Shown in pieces: positions 1 to 64,000 of a stretch of 64,000 nucleotides of DNA (positions are counted from its first letter, which is position 1; each line of letters opens with the position of its first letter). Under the pieces are notes generated by a model. The model had not been told where the DNA came from. It worked only from the letters and a program-made list of their open reading frames with translations, and ran no database searches. The translations under genes and the position numbers were made by a program. Source of the stretch: Anaeramoeba flamelloides (Eukaryota > Metamonada > Anaeramoebidae); NCBI GenBank assembly GCA_027625915.1, contig JANTQA010000012.1:1705001-1769000 (forward strand). The letters are read 5' to 3'.

Positions 1-1080
1 AAAAGGTTCATTTATTATAATTTTTTTTGTTTTTGAATTTATTTTCTTGATTTCTTTAATGTTTTTTTCGATTTTTTTTGAACAGAAATACATTATTTTG
101 CTGATGTTTTTTTTGTTTTTCTTTGTCTTTTTTGTTTTTTCTTTTTCTTTTTCGTTTTCTGAATTTTCTTTTTCTTTTTCTTTTTCTTTTCCTCCCTCAA
201 AATTAATTTCTTGATTTTTGTTTTTAGTATCATTTGGAGAATTAATAGAATCTAATTTGATCAATCCTCTTGCATAACAAACCAATTTGTTTCGAACCAA
301 ATATGAATTAAGTGTTATTTTTTTTTTTTTTAATTTTGAAAAATACTGTTTATTTTCATTGTCCTCTTCGTCATTATTGTTACCAAACAAATCATTCGAG
401 TTAAAATCGTTTGAGTTAAATGCAAAATAGTCGTCGTCATCCCAATTATTTTTTGATTTGTTGTTCATGTCCGTTGTAAGTTCTTCTCCTAAATTGAGTA
501 TTTCAGACCCTAAGGTATGCTTACTGAACGTTAAATTAAATAATTTTTTTTTGGTATCGAACCATGACTCATCTGCGTGTTCAAATGTCTGAAGAATAAA
601 ATCTTGTTTTCTTGACTGCTCGATTGTTTTTTCAATTTTGGTAATCGCACGGTTATTCAATTCTGACAAATAAATGGAGAGATCATGAGTAATAATTTCT
701 TGGTCAGATTTGCTTTTCTCTTTTTCTTTTTCCTTTTCATTTTCTTTTTCATTTTCTTTTTCTTGTTCTTTTTTATTTTTTTCTTTTCCGGCGTTTTCAT
801 AAAAGGATTGGCTAATTGTTTTCCTTTTTGGTTTTTGGACACGCAAGGTATCAATTTCACGATACAATTTATCAACATCAAACCCTCTTTTGGATAATAA
901 GTATTGCCCCTTTCGATGAATACGCGACAAATTCATACGACTTGGCTTGTAGCTAGTTTTGATTTGTTGCGCACAATCCTTCGTGATTTGTTCAATATTA
1001 CTTCGTTGTAAATGGCTAACATCACCAGTAAGCTTTCTTGTTAACTGCTCACTTTGATCAAATAAGGTACTAAATGACAT
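1..1080 (-). CDS. NUP93: NUP93/Nic96-like nucleoporin, N-terminal part (gene continues beyond window start)
   Basis: The reading frame begins at ATG 1080 and stays open for 360 codons to base 1, so the 3' part of the gene lies outside the window. Nup93/Nic96 is a linker nucleoporin of the inner ring of the nuclear pore. Seen in the sequence: an N-terminus with the family pattern (FDQSEQLTRKL near residue 7), a block LLSKRGFDVDKLYREIDTL near residues 61-79 that matches the human SRGLDISHISQRLESL segment, and a block near residues 130-160 (IEQSRKQDFILQTFE) matching human IEESRKRTFGMAEEY. Two Lys/Glu/Asn tracts (about residues 98-125 and 293-315) interrupt the conserved parts and are unusual for the family. 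No intron is needed. The family call is firm; the long alpha-solenoid that follows in the family is not visible here. Confidence 0.8.
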   Translation of the reverse strand, partial: MSFSTLFDQSEQLTRKLTGDVSHLQRSNIEQITKDCAQQIKTSYKPSRMNLSRIHRKGQYLLSKRGFDVDKLYREIDTLRVQKPKRKTISQSFYENAGKEKNKKEQEKENEKENEKEKEKEKSKSDQEIITHDLSIYLSELNNRAITKIEKTIEQSRKQDFILQTFEHADESWFDTKKKLFNLTFSKHTLGSEILNLGEELTTDMNNKSKNNWDDDDYFAFNSNDFNSNDLFGNNNDEEDNENKQYFSKLKKKKITLNSYLVRNKLVCYARGLIKLDSINSPNDTKNKNQEINFEGGKEKEKEKENSENEKEKEKTKKTKKNKKNISKIMYFCSKKIEKNIKEIKKINSKTKKIIINEPF

Positions 1081-1591
1081 GAATTAAAAAAAGTATTATA
1101 AAGTGGTTGTTGAAAAATTTTAAAAAACTTTTTAATCCATAAGAATGTGAAAGAAAAATGATAACCTTCATTTCAAAAGAGAAGATTCAGATCACAGCTG
1201 AAGTTACTGTAGATGAATTTAGGTTGAGAGATAATTGATAAAATCAAAGGGATTGGAAGAAATAATTGTTTTTTTGATTTTAATTGTTTTTATTATCAAT
1301 AAAAGATTTGAGATGTTAATTGGATGATGATATATTTGAAAATGACTTTAAATGAGAAAAACTCTTTTGTTAATGTAATAAATTAGAAAGAAATTTACCA
1401 AAACCTCAAGTTGGATAATTTGAAATAGTGATCCAAGTTAACCATGTCAAGGGATGAGTAGAACAATATATTCATTGATATCAAAGAATACTGTAATTGA
1501 GAGCCAAGGATCTGAGTTCGTTCCTTTAAATGGCTCCAAAAAATCTATTCTAAAAATTATTTCAGAATAGATCCTTTGAATTTTTATTAAC

Positions 1592-2050
1592 TATTGAGAG
1601 AATAATGTTTGACACAGAAAAATTGTTGGACACCATTTTTAATTGGGAAAATTAGTAAAATTGAAAATCAAATCCAATTGATAACTAGGTGAATTTTATA
1701 TAAATCCAGGTTTAAAGGTGTTCCAAGTTCATTAATCTGTGCTTTGTGTAGAATACTCATTTGAATGGTTGATAACTAAAGTAGATCATGCTATTTTAAC
1801 AAAAATCCTCGTTAATAGTAAAGTTTACTATTAATTCTGAAAATGGTAATTTTTAAACTTGCTTTAGATTATAAGAGATAAGGTTTTGAAAAAGTAGAAT
1901 TATATTAATCCATATCCTAATAAGTAGATTATTGTTATTTTCTTTAGTTATTTCACAATCAATTGAAATTAAAAATCATTTTCAGTAAGGTTCAAAATAA
2001 AAAGTGCTGTCCAACTATTTTTCTGTGTCTAAAATTTTTCTCTCAACAGT
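1592..2050. repeat. MITE-like element with about 50-bp terminal inverted repeats
   Basis: Left arm 1594-1645 (TTGAGAGAATAATG..., then GACACAGAAAAATTGTTGGA) pairs with right arm 1999-2048, whose reverse complement reads TTGAGAGAAAAATTTTAGACA... and continues in register, with scattered mismatches. The internal 350 bp has no coding capacity. The arms and size fit a non-autonomous DNA transposon; I could not define a target duplication. Confidence 0.6.
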
Positions 2051-4641
2051 AAGGATCATAGGGAAAAATTTTTATTTTTGAATTTTTTTAGTTATTTCTC
2101 CAAATCTAATGATCAAACAAAATAATAGTATTCGGCGAATTAAAAATTCAAATTTAGAACTGTCAATAGTAACTGTTTTAATAATTTTTTATTTTCAAAT
2201 ATTTACTTAATAATTATCATATACTGATTTTCGTGTTATAAATGGGATAAAATTTCACTTAAATATCATATTTTTCAAAATAAAAATCTTCTTTTAGGAT
2301 TCTTCGTTCACATAAAGTATATGGGTATATAATCAACAAAAAATAAAAACGAAAGAAATAAATGGATAACACAAATTCCAATCTATTCGTTGAGAAATCT
2401 CATAGTAAAATAGATAAATAAAACCTGAATGAAAATGTTTTTTCATTTATCTTTCAAATCCTAGTTAAAAAAAAGAGTAATTATTTTGGTATACTTTTTA
2501 ATAAGGAAAGTTGTATTATCACCATATTTACAAAATGATGAAAATAATTCGTCAAACAAAACTATTATAATAATTATTGAATTTTTGAGAATAATCGAAT
2601 TTTTTAAATATATTACTTATTTGCTTAACTATAAACACATTTATTAAAAAGTTATTTTGCAACTCTGAAGTCAGAATGTTTATCTTTTATTCTTAATATT
2701 GTCCAGGGGTGCAATATTTTTTCAAAATATTGGTTTTTTAACCAATATATTTATATTTTTTAATTTGCGAAGATAAGCAAAAAATAATGTGTTTTTTATG
2801 AATTTTTTTCAAGGCATTTTAACAACGAAAAACTATTGCGATTTACAAGCAAAAAAATGAAACTTAATCTGTATGTGATCTATGGTAGATCTTAATCTCT
2901 TAAGAACCTAAAACTGAGATTTTAGAATCCTATATGTTATTTTGTTCGTTTGATTCTTTGATAAATATAATAACTAATTAGGTATGCAATAGTTCAAAAA
3001 AAAACAATAAAACAAAAAATTTAAATTGTAATACATTTATATTTTATGTGGATTTTTAAATATCAATGTAATTTAATATTTTTTTATGTAAATTCCGGCT
3101 TTTGATATTTATTTCAATACAATTCCAGTATTTTTTTATTTTTTCGCATTTCCTGTAATGGAAAAAAAAAGTTATATTAACTGTTATACCAATATTAAGA
3201 ATTGAAATGAATTCCTTGACCAATAAAATAATAAAGGATCATTAATATCAAAGATAATAAAACTTACTCAATTTTTACTTATTGTGAAACCATAATTAAT
3301 AATCTCTTAATTTCAAATTGAATGAAGAGTTACTTATTGAAAGGTGAATTTAAAATGGTTAAAAAAAGGTTATTTACTCTGCTTTTTCATGATAAAAGAT
3401 TGATACAAAATAGATTTATACTGAAAAATGAAATTTAATAAAATTTTACAATTTTCAAAACATAAAGAAGGTCTTTATTTTTTTTTGGAATATTTATTTT
3501 GGAAAATCACCATTACAATTTCGAAAATAAAGTACAAAAAATTATTTAATTGATACTAAAAAAATTAAAACAGTATTTAATTGCTTTTTTTACAGTGAAA
3601 TTTTTCATCAAAAAATTAAATCTTTAATAGATATAGGGAATCTTTTACTGTTTCAATTGATGAGATTTACTTTTTGAGATTGTTTATTTCCAAGTGAATT
3701 TTAAAATATTATAATATATACGAGAAAAAAAAACATTTATTCTTTGAATGATTGGTAGTAATTATTTTTTATTTTATTCTGATTGGTGTAAATAACAAAA
3801 AAAGAGAAAATTGATTTTTCAACCAATAGATTAGAAGAGTTTAATTTCATTTAGTTTTAATTTTTTTTATTTTGGTGGTGTCTATTCTACTCAGTACAGA
3901 AAAAAAGGACTTGTATTTTTTAAAGAAAAGATATTCAGATCAAAATTCTTTTTTTGCAAAAAAAAAAATAATTGGTTTCATGGTATTTGTTCAAACCCTC
4001 AAGAAAAAAATGTAAATTCATCACTTCTGACTGCCCTTAAAATTATTTTGATTTCAGCAACTAAGAAATATAAAATATTGAAAATTATTTTTATTTTTTT
4101 TTCATTTTTTATATAAGGTTCTTGGAATTGGTAGGAATAAAATAATGAATAAAGAATTCGGGTTAACGATATCGTAATCAAATTTCGTTTTGTGTATTTA
4201 GTAATGCAAATTCGTTAAATAAATAGTATCCCCATATATTAAGAAATATAAATTTATTCTTTTTATGATGATAAAATCTTCTCTAGAATTGTTTTGGTTT
4301 TTTTAGTGAAAAATATTAACTTTTTGGTTATTCTTTTTAATTTTTTTTTCTTTTAATACTCGGAATTTAAAGAAATAAAGATCAAAATTAGCTATTTATA
4401 TATTTCTTGGTTTAAGTGATAATTTAAACCATAAGTATTCTTGAAAAGAAGAAATGTATTTTTTAATTGGAAATTCAGGGTTCCCAGGTAGACACAAATT
4501 ATTTTGACAAGAGAGGGTTTCTTGGTATTTAGTTATTCTGTCAAAAAAATTCAGATGATTTTTTGACAATTTATTGTCCAAAATAATTTAACACTTTTAT
4601 TGACTGTAAATTCTTACTCATAAACAGTGGATAAAACTTTT

Positions 4642-4819
4642 TTAAGGGGCTATTCTCTATTATTGTTTTTTGATAATTTCTAAATAAGGACTCCTTATCT
4701 AGAAATAAGTTTAATATTGAAAACAAACAGTATTTTCCAAATATAAATAATTGACAAAAAATTTTGCCAAATCTCTATTAAATTTAAGTAAAAAAATTTT
4801 ATAGAGATTAGTCCCTTAA
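4642..4819. repeat. TTAA-flanked MITE, 178 bp (reference copy of the short family)
   Basis: The element is bounded by TTAA on both sides. Left end TTAAGGGGCTATTCTCTATT; the reverse complement of the right end is TTAAGGGACTAATCTCTAT. This uninterrupted copy aligns, in reverse complement, with the two halves of the disrupted copy at 7106-8737 and so serves as the pre-insertion reference. TTAA ends suggest piggyBac-like target choice (inference), although piggyBac termini usually begin CCC rather than GGG. Confidence 0.7.
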
Positions 4820-5552
4820 GAAAAATATTAAGAGAATGTTTATTGAATTTTTTAGTCACATACCAAAATAAATGTATGGTTTTTCTAATATAGGTTCAGA
4901 ACCTGAAGAATTCCTTTTGAATGTAAACCCTAGAGTGTATGAGTTATAAATCAGAATCAAATTTCACTTCATTTTATTTCTGTTTTTGAATGATTTTAAA
5001 GTCTTAAATTCAAATCTAAGGTTAATTGTAAAATAAAAAGATCAAAATTTTCATTCAGCTTTTCATAAAATCACATTCCGAGAATTAAAGTAAATTATCA
5101 AAACTTCCTATTCTAAAAGGTAAATTAATGATTTAACTTGGTTTTTACGAATGAAAAAATTGGAAATGTTCTCATGATTATAAATTATAATTTTGGAAAG
5201 CTGAATGAAAATTTTGTTCCAGTTATTTATACAACAAATAGTATACTGCATTTCATTTGCTTGTTCCCTTTCTGCTGTATACTCTCCCATGTATTTTGGA
5301 TAAACAAAAAACCCGAAATAAAAGTATTTTTTTTGAAAATGCGGATAATCAACTTAAATTGTGTCCTTTTGATATTTCCAATACCCACAGAACAACTTTT
5401 TGGTAACACTTTATTAAAATAAAACCAATAAATTTTTCAGTTTAAAAGTGATAACTCAATGATCTTATTCAAAAAAAACAGTTGAGCTCTTTCATTTTTT
5501 CTTTTTTTTCGTTGATTTCCTCTTTAACAAAAAATTTTCAAAAAATAATATT

Positions 5553-5888
5553 ATGTCTCTTGGAAAAAGTCCAATTATGATGGCTGTAGGTGCTGTGGGA
5601 GCACTTGTTGGATCACGAATCCTAGTGTCAACCTTGATGGAGCATGGACCTAAATTGCTTACAAAAGCCTTTAATTCTTCGAAATATGGGTTTGATATGA
5701 AAATGAACAAAACAGAAGCTTCCAAAATTCTTGGCGTAAGTTTAAATGCTTCCCAAGATGATATCAAAAAAAGACACAGACGTTTGATGTATCTTAACCA
5801 TCCCGATAGAGGTGGTTCGCCTTTAATTTCTACAAAAATTAATGAAGCCAAAGAGCTCTTATTTGGTGGCAAAAGCACACAAAATTAA
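5553..5888 (+). CDS. PAM18: Pam18/Tim14-like J-protein (DNAJC15/19 type)
   Basis: This 111-residue protein carries the signature of the J-protein that stimulates mtHsp70 at the inner-membrane import motor. Residues 8-28 form one hydrophobic segment rich in Gly/Ala (MAVGAVGALVGSRILV), as in Tim14; a short linker leads to a C-terminal J domain from about residue 53 (KTEASKILGVSLNASQDDIK) with an intact HPDRGG (residues 89-94) and the family ending KINEAKELL. Length and layout match yeast Pam18 without its N-terminal extension. It is intronless, with ATG at 5553 and TAA at the end. A mitochondrion or a related organelle with protein import is implied. Downstream is a T-rich 3' flank. Confidence 0.9.
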   Translation: MSLGKSPIMMAVGAVGALVGSRILVSTLMEHGPKLLTKAFNSSKYGFDMKMNKTEASKILGVSLNASQDDIKKRHRRLMYLNHPDRGGSPLISTKINEAKELLFGGKSTQN

Positions 5889-6171
5889 TCAAATACAAGT
5901 TTTAATTCTTTTTTTTTCTTTTTCATCTGTTTGTTTGAATACAAGGCTTTAGTCTTTTATTTGTTTTTTTTAAAAGAAGATTTTTATTAATTTAGTTTTA
6001 TTTTTTTTTTTTGTTTTTGGTTAGGTCTTTATGTTCATCAAAATCAAAAATAAAATGACACAAAATTAAACTTTGTGTTCTTCTTAAAAAATCCAACATT
6101 TCAAATTTTTGTTCAAATAAAATCTGTTGAAGACTTTAATCTTATTTTTTTTTCAGGCGATTTAGAACGTT

Positions 6172-6212
<41 letters not shown>

Positions 6213-6860
6213 AACAAAGACAAAAAAATACAAACAAAAATATTTTTTTGTTTTCTTATCAATTAAACTGTTCGATTTATTGGAAGTGGAATAAGAACAC
6301 TTGGTTCCTCTTTTAATTTTATTTCATACAAATTCTTTTGAATTGATTTTTAATGTTTTTTGGATCTTCCACTTTTGTTATTCAATAGACTCATCATAAT
6401 TCTTTGGAAAAGAACCTTTAAAATCAATCAAATAACCCAAATTTATTTGTTTTCATTAATTTAGTCTTTTAACCACTTATTTATAATACTGATAAATTCA
6501 AACACAGGTAATAAACTTTTTATTCAATTTCCATTTTTGTAAATCTATCAACTCAACTTTTCAAACAGTTCTTTGGTAGAGTATTGAAAAAACAACTAAT
6601 TTTTAGTTCAATTTCCCATTATGTAATCTCATCTCTCAGCTTTTAAAACAACTCAAATGAAAGAATATTTTGAAGATCAACTAATTTTACAAAGTTACTT
6701 TAGATTTAAAGCAATAAAATACTTTATTCAAATTCAAGGGAAACAATTTGTAAAATGGAAAGTAAAGTAAAAATTTTCAGACACCTATTTGAATTTATCA
6801 GTTAGGTTTTTTTGGTAACTCTTTTAATTTGATCCTTTGGTTTTGAATGAAGGGAGAAGG
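5889..6860. other. 3' flank of Pam18, no gene seen
   Basis: AT-rich spacer with a run of about 35 T at 6176-6210. Reverse-complement similarity to the plus-strand LINE copy near 44230-44330 begins around 6790-6930, so part of this stretch is probably the decayed continuation of the LINE fragment that follows. Confidence 0.4.
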
Positions 6861-7105
6861 TACATTTTACCAATTTTGATTACCACAGTTTATGGAAAAC
6901 TGAATTATTCAAATCATTTCTTTAATTGAATACAGCCAATATTTTTAATAAATATGAGATTGGATATATCTTAGTATAATATATTTTACATATCAATTAA
7001 AAAAGGGAAATCAAAAAAAATGTAAAAATTGATTAAGAAAATATTAATAAAAAAATCATTTATTTCTTGATCTTATTGGTAATTTTTGATAAAATGAATT
7101 TTTCT

Positions 7106-8737
7106 TTAAGGGACTAATCTATATTACATTTTTTTTATTTAATTTAAGAGAGATTGAGAAAATTTTTTGCCAATTACTTAGATTTGAAAAACCTATTTAT
7201 TTTTTTTTTTATTGTTGAAGAAGTGTACATTACACTCTAGTTGCTCTTTTACTTAAATTGCCTTTAGAGATAATTTAAGTGTAAAATCATAGATTTCACG
7301 ATTATTAATTAATGAAAATAATTTCAAATAATCACAGTTTAAAATTAATATCATTAAGATTTATTTCTATGAATTTTTGATGAAAAATTAATATATTTTT
7401 TTCATAAGAAGGACATACCCATAAAAAATGATTAATATTTTCTATTATTTCTTTATGTTCATATTTTAAACATAAAGTAAAAAATTCAAATGAATTTTTA
7501 TCTATTACATAATAGTATCTGTTTAGTTAGTTAGTAAATGTTCTGTGTTTTAGGATTGTTGAGCTTGATGGATAACTTAAGCTTTTTTGAGTTTTAAATA
7601 AAGAGTTTTGATATTTTATTATTTTGAAATATTTCTGCACTTTCCAGCTCTTTAGAATTCAATAATTCATTATATGTATATTTATCAATTTCTTCTTTCA
7701 ATTCAATTAATTTTTTAATTTCCAATTGATTTTATTATTGGTTCGTTGATTAAATTATATTAATTTATCCAAATAAGGGAGAGATAAATTTTTTAATTTT
7801 TTTTTTGAATTTGAATTTTTTTTATTAACCAAAATTATCAGATTTTCAATTTTAAATACTGTTTTGTAAATAATAATTGGTGTGTTTCTGTTTATTTTAC
7901 ATATTCCACCCTAATAAAAAAAAAGTTTTTTATAATATGTTGTAAAGGTGTTATAAACGTTTAAAATGTTAGAAAAATTTATCATAAAAACTTTTAAAAC
8001 ATAAGTATTTGTTAAAAAGTGTGTTATACAATTTGTAACAATTTATAAGTCTTTTATAAGAATATTTTTTCAAAAAATATTGAAAAAATCATCATATCAA
8101 AGGAAATTTTGTTATAAAAATGTTAAATAGATGTTATACAAAAAGTTTTTTTATTAGGGCAGTAATACATGAATTAATCCAAGAATTTAAATAATTTGGG
8201 GTTTTTATTTCATAATTAAAAATTTCTAATCGATAAGTTAATTGGATTAATATAAAAGATTTAATCAATCTTATTTTTTAAGTTATTGTTAAGAGAATTG
8301 TTGTTAAATAATTGTTTAGATTTATTAAACGCCTCTTCTAATTTTTTTAAATTATAGACTATATCTGAGATTTTATCTCAATAAATATACAAATATTTAA
8401 TTTGTTTTTAAATCTTTTGATATAATTGTTTTATCTTTATTAGATTTTAACCCAAATTGGATAATAATTTCATATACTGAATTTAATTTTTGATTTAAAT
8501 AATTTTTCTATCCTTTTATAATTAGGATTAAATCATCTGTAAAAAATTGACAATGGTTTGTTAATGGTATGATTTTCAATAAAAGAAAATGAGAAATTAG
8601 AGCAAATAAAATAGGAGGCAATGGGTCCCCTTGAATATACCGAAAAACTTGTTTATTTTCAATATTAAATATATTTCTAGATAAGGAATCCTTATTTAGA
8701 AATTGGAAAAAAATAATAATAGAGACTAGTCCCTTAA
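7106..8737. repeat. TTAA MITE split by a LINE insertion
   Basis: The left end TTAAGGGACTAATC (7106) and right end ...GACTAGTCCCTTAA (8737) are the two termini of the 178-bp MITE family. Aligning the reverse complement of the intact copy (4642-4819) shows that the halves 7106-7203 and 8642-8737 are the two sides of one MITE, with about 1.44 kb of LINE DNA between them. Confidence 0.7.
7204..8641 (-). mobile_element. 5'-truncated LINE copy (RT C-terminal part to 3' end), with poly(A) and target duplication
   Basis: Read on the minus strand, this copy starts at the RT motif QGDPLPPILFAL (8600-8633), continues with the catalytic block FTDDLIL (8530-8548, YxDD-like), and has a zinc-knuckle-like segment ending HFLWVCPSYE (about 7405-7500). 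Its 3' end is marked by a T-run on the plus strand (7201-7210), i.e. a poly(A) tail. The flanks form an imperfect 17-bp direct repeat: GAAAAACCTATTTATTT at 7186 and GAAAAACTTGTTTATTT at 8642. Multiple stops make it a pseudo-copy. 5' truncation plus a poly(A) tail is the hallmark of target-primed reverse transcription. Confidence 0.75.
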
Positions 8738-9876
8738 AAAAGATTTGTTTTCAATTCTGGATTGAAAATACTATTGTGTGTAACATTTTTAAATAATCAA
8801 TTAATTTTTTTTTTCTAAAGGATTTCCAAAATGAATTTTAATCCTTATTTCATTTAATTCATCACATTCTAGTTTTATTTCAGAAAATAGGATGTTTTTT
8901 AGATTCATCTTTAAATAAAGATTTATTGGATTTAATTCCTTTGATTAATAATTATTTATTTTCCATTTAAATGAGAAGTCAAAATAATTCTGAATACTTA
9001 TTTTAATTTTTTTCTAAAATTTTCTTTTATTTTGGGTTGAATCTTTTGTAACTGTTTTGTGATTCTGAGAATTCATCCCCTTTATTTTAATTTTTGAAAT
9101 AGTATTCTTTATTTTGGTTTTGTTTGATTAAAATATTTGATAAAAGAATTTGAAAACAAATTTGTAAAAAAATGTTTAGTAAAATAATAATAAATACAAA
9201 TGGGCCAAGAAATTTAAGGTAATTTATTGTTTGGATTCATCCAAATTAAGAAGAAAAGTAAAAAAAATCTTACAAATTGGCTTTTTTCAATTTTTTTTTT
9301 TTCATTTTTGATTTCAACAAATTTATTTGGAATGGTGATCTTTCGTGTTTGGTCTTCTAAAAGAAAATATTTATTTCAAATACATATCTTTTTGGATCTA
9401 TTTTATTGGTTTACTCTTGGGGTAATTTCACTCATTCGTATAAACACATTTCTAGATTCAAAAACAAATTTACTTCCTTAAATGGAAAAAATAATATTCA
9501 AAAATTTGAAAAATTTAAGATTCTACTCTGGTTAAATTTTGCTTTGGGTTCTTTTTTCTTTTCACAAATAGAGTTGCGAAAGTGAAATTCCGGTTTCAAA
9601 GTTTTGATACCTGGTGACACTCAAAAAAATCTTTTTCCAGTTAGGTTCTCTAATTAGAATTTTTCAAAAATTTTTAAGGATTATTCGAATTTTATTGTTA
9701 GTGAATACTATTTTTCCACCTAGTAACATATTTATAGACTTTGGAGAAATATGATCTCCAGGATCTTGCTAACTTGAAAAATTTTGGTTTTTTTTGGAAA
9801 ATTTAGGGTTGGGTAAAAAAAATTTCTCTTCATCAAATCCAAATTATTCTCAACAAATTTTGAAGAAAGAAATTTC

Positions 9877-9975
9877 ATTAGGAAAATGTCACGCCACTTT
9901 CTTTTCAAGTATTTTAGAGTCTAGTGATAGAGTATAAATATACTTGAAAAGAAGGTGGAGTGGCATTTTCCTAAT
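9877..9975. repeat. Hairpin of two 36-bp arms
   Basis: Arms 9877-9912 (ATTAGGAAAATG...CAAGTAT) and 9940-9975 are inverted copies with 33 of 36 positions matching by eye, separated by 27 bp. It lies 290 bp upstream of the TBCC-like gene. It could be a tiny palindromic MITE or a structured transcript element; nothing here distinguishes these. Confidence 0.65.
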
Positions 9976-10262
9976 ATCAAAAAAAAGGGCTTTTTAGTTT
10001 TGTCTTGTTTTGTTTGGGAAATTTGAAAAGTTTTTAGTCGAAAAATGATTAACAAGCCAAATCCAAAAAAGCCAAAAATTGCAATATTTTGACTCTTCAT
10101 CAATTCATTTTCTTTTAAAGCTTTTTTTCTATTTATAGTATTTTATTTCAACCCTCACTGAGCATAAAATTCGAATAGTCCTTAAATGTTCCAACTTCTT
10201 AAAACATTTTTTTCAATATCTTCTTGAATTTCTTTGTAAGTGCTGAATCTTTTTTCTTTCCA

Positions 10263-11378
10263 ATGATTGGCGAATTACAAAAAAGATCTGAATTAAGAAG
10301 AAAGGCAATTTTAACTGAAAGACAACAACAAAAACAAATTCAAGAATCAAATAAAAACCCTGAAGAGAACGCAGAATTATTTACAAAAAATTTTAATGAA
10401 CAAATCAAACTGATCGAAGAAGCAATTTCCAAAAAAGAAACATTTCTGAATTCAACTCTAAAACTAAAAACAAGCTATTTAAATAATATTGATTCTGAAA
10501 TCAAAAAATTAATTACTTTACTTTCTGAATCTACACTTTTTATACCAAGGTACGATCAACAAACATCACAAAGAAAAATTGAATCGTTCATAGAAATACA
10601 TCAAAACCTTCGATCAGAATTAATACCAAAAAAGAGATTTAAATTTAAGTCTCGTAAAAAATTGCCAACAAGGTCCCAAAAAAACGGAAAACAAACAGAA
10701 TTCGGAAAAGAAAAAGAAAAAGAAAAAGAAAAAGAAAAAGAAAAAGAAAAAGAAAAAGAAAAAGAAAAAGAAAAAGAAAAAGAAAAAGAAAAAGAAAAAG
10801 AAAAAGAAAAAGAAAAAAAAGAAAAAACAAATCAAACAAAAAAGAATAAATCAACCAATAACGACGGAAACAATGAAAATTCAATTTCTTTCAAAAATCT
10901 GACAAACGAACAAAAGCTATTAAACCGCGAACAATGCTTAGATCGCGACATCTTTCTCTCGAATTTAAAAAATTGTAAATTGTCGATACCAGTTTTACTT
11001 TCTTCATTAAAGATAGACCGGATTTATGACTCAGTTATTTGTGTTGGCCCTGTAAAAGGATCTATTCATTTAGAGTCATGTAAAAACTGTGTATTTTTTC
11101 TTGCTTCGCAACAAATCAGAATCCATGACGCAAACAATTGTAAATTTTATCTGTATGCCTCAAGCTCCCCGATTATTGAAACTTCTTCGAATGTTGGGTT
11201 TTCCCCTTACAACTTTTCTTATCCAAGCCTTAAAAATGATTTGTTGGAATGCAATTTTGATAAATCTTCAAACCAATGGGACAATGTTAAAGATTTTAAT
11301 TGGCTCAGAAGTTCAAAATCTCCAAATTGGTATATTATTGACGAAAAGAAAAGAGAGTCAAAAATAATTGAAAAATAA
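10263..11378 (+). CDS. TBCC: Tubulin-folding cofactor C-like protein (TBCC domain)
   Basis: TBCC is the GTPase-activating cofactor that triggers release of folded alpha/beta-tubulin from the cofactor complex. The only ATG start in frame is at 10263 (MIGELQKRSELRRKAIL); the frame upstream to 10224 has only a TTG. The 371-residue product has an N-terminal helical region (about 1-130, matching the TBCC spectrin-like part), a tract of about 20 Lys-Glu repeats (about 147-185), then a C-terminal CARP/TBCC beta-helix domain (about 221-360). The catalytic motif QxRxH is present as QQIRIH, with the arginine finger near residue 286, followed by SPIIETSSNVGFSPYN and DNVKDFNWLRSSKSPNW, which match human TBCC closely. 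The KE tract is a species-specific insertion. No intron. Confidence 0.92.
   Translation: MIGELQKRSELRRKAILTERQQQKQIQESNKNPEENAELFTKNFNEQIKLIEEAISKKETFLNSTLKLKTSYLNNIDSEIKKLITLLSESTLFIPRYDQQTSQRKIESFIEIHQNLRSELIPKKRFKFKSRKKLPTRSQKNGKQTEFGKEKEKEKEKEKEKEKEKEKEKEKEKEKEKEKEKEKEKKEKTNQTKKNKSTNNDGNNENSISFKNLTNEQKLLNREQCLDRDIFLSNLKNCKLSIPVLLSSLKIDRIYDSVICVGPVKGSIHLESCKNCVFFLASQQIRIHDANNCKFYLYASSSPIIETSSNVGFSPYNFSYPSLKNDLLECNFDKSSNQWDNVKDFNWLRSSKSPNWYIIDEKKRESKIIEK
10703..10818 (+). repeat. (GAAAAA)n coding microsatellite
   Basis: About nineteen tandem GAAAAA units encode the Lys-Glu tract of the TBCC-like protein. The related but less pure repeats in NUP93 (minus strand) and the ArfGAP gene show the same Lys/Glu coding bias. 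Confidence 0.9.
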
Positions 11379-12477
11379 ATTAAAAAAAAAATCAAAAATC
11401 ACTCCGGAATAATAATGATCTGAATTTGAGACTATTTTTGAAGCAAACTTTTATGAAAATAATCTGAAATTTGATTCAAAATCTATTGAATTTTTAAATG
11501 AAATATCATTGAAATACTCAATGGAAGGTTCGGGGGAATTTCAAGGAAATTTCTGTTGAAAATTTTAAGGAATTAAAGAAAAAATGTTGAAAAATATATG
11601 AAAAATAAATGAAAATTTATTCAATTTTCAAAAGGTTTTTTAATTTTTTGATTTTTATGTGCGAAAAAGACGAAAACAAAAATACAAAAAAAAGAAAAAA
11701 ATAGATAGCGATAGAAATAAAGTAATTAAAATAAACTCCATTTCACTCAAAGGGTACAGCCAAAAAATGAAAAATTCTATTTTTTTTTTAAGAATCAACC
11801 AACATTCTATTGTTTGGAACAAAGGGAAATTAATAAAATTTGGATTAGAGTTGAGATTCAGAAAAGAGAAGCCTGAAAAAGCAATAAATTTCAAGAAAAA
11901 AATAAAATGTTAAAAACAATTTTTGGGCTACTTTCATTGGAACGTCTCTTGTAAAATTTTCTCAATTTCTTTAGGAAATTAAAATTGTTCGAAATGCAAT
12001 TTTTCAAATATTAAATACATTTATTACAAAAGAGATTATAAAGCCTCAATTTTCGTAAAGTTTATTTGGAGTTTCAAACATTTTTTTTTCTTTAAAATTT
12101 TATTTTTGAAAAGAAAAACAGAAAACAAATATCTAAAATAAAAAAAAATAAAAAAACTTTTCTTTTATTTTTTTCATAAATTAATAGAAAAATTGATCAA
12201 CCATACTGGACAAAAATTCATCATTTGTTTGAATTGTTAATATTACTGAAAAAGAAAGTTAATTATTAGAATTAATAAACATGTTGATTTTTTAACACAG
12301 GGATTTTAAATACTTTATTTTGAGCCTTTGTTTTTTGTTTGATTTTGAAATAAAGGTTGTAATTGAAATTTTGTTATTTTTTTTTTTTTTTAATTTTGTT
12401 GACTTTGCATTATGAATAAGTTGAACTGATTGAATTTAAGTAAAGTGGTATAAATTAATTTCATCATTATTTTTTTA
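11379..12477. other. Intergenic spacer, no gene seen
   Basis: AT-rich DNA with a 60-80-codon Lys/Ile/Phe-rich open frame on each strand at 11655-11913. Neither looks like a gene. Confidence 0.45.
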
Positions 12478-13965
12478 TTATTGAAGAAGTGTAAATTACA
12501 CTCAAAATGACAGTTGACTTAAATTTCCTTTCAGAAATTTAAGCATAAAATCATAGATTTAATGGTTATTAATCAATGTAAATAATTTCAAACTTTCACA
12601 GTTTAAAATTAATTAATTAAGATTTATTTCTTTTAATTCATTTAGAAAAATTAATCTATATTTTTAACATAAGAAGGGCAGACCCATAAAAAATGATTAA
12701 TATTTTTTATTATTTCTTTCCGTTCATGTTTTAAACATAAAGGATAAAATTGATTTGAGTTTTTATCGATTATTTAATAATACCTATTTAGACCATTATT
12801 AAATGTCCTGAATTTTCGGATTGTTGAACTTGATGGATAACTTAAATATTTTTGGGCTTTAAATAAAGAATTTTGATTTTTTATTTTTTTGAAATATTTT
12901 TACATTTCTAGCTCTTGGAATTCTATTATTCAATATATGTATAATCATAGATTTCTTTTTTCAATTCAATTAAATTGTTTGAATTCCAATTGATTCTATT
13001 GTTTGTTTGTTGTTTAAATTTTATTAATTTTTCCAAATAAGGGTGGTTTAAATTTTTTAATTTTTTTTTTGAATTTGAATTTTTTTTATAAACCAAAACT
13101 TCATATTTTCACTTTTCGGAGTCGTGGAATACCAATTTATAATCACAGTTTATGAAATCCCATTTATTAATAATCTTTCTATCGGTTTTTTACTCCTCCT
13201 GTTTCAGGACGTGGATAATTTTTAATTTGGTCATGTAAATGATATAATATTTTCTTTAATATTTTAATTATTTTTCTTCTTCTCTTTTTTATTAAGTAAA
13301 TTTTATTTGATTACACCTTTCTCAAAATAAACAAATAAAAAAAATATCATATTTTCAATTTTAAATTCTGTTTTGTAAATGAAAAAAATATGTTTCTATC
13401 TATTTTAAATATTTCTATAATACGTGAATTAATCAAAGAATTTAAGTAATTCAAAGTTTTTATTTTATAATTAAGAATTTCTACCCATATGCCAATTGAA
13501 TTAATATAAAAAGTTTAAATAATTTAATTTTCAAATTATTTGTTAATAAATTATTATTAAATAATTAATTTGATTTATTATAAGTTACTTTTACCCTTTT
13601 CGAATTATATAACAAATGTAAAATTTTATCCAAATAAATTACCAAATAGCTAATCTTTGATAAATCCTGAGTAATATTTGTTTTATCTTTATTAGGTTTT
13701 AATCTAAATTGAATAATAATTTCATATATTGGATTTAATCTTTGATTTGAAGTATTTGTTTCCTTTTTAATTTAAAAGTAAATCATCTACAAACCTTTGA
13801 CAATGATCTGTTAATGTTATAATTTTCAATAAAAGAAAATGAGAAATTAGAGCAAATAAGATAGGAAACAATGGATCTCCTAGGAATATACCAAGTACTT
13901 TAATTTCCTTATTATCATCAAAAGATGATATTTTTTTTTCTATTATTCTCAAAGGATGATTATAA
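12478..13965 (-). mobile_element. LINE copy with reverse transcriptase and zinc-knuckle motifs (decayed)
   Basis: Minus-strand reading: a segment IEKKISSFDDNKEIKVLGI leads into LGDPLFPILFALISHF (RT motif, 13845-13885), then FVDDLL (catalytic YxDD-equivalent, about 13780-13798), a block about 50 residues later with LKPNKDKTNI and ISYLVIYLDK (RT thumb-side motifs), and near 12670-12760 CLKHERKEIIKNINHF and FLWVCPSYVKN, a C-H-C zinc knuckle. The 3' end begins GAAGAAGTGTAAATTACACTC (plus-strand sense) near 12483, shared with the copy at 7204-8641. Several stops interrupt it. The GDPLxPILFAL form points to non-LTR elements. Confidence 0.75.
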
Positions 13966-15012
13966 AATGATTAATTTCCAACTTATGTCGTTTTCTAGTT
14001 TAGTTTTGAATGAGATAAATCAACAAAAAAATTCTCAATTATTAATTCCAACGAAAATCTTTACAAGTCAATGTGTTTCAGTTATAATGGCTGAATTACT
14101 ATGTATTTAAAGGGTAAAATTGGATATTAGAATAAAAAAAATTAAGTTTAGAAATTTTAAATTGAAAACAATTTTTTATATTTTGTTTTTTTTTCTGTTT
14201 TTCTATTTATACTTGAGGAATTTCCAAACAAGCAGGTAACTTTTTTTAAAAAAAATTTCAGATAAAATCCTTATTTGTTAGATGATCTAATCCATTATTT
14301 GGAAATAAAAAAATTAAGTTAAATATTAATACCAATGAATCAAGCACCTATTAACTTTATTTCAAATTATATTCACCAAAATATTTTCAAATTTAAAAAA
14401 AAAAAAGCACTTTTTGAGGAGAAAACAATACATGACCAATTTAAATAAAAAACGGGCAATATTGAGAGTCACAAACATTTTTTTCATCCAAAAAAATTCT
14501 GTTATAGGTTTTAATTTGATTGGAAATTTTGTTGAGACTAATCCTCTGAGGGAAAGAATCTTTTCTATCAAAAAGAAAAAAATAATCATCAATTTTCAAA
14601 CTAGAAAATATCTTTTAATATCGAGATCATCCAAGTTCGTAGCTTAATTTATGTAATATTATACAAAAAAACAAATGGAATTATTATCAAGAATCAATTA
14701 CTGATTGTTAATAATTTTTATATCTTTAAATAGTTTTTTTAGGATTGAGCCAAATAAATATATTTTAAAATAAATTTGCATCACTCTCTTTTTTGTTAAT
14801 ACCTTTTTGTTAATCAAAAAAAAAATTTATTACAAAATCTATAACTACAAAACAAAAATCTGTTATTTCAAATATTGTTAAAATAGTGAGAATAATCGTA
14901 GAGAAATTGTATTGATTTTTAGTGTAATTTTCTTTGATCTTCAATTGAAGATCAAAATGAAAACTGTTGTTTTTTTAAAATATAGCCCTAAGAATTTGAG
15001 TTTTTATAATTG
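13966..15012. other. Repeat-derived spacer
   Basis: No gene seen. The segment 14280-14480 is similar, in inverted orientation, to 42640-42800 (shared GGTCATGTATTGTTTTCTCC-like and ATTCA(T/A)TGGTATTAA-like stretches), so at least part of this is an unclassified dispersed repeat. Confidence 0.4.
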
Positions 15013-15699
15013 TTAAGGGTCTAGTCATTTAGGGGTGAAAAGGCACCAGACTCAAGGGGTGGCCTGAGACCAAAAAGGGTATTGTGAAATAGCCCTTCTT
15101 TTGGTTGACAAAATTCAAATAACAAAAAAAAAAAATTTCATAGATCTCTTTGACAAAAAATTAAAGGAAAAAAAAGAGTTCTCAATTTCAAAAAATCAAA
15201 ATATAAAAAAAAAAATTCATCTTTTCTCATTTTCTTATTCAAAAGAGGTTAAATTTCTTTAATTTAAAACAAATTGCTTTCTTGTATTTCGCAATCAATT
15301 TTATTCGATTTAGCCTGATTTGTGGTTATTTTAAAACCCTCTAAATTTGACCAAGAAAGGATCAGGTAATAGTCTTTCAATAAAAATAACTCATTTGAAA
15401 AAAGAAAAAAAAGAAAAAAAAAGTCACCGAGATCTCAAAAAGCGCCAAAGAGAGACACTTCAAAACTGACATAGTTGTTTTCAGAATTGTAATTCACAAC
15501 CATTCTAATTGGAAATTGAGTGTCGCTCTTTGGCGCTTTTTTCTAAAAATATCCTCATTTTTGGTTGTTGATTTTTGGAGATCGATCGTACATCATAGGT
15601 TGGTTGGTTTACGATTGGTGTTAGGTCCTCAATAAAATTACTAAAAAGTTTTTTTCCATTTCAGAATAAAAAATTTCACCGTAATGACTCGACCCTTAA
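15013..15699. repeat. TTAA element R1, copy 1 (687 bp)
   Basis: Ends TTAAGGGTCTAGTCATTT (15013) and, reverse-complemented, TTAAGGGTCGAGTCATTA (15699). Further copies lie at 51065-52970 and 61731-63319; all share the internal blocks AATTTAAAACAAATTGCTTT-like, TTTGTGGTTGTTTTATAACA-like and the terminal 150 bp. No transposase is encoded, so it is non-autonomous. Inside is a near-perfect 23-bp stem (15437-15459 with 15519-15541). Confidence 0.75.
15437..15541. repeat. Conserved internal stem of element R1
   Basis: Arm AAAAAGCGCCAAAGAGAGAC (15437 on) pairs with its inverse at 15519-15541, with one mismatch in 23. The same positions in the other two R1 copies are degraded. Confidence 0.7.
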
Positions 15700-16317
15700 G
15701 AAAAAATAAAGATTTATTAGTTTTCAATCAGATAGATATCAACTATTCTTGGGTAACGTGAATATATTCTATTTATTTCTTCTTGATTCTCCAAAGTCCA
15801 ATGATAAAAAAAATAATTGATATTTGAAAAAAATATTTGGGTCACTTTGACGGAAACAAAGTTTACAAGTCATTAATTTTTTAGTTCACCACAATTTTTC
15901 TTTTTTTTTAATTTGCAAAAAATAAATATTCAATTAATTTTTCTCGATTTTATACTATTTTGAACTCAAAATTGTTATGTGTTCTTTAATAAATTTAAAA
16001 ATAAAAACTAAAAATAAATAATTAGTTTGGATTTATAATTTATTTTTTTTATGTAATTTTTTTTCATTTTCATTGAAAAATTCATTAATTTTTTTTCATC
16101 TATTTTTTGTTATAATAATTTTCAAACCAATTACCCTTTCAGAAATCAAATTAAAAAAATTTTTTTGGGAGAAGACACAACAAAAAGTGTTAATTTCAAA
16201 AAAATATTTAAAACTGAAAAAATAAAAAAAAAAAGGTTGTAAAGAAATTAACAACAATTTGCAGAAAACCAATGTTGAAATATTGTATAAAAGATAAGAT
16301 TTACAGATTGAGTCAGG
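15700..16317. other. 3' flank of the NKAP gene, no gene seen
   Basis: AT-rich spacer following the R1 element; nothing recognisable. Confidence 0.4.
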
Positions 16318-17227
<910 letters not shown>

Positions 17228-18639
17228 TTTGATCGGTTTTTTGTTTAATTTGGGAAGTTTGTGAAGAGTAAAGAGTGAATTTTTGAGAAAGTTGGACTGT
17301 TGGTTTTATTTTGGTTTTGTTGTTGTTTGTTCAAAAAAAAAATTATTAAAAGGAGAACAAAAATTGATTTTCAAAAAATGAATTATTGTATTTCTTTCTA
17401 AATGCTCACCAGTTTTTAATTATTTGTAATTATCTTTTCTATTGGTGATTTAAAATGAAGAAAGTAGCCTAATGTTAAATAAAAAAGTTTAGCCATTCTT
17501 TTCCAATCTTATTTGTTGAAAAAATAATTGAACAAAATTATCTTTTATCTTTTGAAAAATTTCAAAAAAGATCAATGAAATATATTAAAACTCTTGAGTA
17601 GATGTTAATATGGCTTTGTGGTTTTTGTTTGAGACAATTGGAGGATTTTGGTACTTTTTTTAAATAATTGTGAAAGGTTTGTTTTTTTTTCAAAAGTTTC
17701 ATAAACATTTAGATCATTTGATGAAGAAATTAATCCTTTTGATTTTCCAATAATAATTTTTACGTTTTTATTGTAAGGCATTGAAAATCATTTTAAATAC
17801 TTTATGAAAAAGTATATATGCACATCTCTGTGATTAAAATAAATTGTGAACAAATCGTCTGATCCCTAATTCAAAATAAACTATCTTTCAAAATAATTGA
17901 CACATTAAAAATCAAATTTTAAAGAAAAATATTTTTAATAATTGAATTTATCTATTATAATATAAAAATTTCGATTTTAATATTCAATACTATACTCAGG
18001 AGATATTCATTTTTTGTCTAAAAATAAAAGAAAAAAAAATAAATAAACTGTTAAAAAAAATTGGGAAATTTATTTTGAAATAAGCATTACATAAAAATAG
18101 ACAATTCAAAAAAGTAAAAAAACCCATTTATCGATTCTTTTTCTATTTGGAAAACTAAATCTCATCTCTTTTTCAGATTTGAAACCAATTTTTTCATTAA
18201 TTCATCTGTAACTTTTTTCTAATTTTTCATTTTCATTTTCCATTTTAACAAAATACTGTGGAAAAAATAAAAAAAAGAAAAAATGATTTATTTGCAAACT
18301 TTTCATTGTGAGGGGAAAAACTTCAAAACGATACAAAAGCAATTCAAAATTCAAATCTAAGATGGGCTATTTATTATGGAATTTAGTTTATAATCCATTT
18401 ACTTTTTTTTTTTTCTTGTTCCAATGTTAATAAATATGATCTAATTGACGACCCAATAGGACACCTAGATTCAAATCAATTTTGAAGGTGATACCCTTTG
18501 ATCTTTTAAGTAACATATAAATTTTGAATGCAATTTGTTCACAATTTTTTCATAATTTTCTATATGTATTAATTTTGATACTACAAAAATTTCAACAAAA
18601 CTTTTATCTATTTTTTAAGGAAGTAAGTACATTTTTCAA
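17228..18639. other. Intergenic spacer, no gene seen
   Basis: AT-rich DNA upstream of the NKAP start; no convincing exon or repeat was recognised. Confidence 0.4.
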
Positions 18640-19625
18640 ATTTTGAGTGCAATCATTTATTGTGAAAATGAATCCTTAAAATCCTTTCTTTACCCAAACA
18701 CGGAGATATTTTAATAAGTACTACAGTGGGATATATACTCATATAATATTTTTTCATACCAACCAAAAAAAGGTATTCAAAAAAATGAAAAGATTGATCA
18801 AGAAAAAAGAAAAAAAAATCATTTATTTTTTGATCTTATCTATAACATTTTATACAATTACTTATTCTTAATTTCGTTTTATTTTTAATTCTTTCTGGAA
18901 TAAACTTTTGTTAGTAAAATTTTTGAGACACAAATTACTTTTTATTTCTAAAGAATTTCCAAAATGACATTTAAATCCTATTTTAATATAATTCATCAAT
19001 TTCTAGTTTTATTTCAGAAAATAGGATATTTTTTGAATTCTTTATCTTGATAATAAAAATTTATTGGATAAATTCTTTTGATTTATATTTATTTATTTTC
19101 CATCAAAATTAGATCTCAAAATAATTCTGGATCTGATTGTAATTTTTTTCTAATTTTTCATTTATTTTGGGTTGAATCTTTTGAAAGTGTTTTTTGATTC
19201 CAAGAATTCAACAACTTTATTTTAATTTTTGAAATAGTATTCTTTATTTACGGTTTTGTTGATAAAAATATTTGAAACTAAATATTTGATAAAAAATTTT
19301 GAAAAAAATGTTTAGTAAAATAATAATAAATACGAATGAGTCAACCAATTCATGGCTTTAAATGGTTTGGGTTCCTACAAAATAAAAAGATAAAGAAAAA
19401 AAAAGTTCCAAAATAGCTTTTGTTGATTGTTTATTGTTTTCATTCTTGATTTTAACAAATTAATTAGGAAAGGGGATCTATCGTTTTTTGTCTTCAAAAA
19501 GAAAATTTTTATTCTAAATACATATCTTTTTTGGCCCATTTTTTTGAGTTTACTCTTGGATTAATTTCAGGGAATCCGTCGAAAAACATTTCTAGATCCA
19601 AAAAAAAATTTAATAAAACCCAAAA
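18640..19625 (-). mobile_element. LINE fragment, uninterrupted copy of the 5'/middle part
   Basis: Aligns along its length with 6860-7105 plus 8738-9485, e.g. the plus-strand landmarks TTTCCAAAATGACATTTAAATCC, the 20-base-scale block TTTATTTCAGAAAATAGGAT, and TTTATTTTGGGTTGAATCTTT. It has no interruption where the other copy holds a MITE, so it documents the empty site. Decayed, with stops in all frames. Confidence 0.65.
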
Positions 19626-22059
19626 TTTTATGAAATAAAAATTTATATTCAAAAAATCGAAATATAAAAATGCAAATTAGTTTGATTCTTTTCTTTCCAA
19701 ATAGGTCAGAGAACTATCTTTTGGTTTGAAAGTTTCCTGTTATGATGGTACTTAAAAATAATTATTCAGTAATGTTTAAACAATTAAAATATTCCAAAAT
19801 GGTGAAATGTAGTTAATTCCTTAAGAAATTTTTTCCAATTTGATACTTCATTTTTGAATTTCCTTTTTAATTAATTAAAATATTTGAAATCAATAATATA
19901 TTTACTTATTATTTATTATTGATTCATACGATTGATTAAGCTATAACTCCTCTCTAAAAAAGAAACAGGCTTATTATTTTGAAAATACCACAACAAGGAA
20001 AAAAAAATAAAATCTGAAAATTAATGTTTGCCAAAACTACTTTTTGGATATCAGTTTTAAATCTTTTTATAAATTATTATTTTCAAATTTATAATAATTT
20101 TATATAATTAAGAAAAGATGGCTATTAAACTCATTAAGATTCGAATGTCCCCTTTTTAAAAATTACATAGTATGAAAAAAACGCCTATTTTTGGGGTAAA
20201 AACACTTTAGTAAAATACATTATCATTCAAAAAAAAAAAAAAAAGATTAAACAAATTTTTTTCAGATGAAAAATCTACCATTATTTTAGAAATTTAGCTT
20301 ATTTGTTGAAATGTAAAAGTATGTTGTAATTGGGTGTAAATAGTATTAGTGATACATTGCCCACAACAATCCAAAAAATCTATTCTAAATATTATTGAAC
20401 AATAAATTATTACATTGTTTAAGTATGATCACTAATAAAAATTGTCATTTTGGAAATTGTTTTTTGAATTCCTTTTTCCTAATCTCCAAATAAAAACTCA
20501 AAATAATAATATATTTGAGTATTTAATAATTCTTTTTTAGGATCTTCAGAAAGAAAATAATTTTAATAATTTTCTCATTTCAAAGATTAACTAAAAAATT
20601 ATCAACATAAAAATCCAAAGACTAATTAATTTTGTTTTGTTCAAATAAAGTTACTTGTAGCATCAATACATTTCTAGTTAGTGAGAATAATGTGTAAAAC
20701 ATAATATATTTGTTAATTATCTAATTTTTTAAAACAATTGAATTATTTAGTAACTAATCTACATTTCTCAGACAGTTTTAAGAAATATATTCTGCACCTT
20801 TGTAGTCTGAATATTGATAATTCAACCTTTAAATTTAATGAATCCAGATTTTTTTCAAAACAATGGATGATTTTTAATTGACAAAATCAATAAATAGTTC
20901 TAATTTAAGAATCAAATTTTTAGATACATTTGAACCTTGGTTGAGAACAAATTTGATTTATAATCAATAACAGCATACTTTAATCTGAGATTCTCCAAGG
21001 TAGACACTAATACCTCAAAATAAAAAAAAGTTCATTTAGAGTTTTTGTTCAAACTATATTTTTATACTTGAACGGAGTTCCAAAAAATCATTAAAACGAA
21101 GCAAAGAAAAAATTTTTAACTCTTTTTTTTAAAAGTTTGTTTCCCAATTCATTTATCCAAAAATAATAATATATTTAAAGAATGAGTCAAGATTTTTTTA
21201 AAAAAATATCTTTATTTTGGTCCATTGAGAGATCAACCATTAAAAACTCTAAAACCTTGTTTTGTATTTTTGGAAATTGGTTTGTTTTAAAAATGTCAAC
21301 TTTCCAAAATAGAATGTTTTTATATAAAAACTGAAAAAACCAAAATATTCAAAATCCCAAAACACAAAACAAACAAAAGAAATTCAGAATTGTTGGATTA
21401 CAATTGTTAAGTGACACGAGTGTCTTTAATTTTAAAAACAGTTTCATCAACAATTTTTGTTACCTTAAAGTAAAAAAAAAGGATTAACAACAAAAACTCA
21501 ATTAAAATTGTCAACAAAGATTTTTAAGTTATTTTGACAAGAAAACCCAGATCATTTTTTTTATAAGAAAACAAAAATTCAATATAAATTATTCATTTCT
21601 TAAAAAAAAGCTTTGGTCTTCGAATTGGTCGATTGTAAAAAGATAACCAAAGTATTATTTTTTCAGATCTCAAAATTATTCTTGACTCAAACATTTTTTT
21701 TCAGAGAAAAAAGTAATAATTATCTATTTAAATTTATATCCAAATAACGTAAAAAGACTCAAATCGGAAAATAATACCAAAGTCTGGTTATTTTTGTTGA
21801 GTCTATTATTTGATTTAAATCTTGAAAATATTCTCTTGAAAAGAAAAATTCTGATTTGTATATTCCATTATTTTAATTTGATTATTTCTTTAATTGTAAT
21901 TAATTTTTTTTCTTCTTCTTTCTTTTGGACTTTCTTTATACACTTTTTCATACTGATTTGATTCACTTATATCACTCAATTATCTTTTCTTTTTTTTTAC
22001 TTTGTTTTCTTTCGATACTCTTAAAAAACTGAACATTGTTAACACAGAACTTTTAAAAA
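19626..22059. other. Upstream region of the cathepsin gene, no gene seen
   Basis: AT-rich spacer. The last 100 bp before the cathepsin ATG is pyrimidine-rich on the plus strand (TTATCTTTTCTTTTTTTTTA-like), consistent with a core promoter and 5' UTR, but no defined motif can be named. Confidence 0.4.
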
Positions 22060-23037
22060 ATGAAATTTCTTTTAATTGCTTTATTAGTCATTGCTGCGTT
22101 CTGTGAACCACTGACAGAAGAGAACTACAACTTCCTTTTCTCAAAGTTCCAAACACAATACAACAAAAACTACAGGCCAGAAGAGCAAGCCTTGAGATTC
22201 TCTCTGTTCAAGAGCAACCTTGACAGAATCAAAGCTCATAACGCACGAACTGATGTCTCTTTCAAGACAGGAATCAATCAATTCTCAGACTGGACAAGAG
22301 ACGAATACTTATCCATCTTACCAAACATGCCACTCCAATACTCTGACGCACCCGTCTGGGACAACAAGGAACAACCAACTGCCGAATCTGTCGATTGGAG
22401 AAAAAAAGGAGCTGTTACACCAGTTAAAGACCAAGGACAATGTGGATCATGTTGGAGTTTCTCGACAACAGGTACCATGGAAGGAAGAGATTTCATTGAC
22501 ACAGGTGTCTTGAATTCATACTCTGAATCCATGATCGTGGATTGTGACAGTGATTGTTACGGATGTAATGGATGTTGGCCATACTTAGCTCTTGAATGGG
22601 TCCAAAACCAAGGAGGTGACTGTAGCGAAAAAGATTATCCATATCACGCCGTCCAAGAAACCTGTAAAAAAAGCCAATGTAAGAAGAAAGGAACATGTAC
22701 AGGCCACACAAACATCGAAGCTGGATCAGAAGCTGCTCTTGCAACCGCTGTCGAACAAAACGGTCCAATCTCTGTTGCCATCGACGCTTCTCACTGGAGT
22801 TTCCAACAATACAAATCAGGTGTCTACTACGAACCAGATTGCTCATCATCTCAACTTGATCACGCTGTCCTCTGTGTTGGATATGGTGTCCAAAACAACG
22901 ACAAATACTGGATTGTCAAAAATTCATGGAACACTTCTTGGGGTAACGAAGGTTACATTTACATGGCTAAAGATAAATCCAATAACTGTGGTATCGCCAC
23001 CTCTGCTGTCTATCCAAACTCTTGTAAAAATCTCTAA
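22060..23037 (+). CDS. Cathepsin L-like papain-family cysteine protease (preproenzyme)
   Basis: A 325-residue lysosomal or secreted endopeptidase of family C1A. Residues 1-15 (MKFLLIALLVIAAFC) are a signal peptide; about 24-85 is the I29 inhibitory propeptide with the ERFNIN-like helix (RFSLFKSNLDRIKAHN) and GxNxFxD (GINQFSD). The mature enzyme starts near residue 109 (ESVDWRKKGAVTPVKDQGQC). Catalytic residues are Gln125, Cys131 (CGSCW), His268 (LDHAV) and Asn288 (NSWNTSWG), all in place. A Cys-rich insertion around 201-214 (TCKKSQCKKKGTCTG) is probably disulphide-bonded. Single exon; richer in G+C and with more C-ending codons than its neighbours, which suggests high expression. Role inferred: digestion in phagolysosomes. 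Confidence 0.97.
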   Translation: MKFLLIALLVIAAFCEPLTEENYNFLFSKFQTQYNKNYRPEEQALRFSLFKSNLDRIKAHNARTDVSFKTGINQFSDWTRDEYLSILPNMPLQYSDAPVWDNKEQPTAESVDWRKKGAVTPVKDQGQCGSCWSFSTTGTMEGRDFIDTGVLNSYSESMIVDCDSDCYGCNGCWPYLALEWVQNQGGDCSEKDYPYHAVQETCKKSQCKKKGTCTGHTNIEAGSEAALATAVEQNGPISVAIDASHWSFQQYKSGVYYEPDCSSSQLDHAVLCVGYGVQNNDKYWIVKNSWNTSWGNEGYIYMAKDKSNNCGIATSAVYPNSCKNL

Positions 23038-26000
23038 ATTATTATCAAATAAAGAAGAAAAACTTTCTTTATTGTTACGATCCCCATATTTTTTACTCAC
23101 ACTTAAACTTTCAAAATTAAAATATTTCTTGTCTAAACGAATATTTTAAATGATCAATAATATCAAACTTTCAAACATATTTTTTCTTAAAATAGATAAT
23201 TTATTTTCGCTAAATCAATTATCATTTAAAAAAAAAATTAAAACTGAAAATTAAAAAAAGTATAATTTTCTTCTTTGAATAACCAGCTGACTTATTTAAA
23301 AATAAAATGTTGTCTTTTCTTTTTATTCATTTTTTTCTTAAATTTTTTATTTTAAAAGTTGATATATAATGATATATCATTTCGGACCAGAATTTGAGGT
23401 TTCTTTCAAGATGTGTTTTGAAAAATTATTATGATTTCCTCTCTTTTCGAAAAAAAATCATAAATCTACTTCATTAATTATTACGATTATCTGATTCTAT
23501 CTAAAAAATATTAAAATTTCAATCAATAGAATAAAAAATAGGAATACAAAATCAAAAATTATATAAATCTGATTAATTATTCCAGTTATTTATTTCAAAT
23601 CATTCAAGCAATTTTTTAGCTCTAAATTTTTCAAGATAAAATTATTAAAAATTAAATCCTTCCTTTTTTATCAAAAAGATAAAAAAATTTGAAAGTAAAA
23701 AACATTCTTTTTTTTGTTTTCTTTTTTTTTATTTGATGTAAATATGAATTAAACAAAACAAATATTTTGTTTAATTTCTATACTGAAGATAAAAATAAAG
23801 AAATTTTAGAAAAATAATTTAGAAATTTAAACCCTTTTAAAATAATGGGTTATTCCTGAAAAAAATACCAAATCAAAAAAAAAAAATGTTAAATCAATTT
23901 TATTTGTAAAAAAGTAGTCAAAGTTTTGCTTTTCATCTTAATTTTTACTTATTTTTTCCTTCATTTATAAAAAATAAACAAACTAAATATTGGGTTTATA
24001 ATTAGAATTCAAAATATAATTCAAAAAATCAACAGAAAAGAAAATTTAATCATTCTCTATTTTCTAAATTTGAACTTTTACTTATAAAACTTTTATAAAA
24101 AATAACTTTTTTGGTTATTTTATTAACTTTTTTTTTCAAGCAAAATTAAATTTATAAGTTTATTTAGAGTTATTATTTCAGTCTGAACAATTTAATACCA
24201 TTAATCTTTAAGGAACAAAAAAATTTTAGGAGTAAAAAGTGTAAAAAAGATTTTAATTATAAAAGGGCAGGGGATAGGAAAAAAAAAAATAATATTCTAC
24301 TTAATTTTAAATGATCAATAAAGATAAAATAATATTCTCTATGTTTTATATATCAATTTCAAAAAAAAAAAACAATCCTTTTGTGTAAAAAAAAAAAAAA
24401 AAAGAAAATTATTTTGTCAAAGACAACTCAATTTAAAGGTTGAAAGAAATTTGTTGGGTATACTATTAAATATAAAATCCCAGAACATGAAAATTGTTAA
24501 GATCAATTTAGCTGAACAATCAAAAATAATAGCTAAAATACAATAAATATTCCTATTTTACCGATAAATATCAAAATACACAAATTTACCTATACTTTGT
24601 AATTTAAATTAAAAATTTCAAATCAATAAATTTAAAAACTGTGATAAATATAGAAATAAGAATAAAAACCCCAGATCTTTAAATTGATCGAGAAAATTAT
24701 AACCAAAAATCAAAAAATAAATCTAAAAGTAAATTTACTTAAAAAAAAAATTATTTATAAAAATAAAAATAATTTACAGTCATTTTAATTTAAGTAAAGT
24801 ATTAATTGCTTTGAATTTAAAAAGAATTAAGGAAAAATTTACCATATTTTTTTATCTTTTAGTATTCTTATTTAAATTTATAATTTTGGAATTAAAAACT
24901 ATCAAAGAAAATACCTTAAAAAATTACAAAATAGATTTTAAAATATTCTAAAAAATCATAATAATCTGTATAGATTTATTTTCAAAATGTAAGAAAGTTA
25001 TAATTTATTTTTCAAAATAATTAACCTAAATTAAATTTTATTTTTTAGTAAATTTTACGATTAATTTTGAATATTTGAGTTTTTTTTTTAGGTTTCAATA
25101 TTTATCAAAGTTTTTAATTTTTTTATTTGAATTTTTTTAATCAATCAAACAATTAAAATTGTTCATTTTTAATAGATTATTTAGATATTTAACTGTAGAA
25201 TGCGATTTTGGATTTTATGTTCTTATTTTTGATAGTTCAAAAAAAATATCTTAGGAGTTTATAAAATTCCAGGATTTTAGATTTAAAAGATAAATTAACT
25301 TTTTTAAAAGGGGTTATTGTCGGAAAAAATAAAAATTCAAGAAAAATCTTGGCCAAATTGAAAAACTCTTAAAATGATTAGAAAACTCAATTAGAACTTG
25401 AAGTTTCAATTACTGTGCTTATTTACTCTTAGAATTTTGAGTTACTGATTTGCTCACTTTAATATCTAATTTTAACATAATAAGATTATTTTCTTTTAAT
25501 ATTTAACCTTAGAAGTATACCGAAGAAGTATACCTAAGATATATATATATATATATATAAGTTCTTTAAAAACACCAATTTGGTTAATTCTGTTATCCTG
25601 TAATAATTTTATAAATATAATAAAATAAAAAAAGTTCAATTTTCAAGAAATTCATATTTTTCTAGTAAAATTTTTAACAAGACATTGAAATATTACACTG
25701 ATAATATAAACCAGTATATGTATTCTAAGCTTTGATCAATTTAACTTGATCAAAAAGTTAATTAAATAAAAAAAAACTTTCTAAAATAAAATTTTCAAAT
25801 TATTATTTTGTCAATTATATAATTTTATACTCTTTGATTTAGTTATAAATGATGTACCCTTCAGATAATTTATCAAAATCAAAGATTAGGATTGTTTTTC
25901 ATTTTTCTGAAATATGTAAACCTTTTAATAAAATTATATACAAAAAAAAGTAAAAAATTATTTTTTCAATCAGCAATAAAATTTCATATACCCTGTTAAT

Positions 26001-27140
26001 ATTAGTATTTTTGCGTTTAGTAAAATTTCAACAATTAAATATTTCTGAAATTTATATTAAGAAATATGATAACAAAATTTCAACAATAAATCTATTAAAA
26101 AAACAAAAAAAAATAAATAAACCCTTTTCACTTGAAAAGATCTTTCATTTTGATTATTTTCAAAGTTTTTCTAATCTTTTTAATTTTCATGTGACAAAAT
26201 ACTTGTCACATAGTTTAGAATTTTTTGAAAAAAACAATTAAACATGTTCCAAAATATTGATTAATTTAAGTTTAAATGGATTAGTTCTATCATGATACAC
26301 TTTGGATTTGGGTGTTTTATGAAGGAAATAAAAATATTAATATTGCAATTAATGTATCACTGTTCCTATGAGTTATGATAAATACAAAGTTATGATTAAA
26401 ATCAATTAATAAATTTTAATATTTTTTCTTTGAAATCTGTTTTGTTTACTTAAAAATCGAAAATTATCTTTTTATTTAATTTTTTTGTTTTTTCCAAATC
26501 TTTTGAAATAAATAATATTATATTTGAATATTTAACACTTTAAAATTTTCAAATAAAAAAAAATAAAAAACCAATTTATTTCCAAAAACCAAAATGTAAA
26601 ATATTCTCAAAAAGTATAATTAGCAAATTTCAATTTTTAATAAAAAAAAAGTATTAAAAAGTAAATTCTTATAAAAAAAAAGTTTGAAAATATTTACAAA
26701 CTAATTTTCCAATATCTCCATAAAGAAAGATCTTTTGAAATAAACAATGGAATATATTATTAATATATTTTAACTGTTTTTTTTTAGTTTTAGCTTTTAT
26801 AACCCTTTGAGTACTACTTATATTATTAAAAAAAATAAAAACTAATTAGAAAAAATAAAAAAATATGAAAAAAAGTAAAACCAGAAAAAAAAAAAAAAAT
26901 AATTTTTTCTTGTTTGAGATTTTATTAAAATTTGGAATAATTTGATCTGTTGTAGAAATATAAAGGATCTAGGTGTTATTTTTTTTTTTTTTTTTTTGTC
27001 GAAAAATCAAAATTTTTCACATTTAAAATGTCAAATGATCTTTTGTAAACCAAAAAATAGGAAAAGAACAGTATAAAAATAAATCAATAAAAATGAATTT
27101 TTGAACAATAAAAATAGAATGAATATCATAAAAACTTAAT
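23038..27140. other. Large AT-rich intergenic region, nothing recognised
   Basis: 4.1 kb of very AT-rich DNA with many short poly-A and poly-T runs and a (TA)n run at 25539-25559. The only open frames (e.g. 26011-26241) have the composition of translated AT-rich noise. Confidence 0.5.
25539..25559. repeat. (TA)n microsatellite
   Basis: Uninterrupted TA run, preceded by two AGAAGTATACC-like units. Confidence 0.9.
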
Positions 27141-27938
27141 TTAAAATTTAGCTTCTTCAGGAACTGTGTAAACTGCTTTCAGGGCTTCTTGGCCAAATTC
27201 CTGATATTTTTGTTTTGTGATCCACATGGTATCAAATGTATCTTGCACAGAAAGGATACACCCACCAATCAAAGATGAGTTTTGTCTTCCCATTTTTTTA
27301 TTATCGACTGCCATTATGTGGATTTTTTTGTCTGTATATATTTCTGTTAATTTCTTTTCTAATTTGTCTTCAAATTGTTCATTTGCATGAAACCCTGCAA
27401 CAACGATATTTTGCAATAAGATTGTGTGTGAAGATTCTTTGATTGAATTGATTGATTCTTGGATTAAGTCAGTGATTGTTACAATATCAACATTTTCACT
27501 TATTTTGGCAACTTTGATTGCATCAGTAACAGCCCATCCATTTCTAGCTGGAACGATTTGAACATAATTCTTACCAAGTTCAACAACTAAAGCATCAAGC
27601 TTACCACAACTGTACATTGACAAAACAGGTTGCACTGCAATAAACAATCCTTGGACATTTAATTCATTGAAGAAATAATTTGCCAAAACTTCATCTAATT
27701 GATATGGCTCATGAACGTGTACACTGACAACAACTTGACAGGTATTTGGTTTAACTTGCAAAGTTTCAAAGATCTTGTTGATCATCTTTTTGAAAGCGTC
27801 AAGATTAGTGATTTCTTTTCCATTGAATGGTTCACCATATTCTGAGCATTTGATTTCCTGTGGTTCAAAAGAATATGTTTTGAGACCAAAGGCAAATTTA
27901 AATGAATAAGTTCCTAAATCAATTATAACTTTTGTCAT
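27141..27938 (-). CDS. Short, divergent actin-like protein (265 aa)
   Basis: An actin-fold (ASKHA) protein, much shorter than actin (about 375). ATG at 27938, TAA at the end, no intron. The N-terminus VIIDLGTYSFKFAFG matches the phosphate-1 loop region (actin VIDNGSGMCKAGFAG). The middle YSCGKLDALVVELGKNYVQIVP corresponds to phosphate-2 (actin GVVLDSGDGVTHTVP). The C-terminal third is clearly actin: LLQNIVVAGFHANEQFEDKL (actin [21 protein letters not shown]), KKIHIMAVDNKK, SLIGGCILSVQDTFDTMWIT (actin WIGGSILASLSTFQQMWIS) and KQKYQEFG. Segments equivalent to actin subdomain 2 and most of subdomain 4 are missing. The DSGDG and SGG nucleotide loops are altered, so ATP binding is doubtful. It could be a very divergent Arp, e.g. 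of the dynactin Arp11 kind, but I cannot assign a subfamily. Confidence 0.8.
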   Translation of the reverse strand: MTKVIIDLGTYSFKFAFGLKTYSFEPQEIKCSEYGEPFNGKEITNLDAFKKMINKIFETLQVKPNTCQVVVSVHVHEPYQLDEVLANYFFNELNVQGLFIAVQPVLSMYSCGKLDALVVELGKNYVQIVPARNGWAVTDAIKVAKISENVDIVTITDLIQESINSIKESSHTILLQNIVVAGFHANEQFEDKLEKKLTEIYTDKKIHIMAVDNKKMGRQNSSLIGGCILSVQDTFDTMWITKQKYQEFGQEALKAVYTVPEEAKF

Positions 27939-30900
27939 TTTCTATTTGTGTTGATTGTTTTGTTTGTTGAAAAATTTGTTTATTTGAAAAAATAATGAAT
28001 TAATTTTCTTTTATTTTTTTTTTAAAAACATTTTATTTACTTCAAATAATGGAATATAATCGATTCTTAAATTCCAATATTATCATTTTAAAGATTGAGT
28101 TTTACAGAGTTAAAGTTTGATTATATATATTTTTTTTTTGTGAATATTCTCAATTTATTATTTTATCAATTTTTTGAGCAACTTTCTCAGAAACAAATAT
28201 GAGTAACTTTTTTAAATTTTTTAAAAAAACTTGTTTTAGTTTGAGATAAATTGTTTTGTTCTTATATTCCAATCCCTAGAGAAATAAAAATGATCAATAA
28301 TAGTAAGTTATGTTTATTAAGAAATTCTTTGCTAGTTTTTTAATAAAAAATTGGGTTAATTCCTTTCTTCCTTTTCAAATATTTTTCTTTTTAATTTCAA
28401 ACAAATAAATTTGAAATTGGTTGTTTAACTTTTCTTTTTTCACTCTTTTTTTAAGAGAAAAATTTGGTGTAATGGATGAACCTAGATGAAAAGAACATTT
28501 CAGAATTTTAAACTGATAATCAATCCAAATTTTAACTAAAATTTGGAAGATATGTTATAAATGAAATCTTCAGATAAACCACTTCAAAAATAATGTTTTT
28601 AATCTTTCTGAAAGTTTTAAAGATCTTTTATTCACAAATCAAAATAATTTTTTTTTTTTGCAATATTGAGTTTTGTCCTTTTTATTTTTTCAAAATCCAT
28701 TTAGGAACTTACCCAAATATTTGAAAGTAGTAATCAAGATTTGTTTTGGTTTAGGAGAAAAATATTCAAGATAATAGAATTATTAGAACTTTTGTACTAA
28801 TATTTAACTAAAATAAAAAACTAATAGAATTAATATCTTTGTAGGTTTATTTCTAAGAATACAGAAAGTAAGCTTTAAGGAGTCGAACATAAAAGAAAAT
28901 TTAATTTAAATACCATTTTTTCCAAAACAAAAAAATTTATTTTAATCTATTAATAAAAGATTGTAAATAACTTGACCAATATCAGAGGATTTTTTTTTGT
29001 AATGTATGTTAAAAATTTATATCGATATATATAACATCAGATCGTTTGTATTTAATTTCAAAAAACTAGTATTTCGAAAAAAAATCTAGAAAGTCAAGGC
29101 TAAGGACTAATTTAAGTAGAATTTATTAACAATTTTTTTTTCTTCTATTATCAAATTGTGTAAATAATTATCTCAACCCTAATTGAAAATCATTTTTTTT
29201 TACTTTTTCCAATAAATATAATTCTAAAACATCCTGTTGTATTAAGAAAAAGATCAGATCAAAAAATTATTAAAAAAACATTATATATCCTCATTAAATT
29301 TATTTTTCTTTACTAAAAATTTTGAAAAAAAATTGTTTTTTTTTCAATAAATTTCTAACTCAAATTTGTATTATTTTTTTAGAATTTTTAAAAAGTTTTA
29401 ATCAAAAGATTGAGCTAATGTTCCCATATTTAATCAAAAAAAAAAAAAAAAAAAACACGTAAAATATATTAAATTCTCTCATTATTTAAATGTGGATAGA
29501 TTATCATAGGTTTTAAAAAATTTTAATTTGTATTCTTGATGAAATATTAATACTGTATAAAAATTTTAAAGGGATTTCATTTATCTAATTCAATTATTAT
29601 CAGTATTTATAGAAGAACCAAAAACTTCTTTATATTAAAAAAAAATTAAAATAAAGTAAAATAACAATTTCATGTTATTGTGATTATTTTTTCTACAAAT
29701 ATATATAAAATGAAATTCAAAAAATATTTAATTACTTTTTTTTTAATAATTAAGAATAATAACTCAATCTGAAAAAATGAACATTGAGAATTTTTTGATA
29801 AAAAATAAAAAAAAATAAATTTACCAAAAAAAATCCAAATAATAGATATAAACAAACGGGGTTAAGTGACTATATTTTAATATAATAGAAAAAAAAATTT
29901 GAAGTTTAAATTAAGAAATGGGTATATGGATATATATGGATAGATAAAGAAATTTTGAAATATTCACATTAAAATATTTAGATATAAATTTAAATTAATT
30001 GGGACAAAAGTTGATAATAAATATTTCGGGTTCAAAGAGCCATGGATATTCAAGAATATTATTGAATATTATAAAAATATAAAAAAGAGTTGTATCATTG
30101 GTTTTCTTTATGTTGGTCGTTTTTTTTTTAAATTTTTTTCTATATTTTGAAAATCAATAAATTTTATAATCAAAAAAAATGTAAAAATAAAGAAATAAAT
30201 AAAAAATAATAATATATAAGAGTTTTTGCCTTGATACTAAAACAAAAAACCTTTACAAAATAAATAAGAATTAAAGGATGGAAATTCTTAATATATTCCA
30301 CAGATACACTCTGAATACCACCTTTTTATTATTTTCCAGGTGAATTTGGTTGGTAATATAGATTTCCAAAAAATATTTCTACTTTTTTTTTCAATCATTA
30401 TGGTGCCTTTTTTTCCCCAATATCAAGTGTTTTCCTATTAACTTCTGAAGAACAAATAAGAAATTAGTAGTATAATACACATCAAAGAATTGTTGATATA
30501 TATCTGAAAGAAAATTAATTAGTAAATAAATTTTTTTATAAAAGAAAAACTCAAACTTTTAAGTAACCATATGTAAAAAACAAAAAAGTTCATTTTGATC
30601 TTCAATTGGAATCAAAATAATAAATAGGAAAGAATTTTCATTTCATTTTCCATACTTTTCTTTTAGAAATCAAGTCCCCAAACGAAGTAGGTTGAGATTT
30701 GTGGTCTCTATTTTAAAAAGGAATTCAAATGAAAACGAAGTGAAAATTTTTCACATTTTTTCATCAAATATCAGGATAAAAGAAAGATTAAATATGATTT
30801 CAAAAGAAATTAATATTTTACCTCTACAACCATTTTTACTTAGAATCAGTAACATTAGAATTAAACTTTTTTACCAAGTGACTATCGATCTTGTAATAAA

Positions 30901-31248
30901 AAAAAAAATAGAAAAAGAATTGTCAACAAAAAAAATCGAAAAAAAAAAAAAAATGTTTAAATTAGAAAAAATGTGAAAAAATTTTGATGTTTCCAAAATT
31001 CATTTTTTCTTCTAATATCCATAAAAATACTAAAGAACATGTAATTCATTCACCTAAGCTGGGTCACTTTGACTGGAAAATGGTTTAGATATTCTTATGT
31101 ATTTGATAAGAAGAAAATAAAATCAAAATAATTCAACAAAAGTAAAAAATATATCAATTTAGAAATTGATTAGAATTTGATGATTTTTTATCTGGACTTC
31201 CCTTACTCAAGAAAACAATCAAATAACTGGGATTAAAGAATTAATTCA
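27939..31248. other. Intergenic region upstream of the actin-like gene, no confident gene
   Basis: AT-rich DNA. An open stretch at 30692-30976 (plus) lacks an ATG start and matches nothing I know; it might be repeat debris. Confidence 0.4.
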
Positions 31249-31699
31249 TACAGCCGTTCCAAGGCTACCATAAAATTATAAATAAAACACAATTGATTTT
31301 TCTATTCTTATTTTCTATTTTCAAAAAATTCAGAAATAAGAGTTATTATTCAAAAAAAAATTTCAATAAATGAGCTATTATTCAAATTTTTGAAACATCA
31401 AATATAAAATTCAAGATCACATGAAACTTAAAAATTATTGGTCCAAAAGAGCCCCCAAAAAAATATCAATATTGACTGATCTTTATAAATTTACCTTTTT
31501 TGAACAATATTTTAAAGTGCTTCATGAATCTTCAAAATTTTTTTTTTTAATGTTTCAAAAATTTGAATAATAGCTCATTTATTGAAATTTTTTTTTGAAT
31601 AATAACTCTTATTTCCGAATTTTTTGAAAATAGAAAATAAGAATAGAAAAATCAAATCTGTTTTATATAAGATTTTATGGTAGACTTGGAAAGACTGTA
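31249..31699. repeat. Tc1/mariner-type MITE with about 150-bp inverted arms
   Basis: Flanked by TA on both sides. Left end TACAGCCGTTCCAAGGCTAC; the reverse complement of the right end is TACAGTCTTTCCAAGTCTAC. The arms continue for about 150 bp (31251-31398 and 31545-31697); the inner 110 bp match with about one difference, the outer part is more diverged. The central 145 bp is non-coding. TA target and CAGT-like ends fit the Tc1/mariner superfamily; the termini differ from those of the Tc1 element at 35394-37176, so another element would have mobilised it. Confidence 0.8.
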
Positions 31700-32559
31700 T
31701 ATAAAAAATATAATAATATCTTGGATATTATATAAAATCGAAATTCTTTATTTATCTCATATTGGCTAATTATGTAAAGAATTATGACTCGGTCTTTTGT
31801 AATATCAAAACAAAAACTTTAAAATTCATGTTTTTCCGAGTTCTTTTTAAACCAAATATATGAAAAATCAACTATTAAATTAATAAGATTTTTTGATTTA
31901 TTATTTTAAATAAAAATAACAAAAATACTAGATTTAAAATGTTGTTTATACTCTTAATAATTAGCAAAAAAATATTGTTTAAACTTTAAAATTTCAAGAA
32001 ATTTAATTAATATTTGAGAATAAAATTCATGATCAATTGTTTCTGATCTCTCAAAGATTCAATTTTTAGGTTTATTTTTAAAATATTTTTTGAATAAGAT
32101 TTTTATTCATAATGTTAATTATCCATACAATCTATCAGAAATAATTAAAAGAGAGATATGTTCAAAATAAAAATTTTGAGCAAATTGTTCTTTTTCAATT
32201 TTGGATCTGAAAAGTCCAAACCAAACAGAATAAGGAATGTTTTTCAGTTAAATTTAATTAGCAAAATAACAACTGTTTTAAAAATGAGAATTCAATCTAT
32301 CAAAAGTTGGTAAAGACGTTTACTGAAGGGGCTTGTTTGTCTAACTTGAATTGACAATTTGTTAAAATAATTGTTCTATTAGCTTTAGGAAATGAAAGAA
32401 TAAATCAGAGTTGTTATTCACTTAAAATATAAAAATGAATTGTGTTACATCAACTGATAAAAAGGTGTAATATAATTTTGTCATCTAAAATTTAAATGTC
32501 TTTTCGAATCAACACTTTTTCATTTTTTGAACTTTTTCCATCTTCAACAAGCTATCTTA
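31700..32559. other. 5' flank of the GTPase gene, no gene seen
   Basis: AT-rich spacer; nothing recognised. Confidence 0.4.
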
Positions 32560-33379
32560 ATGTCAAAAAATAAAAAAAAGAATAATAAAAATATTGTACC
32601 ACAAAAGAGGCCAAATTATTATACAATTGTTTGTGTTGGAGATCAAATTGGTAAAACTCGTTTAATTTTAAGATACATCCACGACGACTTTGATGAAGAG
32701 CATGATCCTACCCTGTGTAACAATTGAACTATTTTACTTTTTGATTCTTTTTTATTTTTATTTATTTGTTTTTTGTGTGTTACCTTCCACTAATTTTGAA
32801 ATTTACTTTTTGGTTTTCCCTTTTTTTAAAAAAAAAAAATAACTTTTTTCAAATTCTCTTCAACAAACAGTTGATCGTCATAAAAAAAAAACAACAATCG
32901 AAGACGAAAATGTAACAGTAGACTTGCTTGATATTAGTGGAAGTGAAGATTATTTTTCATTATATAACGAGGTGAGTACCTGAATAATGTTATATTTTTA
33001 ACTTTTTCATTAAAAACAAAAACAAAAAATAAAAATGAAAAAGAACAAGAAAAAGAAAATTAAAATTAAAGAAAAAATCATTTTTCAATAAACAAATTCT
33101 TTCCAATCATCTAAAATATTTTAAAGTGGTTTCAAGAAGTAGATGGGTTTTTGCTCCTTTACTCAATTAACAATCCAAGATCTTTTGATTTGTTAACCAT
33201 TTATCGTGAAAAAATTATTGAAACACAAGAAACATCAGATTTCCCTTTGCTCCTTGTTGGTACAGCTGCTGATGATGAAACAAATCGAAAAGTCACAACA
33301 AAAGAAGGAAAATCCTTAGCCTATACTTTTTCTTGTCCTTTTTTAGAAGTGTCTTCGAAAAATGGTGAAGGGGTTGTTA
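32560..33379 (+). CDS. Ras/Rho-like small GTPase with degenerate G1 and G4 motifs (3 clear exons, terminal exon unresolved)
   Basis: Exons 32560-32716, 32871-32971 and 33127-33379 join in frame at GT...AG introns of 154 and 155 bp. The ATG at 32560 (MSKNKKKNNKN) is the only start in frame. G1 is VGDQIGKTRL, with three residues instead of four between the first Gly and GKT. Switch I has DPTLFDRHKKKTTIEDENV (DPT holds the G2 Thr); G3 is LLDISGSEDY (DxxG intact); G4 should be NKxD but reads LLLVGTAADDE; G5 is EVSSKNGEG. So the fold is complete but guanine recognition looks weakened. At 33380 there is a possible donor (GTAAGC) and an acceptor (TTGGATTAG) at 33441; the following exon is ambiguous, and reading straight through gives a hydrophobic tail ending at 33438. 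No C-terminal CAAX box is visible. Confidence 0.8.
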
Positions 33380-33441
33380 GTAAGCTCTTTTTATTTTTTT
33401 TTCTTTTGTTTTTCTTTTATTTTTCCTCTTTGGATTAGTTA

Positions 33442-34614
33442 ATTACAAGGCACCAGTAAAAATGTGCAAAATTAAAGTTCCACCAAAACTCTGCACTTTG
33501 AACACTTTTTACATGAGCTTCGTGTTTTTGTTGTTAATTGTAAAAATATGTGGGTTTGTCAAGTGGGTGAATTGATTAATCTTAATCAGGCAAAAAAAAT
33601 TTCAAGAAACTTTTATTTAAAATCAAGACTTGCATTTTTTAATTTTAAATTTAAAAAAAAAAAAGAAATTATTCCATAGAGAGCGTTTAAGAAATGTTTT
33701 TATGAAGAACACTAAAGATTATTTTTGGTTTTTAAATAATAAATAAAAAAAATAGAGCCTTTGGGCCGAAAACTTTTAAACAAATTAAAATGCCATCCAG
33801 TCGTAAAAGAAATAAACAAAAAAAAAAGTTTTTAATTGAGCTGAAAATACTATTTATGTTTACCAATTGTTTTTTTAGACACGTTTGAAAACTTTTTAAT
33901 CTGACTTTTTTTAAAATGAACTTTTTACTCTCATTTCCTTTGTCAAAATATAATCTAAAAATTGATTAAATGTTCGAATTAATAATAGCTGAAAGATCAA
34001 CTGAACAAAAGTTTCGTTTGGCTTTCCAATAAAAATTGTTTAAAAGATTTTTATACAGCTTTCCAAAAAAGGTATTAAGATCAAGCCAAATTTAAACTAC
34101 TTTATATTGTAAATCAGTCATATTATGATTTTCTGTTTTAGAAGGGTGAATTTGATGTTTTATTGAATTCTTTTTTTTGGAAAGATGAATGAAAATTTTG
34201 TTTCTTTTATTTTGCAATTAACAATTCACATCACTAGTATGAAAAAATAAATTTTAAAAAAACAAAGTGAGACAAAATTACTCCTTTCATTAACCTTTCA
34301 TTTTCAATAATAAAGTTTATTCATAATATGATCAAAATTCCAGAATTTCAAATTCATGAGGGTATTGTATTTATTGTTGTTAGTATAACCACCTTTTTTA
34401 AAAGTCTCTAGTCAAGAAAAAAGGGTGTTTTTTAGGCAATAAAATTTAAATAAATGAATGGATGTAACAATGAATTTTCTTTAAATTCAACTTTTGGATA
34501 TTGTTTTTGATGGATTATAACCGATAGTTTTGAAAATGCTGTACTCATCTAATAAAACTGAAATAGAGAAAAAATATTCCTTATGATAATTATTGTCAGT
34601 TTCCTTGTTTTTTT
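33442..34614. other. 3' flank of the GTPase gene
   Basis: May contain the last GTPase exon (near 33442-33580, where a frame stays open to a TGA). Otherwise AT-rich spacer. Confidence 0.35.
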
Positions 34615-35160
34615 TTGATTCAAAAGAATTGAGTAAAATCCTATTTGATTTTACTCTATTCTTTAAATTCTGTAAAACCTTCCAAAAAGTGCCGTAGAGT
34701 GCCTAGCTTTTCCAGAATTCAAAAGAATAGAGAAAAATCAAATAGGATTTTACTCAATTCTTTTGAATTCTGGAAAAGCTAACTGCAGTTTTTTTTTTAA
34801 ATTAAGAAATAAACCGAAAATTTTTGAAATTTTCGTTTTATTTCAAAAATTAAAAAAAAACTAACTGCAGTTTTCTTGAGGTTTTCTGTTTTATTTGTAA
34901 TATCTATTGATTTTCGTTAGGTTTTTTTGAGGTTTTCTATTTTATTTGGAAAATCAATAGATTTTCGTTAGGTTTTTTTGCGTTTTCTATTTATAACCGA
35001 AAATTTATTAAAATTTTCTGTTTATTTCAAAAAGTAAAAAAAACCTAAAACACTTCACAAATAAACGAGAAAACCACAAGAAAACCTAGAACACTTCACA
35101 AATAAACAGAAAACTCAAGAAAAGTCAATGGTGGTTTTCCAGAATTTACGGACTATTCAT
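34615..35160. repeat. Composite inverted-repeat element with several hairpins
   Basis: Hairpin 1 at 34622-34668 (AAAGAATTGAGTAAAATCC against GATTTTACTCTATTCTTT). Hairpin 2 at 34707-34778 has 33-bp arms (CTTTTCCAGAATTCAAAAGA...), 31 of 33 matching. They are followed by GTTAGGTTTTTTTGAGGTTT-type units at 34877-35010 that face complementary AAACCTA-rich units at 35040-35125. GTGCCGTAGAGTGCCT (34689-34704) recurs inverted at 38561-38576. No coding capacity; a nested, non-autonomous element. Confidence 0.65.
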
Positions 35161-35393
35161 ATTTTATGCTCTGTATGGGTTGAAATGTAATACCCTAGCC
35201 ATAAAAATGATTTTTAAGAATCCCAATTAAAGGAAAGCCAAGATATTACAATTTTAGGATTTTTGTTGAAAATTAAAAAAAACATTAATTGATCAGAAAC
35301 TTGAATGAATTTTCGAACAAAACAAGGCAAATTTAAAAATGTTTTTTTTTGAATATCGCTGTTGATAATATCACAATTATTTTTAGGAAGATA

Positions 35394-36172
35394 TATAAAC
35401 TGAATTTCAAAATTTGGGGCAGATTTTTTTCGAGAAAAAATATCATCGAATCATAATTTTTTGAAAAATAAAATTCATTTTATTAAACTGTTTTATAGAA
35501 GAGAAGAAACAAATAGAAATATAAACGTATGTATTAAAATCATTTTATTATTTGAAAGAATAAAGAAAAAAAATTTAAAATTCGCAAAAAAAATTTGCCC
35601 TTCTTTTTGAAATGGAAAATTTTTAAAAATGTCCATTTATCGATTCTCCATTGTGTTCTACAACTAATCTTAACCTTTTCTCCATTGAACTAACCAAATT
35701 CTCAATAACCCCCCATTCGATATTCTTCCAAACTCTTCTAACAATCGCTTCAAGTTTTTTTTCAGTTTTGGGTGCTTCTAAACTAATTCTTTTACCCATG
35801 ATTCCCCAAAGATTCTCAATTGGATTGAGATCCGGCGAATTGGGAGGCCAATTTTCCAAAACTGAACATTTCTTTGATAAGTATTCTTTTGTGGACCTCG
35901 ATGTATGTGCAGGAGCACCATCCTGCATCAATATCCAATTCCATTTTCCAAATTCTTTATCCATATCTGTGAACACTCGACAACGCGAAATTACCTTTTT
36001 TTGATAGCTTTCGGAATTAACAATTTTTGGACATTTAATTAAAGTCGATATCCAACTATAGTTAATTCCACCAAAAAACATAATTTTTTTTGCCATACTT
36101 TTCCTTTTCGCGAAAAACAGAATCTTTAAAAAAAGAAAAAAGAAAATTACAAAAAAGCAAAATTAAATTAAG

Positions 36173-36203
<31 letters not shown>

Positions 36204-37176
36204 TTATGGTATTAAGATTGAGAAGTTTGGATCTTTGTTTTACAAATTGTCATCAAAAAAGTCATTTTTAGACAATTTTAATTTTTCGTGATCACGTAGT
36301 CAAAATGATGTGATCCACAACCTATGAATCTTACTAAAGAATCCAATTGAAAAAAAAAAAAAAAAAAAAAAAAAAGATAACCTTCATTTTCCCCCCATTG
36401 TCTCCAAATAAACCCATTGAGACTTTCTAAATAAAACCACGTTTCATCTGTAAAAACAACCTTTTTCCAATCTGTATTATTTTCTATGTGATATTGTGCG
36501 AAATTTAATCTTTTCTGTTTTGTTTGTTCTGTTAATTTTGGTTTAACTTTTGGAGCTTTATATTTAAAATTTAAAGATTTCCTAATCCTCCAAACTGATG
36601 TTGCACTGATTTCAATTTCTCGTGTTTCTTTTAAAAATGTTGCTAATTTTTCACAACTCAATTTTCTATTTTTTTTTGTTTCATTCTCGACAATATCAGT
36701 AATTTCATCAGATTTTATTCTTTTTCTACCTGTTGATTTTGTAAAGTCTAGTGTTCTAAAAAAAATTTAAAAAACAAAATTAAAATAAAATCAAAACAAT
36801 TGAATTAAAAAAGGATTAAATACCCTTTCATTTCAAATTTTTGTTCCCAATATCGAACTTTCTTTATTGTTATTCCCAAGTTTTGTGCAATTTTACTTCT
36901 TGAAATGCCTCTATTTCGAAGTTGAACAATTTTGAGTTTGTTGATACTTTCATTTATTTCTTTCTGAATTTGTTTCATTTTAAAAAGGGGGAAAAAAAAT
37001 AAAAAAATGAAAACGAAAAAAATTTAAATTTTTGAAAAATAGAAGACTATTTTTGAAAATTAAGATAAAATATGTTTGATAATCCTAATACCAATATGAT
37101 ACAATCATTAATTAATTTCTCAAGTTTAATTTCATAAAAAAAAAATTATGCCCCACATTTTGAAATTCAGTTTATA
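35394..37176 (-). mobile_element. Tc1/mariner transposon with TIRs and TA ends (1.78 kb)
   Basis: The left terminus TATAAACTGAATTTCAAAAT continues TTGGGGCA; the right terminus (reverse complement) is TATAAACTGAATTTCAAAAT continuing GTGGGGCA, i.e. 27 of 28 matching, with TA at each boundary. The interior encodes one minus-strand transposase of the Tc1 type (next entry). Both termini are present and the coding parts are well preserved, so it is among the younger elements in the window. Confidence 0.88.
35623..36978 (-). CDS. Tc1-family DD34E transposase with intron(s)
   Basis: Exon 1 (36978-36824) gives a helix-turn-helix: IVQLRNRGISRSKIAQNLGI, then TIKKVRYWEQKFEMKG. A 68-bp GT...AG intron (36823-36756) joins in frame (GGA codon) to exon 2 (36755-36382): TLDFTKSTGRKRIKSDE, a second HTH region (SCEKLATFLKE...SATSVWRIRKSL), and the first catalytic Asp in VVFTDETWF. 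The C-terminal exon (from about 36125 to 35623) holds FFGGINYSW, the second Asp in LMQDGAPAHTS and Glu in SPDLNPIENLWG, 34 residues apart (DD34E). Between 36381 and about 36125 lies a 250-bp stretch with a T22 run; a GT donor is clear at 36381 but I find no AG acceptor that keeps the frame, so this junction is either unusual or has an indel. Confidence 0.85.
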
Positions 37177-37500
37177 CACTTGGTATAAGCTATCTGGTGA
37201 TTCAAAATAATTTGGATATGATCAGCAGTGATTATATTTTAGATTTTCGAAAATTGAGTGAAAAATTTTGAATTTTAAAGTTTGGATAATTTTAAAATTT
37301 TGTTATTTGGAAAGGATCTTGACCTTTTTATATTTTCACTCGTCAGATTGATTTTGATATTTAAAATAGTTAAAATAGTTTTTTATTTTATTTTATTTTT
37401 GTAAAAACTTTTCAAATAATGTTTTATATTTTGATTTTTCAATAATTTTTTTTTTAAATTCGTTAAACATGAAACGAGATTTTTAAACTAACTCCAAAAA
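37177..37500. other. Spacer, no gene seen
   Basis: AT-rich right flank of the Tc1 element. Confidence 0.4.
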
Positions 37501-37540
37501 AGGTTGAATTCCTTTTGCTTTTAAAGTTCTTTGAGTTGGA

Positions 37541-37955
37541 TTAAAAGAAACTAATAGCAAAAATTTCATTTTCAAATTTGAAAGAACCCTTTGTGTAGGA
37601 CACAAAAACTTTTATATTTCCAACCTCGACCAGCACCACCAATTTACAATTTACTACCAAAAAAAGAATTGGAAATTTTAAGGTTTGAATAGCCTTGCAA
37701 ATAAATAACAGTTCATTCAAAAGTAAGTTCATTAAAAACCGTTACAACGAAACACAAATCGCCACCTAATAGTTAGCAATCCAGTCTCAAAATTTCTAAC
37801 TTATTGTTACGATCATTATAGGGGAACGATTCAAACCAACTCAAATACACAAAATCCTCAAAACAAAGGAAAAAGAATGGTTCCTTGATACCAAAAAAAA
37901 AAAAAAAAAACCAAATAAAAAAAGTATTTTGTAATTTTTTATCGTTTTCAAACAT
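37541..37955 (-). other. Possible small unrecognised gene
   Basis: An ATG at 37955 opens MFENDKKLQNTFFIW, then a T-run (Phe tract or intron), then GIKEPFFFLCFEDFVYLSWF and ESFPYNDRNNKLEILRLDC to a TAA at 37773; a second ATG frame runs 37732-37541 (MNLLLNELLFICKAIQTLKF...). TGCTAACTATTAG just before the second part looks like an intron branch point and acceptor. Base composition is less AT-rich than the surroundings. No family recognised; exon structure unproven. Confidence 0.25.
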
Positions 37956-38419
37956 CTTTTTCCTTTGTAATTTTCTTCAAAAAAAAAATGTACCTAAATA
38001 AAATTGACAAATTGTCTTTTCTATTTAGGGCACATTGCGTGTGTGAGCGTAAAGGGGAAACTTTTCCTCAAAAAAATCGAAAATACACCGATCAAACAAA
38101 AAACATTATTAATTTAAAGATTTCATCAAGCAAAAAAAATTGTAAAATTGAAAATTCAACAACTAAGAATCAAAGTTCGAAGCATTAGAAAGGAAAGTGA
38201 ATGAATTCTTCTATTTCTGAAGAATTGTCAATGAATTGTAGTTAAAAATGACAAAGAGGTTAAATCTTTACCAAAAAATGGTTTTGCCAACTGGAAATTT
38301 TTGAAAAAAAACCTAAATTTTCAATTTAAACAAGATACCTTGAATCAACTTTCTTTTATGTCAATAAATATGTTCCTACACTTAAAAAGAGTATTCACTG
38401 GCCTTGGAATATGATAATT

Positions 38420-38577
38420 CTTAAAAGAATAGAGTAAAATCTTTGATTTTTCTCTATTCTTTTGAATTTTGTAAAGCCGCCGTTAGGTTTTTTTTAATTT
38501 TAAAACCTAAACTAAAATTTCTTCAATTTTCAGTTTATTTCTTAAATTAAAAAAAAACATAGGCACTCTACGGCACT
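38420..38577. repeat. Short hairpin MITE related to the 34.6-kb element
   Basis: Hairpin arms AAAAGAATAGAGTAAAATC (38423-38441) and its near-inverse 38445-38463, then GTTAGGTTTTTTTTAAT facing ATTAAAAAAAAACATAG, ending AGGCACTCTACGGCAC (38561-38576). The last motif and the hairpin recur, rearranged, at 34622-34704. Confidence 0.65.
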
Positions 38578-39604
38578 TTCCTAATTTCTAAATTTTTGTT
38601 GAGAAATTTCAATAAAGAGTCATAATTTTGTTTATCATTAACCACTAGCAAGATAAATAAAGAGTCTTTATTTTGAATAATATCTTTGATGTTGTTCTTT
38701 ATTTGTTTATTATTTCTGTTTATTTGGGTTAATTCTTTAATCCAATTTTTTCGTTTTTTTTCATAGGATGGACAGTCCCAAAAAAAAAAAACTAAATTTA
38801 ATCTACAATAAATTTTATTATTACAAAAAACTAATATTTATTCTTCAACATTTTAATTTTTCATAAAAACAACTACAAAAGAATAATACTCTAAAAATAA
38901 ATAAACTTATATTGTATATTAAACAATATAGTTTTTAAAGAAACACCCAAAGTATAAAAACTAAAATATTGGATTATTTTTCTGTTTCCATTTTTTTAGA
39001 AACACCACCAAACAAATATTTATTGTCAGATAATATTAATTATTGTATTAACACTACAAAATACTCTATAATAAATAATTTATAAAAAAGAAATTTAACA
39101 AGATTGTTTTTTTTTTAAAAAAAAAAATATAAATCTGTCTGTTTTTATACTTGAAGAGGTGGAGTGCTTTTAGTATTTTTAATTTTATAGATTTCATCAT
39201 TTTTTAAAATCAATTAAAAACTTTTTTTGTATTTGAAATAAAAATAAAAACAAAAAAAAAAGAAAAAATGAAAATTAAAATAAAAATAAAAATAAAAATA
39301 AATCTTCAAATTAAATTTATTTTAATTGAAAAATTGGTTGGGGGTGAGTTAAATTCTAATAATAATACTATTTTCATAGTATTTAAATAATTTATTTTTA
39401 TAATTTCCTTACCACTCCAATAAACACTAAAAGTACAAATCACTAAAAATACAAAACACTGAAAAACCAAAACACGAAACCTAAAAACTCCAAAACTAAA
39501 ACCAAAAAAAACTTGCTAATAAAAAAAATTATTTATTTCTACTTCTTTTTAAATAAATTCCACAATTTTTTTTATTTAATTTCCTGAAAACATTCTCTTT
39601 AAAG
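38578..39604. other. Upstream/intron region of the ArfGAP gene
   Basis: Very AT-rich. The frame of the ArfGAP gene is closed by a TAA at 39577, so at least one 5' exon with the ATG must lie further upstream; I could not find it. A likely acceptor (CTTTAAAG) ends at 39604. Confidence 0.5.
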
Positions 39605-41133
39605 ATGCATTTAACGAAATAATTAGAGAAATTAAAAACCACCGACAAAAAAAAATCGAAGAAACTAAAAGTCAAGAGCTTGCCAGTGATGTCACCTTTA
39701 CAAATCCAAGTATTGAAGGTTTTTTAAAAAAAAAAACAGGTTTTGGATCTCAAAAATTGTATTGTGTAATTGAAGATGGGATTTTATATTTTTTTAAACA
39801 AAAAGGCAAAAGCCGAACCTTAAAAGAAAAACTGAATTTAATGACGTGTACTCCCAAGCCTAATATGACCCAAAGAACAACCTTTGATCTTGTTGGGGTC
39901 CATGGCACCCATACCTTAATTGCGGAAACAAATGAATTGGCTCAGGAATGGCTAATAAAGGTGCAGGATGGCATCGCATATTTATTAAACCAAATAACGT
40001 CCGGAAAGGAGCAATCAATGAACACATCCGAAAGGCATGATTTAAATTCAGTGTCGCCATATGAAGAACTGAGGAAATTCCCAGAAAATTTGTATTGTTC
40101 GGATTGCGGGGCCCCAGATCCTGATTGGATCTCGATTAATCTTGGGTGCCTAATTTGCTTGCCTTGTTCGGGTGTTCATCGTTCGTTAGGTGTGCACATT
40201 TCAAAAGTACGATCTTTGACTCTTGATGAATGGGAACATGAAACCCTCGAATTAATGAAAGTGATTGGTAATGATTTGGTAAACGAAATTTGGGAAAAGA
40301 GATTAAATGAAGTGAAAGGAATAAGTAAGCCAAATGCCAGATCTGATCGTAGCGATCGTCAGTTGTATATCGAAAAAAAATATCGAGATCGTGCATTTAT
40401 TGATCAAAGGTTCGATAATTTGGACACAGAGGCAGTTGGTGTTGAAATGTATAAAGCTATTGAGGATAATGATTTAAAAAATTTACTTATCCTCATAGCT
40501 AACCGTGCAGATGTTAATTGGAAAAACACAAAGAAGGATAATCAAACGCCCCTGCATACCACTGCTGAAAATGGTAATATCATCTTTGCTGAATTATTAA
40601 TTAGAAATAATGCTAATTTAAATATAGACGATTCAAATATGAAATCACCTTTAGATCTTGCAATGGATAATGGTTTTGAGGATGTTGCAGAATTATTAAT
40701 TAGAAGAGGGTGCGAAAATCGTGGGAATTACACTATTTCTCAGACATATATTGACAATAAAACTAATGAAAATGAAGATAATAATGAAATTCAAGAAATT
40801 AGCATTGAAAATGAGAATGAGAATGAGAATGAGAATGAAAATGAGAATGAAATGGAAAAAGATAATGAAATCGAAATCCAAAAAGAAAATGAAATAAAAA
40901 AAGAAACTGAAACTGAAAATAAAATTATACAAACTAGAATTCCCGTTGAAAAAGAAAAAGAAAAAGAAGAAGAGGAAGAAAAAGAAAAAGAAAAAGAAAA
41001 AGAAAAGGAAAAGGAAAAGGGAAAAGAAAAAAAAGAAGAGGAAGAAAAAGTAAATGAAAATGAAAAAAAACCTGTTCTACCAAAAAGAATAATAACAAAA
41101 GCAACGACAACGACGACAAATACAAATACAAAT

Positions 41134-41164
<31 letters not shown>

Positions 41165-41721
41165 ATAAAACACCAACTACGACTACAACTACAACTACAT
41201 CCAATAGGTTGACTATTCAAGAAAGACAACAAGCATTACAAAAAAAATTTGAAAACAAATCAAATGTCCAAAATAAACAAAATGTTAAAAAAGAAGTTGT
41301 TATAAATTCAAAAATTAGTAAAATCCAAAACCAACTTGGTAAATTTAACATCCAAAAAAAACCACCACCAAAAAAATTAAATACAGGAAACATTTGGAGA
41401 CCAACTGGGCCTACCAAAATTAGAAAAAGGAAAATGAATAATAAGCTTGCAATGGAACTTAAAAAAAAATTGGGAAAGGAACTTGCTGAATCACCAATTT
41501 TGGCAAAGCGCAATAACTCCAAAGATACAAATAAGCAAAGCAGTCTTTTAACAACTTCCTCGAAACTGTCTAATGAATCAAAATATATACCGTCTTTAAT
41601 ACTTGAAAAAAAAAAAGATAAAAAAACTCAAAAAGGGAAATGCGCTGTTTTTTTTACACCGAAAAAAATATCTGGCGGTAAGGAAAATGTGTTAGGAAAA
41701 AAAAAAAAAAAAAAAAAATAA
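39605..41721 (+). CDS. PH-ArfGAP-ankyrin protein, ACAP-like (5' exons missing)
   Basis: This is a GTPase-activating protein for Arf GTPases, acting on endosome or plasma-membrane traffic. The exon starts after an acceptor at 39604 with KDAFNEIIREIKNHRQKKIE, possibly the end of a helical (BAR-type) region. A PH domain follows (GFLKKKTGFGSQKLYCVIED, about 39715-39990). The ArfGAP zinc finger is complete: YCSDCGAPDPDWISINLGCL then ICLPCSGVHRSLGVH (C-x2-C-x16-C-x2-C, with the Arg finger in GVHRSLG), 40093-40200. Two to three ankyrin repeats follow (TPLHTTAENGNIIFAELLIR; SPLDLAMDNGFEDVAELLIR, 40440-40720). The C-terminal third is low complexity: Asn/Glu, Lys/Glu and Thr tracts, ending in an A-run encoding a Lys tail. 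This order is that of ACAP/centaurin-beta proteins. No in-frame ATG exists before the PH domain. Confidence 0.9.
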
Positions 41722-42261
41722 TTAAATAAGATTTATTAATAAATTAATTATTTAATTATTTAATTATTTAATTAATTATCTAATTAAATTTTTCAATTTA
41801 TATCTCTTTCGCCAAGTTGAACCTCGAGCAAAGCCTTATTCAAATGTAATATCATTCCACTTCTGTCCTCTCATTGATAGGTGTGTAATTCCACATGTAT
41901 TGATAGGTGATGTGTTGAAAAGTTTTTTGATCTCGCAAAATTTTTTGGAATACAATTTTAAATTTTTAAATAAACTTTTAATTTCTTTTTTATTTTTTTT
42001 TGGATTGTTATTTAAGTTTATGATTGTTTATTTTTTTTTCTTTTTTTTTTCAGCCTCCGTTTTAAAAGTGTTCAAAAATCTGATCTTTTTCAAATAGCCA
42101 GAATTTCAAAATTTTCAATTTTATCAACAATTCAATTTTGATTTCAATCTTATATTCCAAGAAGTTTCTTTTTTTAATCTATGTTCAAAAAGTAATCTTA
42201 AAAAGTGTATATTTTGTGATTAAATGAAAGTCTTATTCCTCGAAGTTTTTAGATAATTACG

Positions 42262-42292
<31 letters not shown>

Positions 42293-43289
42293 AGCTATTT
42301 CCTTAAAGGATGTACAAATTTATAATAAAATATATTTATTAAACTCAATCTTCACAAAACTATTTAAATATAAAAAATTATTAACAATTATTTATTTATT
42401 CTTTGTAATAATTAAATTTGTTTCTTAAAATTATATTACTTAAATAACATATGTTAAATTTTCAGTTCTCAGTTTTATCTGAATATTTTTTTATGGGGGT
42501 GAATATTGGTGTTTATTATTTTTTTTTTGATGGAAACAATCGTTTTCATAACTTTTTTAATTTCAACAGATTTTTAAATAGAATTTAAAATATTGTACTG
42601 TAATTGGTTCTTTAAAATATAATTTGTATCCTTTCTCTATTTCAAGTTTTTTATTGAAATTGGTCATACATTGTTTTCTCTAAAAAAAGGTGCTTTTTTT
42701 TTTTTTTAATTTTTTGGGAAATATTTCAATGGAACATATTTTGAAATAAATACCTATTGTTATTGATTCAATCGGTATTAAAAATAAATTTAATTTAGTA
42801 TTGTCAATTAAGAAAGACATTTACTAAATATAATTTTTTTTTATAAATTGAAAAAAAAAAAACACTTATTTTGGAAATGACTAATATATATATATATATA
42901 TATTAATTCAAGTTGCATAATATGAAAATCGGGATAAATATGCTTTATTCAATATATTCTACTCAAGGGGTCATAAGAAAGGAATAATAAAATTGATAGA
43001 TGATTTTATTTGAAATTTCAATAAAAAATATCTATTAAAGAAATTTTTTTCTTAGAAGTCAGATAATTATAGTAGATAAAAAAAAATTGAGAATTTTTTA
43101 AGGTGTTCAAAACTCATGATGAAGGTTGGTATATTCTTGTATTTTGAAAAAATTTAATTTGCAAAAACATTGCTGAAAAAGTTTTGCTGAGTTATATGAG
43201 ATAATGAAACTTTGAAACCAAAATACCATTCACTGTTTGATTATGAAAATACCAAAAGTAAACCAGATTTCAGTCATTTTTTTAAATCA
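41722..43289. other. 3' flank with (TA)n repeats, no gene seen
   Basis: AT-rich DNA with (TA)n runs at 42267-42293 and 42884-42902, and a segment 42640-42800 similar (inverted) to 14280-14480. Confidence 0.45.
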
Positions 43290-44720
43290 TTTTTTAAACA
43301 TTTTTTTTTCCTTAAATTTTAGGATATATTAAATTTGATTTTGGATCTAGAAATGTGTGTATATGAATGCTTGGTATTAAAAAAAAATGAATAAAACCCA
43401 TAAAAATAGATTCGAAAAGGTGTGTATTTAAAGAAATCTTTTCTTTTTGAAGACCAATTACTAAAGTTCACCTTTCAAAATAGATTATTTGAAATCAAGA
43501 AAAAATAAAAAATAAACAAAAGTAGTTCTTGAAGATTTTGTTTCTTTATATTCTTAATAAGGATGGATCTAAACAATTCATAAACTTTGATTTCTCACCC
43601 GATTACTATTTATTATTATTTTACAAGACATTTTTTTTTACAAATTTGCTTTCAAAATTCAATTTTCAAATATTTTTATCCCACTAATACGAAACAAAGA
43701 ATATTGTTTCAAAAATTAGAAGAAAGGGGTTGAATTCCCGAAACAAAAAAAAAATATAGAAAAGTTCAACCAAAAAAGTAGAAAAATTAGGGGAAATTTT
43801 CAATCAGATATAGAATTATTTTAAGTTTTCAATTTAATTGAAAATAAATAAATATAAAATCAAAAAATTCTTTCAATAAATCTTTATTTCTAAAGATGAA
43901 TTTAATAATTATCCTATTTTCTGAAAAAAAAACAAGAAATAGATGAATTAAATCAAAATAATATATTTTAATATTAATTTTTGGGGAATTCATAAGAAAT
44001 AAGTAGAAATTTTTTAATCAGAAATTTTCCAAACAAAGATATTTTAGTGAAGAATTAAAAATAAACCGAGGCAAAGAAGAAGTAATTGTATCAAATGATA
44101 TAGAAAAGATCAAGGAGTTAGGTTTTGTTTTTTTATTTTTTTTATTGATCAATTTTTTCATTATTTGTGTATTCGATTTTTTAATTGGTATGTAAATAGA
44201 TTATACTAGGATAGATTTCATTCATATTTATTAAAATTTCAATGAATTTGATTAAAGGAATCATTTTAATAATTCAGTTTGGCATGATTGGTGGTACTCA
44301 AAATTTGAAAAATATACTTACTCCCTGAAAAAAAAGTATGTAATACGTGCTTGATCTTGAAAAGGAAACAATTAAAAAAAAACAAAACTACAGACAGATC
44401 TCTTTCTAATAACACTCTCTCTTAAGAAATTTCTTATAACATATCTAAAAAAATTTGATAATCCTTGATTCCGATTAACAAGCTCTATTTGGATTCAGAG
44501 GAGAATATGAGATAAAAATTTTTGTAAACAATTTTATGAACAGATCTGATAAAGAGAACTGAGACTGACAATCTGGATATTCACAATTAATTGTTCTATT
44601 ATTAAATTTAAGTACCTATACCCATATTTTTGTAATGATGTTAAGATTATTTTTCTGACTGTAAATTTATAAGAACAAGGATTGGGAATTACTTTTTAAT
44701 CCAAGTTGAAGAAAAATTTC
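43290..44720 (+). mobile_element. LINE fragment reaching into the reverse transcriptase fingers
   Basis: Plus-strand copy of the family at 6860-9485 and 18640-19625 (shared start GGATCTAGAAATGTGT..., then TTTCTTTTTGAAGACCAA). It extends further in the sense direction: 44386-44403 encodes NYRQIS, the NYRPIS motif at the entry of non-LTR reverse transcriptases, followed by debris with a SSIWIQRR/LDSEEN reading where family members have a conserved Gln-rich motif. Stops in all frames. Confidence 0.65.
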
Positions 44721-45318
44721 TCTTCAGTTTGAAATCTGTATCCTTTTTTGTGTTTGGACAGTGGATTGTTCCATGACAGTTGAAACAATTTTAATGATCA
44801 AGTAAGGAAAATATTTTTTAATTATTTTTTTCAATCAATAACCGGAATTTCACATTCTTGGACTTTTTTTTTCATTTTTCGATTTTTTCAAATAACAAAG
44901 AAAAAAATATGAAAATGGTTCAGTTGTATAGAGATCATGTATAAATAAGCTGTGTGAATAAAAATTTAATATTTAAACCCAAAAAATATTAAAAAGAAAA
45001 ATTCACACTAAACATGAAAATCCAAAAAAGAAAAAAAAAAGAAAAAATTTTAAAATGGAATTGGAATAATTCTATCTTATTATATTATTTTTCGAATAGG
45101 TGTTAGTTTCATTAAATTAGACTTATTCGAAATCAATTCTTTTGAAAAAAAAAATTAATATTATTGAAAGTTACATTATTTCTACTATTTAAAATTATCA
45201 AAAAAAAAAAATAATAATAATAATAATTGTAATAAAAATAATAATAATAATTGAAATATTGACGATTATAATATTACTGTTGTTAAGGATATTATTAGAT
45301 TTTTTGATTTTATACCTT
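44721..45318. other. Spacer, no gene seen
   Basis: AT-rich; includes an ATAATAATA-type run at 45211-45250. Confidence 0.4.
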
Positions 45319-46452
45319 TTATTTTTGTTTAACCGTATTTTTAGGAACAATTTGTAAATTTGAAGACAAAGTGTTTATTGTTTGAATTAAATCCTCGATC
45401 TGAGTATTGGAATTTTCGATATGTCTCATTACATCCTGAGCCACATTTAAGGATTTGTGCACCGAAGAAGAAATGGAGCTTAGTTGGTGGTTTAATTGGC
45501 CAGATTCCTTTTTTTTCATTGTTTTAAAATCGCTGTCGATTGACTTTAACACAAAATTGTATTCCTTTCGTTTGTTTTCAAGTGTCTTGTTTACTAACTC
45601 TTTTTTTTTTTTTGTTTTTTCTCTTCTTAAAAATTTGGGTTTTTTAATTAGCGATCCCCTTTGATTTTTTTCTTTTGGTTCTGAAGTTTTCTTGGCTTTT
45701 GATTTTGTTGATTCTTTTTGATCTTTGTTGCCTTTAGTGTCTTCGTTGTCCTTCGTCTCTTTTTGATCTGGTTGTTTCTGATTGTCTTTCAAGTCTATTT
45801 CTTGAATTGGTTTTTTTTGTTCTTGGTTAGTGCCTTCTTGTTCCTGATCTTTCTTTAGGCCAACCCCTTCTTCTTGTATGGATTTAAAAAATTCTGATGT
45901 TTGTTTTTTTTTTTTTTTCTTCTTTTTTTTGGTTTTTGTTTTGGTGGGTTGTTCCTTTGGATCAGTTTTGTCTTCTTCGTTAGGTGTTATTTGTTTTTTT
46001 AAATTCTTAATTTTTTGTCTAAATTTATTAAATTTGAATCCGCCTGAAGAAGACTTGTCAAATGTTACTGTTTTTGTAATTGTTTTTGTTTTTGTAGACT
46101 CTGGTTTGAGTACTATTTGGTTTGTTTTGGATTGAAAGTTTTCATCGTCTTTCACCATCGCAACCCTTTTTTTTTTAGATTTTTTTTTTTTGTGATGTTT
46201 TTTTTTTTTTGCTTTTTTCTGTTGTGGCTTGTTTGTTTCTGTTTTCTTTTCTTCAAGATCTCTTTTTTTCTCTTCGTGTGTTTCTTTTTCAATTGTTTGG
46301 CTTTCTTCTTCTTTTTGTTGTTCTTCTTTTTCTTCTTTGTTGGATTGAATCTTAGTTTTTGTTTCATTTTGATTTAATACAATTTCTTCTTCGCTTTCAG
46401 TTTCGGGTTCTTCACCTTCAACACCACCACCAAGATCAAAAGGAAATGACAT
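45319..46452 (-). CDS. Lys/Glu-rich protein with C-terminal coiled coil, function unknown
   Basis: A 377-residue single-exon frame from ATG 46452 to TAA. The N-terminus MSFPFDLGGGVEGEEPETES is acidic; residues 35-300 are dominated by Lys, Glu, Gln and Thr, with Lys runs (KKAKKKKHHKKKKSKKKR; a nine-Lys run), looking like nuclear localisation or nucleic-acid-binding low-complexity sequence. The last 95 residues (ENKRKEYNFVLKSIDSDFKT; LNHQLSSISSSVHKSLNVAQ; NSNTQIEDLIQTINTLSSNL) have heptad spacing and look like a folded coiled coil. I do not recognise the family. A genuine gene is supported by codon use, the clean ATG and length. Confidence 0.75.
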   Translation of the reverse strand: MSFPFDLGGGVEGEEPETESEEEIVLNQNETKTKIQSNKEEKEEQQKEEESQTIEKETHEEKKRDLEEKKTETNKPQQKKAKKKKHHKKKKSKKKRVAMVKDDENFQSKTNQIVLKPESTKTKTITKTVTFDKSSSGGFKFNKFRQKIKNLKKQITPNEEDKTDPKEQPTKTKTKKKKKKKKKQTSEFFKSIQEEGVGLKKDQEQEGTNQEQKKPIQEIDLKDNQKQPDQKETKDNEDTKGNKDQKESTKSKAKKTSEPKEKNQRGSLIKKPKFLRREKTKKKKELVNKTLENKRKEYNFVLKSIDSDFKTMKKKESGQLNHQLSSISSSVHKSLNVAQDVMRHIENSNTQIEDLIQTINTLSSNLQIVPKNTVKQK

Positions 46453-48130
46453 TTAAAAATTAATTTTATTGTTGCAAAAAATGGAAAAATAATTTCTAAT
46501 CTTGTTACAAAGATTCTATAACAATTGGTGTCACTTTTTTACTTGTCAACACTTTTTTTTTTGAGAAATTCTTTCAATTGTGACAGTAATTAAAAGATAA
46601 AAATCCAGTAACTTTCACTTCTAAAAGTTTTGACTTTTGTTCCTTTATAGACTTGTAATTAAAAGCAATTTTGAAATTTGGATTTTGGATTCTCATAAAA
46701 AGAAGTTTCAGGGTTTTTAAATTTTAATATTTGTGAATTTGGATTGGTTAGGTAGAAAAAATTTCTAATCAATTCAAAATAATATTTTTTTTAAGGGAGT
46801 AGTCATTTTTTAAAATAAAATGAAATCTTATCAAGATCTTCGAAAATATTTTTTGGTAATTTGTGTTTCGACTTATGAAATGGATGAGTCAAACTAATCT
46901 AAACAATTTATTAGTTTGAGTCTCTTTATTGAAATCCAAATTTTACATGTTTCCAATATAAAACAAAAAAATGTAACCTATTATTTTGTTTAACAATTAA
47001 GTTAATTCTTGAAAATGGGAAAACATATTTTTGATTTTATGTTGGAAAGTATTGAATTCGAAAAAAAAAAAATTATTTGATTTATGGTTTTAATGATTAA
47101 TATTTCAATTCAAATCTTAGACAATAAAAATAATTGTGATATTTGTGGTTAAATAAATGAATATTTGATAGAAGTTTAACAAAAGTTTCTCAATTAAATT
47201 TCGATCGATTAAGAAAATAAAATTTTTTATTCTATAAAGTTTGAAAAAAGTTGTTTTCTGGTTTTCAAAAAATGAAAAAAAAATATAATTTTGAAAATTG
47301 TTTATAATAAATTGTTTGGTCTTATTCACAAGAATCCTTATAACAATTAAAATCATTTTTGGTAGAAAAAAAATGATTATGAATTTTGAGGATAAAAATA
47401 CTTTATTCCCAAATAACTTTAAGAAAATTTTATTTTGAAAAATCTAATTTTATCTTAAAACAAAAACAATGTTTCTTAGTAAATTTTTTAAATGACTTTA
47501 AAAATTTAATTATTTAAACTATTCTTAAAAAAATATAATTATTTTCATATCAGTTAAATATATCATTTTTTTGGTTAACCACAAGAATTATCTGAAAAAA
47601 AAAAAAAAAAAACTTTATATTAATATTCATGGTAAACAAGACTTGTTGCTGTATAATAATGATCAAAATGATAATAAAAAGGGTAAAAATATGTTTTAAT
47701 GTTTTAAATAAAAATAAATTTAAGTAGTTTTCTTTTTCAGAAAAAATGGAAAAAAAAATCGATCCAACAATAAAAAATATTCTTTTTCTTGGTTTTTTTA
47801 GTCGATCAGAATTTTTTGGCACTTGTCATATACAAAATTTTTTAGTAGAGAATACCACCAATAACATATTTTTAAATTTTGCCTTATTGCTGTAGAAGAC
47901 CGATCCCTTAAAGTATTTCTATTTACCCTGTTCTGGGATTTCAAAAACTTGCATAAGTATTTTGAAATATGAAAAAAATTGAAACAAAACAATAAACTGA
48001 AACCTTGAAGGCTGTTAGTTAAAGATACGAATAAAATATTGGAATTCTTACTTGAGAAGACGCTTTTTGTTGTACTAAATTATAATTCTTGGTTTATTCA
48101 TAATAATCTCGTTTAAATTTATTCTTTTTA
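46453..48130. other. Intergenic region with a possible TTAA element
   Basis: TTAAGGGAGTAGTCATT at about 46793 and GACCGATCCCTTAA near 47903-47917 could be the two ends of a further TTAA element of about 1.1 kb; the inverted match is only about 11 of 14. Nothing coding is recognised. Confidence 0.35.
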
Positions 48131-48291
48131 AACTCTTTTTCAGTCAAAGGGGCCCAGTTTTATTGAAGAAATGGAAGACATTCTATGAGTTTAATTCATT
48201 ACTCTTATCAAACTAAAATTTTCAATTTTTAGATCAAAATCATTTTTTCCCCTTTTGTAAAATTTTGTTTTTTTTTGTTTTTTGCTTTTTG

Positions 48292-48346
<55 letters not shown>

Positions 48347-48702
48347 TAACTTTGAAAAAAAAAAGTTTGAAAAACGAAATAAACATTAATAAAAGTTCAG
48401 CTTTGTATGTTCTTTTAAAATTCATACATTTACAAGTAAAAAATTATATTATCAACAATTTTAATTTCCTAAAGAAATTGAGAATTTTGCCGAGAAGTTC
48501 CAATGAATGGAGTCCAAAAAATTTTTTAACATTTTTTTTTTTTTGAAATTTATGGTTTGTTCAGGGGTTTCTTTTATAATTATGGACTCTTATAAGAAGT
48601 TTATTATTTCTCGTATTTCTAAACAATCTAAGTTTGGTTGATTCTTAAAAATAAAGTGACTTTTTCATTTTTGGCTGGGCCCCTTTGAGTGAAATGGAGT
48701 TT
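48131..48702. repeat. Inverted-repeat element with GC-rich tips and a T49 run
   Basis: Left arm (48131-48157) contains TTTCAGTCAAAGGGGCCCAG; the right arm (48675-48701), reverse-complemented, contains TTTCACTCAAAGGGGCCCAG (19 of 20). The interior holds an uninterrupted run of 49 T (48293-48341). Non-coding; MITE-like. Confidence 0.65.
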
Positions 48703-49362
48703 AGGACATCAACTATATAATTTTATATTCTAATGATTCAGGGGATTATTCCATCTTCCAGTAACCAAATTTAATTGTTGATTAGAGTCTGTTTTTCATA
48801 GTTCTAGAAAAGATTTTCGAAGTGATGTTTTCAGTAATGAAAAAATGTACAAATTAACTATTTCATGATCATAATATCTTTTTAACTCTTGCTTTTTAAA
48901 CAAAGTTTTAATTGAGTTATGTTATTTTATTTTAAACAGTTAAACTGCTCGCGTTTCTCACTGATTTCTTATTTTCATTCTCTAATATTAATATAGTGGT
49001 GTTGGAGAATAAATGTTAAAAAATTTTTTTCATTTTTCAGTTCTTTTTCCTTTTATAAAGAGAAAACTTCAAAGATATAGATTGTAATTAAAGATCTTTA
49101 TTTATTTGTTTGGTACTTTTGCTGTTCTCTATTATTTGATTTATTGGGTGTACCAAGAATCCTCATTGAAAGGGATTTTGAAGAATTAAAAAAAGAATAA
49201 TCAGCTGGAATTTGATCCTATTTAAATTGCAAAGTCAAGTATTTAAATCTTCAATCTATGTGATGGAAAATTCCTACTTTTGGGAACAAATAAGTATTCT
49301 ATTGGATTATTAGCAAACAATTCTGGAAATACTACCTTACAGACATTTCATAAATATATAAT
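48703..49362. other. Spacer, no gene seen
   Basis: AT-rich; nothing recognised. Confidence 0.4.
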
Positions 49363-49641
49363 TTATGATTGTCCTTTTTTCAAAAAACCGTAAATATCTT
49401 CAAAACAAAGAATGTCATTTAAAACTAAATTTTGGAGTTTCTGTCTCAAAAATACCAAGAGGATTAATCGAAGATGGGAGAAAGAAAAAATAAAAAACAC
49501 TACAAAAAATGTATTACTTTTATAATCCTTTTTCACTTTGGCAACATATTTCCTCAATTCGAATGTGTTGGAAAGTGTTTGAAAGGTTTTTAAATAATTT
49601 GAGTTTGTGTGAAAGTCCGAAAAGACAGTTATAAAAGTCAT
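49363..49641 (-). CDS. Possible small protein, divergent from the ER J-protein
   Basis: An ATG at 49641 opens MTFITVFSDFHTNSNYLKTF, with a frame to TAA at 49363 (92 aa). The Phe/Leu-rich middle (GTAGTGTTTTTTATTTTTTC to TTTTTGAGACAG) has the look of a 66-bp intron in frame; splicing it would give a 70-residue protein ending LNDILCFEDIYGFLKKGQS. Its ATG is 118 bp from the divergent ATG of the ERdj3-like gene, suggesting a shared promoter. No family recognised. Confidence 0.35.
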   Translation of the reverse strand: MTFITVFSDFHTNSNYLKTFQTLSNTFELRKYVAKVKKDYKSNTFFVVFFIFSFSHLRLILLVFLRQKLQNLVLNDILCFEDIYGFLKKGQS

Positions 49642-49758
49642 GAGATTTTTTGAAGTGGACTTGAGAATCTCTTATCATTTTTTTAACAATTGCAAGTGCA
49701 ATATTAATTCTTTTTGTAAAAAACTATTTTTGTTGGTGAGCAATAGTTTCATTTTACA

Positions 49759-52700
49759 ATGAGGATCTCGTCTACTATACAATTTTTTATTGTTCTGATT
49801 TCTCTAACATTATTTCAGAAATGTTATTCTGTTCCAGACGAACAGCTGTATGATCTTTTAGGTTTAACTTCTCATTGCACAGCTTCCGAAATTGAAACAG
49901 CCTTTCAAAACCTTCAAAATGAATACGATCACTCCAAAAGCCATAAAAAAGCATATCAAGATCTTTACCAAAATATTCAAACTGCATACTCTATCCTTTC
50001 AAACAAAAACAAACGAAGTATATACGACACAAAAGGTTTGCCGGGTTTACAAACAGCTGGGCGAGAGAATAGTATTATAAAAAGTAATAACAATATGTTT
50101 GGAAACTTTGGTAACTTCTTTGGTGGCAATGTAGAAAGTGAAGGAAACAGTTTTACCATCTCTTTTGGTGGTAACTCAAGGACCGTCCGTAGTAACAGTA
50201 GAAATAATAAAAAAAAAGGAAACAGCTACAAATTTGCTCTCGATGTTTCCCTCGAAGATATCTATAAAGGTTGCAAATTGAAAATCCCCTATACTAAAAA
50301 TGTTTTAAAAAGAAGAGGATCTTCAGATTTGATCCGTAAAAATACAGAACTCGAGATCGTTATAAAGCCTGGTACCCCAGATAAACGTGAATTTGTATGT
50401 TTTCTTTTTTTTGCTTTGTCCTTTCTTTTTCTTTCCTTTTCTTTGAGTGATTTTTTTTTTATTCAAATTAGCCGACATCATCAACTTCGACTTTTAAAAA
50501 AAATTTTAAATTAATTTTTTACATCCAAATTTATCACAAAAACCGAGACTCCTAATCAAATAGTTATTCAAATTATATTCAAATCAAATTTAGATTCACT
50601 TTAAATTAAAAGCTATTGGTAAAATACAGTCCTTGTACTTTTTAACTTTGACTCCAAAAAATTTAAATACTGGTATTTAAATTCAGAAACAGGAAAAAAT
50701 TTTCACTCAATTTTCAATTTCTTCTTTCAAAATATAGATCCCAAATTACAACAAACTTCTGAGAAAACTCTTTTTATTAAAGACAAATATGGAAAATGAA
50801 GTGCAAAATTTTGTTCCATTTTAGAATTCAAATCCCAGTAAACAAAAAAAATCAAAATAAACACAAAAAAATCATTGAAACACAAAAAAAGATTGTTCGT
50901 AATCACTCACAACCTCATTTTTCAACTCAAACACTAATCTTAAAAAAAACAAAAACATTTTGTGTCCTATCTTAAAGAGTAGTTCCTGAAAAAAAAATTT
51001 TTTTGTGCCTTATTTTGATTAATTAGAGTGTGCGTTAAAAAGTGCGTATACTGTATTATAATTATTAAGGGTCTAGTCGCTTTTCGTGAATTTACACCAA
51101 ACCCAAGGGGTGGCTTACTAAAAATGATTATGTTAAAATTCATCTTCTTTTAAGGGACTAATAACCAGATAAAAAAAACCATAAAGTAAATTTAATAGTA
51201 AATTCAAAAAAATTTTACTACACCTTGAAATTGAAAAACGAAGTTAAAAATCTGATTACTCCTATATCAAACTTACCTTTAATGTTATTTTCTGAAATGA
51301 ATTATTGTTTTTAAAAGTTTGATCCATTTTCCTCCTTTTTTGAATATCTAAAATCCAACCTATATTTTCAAATTATTTCAAAATCAAAGTTATTTTCTTT
51401 GAAGAAGAAAGAAATCCTATTGTCTGCAAAGAAGAGTACAAAAATATCCTTTCAAAAAAATCAAATCCCTAAGTTTTGATCACAGAACTCAATAAAAAAA
51501 ATCCGAAATTTCAAAAAAATTACAATAATTATTTTAAACTTGAAAAAAATATAATTTATTTCTTTATAGAACAGATTTTGAATCAATTTTTTCTTTTTGT
51601 TTCCCAACAAAAAAATACTAAAAAAAACAACCAAATCATTAAGATAAAACTATTATTTGAAAAATACTTTTTTAAAAACCTGTAAAATTCAACTAATAAC
51701 CTAAAAGAAATATGTTTTAATTTGATTATTTACAAATCAATAATTAATAACCCAATCTTAATTTTTTTCAGTGAATTATTGAAAACCCAAAGACTTAAAA
51801 TTAATCAATAGATTTTATTTTTTCACAATTTTATAAAGATTTTCAAACAAATCAAACTATTTCAAATTAATAATTCGAATAAAAAATAATTTTAATAAAT
51901 ATTATCAGTCCTGATTTAAAAAATAATAGTTCGTTGTTTATCCTCGGAATATTTGGAAAAAAAATATTAGATATTCTTTTAAATTTCAAGAAATTAAATA
52001 AATTATTATGAATAAAATAAATGATAACTCATTTCTCTAAAGTTGATAAATGGGTTTGCTTATTGGGATTAATCGAATCCTTGTGTAAATAAGTGCACTA
52101 TTATCTTTGGGAAAATAAATACATTAGAGTTAATAGTCTCTTAATTGAAACAATTCGAATAACAAAAAAAAATAATTAAAAAGAAATTCTATTAAATATC
52201 CAAATGATTTTATTATTGAAAAATTCAAATAAAAAACCAAAAATCCATTGGATCTCAATTACAAAAATTCAAAAAACAAAAAAAAATTCAAAGAATTTAA
52301 ATTGGCAAGATCTTATTTACATAAATGCAAAAAGAAAAAAGATTCCAAGATCTAAATTACACAAAAATTCAAATAAAAAAAACAAAAATTTCACAGATCT
52401 TCAATTTCTAAAATTCAATTAACAAAAAAAAAGTTTAAAAGAGATTCTCAATTTCAAAAAATTCAAATTTAGAAAAAAAAATTAACCTTTTCGGCTTTTG
52501 TATATGCGCCTGGTTAAATTTCTTTAATTTAAAACAAATTGCTTTCTTGAAGTACAAAAATCTATTTAATTCAATTTAATTAAATTTGTGGTTGTATTAT
52601 AACACTCTATATTTGATAAAGTAAGGATTTTGTAATATTCTGTATGATAAAATTACTCATTTGAAAAATGAAAAAAAGAATTAAAAAAACTCGAGATCTC

Positions 52701-55085
52701 AAAAAGTGGCAAAGAGTGACATTTCGAAACAGGTATATTTATATTTCAATATTATATATTCACAAAGATTTAAAATTGAGAAATGTGTGTTGTCACCCTT
52801 GTGCTTTTTTTCTAAAAATGTCCTCGATTTTCATTGTTTATTTTTTAGAAATCTATCATACACCACATGTTGATTGTGTTTTTGATTGATATTAGGTACT
52901 CATAAAAATTGCAAATCTCTAATTTTCCATTTCAAAAAACTTTTTTCACTATAACTACTTTCCCCCTCAAAGGGCGAAAACAAAAATGTTTTATAAAGTA
53001 GCTCTAAACCAATTTAAAAAAAAAAAAAAGAAAGTGATCAATATATCTAACAATTTCTCAAACTTTGTGATTTTACTTTTTTAAAATTACCAAGATTTTA
53101 AAAACCTCATATCCCATTTCCAAGAGGTTTAATTTAAATGAAAGCCTAGTAGATTCCGGGATTGAAAATCATTATTATTAATGATTCAAGCGAAATAAAG
53201 CTATGAAAGAGTTTTTTTATAAACAATAGTTTTCAAAATTTCTTTGTAAATCAAGTGAAAAATATTTACAAATTTATTGGGGTTTATCAGTATTTTCAGA
53301 AATATATTAAAAACTCTTATGTTACACCTTTGAAAAATGACTTGAAGAAATTAGCATTTTAATCAACTAAAAAATTCTAATCCTCCTATTCTTTAATCGT
53401 TTACGAACCACGAAGCTTAAGCTTAATTTCAAAAAGAGCGGTAAATTTTTTATCCGAAAAAAATTAGTTTAATTATTTTTTTTTTTTGAATAATCATGTA
53501 TTTTACTAAAGTGTTTAGAGATAATAACCAATACAGATTAATAAATAAAAATATATGTAATCATTTTATTTTTTCAGAGACAAATGAAAAAAGAGAAAAA
53601 ATTAATAATAAAAAAGTTTCCCCTAATTTTGAAATTTGGCTTAGTCAATCATCTGAAATTCCCGTTTCCCTTAGAAAGAGGATTTTTTTTCAAAACCGAT
53701 TTACTCTTGGCTGAACAACAAGAAATTAGAATGTGTTTGTCACTTTTTTTCTAAAAATTAAGGTAATTTTACTTGAGGGTTTTTGTTGGCCATCTTGTAT
53801 TTTCTTTGATAAAGTGAAATTGAAAATTAAATTTAGGTTAAACCAACTTTCTCAAAAATTGATAATTTTATGGTAGGGTTACTTTAAATTGAATCTTTAT
53901 TTATTTCCAATTGAAGGAAGAAACTGAACTAAAATTCAAAATTCTCCACATAGTTAAAACAGTGAAAAGATAACAACAACACAGTTTCCTGAAATATGGA
54001 AATAATTTTGATTTTTGTAAAATATAACAATCATTTTTACATCTTTTAATTTTTTTGTTTTCTCATTTCTTTTTTTTGAATTACTTAATCTGTTACCCTT
54101 GATCGAAGAAATTTTCTTCAAATAATTGATATTCGGTTAAAGTTGAGTTCTTTTAAATAGAAAAACTCAAATAAAATTAGTTGATGGTATATAACGATCT
54201 GATCGATCAACCATTGTTAATAGAATTCCAACAATTTTACTAATGTATTTTTTTTTTTTGCTCTCTCCAAAATTTTTTACACACCCTTGATTTATTAGTA
54301 TTGATAATTTTGATAAATATTTATTTTTTTGTTGTTTGGAGGTTGTAAATGATAAATAATTGATAACATTACAATTAGTAAACGGTTCTAATTTGGTATT
54401 TCTTTTAGTAGTGATTAAATTAGATTTTTTTTTTTCAAAAATTGAATTTTAGTTTGTTAAAAATTTTGAATTGGAGCTTATATCCAAAAATTTTAAACCT
54501 TTTTTTTTTTTTTTTGAAATAATTAATACTTTTTGAAAAAGTTTGAAATAAAAAATCAAAGAATAAATCAGTCATGTATATAATAATTATTAAAGAAACA
54601 AAATCCACTTTTCAAATGCTAAACTCATTTTTTTTTTTTAATGTTTTTTTTTCACATTTTATAATTTAATTGTATGTAATTTAATATTTGTATTTATTTA
54701 AATTCGTTTCTCATAGAAATTTGAAAAAGCAGCAGATGAAGGCGAGAACATAATACCAGGTGATATTATTTTTGTTTTAAATCAGGCAGAAGATCCAATA
54801 TTACAAAGGGATGGCAGCCATCTCATAATGGAAACAGAACTAACGTTATATGAAGCATTAACCGGGTTTGAACGTGAATTTGAGCACCCCAGCGGAGAAA
54901 TGACTACTGTAACTTCAAAAACAGTAACTAAACCTGGTATGATGAGAAAATATCGTGGATTGGGAATGCCAATTGAAGGAACCAAGAGAAAGGGGGATCT
55001 GATTGTTACATTTAAAACCAAATTTCCAGAATCATTTACAGAAGAAGAAAAAAATAAAATCCAAAAAATCTTTAATGATAAATAA
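49759..55085 (+). CDS. ER-lumenal DnaJ (ERdj3/DNAJB11-like) with a 4.3-kb intron and no HPD
   Basis: Exons 49759-50394 and 54717-55085 join in phase 0 at GT(50395)...AG(54716); the junction reads PDKREF/KFEKAADEG, exactly continuous with the DnaJ C-terminal domain. The 334-residue product has a signal peptide (residues 1-24, ending KCYS), a J domain (about 26-92, EQLYDLLGLTSHCTASEIET...QTAYSILSNKNKRSIYD), a Gly/Phe region (NMFGNFGNFFGGN), and CTD I and II (LDVSLEDIYKGCKLKIPYTK; NIIPGDIIFVL; LYEALTGFEREFEHPSG; RKYRGLGMPIEG). The J domain lacks HPD: the site reads EYDHSKSH. Without HPD it should not stimulate Hsp70, so it may act only as a substrate-binding chaperone. No Cys-rich zinc finger and no C-terminal retention signal. 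The intron is packed with transposons. Confidence 0.9.
51065..52970. repeat. TTAA element R1, copy 2, with nested insertion
   Basis: Left end TTAAGGGTCTAGTCGCTTTT; right end CTACTTTCCCCCTCAA (terminal TTAA mutated to TCAA). Similarity to copy 1 covers the first 90 bp and the last about 550 bp. The 51150-52144 segment is extra and has its own TTAA termini. Confidence 0.7.
51150..52144. repeat. TTAA element nested in R1 copy 2
   Basis: Starts TTAAGGGACTAATAACC; the reverse complement of its right end is TTAAGAGACTATTAAC. It sits where R1 copy 1 has none, splitting the R1 block that ends ...CTTCTTTT from the one starting CAAATAACAAAAAAAA. Confidence 0.55.
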
Positions 55086-55189
55086 ACAAAAATATTTATA
55101 AATTGAAAAATTATTCATCATTTTTTTCATCGTCGTTTATTCATAAATATATTTCATAAATACTTTTGATCAAACGTAATTTTCTCGGC

Positions 55190-55223
<34 letters not shown>

Positions 55224-55739
55224 TTTACTATATATATTCCTCATTTTATTATATAAAGTTAATTGAAGAAAAGGTGTGAATTTCTTTTTTATTTCTAACA
55301 ATAATAAGGTGTTATTATTTCTGAATAATAAAATTTGTTTTCTTGAAAATTTTTAATATTTTAGAATCTATCTTGGAATCCTTGCTATAAAAGTAAAATA
55401 TACAATAGATACCAATAATGAGAGATTAAATTCCGATTATTAGAAATCAAAAAATCGCATAATTTTCGAAGTAACTGCTAAACACTTTCAGAATTAAAAA
55501 ATTAGAAATTATTTTTTATCAAAAAGGCACCTAAAATTTCTTAAGGGTGTAAATTACCTTTTACCATTTTTTAAAATATCTAATTTTTATAACATTACTT
55601 AAAAAAGATTTTTCCAGTACCACTAGGATATTGAGACTTTGAAGACAAAATACCATTCACCACTCTATTTGTGAAAAGAAAACAAAAAAAGTAATTCAAA
55701 GTTGAAGGTTAAAATTTTCAATTATTTGAACATTTTTTT
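55086..55739. other. 3' flank with (TA)n, no gene seen
   Basis: (TA)n run at 55193-55222 just after the ER J-protein gene; otherwise AT-rich spacer. Confidence 0.5.
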
Positions 55740-56670
55740 TTGATTAAATTTTTGGTTTTATTAAATTTTGGTCTTGTATCTTGAAATGTGTTTATATGAA
55801 TTCCTGAAATTAATCAATAGAGTAAAACAAAAAAAGTAGACACGGGAAGGTGTGTATTTGAAACAACTATTTTCTTTTAGAAGACCAAACAAGAAATATC
55901 ACATTTTCATCTATATTTGTTGAAATTAAGAATGAAAGAAAATAATAATTGACAATCACCTAATTCCCAAGATTTTTTTTCTTTGTCTACTTAATTTGGA
56001 TCATACGAAACAATTAATTACCTTCGATTTATCGCTCCATTATTATTTATTATTATTTTACTAATATATTTTTTTACAAATTTGTTTTCAAATTTCTTTT
56101 TTCAAATATTTTATCAAACTAAGCTATAACAAAGAATACTATTTCAAAAATTAAAATGAAGGGTTTGAATTCTCGGAATCTACAAAGTTTCATTCCAAAA
56201 TAAAAGAAAAATTTAAAAAAATTTCAAGCAAGATTTCAGATTTTTTTTGAGTTTTCAATTAATCAAAAATAAATAAATAATTAAATCAAGCTCGTCCATT
56301 CAATAAATCTTTTTTCTCAAGTAGAATAAATTAAAAAAATCATATTTTTCTTGAACTCGAATCTAAAATAAATAGAATTAGATGAAAATAGGATTTTTAA
56401 ATTCATTTTACTAATTCTTTTGAAATAGGGAATTATTTGGTAATTGAAAAATTTTTCAAAAATAAAAGTTTTCACTTGAAATATTAAAAATAATATAAAA
56501 TCAAGTAGAAATAATTGAATCAAATATTAAACACAAGATCAAGAAATAAATGTTTTTTTTATTTATTTTATTTTAGTGATCAATTTTTTAATTATTTTGA
56601 TTTCGATTTTGTAATTAGTATGAAAATATATTATATGAGGATAACTTCCTACTCTCCTTTATTTACTTGT
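55740..56670 (+). mobile_element. LINE fragment, plus-strand copy
   Basis: Aligns with 43290-44240 (landmarks TTGAAATGTGTTTATATGAA, TTTCTTTTAGAAGACCAAAC, GATCAAGAAATAAATG, and the reverse-complement landmarks of 18640-19625). Decayed; no open reading frame of note. Confidence 0.6.
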
Positions 56671-56969
56671 ATATCTACCCATTTGGTTAAAAAAAATTTT
56701 TTTCATGAATGAATTGGCAATAAAACCGAGGTACTCAAAATTTGTAAAAAGTCAAACACTCTTAAAAAAGTAAAATAATTCCAAAAAATTAGAAAAAGTA
56801 TGAGAAAAATTATTTAAAATTTTAAATTCAACTCTAAATTTTAAATTTTCAAAAAATAGAAAGTACTCAACCTTCAAAATTCGTAGGAGATTGATATACT
56901 ATTTGAAAATGAACTAGGATTTGGTACAAGAAGAAGAAAAAAATCACGGGTTTTTTTAAAAAGCTGGTG

Positions 56970-57250
56970 TTATTCTCTTGGTATGAGATTTTGGGAGACA
57001 GCAGTAGTGCCACTAATTTCAAGTTGGATTAGCTGTTCTAAAAAACAAGAATAAACCACTTTGGGTTTAACATTCAACATTTGACTAATACTGGTGTTTT
57101 GATTATTGAATGTGACAAATCCGCAACAAAGTTTCTTTTTCCAATTCTTAAACATTCTAATTTCCCTTCGGTTTTCCAATATATGATAATAAAGTTGTCA
57201 AGTAAATTAATAGCGTTAACAAATACTAATCTATTTCTTTCGAAATTCAT
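56970..57250 (-). CDS. Possible small gene, two candidate exons, unrecognised
   Basis: An ATG at 57250 opens a 58-codon frame with protein-like composition (MNFERNRLVFVNAINLLDNF; KLECLRIGKRNFVADLSHSI) ending at a TGA at 57074. Overlapping its end is a convincing intron signature (GTATTAGTC... to TTCTTGTTTTTTAG, 54 bp), after which a different frame reads QLIQLEISGTTAVSQNLIPR and stops at 56970. The phases do not join with the first frame, but do with another (MFKNWKKKLCCGFVTFNNQN). Either a small gene with a frame problem or a pseudogene. No family recognised. Confidence 0.3.
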
Positions 57251-58138
57251 AATTTGTCTTTGAAATTTAAAAGAGATACAAACGCGACTGATTGTTAGTT
57301 TTTCACTTCAACAACTTCCAATTTTCTTTAAGATTCTTAGTCGTTCATAGATATAAATACTTTTATAAATATACATATGTGTATTTGTGTGTTGTGCGTG
57401 TATGTATATATGTATTGCATTAAAGAAACTTCCACAGAAATAAATAGAAAGATCAGAAATTAAAATTATTTTTTGACAAGTTACATTTGTAATTTAAAAA
57501 AAACGGTAAATTAAATAAAATTTTTTTCCCATATTATTGTAGTACTACAAAAACGCTAAAAAAAATAAAATGTAAATTTATGTCTAAAAATCAGAAAATA
57601 TTAGTAAAAATTAGTATATTCACAGATTGCAAATTGTTCGTAAATATTCCAAAGAGGGAAAAATTTTGAAAAATGATTAAAAATTTTGATCAAAAATTGA
57701 GATCTTGTTATTTTCCGATTAATAAATAAAAATTTTGTTTTCAAGTTCTAAAATGTATATTAATTATTATTGCTACAAACAATTTAACATTGTAAAAATT
57801 TTGTTTTCAGGTTAACTAATCAAGTTTAAATTATTGTCTTAAAATATCATTTCTCAACATTGTTGTCAAGATCTTTGGATTTTCTAACTTATAAACGAGA
57901 AAAATATTTTGGAATGTGAACTAAAAATTTTCATTTTTTAATTGGAAAAAAATAGTAATATTATATTCATTTTGGAAAATCTACCTTCAATTTTCATTTA
58001 TTAATTGGAAACAAGAGTAAGTAAAAAAAAGTTATTCTGAAAATGAAATATAAGAGAAATTGTTTAAATGTTTTATTCAAAAGAAAACTTCAACTTATGT
58101 TTGGGTATACGGAATCTGAAGAAAGAGAATTGTTATCT
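57251..58138. other. Spacer with an ACACAC-rich stretch
   Basis: CA/TG-alternating sequence at 57370-57412 upstream of the small minus-strand frame; similar CACACACGC sequence lies upstream of the 37955 frame (at 38030). It could be a promoter feature or a simple repeat. Confidence 0.35.
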
Positions 58139-58480
58139 TAGACAATAAAGAGAAAAAAGAATTGTTTTTATCTTGAAAATATCAAAATTGTAATTGAAAA
58201 TCTTCGGACCAAACGGGTTCTGATTGAAAAACCAGCTGTTATTTTCTTAATTACTTTGTTTTTAAAAAAAATTAACTTTTGTAAACAAATTCGAAAATAT
58301 TCTATAAATTCTAATTGTTTTGATTCTGGGTTTTGGGGATGTGTGACTTATCTTAAGACATTTTTACAAATTCTATTGATAAGTGTTTTCAATTCTATTT
58401 GTAATTTTGCTTATAAAGTATTTATTTTTCAAAAAGAACTTTCTCTTGAAACAAAATTAAGGTTTTTGTTTTCATCATAA
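58139..58480 (+). other. Unexplained open stretch of 114 codons without ATG
   Basis: Right after a possible acceptor (GTTATCTTAG, to 58138) a frame stays open to a TAA at 58480: ENIKIVIENLRTKRVLIEKP, then AVIFLITLFLKKINFCKQIR, ..., NCFDSGFWGCVTYLKTFL. Such length is unlikely by chance at this AT content. It may be a terminal exon of a gene whose other exons I cannot find, or old coding debris. Not recognised. Confidence 0.3.
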
Positions 58481-59760
58481 ACTAGACAACTGAATAACTT
58501 GACAGCCTAATTTACCCTCTCAAAAATACTTTTATTATTGATCTTGATCTCCAAAATAAGATAATTCAAATCAAAATTGAAGCATCTAATAAAATAATAA
58601 ATGTTAGATTGCGCAAAATTCTATAATAGTTTAAAGAAGAGATCATACGAGATTTTTCAAAGAGTAGATATGATTTTAAAGCAACTTTTAAGACTTTAAT
58701 CAAAAACATTGTTTGAAAAGATGTGAACTGCTAATTTTTCGAAAGATCTGAAAAGTTTTCAAATTTTCGTTCAGAAATATTTAAACGAAAAAAAATAATT
58801 CCCAATTTACAGATTATTATTAATCAAGAGTTGTAAAACACGTAGAAATTTACAATTAAAAGGAACAATCTTTTTTCTTTGAATATTAAATCTTTTTTTT
58901 TTTGCTTTAAATATGGATAAAATTGACTAAATAACTGGAAATTTCGAAAAAAAAAAAAAGCAATATTGAACAAAATATCTTCAGAATTGAGGTGTGCCTG
59001 AAAAACAATAAGTGTTACATGTTTGTATGACTTGATTAAGTTTTTAGTTTTCCATTATTTGGGCAAAGTGTATGAAAATTATGTAATTAATTAAGAACTT
59101 TATAGAAAAAAAAGTTTTTGGATTAAACACTAAAAGAATTGTAATTTCATTCTGATCGGAGAATTTTAAGTTCAAAATTGTAAGGTTATTTTATTCTTTT
59201 AAAAGAAAATTTTTAAAAGTAAAACCCAAACCAAGAAAAAATTTCAACTCAAAACGATAATCTTCACTTTTCTATGTGATATCTTTTAAGAATAACACAA
59301 ATCTGTTTTGAGAATTTACCCTTTTTCAATTTTGATTACCAAGAGATATAAACCAATCCTTTTCAACAACGAAAAAAATTGACTAACAACTCTAATGAAT
59401 CATTTTAAATGTTGACTTCAATAAATTGGTTTCTAAACAGGTTCCAAACTCGCCCTAATATCTTTAAAAAGGGAGGACCAATTCGTTTTTATTTTTGGAT
59501 CCGAATAGTTTTTGACTTTCTGTCTAATTCATAATAAGCATTTTTTAGTACTATTTTAAAATTTCAGGTATAAAGATCTTTTTTTCTGATCTACAAACAC
59601 CCCAATTTCAATTTTATTTTATAGGTCTCATTTGCCTTTTGATTTTTTTCAAAATGTGATTAAAAAGTTGAATTTTTTGACGAATATTTAATATAATTTG
59701 TCAAAAAACGACCTAATTGTTTTTTTTTGCTCGTCTCAAAACTTTATCAGGATTTATTGG
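58481..59760. other. Spacer, no confident gene
   Basis: AT-rich DNA; nothing recognised. Confidence 0.35.
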
Positions 59761-59799
59761 GATTTCTGTTTCTGTTTAGAATTTCCTTAATTATTTTGG

Positions 59800-60241
59800 A
59801 GCAATTTGAGTTGAAATCAAAATTAATTCAGGCAAACAATCTCTGAAAAAAAATTTACTAAGTTCCTCGTGACAATTAGATAAATCATTTTCTTGAATAA
59901 TTCTGTTTGCCAGTTTTGTTTTGGGAAATTAAAAAAGACATTTGGTAAATAAGGACGAGCAATGTTAAAACTAAACCAGAACAGAAAAGTGATTTCTCTT
60001 GAAAATGATTTAGTTAGGTAGTGAAAAAAGATTTTTTTGAAAGAAAGAAAAATAACGCATTAATTATTTTTGAACAAAACAAAAGATCAATAAAGATCAC
60101 CAAAAACACTCGGGCCAGTGTGATTTGGTTGAAAGGCTGATTGGGTATTGAATAAACTTTGATTTTGGATGAAAATTTGGTTTTTTGGATTTTGTAAACA
60201 CTTTTTAGAAAAACCTTCTTAATCTTTTCTTGGTACCCCAT
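59800..60241 (-). CDS. Possible small gene divergent from the kinase-like gene
   Basis: The ATG at 60241 opens MGYQEKIKKVFLKSVYKIQK, then TKFSSKIKVYSIPNQPFNQI. If the donor GTTTTTGG near 60109 is joined to the acceptor CTGGTTTAG near 59970, the frame continues VFNIARPYLPNVFFNFPKQN, then WQTELFKKMIYLI. The second block is protein-like and in phase, but the end of the gene is unclear and no family is recognised. The ATG lies 361 bp from the divergent ATG of the kinase-like gene. Confidence 0.3.
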
Positions 60242-60602
60242 TTATCCAATTCTTAAATCTGTATCCAAACTTTAGAGTTCTTATTTTAAAAATCAGATAT
60301 TAAAAAAACTGTTTTTTCTCCATAAATTCCTATTTTTAAACGAATTATTCTGTTTTTTGTCTTGAAGAGAGATTATATTTTCTCAAAAAAAAAGATAAAT
60401 TTTTTTTCGAATTTTCTCTGAAAAAAAATTTTATTTCACTTTTAAATTTTTTAGGAATTTCTTTCACATTTTTCAACAAAACTGATAATATCGTAAATAA
60501 CAAACACTTTCTCAAAAGGTAAAAATTTTCAGGTATCAAAAAGCGAATTCTATTTGTTAAATTTTTTTTAACTCAAAAATCATTTTTTTTAAAATTAATC
60601 AA

Positions 60603-63600
60603 ATGCAACAATTTGCCTTTATAAAAGACTATCATTTTCTCAAATTAAAGAGAAATACAGAAAGGGGGCTGATTTATACATCCCTGCACAAGAGGACTTC
60701 CGCAAAGGTAATTTTATTTTATTCACATTTTATTAATTAAAAAAACAATTAAATGAATTATTGAAGGTTATTGAACATTTTTTTTTTTTATTTTTTTCTC
60801 ATTACAAAAAGGTTCTAATTCATGTGATCAAAAAAACGTCAAAAGATCAAAAAGCCTGTAACAACATTTTAAAAAGCATTGAAACGATAAAAAACTTTTA
60901 CCATTCCAACTTATTAAATTTTCTGGAGTTATATGAAAACAAAAAGAATTGGATAATTGTAGTTGAATATTTAAAGGGAAACAACTTACACGAGTGGCTA
61001 AAAAACAAGAAGAAAACAAATCAGAATATTAACCTACCTAAAATTTTTGCACAGTTATTATTATGTAAGCATTTTTTTCTTTTGATTGTTAATCTATCGA
61101 AAGATTATTTTTTTTTTTCTTTTGGTCGAATTACATTGTTTGAATGAATGAAATTAAATGAATCTTCACAAAAACTTGTTTGTTGAGAATAGAAAATTTT
61201 GATGTGTGAAAAGAAATTTTGATCTTTGGCTACAGCCGATTTGAGAAATATAAAGTCTTTTTTCAAAGTTTTACTCAAGTTTTCGATTTTTAAAAAGTGA
61301 AAACCGTTTTTTTTTTATTGAGATTGCCAGAATTAAAACTGTTTGAATGGTTTTCGATTTTTTTAAGTGAACAATTGGGTTTTAAAAGTGGTGCAGAGGT
61401 TGGGGTGTGAAGAAAAGCACTTTTTTAAAAAAAGTCCGCACTTTAGAAAAACATCAAACTTTTTAAAAAAGTGTGAATTCTTACAAAATCTTAAAAAAAA
61501 AAATTATTCACTTTTTTGAAAAGAGTTGTATCTAATTTCGAGTTTAAAGTTGCTGATAAAACCCAACAAAAAATTAATCTTCCTTTTCAAATGCAAAAAA
61601 AATAATTTTTTTTTTCTCAATTCTGGATTTTAAAAGATTTGCAAAATAAAGTCACAAAAAAATAATAAAGTTAATACCACAAACTGTTACGCACAAATTT
61701 TTTCCTCTAAAATATCACCAGTAATACTTTTTAAGGGTAGCCACTTATTGTGTATTTGATATATGCTCAAGGGGTGGCTTTCAACTCGAAAAGGGATATT
61801 GTGGACTTGAACTTCTTATCATTACCATTGTGAAAAAAATTTGGGTCATTAAAAAAAATTGGGTCAGTCAAAAATTTGTTTTCGTTTTTTAAATAGTAAA
61901 TATTAGCAAAATGATTTTTGATCAAAGTAAAATTTTATGAACAAATCTTACATTTAAGAAAAACCAAAGTCACTATCAATAATAATTTTCAAAGGCAAAA
62001 TTATTTCGTTGCATTTTGTGCTTATAGAATTACTGTGGAACTCTAAAAAACAAAAATTTATTTTTAATTGTAAACTTTACTAAAAATGTTGATTTTTTTT
62101 ATTAGATTACATTCCAAGATCTAGTTAATCATTGTTTGGGAAGACCAAAAATTAATAACCGTTTTAAATTAAGGTTTGTCTAAAGGGGATTTTAAGAATT
62201 TAAATGGTTTCTGAAATCTTGATATTTCGGTATTTTGAAGTTTTGATTGTAAACATTAGTCGAAAACAATCTCTTTCGAAAAAACATCTTTTTTGGAAGA
62301 TTTTATAATTCAATTTGATTTAAAAGGTTATTTAAGATTAACCGTGATAAATTTGCCTTCATTAACAATGATAAATATCTTATTGAATTAATAGATTTTA
62401 ATATTTCCTATTAAATATTTCTCTTATTTTTAGTAAAGTTTACAATTAAAAATAAATTTTTGTTTTTTAGAGTTCCACAGTAATTCTATAAGCACAAAAT
62501 GCAACGAAATAATTTTGCCTTTGAAAATTATTATTGATAGTGACTTTGGTTTTTCTTAAATGTAAGATTTGTTCATAAAATTTTACTTTGATCAAAAATC
62601 ATTTTGCTAATATTTACTATTTAAAAAACGAAAACAAATTTTTGACTGACCCAATTTTTTTTAATGACCCAAATTTTTTTCACAATGGTTATATAAAATT
62701 TGATTAACACCACAACTTTTAACAAATACTCGATTTGCAAAAAATCAAAAAAAAAAAAAAGTTTAAAAATATTCTCAATTTCAAAAAAATTCAAATTAAA
62801 AACAATCTCAATTACAAAAAAATCAAATTTTTAGAAAAAAATCTGATTTGTACATTGTATTATCTTTACAAATGCTTAAATTTCTTCGATTTAAAACCAA
62901 TTGATTTTTTTCCGTCCAGCATCAATTTAATTCAATTTGATCTAATTTGTGGTTGTTTTATAACACTTTACATTTGACAAAGTAAGGGTTTTTTTTAATA
63001 GTCTTTCAATAATAATAATTCATTTAAAAAATAAAAAAAATGAAAAAATAAAAATCTTTGAGCTCACAAAAATACCAAATAGTTACACTTCATAACAGGT
63101 ATATTTGTTGTTTTCAAAATTAATAATTCACCAAGATTTCAAATAGGAAAATAAGTGAGTGATTTGGCGCCTTTTTTCTAAAAATGACCTTGTTTTTCAT
63201 TGTTAATTTTTTGAGATGGATCGTTTATCACATGTTGATTGGTTTTTAATTGATATCAAGTATTAACAAAAATTTCCAAAAAAATTTTTTTTCGCAATTA
63301 TAAATGTAACCTGAATTAATTTTTTTTTATTTTAAAATTTTTTTCATTTTTTTTTTTTTGTCTTAAAAAGATACTGTATCATATTTCTTTAAATTTAAGC
63401 AAGTACTCCACCAAAGTGAGATAAAAAATATTTGTTTTTAACCAATATGTAAAGATCCTATTCTTTTTTAACTCTCTGAAAGGAAATACAATTTTTACTA
63501 ATTTAAAATTAAAAATTTACCTTTTTAATTAATTTGCAAAGATCAAGAGTATTTTCTACATATTATTTTTCAAGGAAATTTTTTTTTTATGGGTACACAT

Positions 63601-64000
63601 GCATAAAATTGATGTCTTTATATTTTGACTAATATATTGCTTTAAAAAAATAAAATTCAATAAACCAGATACGGAACCAGATATATATATATAATATTTG
63701 TGAACATATAAATATATATATATATAACACTCAATACTTGCATCATACAAAAAAAAAACAATTAATTTATTTATTTATTTTTTATTCATACTGAAATCCT
63801 TTTTTTTCTTACTCTTTTAATTTAATAGTACTTGAATATTTTGATTCAAAAAAATATTATGAATGTAAAATAACCCCTTTAAATATCATTGTAGATAAAA
63901 ACTCTCAAATAAAAGTCGATTTGTCTTGCCTTTTCCCTGATCTTTTGAGTAATTATTATCTAAATCTACAAAAAAATGATTATCTCCATTTTACGAAATT
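60603..64000 (+). CDS. Pseudokinase-like protein kinase homologue, three exons visible, runs off window
   Basis: Exons 60603-60707, 60812-61064 and 63829-64000+ join in phase (0, then 1) at GT...AG introns of 104 and 2764 bp. The protein reads as a kinase N-lobe and catalytic loop: YHFLKLKRNTERGLIYTSL (Gly-loop position, without GxGxxG), VLIHVIKK (beta3, Lys42 in the VAIK position), ILKSIETIKNFYHSNLLNFL (alphaC Glu, then HPNI-like), WIIVVEYLKGNNLHEWLKN (hinge), PKIFAQLLLLLEYFDSKKYY (alphaE). Then comes ECKITPLNIIVDKNSQIKVD where active kinases have HRDIKPENILVD...K(V/I)xDFG: the HRD Asp is Lys, and DFG reads DLS. Asn138 and Lys42 remain. So it is probably catalytically dead. The 3' part lies beyond the window. 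Confidence 0.8.
61731..63319. repeat. TTAA element R1, copy 3, hosting a foldback element
   Basis: Left end TTAAGGGTAGCCACTTATTG; the right end near TTAA 63316-63319 is degraded. The shared right half (62745-63290) aligns with 15140-15660 and 52430-52960. The block CTCAAGGGGTGGCTTTCAAC near 61770 matches copies 1 and 2. Confidence 0.65.
61824..62689. repeat. Foldback element: 264-bp inverted arms, 338-bp loop
   Basis: Arm 61824-62087 (ACCATTGTGAAAAAAATTTG...TTTACTAAAAAT) is the exact reverse complement of 62426-62689 as far as I can check by eye. The loop (62088-62425) is unrelated AT-rich DNA with no long open frame. Every other repeat here is diverged, so identical arms mean a very recent event, gene conversion between arms, or an assembly artefact. 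Confidence 0.9.

Follow-up and report, generated by a model that had tools for sequence, protein, structure and literature searches.

A predicted AMPK-related pseudokinase with catalytically dead paralogues in the metamonad Anaeramoeba flamelloides

The 64,000-nt stretch of Anaeramoeba flamelloides DNA analysed here (the window; C13:1705001-1769000, where C13 denotes its contig) contains a series of eukaryotic genes—TBCC, NKAP, papain, actin-like, ArfGAP and DnaJ—in DNA with a GC content of 17–30% per 2 kb. No tRNAs were found in the 64-kb window, and a scan of viral contigs found no relative of the window's cysteine protease. Ribosomal_S13, the one ribosomal family examined, is present in the genome in 15 copies (30 matches, two exons per copy), in keeping with a reported total of more than 1100 ribosomal protein genes in A. 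flamelloides, as compared to 82 in A. ignava (PMC11550330). On the plus strand, the window runs out inside a three-exon gene, which is the subject of the present report.

Judging from its translation and GT border, exon 1 of this gene (60603..60707) extends from the start codon to strands beta1-beta2, and this N-terminal stretch can be aligned to BRSK2 starting from its residue 15. Intron 1 (60708..60811; 104 bp, phase 0, GT..AG) lies directly 5′ of the beta3 strand. Exon 2 (60812..61064) covers beta3 to alphaE and by itself matches Pfam Pkinase at 37.7 bits, and intron 2 (61065..63828; 2764 bp, phase 1, GT..AG) falls within alphaE. The first 172 bp of exon 3 (63829..64000) encode the end of alphaE, the catalytic loop ECKITPLN and a degenerate DFG region; beyond the window, the exon continues on the same strand to a stop at C13:1770891 and supplies the remaining C-lobe, a UBA-like region, a Lys/Ser-rich linker with an SPRQIKR motif and a KA1-like C-terminus. 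A preliminary description, made from the letters of the window alone, had joined 60603-60707, 60812-61064 and 63829 onwards in phase, and the GT..AG borders are indeed present; the product inside the window counts 176 residues instead of the 177 given there, with the in-phase join itself holding. Extension past base 64000, proposed as a check, found that the frame stays open up to the stop and that the C-lobe is complete. With the predicted splicing, the full product comprises 806 aa in an open frame across the three exons. Exon 3 is open for 687 codons, with a chance probability of ~7e-24 at the stop codon frequencies of 5.5–8.5% per frame observed in the downstream flank. From the sequence, we infer that the gene is spliced and translated and that its protein folds.

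Intron 2 had been characterized as transposon-filled. It does harbor two repeats, but together these make up about half of its 2764 bp. One is an 864-bp inverted-repeat element (61825..62688) with the ends CCATTGTG..CACAATGG, arms of ~263 bp and TTA on both sides; the inverted arms as detected measure 267 bp with one mismatch (61821-62087 and 62426-62692). TTA flanks were seen in all three copies for which both ends were found (four loci fetched, the window's own copy included). When the left 340 bp of the element served as query, at least 40 near-full-length genomic matches of 98–100% identity were obtained (41 matches listed; 40 scored out of 1290 first-look candidates), which indicates a young family. 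Terminal inverted repeats and a TTA target duplication are hallmarks of PIF/Harbinger-type MITEs. The 864-bp element has both the inverted ends and the TTA duplication and, like these MITEs, shows no long open frame, but its arms (~263 bp) are long. The other repeat (62738..63290) is a dispersed sequence of ~550 bp, ~73% like positions 52362-52910 and 15117-15655 of the window; the copy at 52362-52910 sits in a 4.3-kb intron (50395-54716) of the DnaJ gene.

Pfam searches with the full 806-aa product returned a significant Pkinase match over the whole domain (residues 22-263; 59.1 bits against a cut-off of 31.7, spanning positions 13-263 of the 263-position profile), and the best solved relative of the protein was BRSK2. 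Exons 1 and 2 joined to the 57 exon 3 residues that lie in the window scored 54.0 bits for Pkinase—bearing out the original reading of the three exons as a kinase-like gene—and 56.3 bits for PK_Tyr_Ser-Thr, as opposed to 45.0 and 41.8 bits, respectively, for exons 1 and 2 without exon 3. The profile search that had been suggested for exon 3 gave a divided answer: the joined gene and the paralogue profiles show kinase similarity, whereas exon 3 by itself, be it the 57-aa stretch or the entire 686-aa frame, matched no kinase family in Pfam (E ≤ 10). Nor did its 57-aa start match anything in the PDB (E ≤ 10), and on these grounds exon 3 was discarded as evidence for a kinase relationship in its own right. 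When decoy 3′ exons were joined to exons 1 and 2 (29 from the same stretch, 23 from its reverse strand and 617 from elsewhere in the window), none of the 669 equalled the score gain of exon 3 under either of two custom-built kinase profiles, the best decoys gaining 4.4 and 8.5 as compared to 7.0 and 14.8 for exon 3. The join is thus not a chance choice. The k0 profile carries a slight circularity, since its sequences were the top matches of the joined query itself; the k1 profile, built mainly from kinases of viral contigs (24 loci, ordinary kinases), yielded the smaller margin of the two. Compared with a profile made from six dead paralogues, the C-lobe and UBA region of the window protein reached 24.7 bits, with 7.1 bits for the best of 1000 shuffles.

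Nearly all residues on which catalysis depends are replaced. In alignments to BRSK2, other kinases and the k1 profile, the beta3 motif VAIK reads VLIH, with Lys changed to His, and the alphaC Glu is a Ser; the beta3 Lys listed as retained in the preliminary description is ruled out by these alignments. The glycine loop in exon 1 is degenerate (LKRNTERGLIY). HRDLKPEN has become ECKITPLN, so that HRD reads ECK and the HRD Asp (D166) is lost while the loop Asn is retained. The DFG region, KVDLSCL, can be read as LSC without a gap or as DLS with a one-residue gap that keeps the Asp; DFG is absent either way, and in the exon 3 alignment the DFG columns of the window protein are gapped. Loop, DLS site and retained Asn are all in the sequence as previously noted. 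The APE columns of the exon 3 alignment read SNY; hence, the protein does not qualify as an active AMPK-related member. We are highly confident that the gene encodes a pseudokinase. This earlier proposal is strengthened by the open rest of the gene, the complete C-lobe, the intron borders and C-terminal domains shared with the paralogues, and by the finding that 12 of the 35 other aligned paralogues are likewise dead. With these substitutions, the window protein would neither transfer phosphate nor bind Mg-ATP in the usual way, and its fold may be distorted, as the His and the Phe kept by most of its sisters are gone too.

A search of the genome (254 Mb, 76 contigs) with the 176-aa window product returned 117 matches. 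Beyond the exons of the gene itself, which account for three, the matches are fragments of 20–35% identity, many of them stopping near residue 118-128, i.e., the exon 2 border. The window gene therefore has no close copy among these matches; as the query contained only the first 57 residues of exon 3, closer exon 3 relatives may have been missed. A dead paralogue on C1, used as query instead, matched 128 places. From these, plus L041 and the window gene, 40 exon 3s were read and 36—the window included—were aligned, with four dropped as partial or split further (DFG is present in L100 and L102; L103 and L105 start downstream of it). Both HRD and DFG were read in 23 of the 36, and the HRD-Asp or DFG-Asp is missing in 13: the window gene, L064, L065, L066, L067, L072, L073, L074, L075, L076, L086, L093 and L099. 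Since the 36 rows were picked by similarity to a dead member, the sample is biased and these counts represent no genome-wide rate; at least nine similar places lie outside it.

The dead sisters vary in how their motifs are altered. The HRD position reads HGN in seven of the 12 and HGC, HGF, FGD, YLN or FGN in the rest, with the His retained in nine. The FG following the changed Asp is retained in ten (LFG, NFG, TFG, SFG, YFG), and the DFG position reads WKH in L086 and WKN in L099. The window gene has neither the HRD His nor, in both DFG readings, the Phe. Where exon 2 was read as well (six dead sisters), the beta3 Lys is kept in one (L069, VKVK) and lost in five (VKVS, VKVN, VIVE, VKVI, AKVI). 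The same genome carries at least 12 further relatives of polarity-kinase type that are predicted to be dead.

Intron borders were compared at 16 loci chosen for nameable exon ends. In all eight genes examined for it, the acceptor of intron 1 immediately precedes the codon for the beta3 Val. The intron 2 donor is in phase 1 at one and the same codon in all eight, as is the intron 2 acceptor in all 12 (window gene included in each case). The intron 1 acceptor and the place and phase of intron 2 are common to active and dead paralogues alike. The wider set departs from this pattern. Among the 36 exon 3s, four (L083, L087, L088, L096) run through alphaE uninterrupted by an intron, and the border falls inside the HRD motif in L044, L046, L051, L052 and L055, as well as in L100 and L102, which had been dropped. 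If neighboring exon 2 and exon 3 matches are taken as one gene, intron 2 of the paralogues ranges from ~0.1 kb (on C1) to ~7.6 kb (on C30), which makes the 2.76 kb seen here ordinary. The length of this intron had initially been thought exceptional; we discarded it as a special feature, given longer introns in several paralogues and the 4.3-kb intron of the DnaJ gene.

Downstream of the kinase fold, the active paralogue L041 matches SIK3 (162.8 bits) and MARK2 (160.3 bits) through the UBA. Pfam UBA_7 was found below the cut-off in the dead L065 (E 0.016), no Pfam UBA in the active L082 at E ≤ 0.1 and none in the window protein at E ≤ 10; in a profile comparison, the window protein aligns through the UBA-like region of its paralogues. 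Pfam KA1 was not detected in the window protein or its tail, and it is through a paralogue profile, not through Pfam, that its C-terminus is recognized as KA1-like: the tail scored 30.0 bits (24.9 within the whole protein) against the KA1-like profile of seven paralogues, the best of 1000 shuffles reaching 9.6. A profile of eight tails (seven dead paralogues plus the window) retrieved four PDB sequences at E ≤ 1, all of them MARK1 or MARK3 chains, and aligned over their KA1 (E 0.0076 to 0.38). Pfam KA1 was found in three of these eight tails (best E 0.00073), and weak matches to other families occurred in one or two tails each. Such a KA1-like end points to the AMPK-related MARK/SAD/SIK type.

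Genome-wide, Pfam KA1 occurs at 20 places (E ≤ 0.1). Nine of them, at or over the cut-off, lie downstream in an open frame as long as that of exon 3s read as HRD/DFG kinases: C33:10814447 (with L081), C48:20035666 (L077), C33:15792754 (L078), C24:1423303 (L090), C32:2563517 (L082), C30:3160211 (L094), C43:2076419 (L095), C51:947585 (L101) and C11:1161297 (L092). A tenth, below the cut-off, goes with L104, and no dead exon 3 was among the genome's Pfam KA1 matches at E ≤ 0.1. A fixed pattern for the linker motif (SPxQ[IL], then KR or ER) was present in seven of eight full exon 3s, the window's included, and L075 carries the variant SPRQMKR. The predicted domain order is a kinase fold, a UBA-like segment, a long basic linker and a KA1-like end.

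Our main tree, computed under a mixture model, comprised 38 exon 3 rows (36 genes plus MARK2 and SIK3). One branch, supported at 98/98, separates the 13 dead genes from the 23 active ones and MARK2/SIK3, and FastTree recovered the same 13-gene split (0.971). The branch of the window gene measures ~3.3 changes per site in the mixture-model tree (1.9 to 3.4 across trees), and this great length renders its place among the dead paralogues unsure. The other 12 dead genes split from everything else, the window gene included, at 85/84 in the mixture-model tree. Adding exon 2 gave a ten-gene tree in which one branch (100/99) again sets six dead genes apart from four active ones, and the window gene, whose highest identity is 25%, adjoins the active side (97/95). 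The dead group is consistent with catalysis having been lost once; the line of the window gene may instead have lost it separately.

Selection was gauged from dN/dS of sister pairs (Nei-Gojobori, own script, without a significance test), as the window gene has no partner close enough. Among dead pairs, dN/dS was 0.22 for L065/L066 (kinase-UBA part 0.17), 0.27 for L073/L074 (kinase-UBA part 0.24), and 0.47 for L075/L076 and 0.30 for L086/L099, compared over just 282 and 260 codons, respectively; L065/L067 gave 0.20 across 223 codons at a dS of 1.3, near saturation. Three active pairs gave 0.06, 0.05 and 0.18. Dead members are constrained, though less than active ones, and the higher dN/dS of the dead pairs fits relaxed constraint too.

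Could the gene be a decaying, non-functional copy of an active MARK/SAD-like kinase that is still open by chance? It is the most divergent of the 36 rows, with a long branch and without a close paralogue; even structural residues are lost, a transposon lies inside its intron, and dead pairs evolve faster than active pairs. We nonetheless consider a pseudogene unlikely, given an open frame of 806 codons spread across three exons, the preservation of both introns, a retained tail and SPxQ[IL]KR motif, and sisters under purifying selection; a neutral frame at 20–25% identity to its relatives would be expected to have gathered stops. Enzymes with rearranged active sites, such as WNK and SelO, raise the further option of an active kinase or transferase whose altered site is invisible to alignment. 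Lys residues nearby (VIKK after beta3) and the Asp that a one-residue gap leaves in the DFG region (DLS) are compatible with it, but the changes affect Lys, alphaC Glu, HRD Asp and the glycine loop all at once, and the sisters alter HRD and DFG in several ways, making this option very improbable.

Least credible to us is that exons 1-2 and exon 3 represent separate genes, connected by a chance acceptor at 63829 or by a misjoined assembly. The join is predicted from sequence across 2.8 kb, and exon 3 alone is without a Pfam or PDB match; against this stand the decoys, of which 0/669 reach the gain of exon 3, the paralogues with the same intron in the same phase, and the match of exon 3 to paralogous exon 3s.

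The reading we favor, and regard as likely, is an 806-aa AMPK-related (MARK/PAR-1, SAD/BRSK, SIK) pseudokinase, belonging to a set of at least 13 dead paralogues in a larger family whose other members retain HRD and DFG. The gene would probably act as a signaling regulator rather than as an enzyme or a broken gene; it might do so in trans, by scaffolding active paralogues or by inhibiting them. As to the mechanism, the KA1-like end and basic linker might bind acidic membrane lipids, and the protein body might act on active paralogues in trans, serving at the cortex as a scaffold or an inhibitor. A dead paralogue of this makeup could, once at the membrane, compete for partners or else keep its active paralogues switched off in trans. 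By analogy with characterized relatives, we propose this mechanism tentatively. For PAR-1, a mutated KA1 no longer lowered the activity of PAR-1 without KA1, which the authors take to mean that KA1 is autoinhibitory and which implies that trans inhibition by KA1 is possible; their model has the inhibition lifted by membrane binding (PMC6451319). In SAD, the UBA and an autoinhibitory sequence (AIS) hold the kinase off, and AIS-KA1 can inhibit KD-UBA in trans, besides binding acidic phospholipids (PMC4686854). SAD KA1 alone is neither inhibitory nor lipid-binding (PMC4686854), which tempers our expectation for the mechanism. More speculative still is a layer of dead PAR-1/MARK/SAD-like proteins with UBA-/KA1-like modules that would control the expanded set of active MARK-like kinases in trans at the cortex, with the window gene as its most stripped member and possibly a pure adaptor.

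Classical pseudokinases such as STRAD, SCYL and Tribbles combine a dead kinase fold with a regulatory role; to our knowledge, none of them has the kinase-UBA-KA1 order. This order—kinase, UBA-like, linker, KA1-like—is instead that of MARK/PAR-1, SAD/BRSK and SIK (CAMKL), from which the window gene and its 12 sisters differ in lacking the HRD-Asp or DFG-Asp, and the window gene additionally in lacking the beta3 Lys, alphaC Glu, DFG and APE. A narrow literature search, largely of titles and abstract starts, found no multi-gene dead-kinase set in print that shares the kinase, UBA-like, KA1-like order and the intron borders of its active relatives. Large sets of dead kinases in such lineages have a precedent in the Neks of Giardia, of which 139 of 195 are reported to lack K72, D166 or D184 and 156 to have expression evidence (PMC3218828). 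Both are metamonad lineage expansions with many dead copies, but the Neks are another kinase family and carry ankyrin repeats in place of UBA/KA1-like regions (PMC3218828); a Pfam scan of the window protein found no ankyrin, and with BRSK2 as its best match it is not a Giardia-type Nek. The dead set described here is a counterpart, in a different kinase family, to the Giardia expansion of dead Neks, and the active and dead paralogues of the present family, side by side in one genome, offer a chance to test the role of UBA and KA1 once catalysis is lost.

Intron 2 of the pseudokinase gene (61065-63828) carries an inverted-repeat element (61825-62688) of 863-864 bp with very long arms, which is flanked by TTA and present in further copies at the genomic loci L107 and L108. 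Among the matches scored in a genome search, 40 were near full length, with 98-100% identity; the element is young. A DnaJ-domain gene at 49747-55085 is likewise interrupted by a long intron of 4.3 kb (50395-54716); the open frame runs up to 50394, resumes at 54717 and is joined in phase 0. The dispersed repeat of the kinase intron also lies inside this DnaJ intron.

Elsewhere in the window, a Tc1/mariner-like transposase piece occupies 35623-36766 on the minus strand, with a DDE_3 match in 35626-36162. By eye, the adjoining open frame (36278-36766), in a different frame, looks like the N-terminal part of this transposase. The host genome harbors 15 copies of a ribosomal S13-family gene (PF00416), a number that agrees with the expanded set of ribosomal protein genes reported for A. 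flamelloides (PMC11550330).

Among the kinase paralogues, L086 and L099 form a further dead pair, reading FGD and FGN, respectively, at the HRD position and WKH and WKN at the DFG position; L086 retains the HRD-position Asp without a DFG. Three active paralogues (L077, L080, L082) possess an L[ST]PKIMR[IL] motif C-terminal to the UBA region, which resembles and may or may not be homologous to the SPxQ[IL]KR linker motif of dead ones, including that in exon 3 of the window gene. In seven other kinase genes (L044, L046, L051, L052, L055, L100, L102), an exon border falls within the HRD motif, an intron pattern that differs from that of the window gene's family.
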